Both the position numbers and the translations under genes were made by a program. From a bacterium (GTDB taxonomy: Bacteria > JALSQH01), in NCBI GenBank assembly GCA_026985515.1, contig JALSQH010000168.1:1-10066 (forward strand): a DNA stretch of 10,066 nt, written 5' to 3'. The first letter of the stretch is position 1, and each line of letters opens with the position of its first letter. The notes beneath the pieces were generated by a model that worked only from the letters and a program-made list of their open reading frames with translations, was not told the origin of the DNA and made no database searches. This document shows, one piece after another, positions 1 to 10,066 of the stretch.

Positions 1-1
1 T

Positions 2-172
2 GTGAAAATGATAAGAATTGATGGTTCAAAACTCATATTTGAGGATGGCAGCTGGGTGCTTTTCAGACCATCTGGAACGGAGCCTGTTGTCAGGTTCTAC
101 GTTGAGGCACATTCAGAAGAGGATCTCAGGGAACTCATTGATGCAGGTGAAAGATTGATAAAATATGGTTAG
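2..172 (+). CDS. Alpha-D-phosphohexomutase (phosphoglucomutase/phosphomannomutase type), C-terminal end, 5'-truncated by the window
   Basis: The frame starting at base 2 is open to a TAG at 170-172 and gives 56 residues of a C-terminal domain. It contains RPSGTEP (residues 23-29 of the fragment), the phosphate-binding loop of domain 4 in this superfamily, followed by VVRFYVEA, the usual strand after it. Family members move phosphate between C1 and C6 of glucose, mannose or glucosamine, supplying sugar-1-phosphates for nucleotide sugars. The active-site serine and metal-binding loops lie outside the window, so the substrate (PGM, ManB or GlmM type) cannot be chosen. The gene is convergent with the glycosyltransferase and their stop regions overlap by 4 nt, leaving no room for a terminator between them. 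A role in sugar supply fits a glycosyltransferase neighbour, but that link is inference. Confidence 0.9.
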   Translation: MKMIRIDGSKLIFEDGSWVLFRPSGTEPVVRFYVEAHSEEDLRELIDAGERLIKYG

Positions 173-1308
173 AGTTTCATCAACCTCTGATAAAACTTAA
201 CCGTTTTTTCAGCTGCTCTGTGGTAGCTGAACATTTCTCTTTTCTTCTCAACATCCCTCTGAAGTTGTCGCCTGTAAGACTCATCATCGTAAAATCTTTG
301 AAGTAACCCGGCAAGTTCCTCCTCATCTCCTGTTTCAAAAACTGCCTCAGGGTGGGCAAAATCAACCAGTCCACCGGCATTACTGACTATGAGAGGAATT
401 CCATATCCCACAGCAAGAGAGGCAACCCCACTCTGGGACGAAAACCAGAGATATGGAAGAACCACAAGATCAGCGGCAGAAAAATAGTAAACAACTTCCT
501 TCTCAGGTATGAGGCGAAAATCAAATCTAACCCTCTCCGTAACTCCCACCTTTTCAGCCAACTGTCTGAACTCCTCCACTTCAATCCATGGCTTTCCTGC
601 CACCAGGAGAAAAAGGTCACCTCTGACCTTTGAGAAAGCCCTGATCAGCAGATCAAGCCCCTTATACTTTCTCACCGTACCGAAGAAAAGCACAATCATA
701 CTGCTTTCTGGTAATCTGAGAGTTTTTCTTGCCTCTTTTCTGTCAATTCTTCTTCTTACTTCTATCCCATGATGTATTATCTCCACAGGCTTCTCTATGA
801 TCTCGGGGAAAAGATTTAACAACTCTTCCCTGTTTTTCTCAGAGTGCACAATATAGGCATCTCCTTTTCCAGTTATCATTTTCCATATTACTTTATAAAG
901 GGGATTCCCTTCATGGGGCATAACATTGTGAACTGTTATAACTATTCTTTTTTTCCTAACTCTTGCCGCAGCAATAAGGGGGAGGTACACCTGGCCTGTG
1001 GCGGGACTCCACCACTGGAGGTGAAGAATCCCGCTCTCCATTTTTAATGCAGGGAGAATCCATGTCACTGGATTACACCAGTCAATTATCCTGTAAACAT
1101 CTATATTTCTGAACTCCGGGATTTGCGAAGAATAATCATACTGTTCCCCCGGGAAGAGAAAGGAGGGATACAACTTCCTGAAGGAAAACACCTCACCACT
1201 CTCCATCTTATCAAGTTCCTTCAAAAGTCCCACAGTGTATGAAGAAATTCCAACCAGAGGAGGGAGTGTGGAGATAAGGGTAAATAATTTCTCCTTTGAC
1301 TTTCGCAT
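169..1308 (-). CDS. GT4-family glycosyltransferase (glycosyltransferase group 1)
   Basis: This 379-residue protein has the two-domain GT-B layout of GT4 enzymes, which transfer a sugar from an NDP-sugar to a glycan or lipid acceptor at the inner face of the membrane. The N-terminal domain has PPLVGISSYT (about 16-25) for the Gly-rich acceptor loop and HNVMPHE (127-133). The C-terminal domain starts near 203 with FFGTVRKYKGLDLLIRAF (208-225), whose Arg213 and Lys216 sit where GT4 enzymes bind donor phosphates. It continues with AADLVVLPY (278-286) and GIPLIVSNAGG (303-313). The usual donor-binding E-x7-E segment reads SSQSGVASLA here, so its first acid appears to be Ser. The ATG at 1308 begins the expected first beta strand; only a weak purine-rich RBS precedes it. 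It is divergent from the 705-aa gene across 39 bp. The acceptor is unknown; lipopolysaccharide or exopolysaccharide is plausible. Confidence 0.9.
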   Translation of the reverse strand: MRKSKEKLFTLISTLPPLVGISSYTVGLLKELDKMESGEVFSFRKLYPSFLFPGEQYDYSSQIPEFRNIDVYRIIDWCNPVTWILPALKMESGILHLQWWSPATGQVYLPLIAAARVRKKRIVITVHNVMPHEGNPLYKVIWKMITGKGDAYIVHSEKNREELLNLFPEIIEKPVEIIHHGIEVRRRIDRKEARKTLRLPESSMIVLFFGTVRKYKGLDLLIRAFSKVRGDLFLLVAGKPWIEVEEFRQLAEKVGVTERVRFDFRLIPEKEVVYYFSAADLVVLPYLWFSSQSGVASLAVGYGIPLIVSNAGGLVDFAHPEAVFETGDEEELAGLLQRFYDDESYRRQLQRDVEKKREMFSYHRAAEKTVKFYQRLMKL

Positions 1309-1324
1309 GCTTTTCTATTATATT
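1296..1324 (+). promoter_or_regulatory. Predicted sigma-70-type promoter for the 705-aa gene and its operon
   Basis: TTGACT (1296-1301) and TATATT (1319-1324) are separated by 17 bp, and each matches the consensus at five of six positions. Transcription would start near 1331, leaving a leader of about 17 nt before the ATG at 1348. The -35 lies inside the first codons of the divergent glycosyltransferase gene. This is read by eye and not scored. Confidence 0.45.
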
Positions 1325-1345
1325 TACCCATAGAAAGAAGTGCAA
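1317..1345 (-). promoter_or_regulatory. Predicted promoter for the glycosyltransferase gene, overlapping the divergent promoter
   Basis: On the minus strand a perfect TATAAT occupies 1322-1317, with TTGCAC at 1345-1340 across a 17-bp spacer (only TTG is conserved in the -35). The predicted start is near 1310, so the mRNA would be almost leaderless, which fits the lack of a clear Shine-Dalgarno site. Its -10 overlaps the -10 of the opposite promoter. Confidence 0.3.
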
Positions 1346-1347
1346 GA

Positions 1348-3465
1348 ATGAGAAAAATTATTCCGCTCCTTTTTCTCCTGTTTCAACCTCTTTGCTTATT
1401 CTCATACAGCGACCTGGAAAAGGTTCCTCTGTCAATCGACATCCCTTACTCCTTTCAGTTTGTCATTAACAGAGATGGCATTTCCTTTCTCTCTTACCAA
1501 GTCAAACATGGTCTTGAAAGCAAGGGACTTAAAAAAAAGATTGTTGATGCTCTTGAGGGACTCACTTTTCAGAGCTACATGCCGGTAATTGGTGGGAAAC
1601 TCACCTTTACCATCCTGGGAAAGGGTGACGATTCATATGATGGAGTGAGATACAACAGGACTCTCTTTACTATCACAACAGAACCACCTGAAATTTTAAG
1701 AAAAAGTGTATCAATGGATGAACTTTACCCCATTCTGACCGTTACTGCCGATGCAGAGGGAAATCATCCCGAGATTGACCTTAAAATTGAACACAAGCTT
1801 TTCACCATCAATAAAGTAACCATTCAGGCAGATATGGAAGTTGCAGGTATTCTTCATGTCATGACCACAAACAATCAGTTGAGAATTGCAACTTCAAAAT
1901 TTAAATCAAGACTTCTGTATCTCTATGTTCCATATGTACAGCTACCCCAGATTCCGGGCCTTCCCGGTAATCTGATGCACAGGGTGGAAAAGGCTTTCAA
2001 CGATTACCTCTCGGAAGCTATTCTCCAGTTCTTTGAAAAAGACATAAACAGAGCACTTGCACAGGCAATAAAATCAGCACTGGATAAACTTATTTTTGAC
2101 AGAGATGAAGATGGTATACCTGATCCCCTGCTTGACCTCAATAAATTTTTCTCTGAAGGCAACTCCTTTCTTGGGACCCATTTACTGAACAATTTGAACT
2201 TTAATGTTGAAATCTTCAGAGAACCACCCCAGATCCTCATCAAATCAAGTGGAAGCATTTTCAGTAACTATATCTCCTCTTCAACTCTCTTTCCCCAGGA
2301 GTGGTTTTATTACACCCACATTGAAGAAGATGGTTGCTATGGAGAGGATCCCCCAGTTTTCCCCGATAAAATACCGGGAAGCCAACAGGATTACATGGCA
2401 GGAATTGCCCTAAGCGATGACACCCTCAATCAAATACTCACATCCATCTACAACGAGGGACTTATCAACAATTTTCACATAGATACCTCAACTCTCACAA
2501 ATATTGATCCCCAGTACAGAGAGTACCTGACAACAAAGGTTTTCAAGTTGCTCAACATGGAAGCATTCTACAGAGCCTTTCCCGATAAATTTCTGGCAGT
2601 TGATCTGCAGTTACGAAAATCACCTTACATCTTTTTTTCAGACAAAAAGTCAATTAAGATAGTTATGCCATCAGTAAAGATAGATATTTACGCATCTGAC
2701 AGGGGCAGCTACTTCAGACTCTTTTCAGTAATGGGTGATATTGATTCAACAATCAACATAAAACAGATTTCACTGGAAGAAAAACCCTTCCTGATTTTCA
2801 CAATTTCACCTCAAATCAACCTGAAAGTTACTTACAATGAAATCGCACCAGAACTTAACAGAGACATCGAAAACACTTTTCTTCCACTTGTCTCAGGTGC
2901 AATTTCGCAGGCACTGCCCGGCCTGGTGGATGGATTTTCACTTCCCCTTACAACCTGCATAGAGGGGCTGGAGGTAAAGGATCTTACCATGGAGAACACG
3001 GGGAAAAACGAGGATAACCTGTACAACTACATGATGCTCTTTTTCAATCTTGAAGGCACCATGGACCTTGATAAATTTTTAACAGAATGTCTGAACATTT
3101 CTCTCTTTGCTCCACCTGTCACATCCTTTACCCCCGCTGTCCTGCCGGAATCAAAAATTTTCAGAATAAATGGGGGATTCTGGTTGGAAAGCAGAGACGG
3201 GAAGTGGTGGAAAGAACTCCCACCAGGCACATATATTGTAACAATTCCCCTTCATGGGAAACTTGTGAGTTTCAAATACACAAAATCGGGTACTTCCACC
3301 AATAAAGAAAAAGCAATGGGGCAGAAATATTCAGATGACTCTGAGGGATGCAGTGAAGGTGGTGACACACCATTTATCCTTCTTCTTGCAGTTTTTATTA
3401 TCTGGAGATTAGCCACAAAATATTTAAGGTTGACAAAAAAGAGTGTTACCAATAACATTTTATAA
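1348..3465 (+). CDS. Large exported protein with Ca-binding-like loop and C-terminal Cys-helix-basic anchor; possibly TULIP/BPI-like lipid-binding
   Basis: I do not recognise a named family for this 705-residue protein. Residues 1-19 form a signal peptide (MRK followed by a Leu/Ile/Phe-rich core); Cys16 is not in a good lipobox. The body looks like two related beta-rich lobes, about 25-300 and 345-540, each with an amphipathic helix ending in a Pro-Gly-Leu turn (QIPGLPGNL at 201-209; SQALPGLVDGF at 520-530). SDDTLNQILTSIYNEGLI (356-373) resembles helices seen in bacterial TULIP/BPI-like lipid-binding proteins; this is judgement from memory, not a search. DRDEDGIPD (251-259) is an EF-hand/thrombospondin-type calcium loop. 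The C-terminus has GCSEGG around Cys668, a hydrophobic helix (about 675-687) and a Lys/Arg tail, like a Cys-type sorting signal. The RBS is weak. The acyltransferase follows 23 nt downstream, so lipid transport or surface lipid binding is the working inference. Confidence 0.85.
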   Translation: MRKIIPLLFLLFQPLCLFSYSDLEKVPLSIDIPYSFQFVINRDGISFLSYQVKHGLESKGLKKKIVDALEGLTFQSYMPVIGGKLTFTILGKGDDSYDGVRYNRTLFTITTEPPEILRKSVSMDELYPILTVTADAEGNHPEIDLKIEHKLFTINKVTIQADMEVAGILHVMTTNNQLRIATSKFKSRLLYLYVPYVQLPQIPGLPGNLMHRVEKAFNDYLSEAILQFFEKDINRALAQAIKSALDKLIFDRDEDGIPDPLLDLNKFFSEGNSFLGTHLLNNLNFNVEIFREPPQILIKSSGSIFSNYISSSTLFPQEWFYYTHIEEDGCYGEDPPVFPDKIPGSQQDYMAGIALSDDTLNQILTSIYNEGLINNFHIDTSTLTNIDPQYREYLTTKVFKLLNMEAFYRAFPDKFLAVDLQLRKSPYIFFSDKKSIKIVMPSVKIDIYASDRGSYFRLFSVMGDIDSTINIKQISLEEKPFLIFTISPQINLKVTYNEIAPELNRDIENTFLPLVSGAISQALPGLVDGFSLPLTTCIEGLEVKDLTMENTGKNEDNLYNYMMLFFNLEGTMDLDKFLTECLNISLFAPPVTSFTPAVLPESKIFRINGGFWLESRDGKWWKELPPGTYIVTIPLHGKLVSFKYTKSGTSTNKEKAMGQKYSDDSEGCSEGGDTPFILLLAVFIIWRLATKYLRLTKKSVTNNIL
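3430..3458 (+). promoter_or_regulatory. Possible internal promoter for the acyltransferase-SDR pair
   Basis: A perfect TTGACA (3430-3435) lies 17 bp before TAACAT (3453-3458, four of six consensus bases), at the very end of the 705-aa gene. It would give the acyltransferase-SDR pair expression independent of the operon promoter, starting near 3465. The -10 is mediocre and such matches can arise by chance in AT-rich DNA. Confidence 0.3.
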
Positions 3466-3488
3466 GAAAAAAATAAACGGGAGTTTAC

Positions 3489-4358
3489 ATGGCAAGCAAG
3501 AGACTTGAGGAATTCTGGGAAGCAACGCTGACCCCGGAGGAGAGGGAAAGACTTGATCAAATCAAAATAAATGACCTGGGATTTGGATACGACATATTTG
3601 GACTTAATAAAGACTGGATGAAAACTGCCTATGCCATAGTGAAACTTTTTTACGAAAAATATTTCAGAGTGGAAAGTAAGGGAATTGAAAATATACCTAC
3701 CGAGGGAAGAGTTATCCTTGCTGCCAATCACAGCGGTGGAATCCCCATTGATGGTGCCATGATCATAATGGATGTTGCCACGAAATTGAATCCACCAAGG
3801 CTTGTAAGGGCTATTGTTGACAACTTTGCAGCAGCCATGCCTTTTGTAGGGCTTTTCTTTTACAGAGTTGGACAGGTAATAGGACACAGGAAAAATTTTG
3901 AAGTTCTTCTGCAGAATGATGAAGCGATCCTGGTTTTCCCCGGAGGTACGAAGGATATTGGCCGATTATTCAAGGACAGATACAAACCTGCAAAGTTCAA
4001 TGTGGGTTTCATAGAACTTTCTCTTCTATACAAGGCACCTATAATTCCCGTGGCAGTTGTTGGGGCAGAGGAACAGCTTCCAGTTATCTACAAATGGGTA
4101 AAACTGGGGCAGATATTTGGTTCACCCTACTTTCCCGTAACTCCTCAATTTTTCCTTGGTGGACCACTCACAAACTTTCTGCCCTTCCCGAGCAAATACC
4201 ACATATACTACGGTGAACCACTTGAATATTACAAATATTTTTCTGAAGATACGGTGGAAAATCCGGAAATGGTTCAAACCCTCGCAGATGATGTAAGGAG
4301 TAAAGTTGTGGAACTGATCCAGAGGGGTCTTAAGGAAAGAAAGGGGGTTTTTTACTGA
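3489..4358 (+). CDS. PlsC/LPLAT-superfamily acyltransferase (MGAT-like subgroup)
   Basis: This 289-residue protein carries the lysophospholipid acyltransferase signature. N80-H81 starts the catalytic block, but the partner Asp is D88, so the spacing is H-x6-D (HSGGIPID) and not the textbook H-x4-D of PlsC. Block III is VFPGG (149-153), the glycerophosphate-binding FPxG motif. NVGFIELSLLYKAPIIPVAV (171-190) and GAEE (192-195) match the LPLAT/MGAT-like subgroup. Enzymes of this kind transfer acyl groups from acyl-ACP or acyl-CoA to a lysolipid or other alcohol at the membrane surface. No clear transmembrane helix is visible; F148-V191 is a hydrophobic core. GGGAG-type RBS sequence lies 5 nt before the ATG. 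Its stop overlaps the next start by 1 nt (TGATG), so it is probably translationally coupled to the SDR. The acyl acceptor is unknown. Confidence 0.9.
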   Translation: MASKRLEEFWEATLTPEERERLDQIKINDLGFGYDIFGLNKDWMKTAYAIVKLFYEKYFRVESKGIENIPTEGRVILAANHSGGIPIDGAMIIMDVATKLNPPRLVRAIVDNFAAAMPFVGLFFYRVGQVIGHRKNFEVLLQNDEAILVFPGGTKDIGRLFKDRYKPAKFNVGFIELSLLYKAPIIPVAVVGAEEQLPVIYKWVKLGQIFGSPYFPVTPQFFLGGPLTNFLPFPSKYHIYYGEPLEYYKYFSEDTVENPEMVQTLADDVRSKVVELIQRGLKERKGVFY

Positions 4359-5320
4359 TGTCCTCCACAAAGACTCACAATGTTCTCATAACAGGTGTTA
4401 CAAGTACCCTTGGCAGACAGCTGGCAAGATTGCTTTACTATGACAAAAGAATTGGCTTCATACTCGGAGTTGCCATAGATGACAGGCCCTTCTACTTCGA
4501 CGATTTTTCATCCAGCAGATTTCATTACATGAGGGTGGACCTCACCAAGCCAAGGCAGGTAAATAACTTATTTTACAGTGACATTTTCAAGGATATGAAT
4601 ATTGACACCGTGATTCACATGGCATTTCTGAATAAACCCTCCGATGTGGGACCGAAGAGCCACGAGCTCAATGTTGTTGGAACCAAAATGCTCATTGATA
4701 AGTGTTTAGAAACAGGTCAGGTTACCAAATTTATATTCAAAAGCAGTCACTTAGTTTATAAAATCAGGCCCCACAATCCGGTGATGCAGGATGAAGAAGC
4801 GGATCTGAATTTTGATAAAGATGCACCCCAGTGGATAAGGGACAGGGTGGACGCCGACATGATATGCAGGGCAAAAATGGACAATCCCCATATGAATGTG
4901 GTGGTCCTGAGATTCTCAAATATCGTGGGAAGAAACATCCATTCCCTCATGAATGCTTATTTATCCTCCAAGGTGGCTTTCACAGTGATGGGTTTTGATC
5001 CAATGGTGAATCTCATCCATCCAAGGGACGCGATTTATGCCATCCAGCTCGCTATTCATAAAAATGTAAAGGGTGTTTTCAACATCGTGGGAAGGGACAC
5101 CGCTCCTCTCCACGTTTTCCTTGATCTGAATAAGACGAAAAGAAGGGCTCTTCCTGAACCCCTCCACAAAGTAGTAAATTCATGGCAGAAGAAAATTGGC
5201 GCAACAGATTTTGACTTTGAATCGGGAAGAGACCTGCTAAAATATGCTGTTTTACTTGATCCAACAAAGGCGGAAAAAGTTCTGGGATACAGACCCAGAC
5301 ATCACGTTGAGTTTGGCTGA
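4358..5320 (+). CDS. Atypical NAD(P)-dependent epimerase/dehydratase-like SDR protein
   Basis: This 320-residue extended-SDR protein has a Rossmann N-terminus: VLITGVTSTLG (9-19) is the dinucleotide loop, D61 follows the adenine-side strand (MRVDLT), and IDTVIHMAF (82-90) is the usual post-beta4 segment. SSHLVY (129-134) holds the serine position. The catalytic Y-x3-K is not present: the aligned stretch QWIRDRVDAD (158-167) places Trp159 and Arg163 at the Tyr and Lys positions. It may therefore bind NAD(P) without classical SDR chemistry, or use different residues. VVVLRFSNIVGRN (181-193) and FNIVGRD are typical of the epimerase family. Start and upstream stop overlap by 1 nt, with AAAGGGGG about 8 nt before the ATG. 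Acyltransferase-SDR pairs occur in lipid metabolism, so a role on a lipid or fatty-acyl substrate is inferred. It ends 1 nt from the convergent FmdB-like gene. Confidence 0.87.
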   Translation: MSSTKTHNVLITGVTSTLGRQLARLLYYDKRIGFILGVAIDDRPFYFDDFSSSRFHYMRVDLTKPRQVNNLFYSDIFKDMNIDTVIHMAFLNKPSDVGPKSHELNVVGTKMLIDKCLETGQVTKFIFKSSHLVYKIRPHNPVMQDEEADLNFDKDAPQWIRDRVDADMICRAKMDNPHMNVVVLRFSNIVGRNIHSLMNAYLSSKVAFTVMGFDPMVNLIHPRDAIYAIQLAIHKNVKGVFNIVGRDTAPLHVFLDLNKTKRRALPEPLHKVVNSWQKKIGATDFDFESGRDLLKYAVLLDPTKAEKVLGYRPRHHVEFG

Positions 5321-5321
5321 G

Positions 5322-5570
5322 CTACTTTTTATCAGATTTATCCGAATCAGATTTCTTTTCACTTCCTGACTCTTTATTTCTCTCTTTCCCGTAGGAGGTG
5401 TAATCTGTTTTATACCATCCAGATCCTTTCAAAATAAACGATGTATTTGAAATCAATCTCTGCACCGGTCCGCCACACTTTGGACACACTTTCACTGGTT
5501 CCTCTGAAACCTTCTGCATCACTTCAAACTCATACCCACAGTTGAGACAGCGATATTCATATATTGGCAT
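5322..5570 (-). CDS. FmdB-family zinc-ribbon protein
   Basis: The 82-residue protein starts MPIYEYRC, the nearly invariant beginning of FmdB-type putative regulatory proteins. Two CxxC pairs (C8/C11 and C28/C31) form a small zinc ribbon, and the C-terminal third (from about 50) is Ser/Lys/Asp-rich and probably disordered. The frame is open for 26 further codons upstream, but I chose the ATG at 5570 because the family motif begins there and AGGAGG (5577-5582 on the complement) lies 6 nt upstream. FmdB was named from a formamidase/amidase locus; the molecular function of most homologues is not known, so only the family is asserted. It is divergent from mazG over 99 bp and abuts the SDR stop with one base between. 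Confidence 0.93.
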
Positions 5571-5614
5571 TTCACTCCTCCTGTTGATAATTAATTTAAT
5601 CATACAATCATTTC

Positions 5615-5642
5615 TTGCAACACTGAGGGAGTTGAATATCAT
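5615..5642 (+). promoter_or_regulatory. Predicted promoter for mazG
   Basis: TTGCAA (5615-5620) and TATCAT (5637-5642, five of six consensus bases) are separated by 16 bp. The start would fall near 5649, followed by a GGAGG ribosome binding site (5658-5662) seven bases before the ATG. TTGCAA is its own reverse complement, so the same hexamer could serve the divergent FmdB-like gene, although no good -10 at normal spacing is visible on that strand. Confidence 0.4.
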
Positions 5643-5669
5643 TAACACAAAGGAAACGGAGGACCTGAA

Positions 5670-6464
5670 ATGAAAACTCTTGGTGAAAGCTGTGAAAGAC
5701 TGGCAGAAATAATGAAAAGACTGAGAGAACCAGGGGGATGTCCCTGGGACAGGAAACAGACCCTTGATACTCTCAAAAAATATCTTATAGAGGAGTGCTA
5801 CGAAGTCCTGGAAAAAATAAATGAAAAAGATTATGAGGGATTGAAGGAAGAACTGGGAGACCTTTTACTCCAGATAGTATTTCAGTCAAGAATAGCTGAA
5901 GAAGAGGGTTACTTCACCCTCAAGGATGTAATAGATGGTATAAGCGATAAACTCATCTTCAGACATCCACATGTATTTGGGGATGTAAAGGTCAGAGATG
6001 CTGAGGAGGTCGTTGAAAACTGGGAAAAATTGAAGAAGATAGAAAAGGAGAAAAAGGGTGGCGAGGTGGAGGAACACCCCCTCGGGAAATTCCCATACCA
6101 CATTCCTTCACTTCTTGCAGCCTACGAAATAGGAAAAAGAGCCTCAAAATTGGGTTTTGACTGGGAAAAAGCAGAAGATGTGATTGAAAAAATTGAAGAA
6201 GAACTTGAAGAACTAAAAAAGGCCATGAAAGAAGGCGAAGGAAATATAAAAGAAGAAATTGGCGACCTACTGTTCAGTATTGTCAATCTTTCACGGAAAC
6301 TGAAAATATCCCCTGAAGAAGCTTTAAACGATACCAACCTCAAGTTCTGGAAAAGATTTGAATACCTTTCCAGAAGACTTGCAGAGGAGGGAAAATCTTT
6401 TAAAGACACAACCCTTGAAGAAATGGATAAACTGTGGGAGGAGGGGAAGAAAAGGAAAGGTTAA
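5670..6464 (+). CDS. mazG: Nucleoside triphosphate pyrophosphohydrolase MazG
   Basis: MazG hydrolyses (d)NTPs to the monophosphate and pyrophosphate in the cytoplasm, cleaning aberrant nucleotides and, in E. coli, modulating the stringent response. The 264-residue length matches the full two-repeat enzyme. The N-terminal repeat has the signature [14 protein letters not shown] (18-31), the Mg-binding EECYE (E41, E42, E45) and EELGDLL (60-66). RHPHVFGD (98-105) and W118 follow the family pattern. A Lys/Glu-rich linker (119-137) leads to the C-terminal repeat, with LGFDW (161-165), a Glu-rich helix (173-181) and [16 protein letters not shown] (195-210); this half carries the catalytic activity in characterised homologues. 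[12 protein letters not shown] (222-233) closes the fold. GGAGG seven bases before the ATG confirms the start. The gene stands alone, divergent from the FmdB-like gene and next to the IS remnant. Confidence 0.97.
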
Positions 6465-6573
6465 ATCCCTTTTACTCAAAATTAAATCTTACTTTACTTC
6501 CTTTTTTATCCATATGTTCCTCCATTTTATAGTTTACCCCATTTGATGTACTTATGTTGATTTTTTTTATCTC

Positions 6574-7307
6574 CTATATTCTTTCCTCTATTTCCCTGAA
6601 ACTCAATCCTTCTTTCATCTTCTTCAATCTTTCTTTTACTTCTTCTGGTATACTCTCATCTTCCATTAGCCTCATATATGGTGTTTTGGCTTCATGTTTT
6701 CTTATGTACCTCTTTCCCAGTCTTAATTTTTCCACAACTTTCATCGCCGGAATAAAAAAATTATATTTCAAATCCAGCCAGTAGTACAGTTCACCCATTA
6801 AATTTCTTGTCTTTTTACCAGTATATCTGCCATAGCCTACATTCTTCCTGACTACATATAAATTCCTGTTCTCCACATGGGGATTATCGTTGCTCCTGTG
6901 GGTCCTGCTACGAGTAAATTGTTTCTCCAACTCCCTGCAACAATTGTAAAAATGATCATTTATTAATACCTTAATATGACCGAACTGCCAAAATAAAGCT
7001 TCTGCTACAGGAAATAGAGTATTTCACCCAGATGCCTCGGATAAACAGGCTTCCTCCCTCTTTGATTAACTGCTTGTTTTGTGATATCAACTTTTATCTT
7101 TGTATTACCCTTCTTCGCAACAATCTTGTTATGAATGGATAAAAGATAGATCAAATACTTCCTGTGATAATCTGTACGGTCCTCCAGTACATCTAGAATC
7201 TCTTTTTGGGTCTTTTTCGGTGCATGTTTGTAGAACTTTTGCACCTTTGCAATCAGGTCCCCTTTGTCCTTGCTTGTTTCAACATCATAAAGTAAGATAA
7301 AAGTCAT
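6574..7307 (-). pseudogene. Broken rve/DDE-fold transposase (IS481/ISNCY-like), frameshifted and internally deleted
   Basis: Two minus-strand frames together form the remains of an integrase-fold transposase. The first runs from 7307 to a TAG at 7007-7005 and holds an N-terminal DNA-binding region ending RGRKPVYPRHLGEILYFL. The second is open from 7023 to 6574 and resumes with VAEALFWQFGHI, then INDHFYNCC and FTRSRTHRSNDNPHVENRN, which is the block around the third catalytic acid (Glu of HVE). It ends with the C-terminal RLMEDESIPEEVKERL segment of this family. From what I know of relatives, the stretch with the first two catalytic Asp residues, on the order of 130-170 residues, should lie between GHI and INDHF and is missing. 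The start at 7307 is chosen because AAGGA (7319-7315) lies 7 nt upstream; the open frame extends further, but across the leader hairpin. It cannot encode an active enzyme. Confidence 0.85.
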
Positions 7308-7332
7308 GTAATTATCCTTGTTGAGTTTTGAT

Positions 7333-7360
7333 GTGGTCGCACTCTTGTGGGTGCGGCCAC
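7333..7360. other. Hairpin in the transposase leader
   Basis: GTGGTCGCAC (7333-7342) pairs with GTGCGGCCAC (7351-7360) around an 8-nt loop. Nine Watson-Crick pairs and one G-U form if the plus strand is transcribed; on the minus strand the odd position is an A-C mismatch. It lies about 25 nt upstream of the transposase ATG and is more GC-rich than its surroundings. Several IS families carry such leader hairpins to hinder transcripts entering from outside. A terminator is less likely, because no clean T-run follows on either strand. Confidence 0.6.
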
Positions 7361-7435
7361 GAATTTTATTATCCAATTTTTTCTGAGTAAACACCACCTC
7401 TTTCGGTAAGATTATGTTTGAGTCAAAGAGCATCC

Positions 7436-7464
7436 TTGACAAAGTGAAATTTTGGGACAATAAT
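7436..7464 (+). promoter_or_regulatory. Strong predicted promoter for the CTCA-repeat gene
   Basis: A perfect TTGACA (7436-7441) is followed after exactly 17 bp by AATAAT (7459-7464, five of six). The start would fall near 7471, giving a leader of about 28 nt that contains the AGGAGG site of the next gene. It points out of the IS remnant into the accessory locus. Confidence 0.55.
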
Positions 7465-7486
7465 TAGAATGAAAAAAATAAGTAAA

Positions 7487-7492
7487 AGGAGG
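7487..7492 (+). promoter_or_regulatory. Strong ribosome binding site deciding the 7499 start
   Basis: AGGAGG lies six bases before the ATG at 7499. It is the best ribosome site in this part of the window and argues that the true gene begins at 7499, although the long open frame only becomes open after 7561. Confidence 0.8.
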
Positions 7493-7530
7493 GGTGAAAT
7501 GAAAAGCAAGAGATTTCAAAGACTTGTCTC

Positions 7531-7556
7531 CTCACTCACTCACTCACTCACTCACT
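7531..7556 (+). repeat. Tetranucleotide repeat (CTCA)6 plus CT, in the signal-peptide codons
   Basis: Six perfect CTCA units and a half unit occupy codons 11-19 and encode a Ser-Leu-Thr-His periodicity. Because 4 is not a multiple of 3, each gain or loss of a unit changes the frame. Such tracts are classic contingency loci, varying by slipped-strand mispairing. The present count is an OFF phase. Confidence 0.9.
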
Positions 7557-7576
7557 AATAATTTTTCAATTGTTTC

Positions 7577-9589
7577 TTGTGGGACCGGCTTTATTATTCC
7601 TCACGACAAATTCTTATGCCAGAAGGAGCAATAGATATTACGATCCTGGGATTTATTCAACATTTCATTATTGGTGGTAATTTTAATAACATGGGTAACA
7701 TAGAATTAAAGGGTATTTCCGGAAATATTCTTGTTTCTAATGTTCTTCATAATAAAGGAAATTTAAGAAGTAAAAATGGGGTTGTATATGCTCGAAAGAT
7801 AATAAATCAGGGTAACATAGAGGTTGAGGATGCAGTAGAAACGAAAGAATTTGTGGTGCCTCCAGAAATAGATTTTTCTACACTCTTTTCACGGGCAATA
7901 AGTACTGCAACATGGGTTTTTTATAGTGATGGTACTATCTCAAGTCCTGATGGAGAAGTAGAGGATACAATTAATATAGATGGATTAACATTTTCTTATG
8001 TAGCAAAACATCACAAAGGATATTGGAAAGTTACAGGTAGGGGAAGTGTAATTGGTAATCTTTACATTGAGGGCACTCTAAAAGTTGAAAGTGATGACAT
8101 TGCAATAACAGGTACTCTTGTTGTGACCGAAGATTTATTAATTGAGAAAGGTAACATAGTGAGGATTGACGGAATTGTTTTCCCTTCAGTTGTAGTAGGA
8201 GGTAAGCTTTCGTTAAAGAAGAAGTCTTATTTTTCTGGATCTATAAGAGCCGGGAGCTTGCTTATCTGTAAGGGTGCAAATGCGGATTTACTTGGAAGTG
8301 TAGAAGTTGCTGGTAATGTTAATAACCATGGTAAAATAACTATTACAGGTGGATCCCAGGAAGCAGAATTCATTGTTGCTCAATTATCTGAAAGGGGAAC
8401 ACTACCTCCCAATTCAAAACTGATTGGCTTGACGTACAGTGAAGGTGTTTCTGGTACACCATCTCTTATGTACGCTATTACAACTACTGGAAACATAAAT
8501 ATTACCAGAATTCTTAGTAATCCTTCAAGCATAACCACTGTTTCTCGTGCAAGTATTTCAATGACAGTTATTGGGCTCGATCCCATGTTAAGCGGGGTGC
8601 TTGAGATTCGAGATCACACTTTGCCACCTGAAGTTAAAGCATATTTTATTTCTCAGATGTTAAAAAGGGATGGATGGCTTAAACCTGTTTTAAAACGAAT
8701 GGTGAGAATACCCGGCTTATTGTCGCCTGTGGGAGAGTTTTATGACATTGGAGTAACACCTGAAGTTAAAATCGGATATTATGGACTGGATACGATTATA
8801 CCACGAAAGATAAAAGAATCCAGAATTTATGAAATGGTTCAGAAATACAAAGAAAAGCTGTATTCCCTACCGGATTCATATGTGGTGAAGAGGGAATTGA
8901 TAATGGCTTTTGAATGGAAGGAATTGACAGGCGAATTACCTGCATATGCATATGATTTATTAAATGAAGTCTCATTTTCACCTTCTTTCAGAAGTAAGAG
9001 CAGCTTTGGACCAATGGGGATTAAAATTCCTTCCTGCAGGACATATAAAATAACCAGAAAAATAATTCCTAAGACAAATTGGGATTTAACAAAGAGTGAG
9101 TATTACAAGTCAGCAGCTGATGTGGTTTATAGTGCATATGATCAATATTGGAACGATCATTATGGAGATAATTATTGGGTAGGTTGTGGACCCGTTGCAG
9201 CAGCTCTGGTTTTTCGTTACTGGGGTTTTGTTAACAGCAATTATGGTAGATGCTTACATGGTGATGACTATGAGTTGTTGGAGAAAATTCATGAAAAAGC
9301 GAATACAAGTGCTGATGGAGAAACTACCGTTTTTGATTTGGCTGAAGGAATCGAAAAGACTGCAAAGTATTATGGGATGAAATTTATTGCTGAAGTTGCT
9401 GTGGGAAGTGCTTCTTTTTTTGAGGATGAGGTTGATAGACATAGAATGGCTATTATGTTGGTACAGGATGATCCAGAATGGGGAAATCATTTTGTGGCTG
9501 TTTATGGTTATGAGGTGGAGCACCGGTGGGAAACGTGCTGCCACACGGATTCAATTTGTCCAGATCATCATTATGTAAGAGTAATTTAA
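7577..9589 (+). CDS. Main open segment: beta-solenoid-like region plus C39/papain-like cysteine peptidase domain
   Basis: This is the long open segment of the gene beginning at 7499. The TTG at 7577 is only a nominal start with no ribosome site. Residues about 40-340 are Gly/Asn/Val-rich and repeat short strands (NFNNMGNIELKG, NVLHNKGNLRSKNG, KIINQGNIEVED, SVEVAGNVNNHGKITITGG), as in right-handed beta-solenoids of adhesins or bactofilin-like polymers. A charged helical linker (about 350-500) leads to a cysteine peptidase-like domain: VGCGPVAAALVFRYWG with Cys537, and WGNHFVAVYGYE with His638, the Cys and His of C39/papain-fold peptidases. The third active-site region, expected as a strand VRVNLGW, is cut by the stop at 9587-9589 and continues in another frame. 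Six Cys residues near the end (including CCHTDSIC) could form disulfides outside the cell. An exported adhesin with self-processing or bacteriocin-like peptidase activity is possible; substrate unknown. Confidence 0.7.
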   Translation: MWDRLYYSSRQILMPEGAIDITILGFIQHFIIGGNFNNMGNIELKGISGNILVSNVLHNKGNLRSKNGVVYARKIINQGNIEVEDAVETKEFVVPPEIDFSTLFSRAISTATWVFYSDGTISSPDGEVEDTINIDGLTFSYVAKHHKGYWKVTGRGSVIGNLYIEGTLKVESDDIAITGTLVVTEDLLIEKGNIVRIDGIVFPSVVVGGKLSLKKKSYFSGSIRAGSLLICKGANADLLGSVEVAGNVNNHGKITITGGSQEAEFIVAQLSERGTLPPNSKLIGLTYSEGVSGTPSLMYAITTTGNINITRILSNPSSITTVSRASISMTVIGLDPMLSGVLEIRDHTLPPEVKAYFISQMLKRDGWLKPVLKRMVRIPGLLSPVGEFYDIGVTPEVKIGYYGLDTIIPRKIKESRIYEMVQKYKEKLYSLPDSYVVKRELIMAFEWKELTGELPAYAYDLLNEVSFSPSFRSKSSFGPMGIKIPSCRTYKITRKIIPKTNWDLTKSEYYKSAADVVYSAYDQYWNDHYGDNYWVGCGPVAAALVFRYWGFVNSNYGRCLHGDDYELLEKIHEKANTSADGETTVFDLAEGIEKTAKYYGMKFIAEVAVGSASFFEDEVDRHRMAIMLVQDDPEWGNHFVAVYGYEVEHRWETCCHTDSICPDHHYVRVI

Positions 9590-9861
9590 TTTTAGGATGG
9601 CCAACAGGTAATAACAATGACATAGAAATAGCTATGCGTTCGGTGGGATCTTGGTTTAGTAGTATTATAAATGAAACAAGCGGAATACAGGTTATTCCCT
9701 GGAAACCCTGTTCCTCAGGTGGGGGTGGAGGAGGTGGAGGTGGGGGAGGGTGTAGCATGGGAAATTTGAATCTGATGAGTGGAATATTCATTATTGTAGT
9801 GTTTGCCTTTATTATATTTAAACAGAGGTATAAAAAATGTTCGACAGGAAAAGATTGTTGA
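9583..9861 (+). CDS. Displaced 3' segment: peptidase end plus Gly11-Cys, membrane helix and basic tail
   Basis: This frame takes over at 9583, where the main frame ends. Reading AAT at 9583 after GTA gives VRV-NLILGWPTGNN, which restores the Asn-Gly-Trp strand expected after the active-site His of C39-like domains. It reads on through FSSIINETSGIQVIPW to a Cys-Ser-Ser, eleven Gly codons (9718-9750) and Cys-Ser-Met. A hydrophobic helix (SGIFIIVVFAFIIF) and the basic tail KQRYKK follow. Gly-rich linker, Cys, helix and basic end resemble Synerg-CTERM or MYXO-CTERM sorting tails. The frame is technically open from a GTG at 9526, but those upstream codons overlap the peptidase domain in another phase and look meaningless, so it is not a separate gene. 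It overlaps the lipoprotein gene by 25 nt. Confidence 0.7.
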   Translation, partial: NLILGWPTGNNNDIEIAMRSVGSWFSSIINETSGIQVIPWKPCSSGGGGGGGGGGGCSMGNLNLMSGIFIIVVFAFIIFKQRYKKCSTGKDC

Positions 9862-10066
9862 AAAAAAAGATTTTTTCTGTGCCAGTGTTAATTTTTGTTA
9901 TAAATTTGCTTTCATGCCATCCTGATTTTTGTGGCGGGCCATGCCATCCAGAATGGGTGGTTGATGGTGTAAAGGATATAGTTGTTTCTCCTCTTGAGAA
10001 TGGATTATCACTTATAACGCTTTATGTTGAAAATGAGGGAATGGAAACTTATTATTCAACGGGGAA
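9837..10066 (+). CDS. Lipoprotein, N-terminal part, truncated by the window end
   Basis: The ATG at 9837 follows GAGG (9825-9828) by 8 nt and the frame stays open to the window end (76 codons). The N-terminus has a Lys/Arg-rich start (RKRLLKKK), a hydrophobic core (FSVPVLIFVINLL) and a lipobox NLLSC, so signal peptidase II should cleave before Cys27 and leave a lipidated protein. After Cys27 comes HPDFCGGPCHPEW, a short Cys/His/Pro cluster that could form a disulfide or bind metal, then a beta-strand-rich stretch (IVVSPLENGLSLITLYVENEG) resembling an Ig-like or CARDB-like domain start; that last point is weak. The 25-nt overlap with the end of the peptidase gene suggests co-transcription and translational coupling. 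I do not recognise a family. Confidence 0.8.
   Translation, partial: MFDRKRLLKKKIFSVPVLIFVINLLSCHPDFCGGPCHPEWVVDGVKDIVVSPLENGLSLITLYVENEGMETYYSTG

Follow-up and report, generated by a model that had tools for sequence, protein, structure and literature searches.

Most known cases of repeat-driven phase variation come from pathogens and commensals adapted to a host. The nearest precedent for the genes described here is the opa family of Neisseria, a multigene family with a pentanucleotide (CTCTT)n tract in the leader-peptide region (PMC3960869). Among the hgp paralogs of Haemophilus influenzae the repeated unit is CCAA, and interrupted tracts have been ascribed to recombination between paralogs (PMC2651432). 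A third arrangement is seen in pil1 and pil3 of Streptococcus gallolyticus, where GCAGA repeats lie in a leader peptide and the pil1 mechanism requires a terminator (PMC3894217).

Here we consider a stretch of 10,066 nucleotides from an uncultured bacterium (contig JALSQH010000168.1; hereafter the window), in which a gene on the plus strand carries a CTCA tract. This tract very probably belongs to a group of simple-sequence contingency switches spread across a family of exported proteins. In the mechanism that we favour, a constant 5′ module consisting of promoter, strong Shine-Dalgarno sequence, ATG and short basic leader precedes a tetranucleotide tract, behind which lies the hydrophobic core of a signal peptide, and replication slippage by whole units would shift the reading frame. 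In one phase out of three the leader would supply the n-region to a complete signal peptide, and the cell would make and export the protein; in the two remaining phases, translation would end at the tract or shortly past it. Slippage and its rate, export, a surface position and a benefit from heterogeneity are what we infer, and individual cells can probably turn these exported proteins on and off at random.

With opa the family shares the organisation as an exported multigene family, the position of the tract in the signal-peptide coding region, ON/OFF control by reading frame and the diversification of paralogs through recombination. In contrast to opa, the unit here is a tetranucleotide that varies by paralog (CTCA, TCAT, ACCT, CCAA or CTTC), the tract lies between the n-region and the core, the proteins combine beta-repeats with a peptidase rather than forming beta-barrels, the host belongs to a distant uncultured lineage, and the switch is known from sequence alone. 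There is no match to the Opa family of outer-membrane beta-barrels; the bodies match bactofilin or C39 peptidases weakly, or subtilases clearly. The family is not a member of Opa and would only work like an Opa switch. The sequence-only reading had likened the locus to tetranucleotide contingency loci of Haemophilus and Neisseria; the nearer precedent is opa rather than the Haemophilus lic genes. What sets the present system apart from those already known is that one shared leader is combined with several different repeat units, and that it occurs in this host lineage. Our literature search turned up no description of a comparable system from an uncultured phylum, although such a negative says little about true absence. 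The occurrence of an Opa-like multigene switch in so remote an uncultured lineage suggests that bacteria far outside the host-adapted group are also served by random switching of exported proteins.

In the window copy, a sigma-70-like promoter (TTGACA-17-AATAAT, positions 7436–7464, plus strand) agrees with the consensus at 11 of 12 positions, and its position and form are common to the other leader loci. A Shine-Dalgarno sequence, AGGAGGGG (7487–7494, plus strand), read from the sequence and aligning with those of the other loci, precedes the start codon at 7499. The leader coding region (7499–7530, plus strand) specifies MKSKRFQRLVS, the basic n-region of a signal peptide, and leads into the (CTCA)6.5 tract at 7531–7556 (plus strand), which occupies codons 11–19 and matches the CTCA unit at 100% of its positions. 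In the present phase the ATG opens a peptide of 19 residues, MKSKRFQRLVSSLTHSLTH, closed by the OFF-frame stops TAA TAA directly 3′ of the tract (7556–7561, plus strand). With one unit more, two fewer or four more, reading would enter IIFQLFLVGPALLFLTTNSYA (7558–7620, plus strand, in the +1 or −2 unit frame), where the basic leader is followed by a hydrophobic core and a cleavage site of the A type, as judged by hydropathy and by eye. The tract is thus a short tandem repeat in the 5′ coding region with a unit length that is not a multiple of 3, as are those of the eight analogous leaders. None of 200 dinucleotide shuffles reproduced it, even when 3 mismatches were tolerated, and the CTCA pattern occurs once in the whole genome. 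The observation made from the letters of the window is borne out: a CTCA run in codons 11–19 behind a strong promoter and ribosome-binding site, stopped in the present phase by TAA TAA.

The window copy has relatives of the same design. Tract-bearing leaders were found at nine loci, that is, at least eight in the genome of the window and one in a sister genus (G001:C23). At least seven further loci of the window's genome have the same promoter and Shine-Dalgarno sequence, with a tetranucleotide tract between the only usable ATG and the signal peptide, and their units differ from the CTCA of the window: TCAT, ACCT, CCAA/ACCT or CTTC. The tracts are (TCAT)6 on contig C205, interrupted TCAT/TCAG units on C207, (ACCT)6 on C96, CCAA units followed by ACCT units on C110, (TCAT)3 on C11, (CTTC)2 on C65, (CTTC)4 on C106 and (TCAT)2 in the sister genus. 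The leader motif MK-x-x-[KR]-F-[QE] is kept in seven other leaders, the exceptions being C96 and C110 (MKLN...). Behind the tract, the body frame encodes a signal-peptide core at nine of nine loci, followed in most by a cleavage-like site and on C205 by a lipobox, all by hydropathy and eye. The repeat thus falls inside the part of the gene that encodes the signal peptide, in a multigene family of predicted exported proteins. Since the paralogs combine the same leader with different units and unit numbers, this genome illustrates how switches of this kind may originate, evolve and be lost.

These loci were reached by several routes. Searching the window's genome with the window body gave the paralogs on C96, C110, C65 and C11; the tracts of C96 and C110 were found by reading upstream of the bodies, that of C205 by a degenerate repeat scan of the genome, and those of C207 and G001:C23 by a leader scan. 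Further leaders lie on C11, C65 and C106, and C13 has a leader without a tract. When public sequences were scanned for relatives using the alignment of the family, 72 pattern hits came back, none of which was confirmed, and searches at the level of order, class and phylum returned the same two genomes only; in the collection searched, the phylum consists of just these two. With MazG as a taxonomic probe, the closest matches reached just 42–55% identity and came from many different phyla. On sister-genus contig G001:C23 (L009:926-1297, minus strand) there is a 123-aa version whose N-terminal repeat region runs straight into a Cys-hydrophobic-basic C-terminal tail.

Fusion of leader and body is not universal. 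On C13 (L042:2656-2712) the conserved leader is a separate, tract-free small ORF, MKSVKFQLLSSFKGGAQQ, which overlaps the ATG of the body (ATGA) and whose promoter closely resembles the one on C205, and the C205 gene has its own Shine-Dalgarno sequence and ATG 27 nt behind the tract. These two loci, and the fact that every leader at present ends as a small ORF, would fit a scheme in which the tract sets the length of a small leader ORF that controls the downstream gene by attenuation or coupling, in the manner of S. gallolyticus pil1. The pil genes indeed share with this family a repeat in a short leader ORF whose frame varies with unit number; there, however, a separate leader acts on a terminator, whereas here the leader completes a signal peptide. 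No intrinsic terminator-like hairpin was found between leader ORF and structural gene, 3′ of the tract, in the window, C110, C207 or C205, and attenuation of the pil1 type is disfavoured for that reason. Nor does leader control explain why the frame behind the tract should be that of a signal peptide throughout the family, or why C96 and C110 have no ATG, GTG or TTG that would keep the signal peptide of the body independent of the leader. We therefore regard this scheme as improbable, with translational coupling possible at C13 and C205.

The present phase of the family bears on whether the switches are alive. As assembled, none of the nine loci with a tract is in frame, so that no ON allele is seen among them. 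Were phases random, nine OFF states of nine would be expected with a chance of (2/3)^9 = 0.026, so OFF seems to be favoured in the sampled population, or the family is partly relic, or some other cause is at work. On a stronger form of the relic argument, the family was formerly phase-variable, all copies are now locked OFF and decaying, and the tracts are fossils. Extra frameshifts in the bodies of the window copy, C207, C11 and C65 point in this direction, as do the very short tracts of C11, C65 and G001:C23. The same may be said of a sister-genus gene related to C207 (G001:C144, L141), from which leader, tract and signal peptide are absent, the body following directly after the Shine-Dalgarno sequence. 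However, three of the tracts consist of 6 perfect units, where decay would introduce interruptions, and the body of C205 is open. Two more bodies are open from the signal peptide onwards despite an out-of-frame ATG, those of C96 (775 aa, cut by the contig end) and C110 (756 aa). In both genes the first ATG, GTG or TTG in the body frame behind the tract comes 57 codons on, beyond the signal peptide, so that export requires the ATG before the tract; most copies likewise have no alternative well-placed start in the body frame. The common part of C96 and C110 gives a dN/dS of about 0.32–0.38, from a small sample of 17–29 differences, and this best-preserved pair thus has intact bodies that are apparently under purifying selection. 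Untranslated genes would be expected to decay, and the open bodies and low dN/dS therefore argue for a switch rather than for decay alone. In silico, a change of unit number would toggle C96 and C110 between full-length and truncated products. We consider it unlikely that the whole family is a relic, although part of it may be dead, given the extra frameshifts, and tracts of 2–3 units (C65, C11, G001:C23) would slip rarely.

For the contingency-switch reading, the closest paralogs are the most informative. C96 and C110 share 95% identity over 956 bp, and the sequences of C65 and C106 hardly differ once the tract is passed. Within the tract, the members of either pair are set apart by a gap of exactly 8 bp, equal to two units, which changes the frame. 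These gaps are direct evidence of whole-unit length change, between recent paralogs rather than between alleles of one locus. They also bear on a quite different explanation, in which programmed ribosomal frameshifting in one fixed direction joins leader to body. Such a mechanism would suit the six of nine loci where the body is at offset 2 mod 3 relative to the leader, but the remaining three have the other offset, the repeat units vary between loci so that no common slippery site is seen, and the offset differs within both close pairs (C96/C110 and C65/C106). We accordingly hold programmed frameshifting to be very improbable. Phase-variable export, as first proposed for the window gene, is well supported for the family by the common architecture with different repeat units, the 8-bp steps between paralogs and, in most copies, the lack of another well-placed start in the body frame, but its application to the window copy is weakened by two further lesions, described below.

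The genomic background of such repeats was counted in 105 contig stretches amounting to 986 kb, or 42% of the genome. All five tetranucleotide arrays of at least four units were located in leaders and none elsewhere, an enrichment that we treat as qualitative since the sampled contigs were partly chosen for holding a leader. Outside the leaders in this sample, tetranucleotide arrays had three units only and other repeat classes were practically absent. Two degenerate scans of the whole genome found no other array of six units.

The window copy itself is a less favourable case. The sequence-only reading had held that one unit more or two fewer would restore a complete signal peptide, and reading does then enter the core and cleavage site; the restored frame, however, covers just 61 aa with one more unit, or 57 aa with two fewer, before stopping at TAA 7678–7680. 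This stop belongs to a second frameshift zone (7640–7680, plus strand), where the signal-peptide frame ends and homology to the paralog bodies resumes in another frame at about 7664, as placed by comparison with the paralogs and the sister-genus copy. The frameshift, at about 7660, separates the signal peptide from the body, and it is for this reason that a unit change yields so short a product. The body ORF of 670 aa (7577–9589, plus strand) lies in the frame that ATG 7499 has at present, so the tract alone is unable to restore the full protein. A 5-bp tandem duplication of AATTT (AATTTAATTT, 9583–9592, plus strand) then breaks the frame before the C-terminal part, which continues in another frame (9526–9861, plus strand) with poly-Gly-Cys, a hydrophobic segment and a basic, anchor-like tail; the C11 paralog reads through at this point. 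With these two lesions, a change in unit number would give no full-length protein. The window copy is probably either a decayed member of the family or affected by assembly errors, and it is probably no longer switchable to full length. Taking errors further, one might attribute the tracts as a whole to assembly or sequencing: the assembly is fragmented into 268 contigs, some of which stop inside these repeated genes, and several family members have the extra frameshifts already mentioned. Yet the tracts are short (about 8–33 bp) and interior to contigs, one design recurs at nine loci, and long genes elsewhere in the window have open frames, which makes an artefact of this kind extremely improbable.

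Turning to the proteins, the body of the window copy consists of a bactofilin-like beta-repeat region followed by a C39-like cysteine-peptidase region, the latter also present in C110; these are weak profile matches below the curated cut-offs. C207 combines a DUF7305/bactofilin-like region with a subtilase domain, C11 has subtilase-like motifs by eye, and the products of C205 and C13 look like lipoproteins. The C-termini of several copies carry poly-Gly, Cys, a hydrophobic segment and basic residues, a pattern that matched no curated model and suggests anchoring. A profile search against NCBIfam gave nothing above cut-off, a sequence search against solved structures gave no credible match, and the structure of the window body predicted from a single sequence (mean pLDDT 35) was set aside.

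The 5′ parts of C96, C110 and C65 (L005, L006 and L007) are 95–97% identical and their 3′ parts are strongly diverged, which points to recombination between paralogs, as in cassette exchange. A similar mosaic pattern can be seen at the other end of the gene, where window positions 9682–10066 and C11 (L004:718-1102) share a 3′ module that is 96% identical and covers the C-terminal anchor and the start of the downstream gene; upstream of it the two copies are only about 76% identical. The hgp genes offer a parallel in that tetranucleotide tracts occur in paralogs of one exported family, with interrupted tracts comparable to those of C110 and C207, but the proteins are others, the tracts here have 2–8 units against mostly 4–39, and several unit sequences occur among shared leaders (PMC2651432). 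A broader interpretation is tenable, if somewhat doubtful: the promoter, Shine-Dalgarno sequence, leader and tract may together form an exchangeable ‘contingency cassette’ placed, in an uncultured lineage of phylum rank, before exported proteins that are unrelated to one another (C39-like, subtilase, lipoprotein), with different units arising and turning over in place and most members OFF at any time.

Downstream of the gene in the window begins another (9837–10066, plus strand), truncated where the contig stops, whose N-terminus is that of an exported or lipoprotein-like product, and a similar downstream gene also follows the copies on C11, C65, C110 and C207. On the other side, two ORFs on the minus strand (118 and 151 aa, in different frames, 6574–7460) resemble a broken transposase-like gene adjoining the switch gene, and neither matched a Pfam family above cut-off. 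Between this transposase remnant and the promoter of the switch gene, positions 7332–7361 hold a strong hairpin of 13 pairs closed by a loop of 4, and its tail is rich in T.
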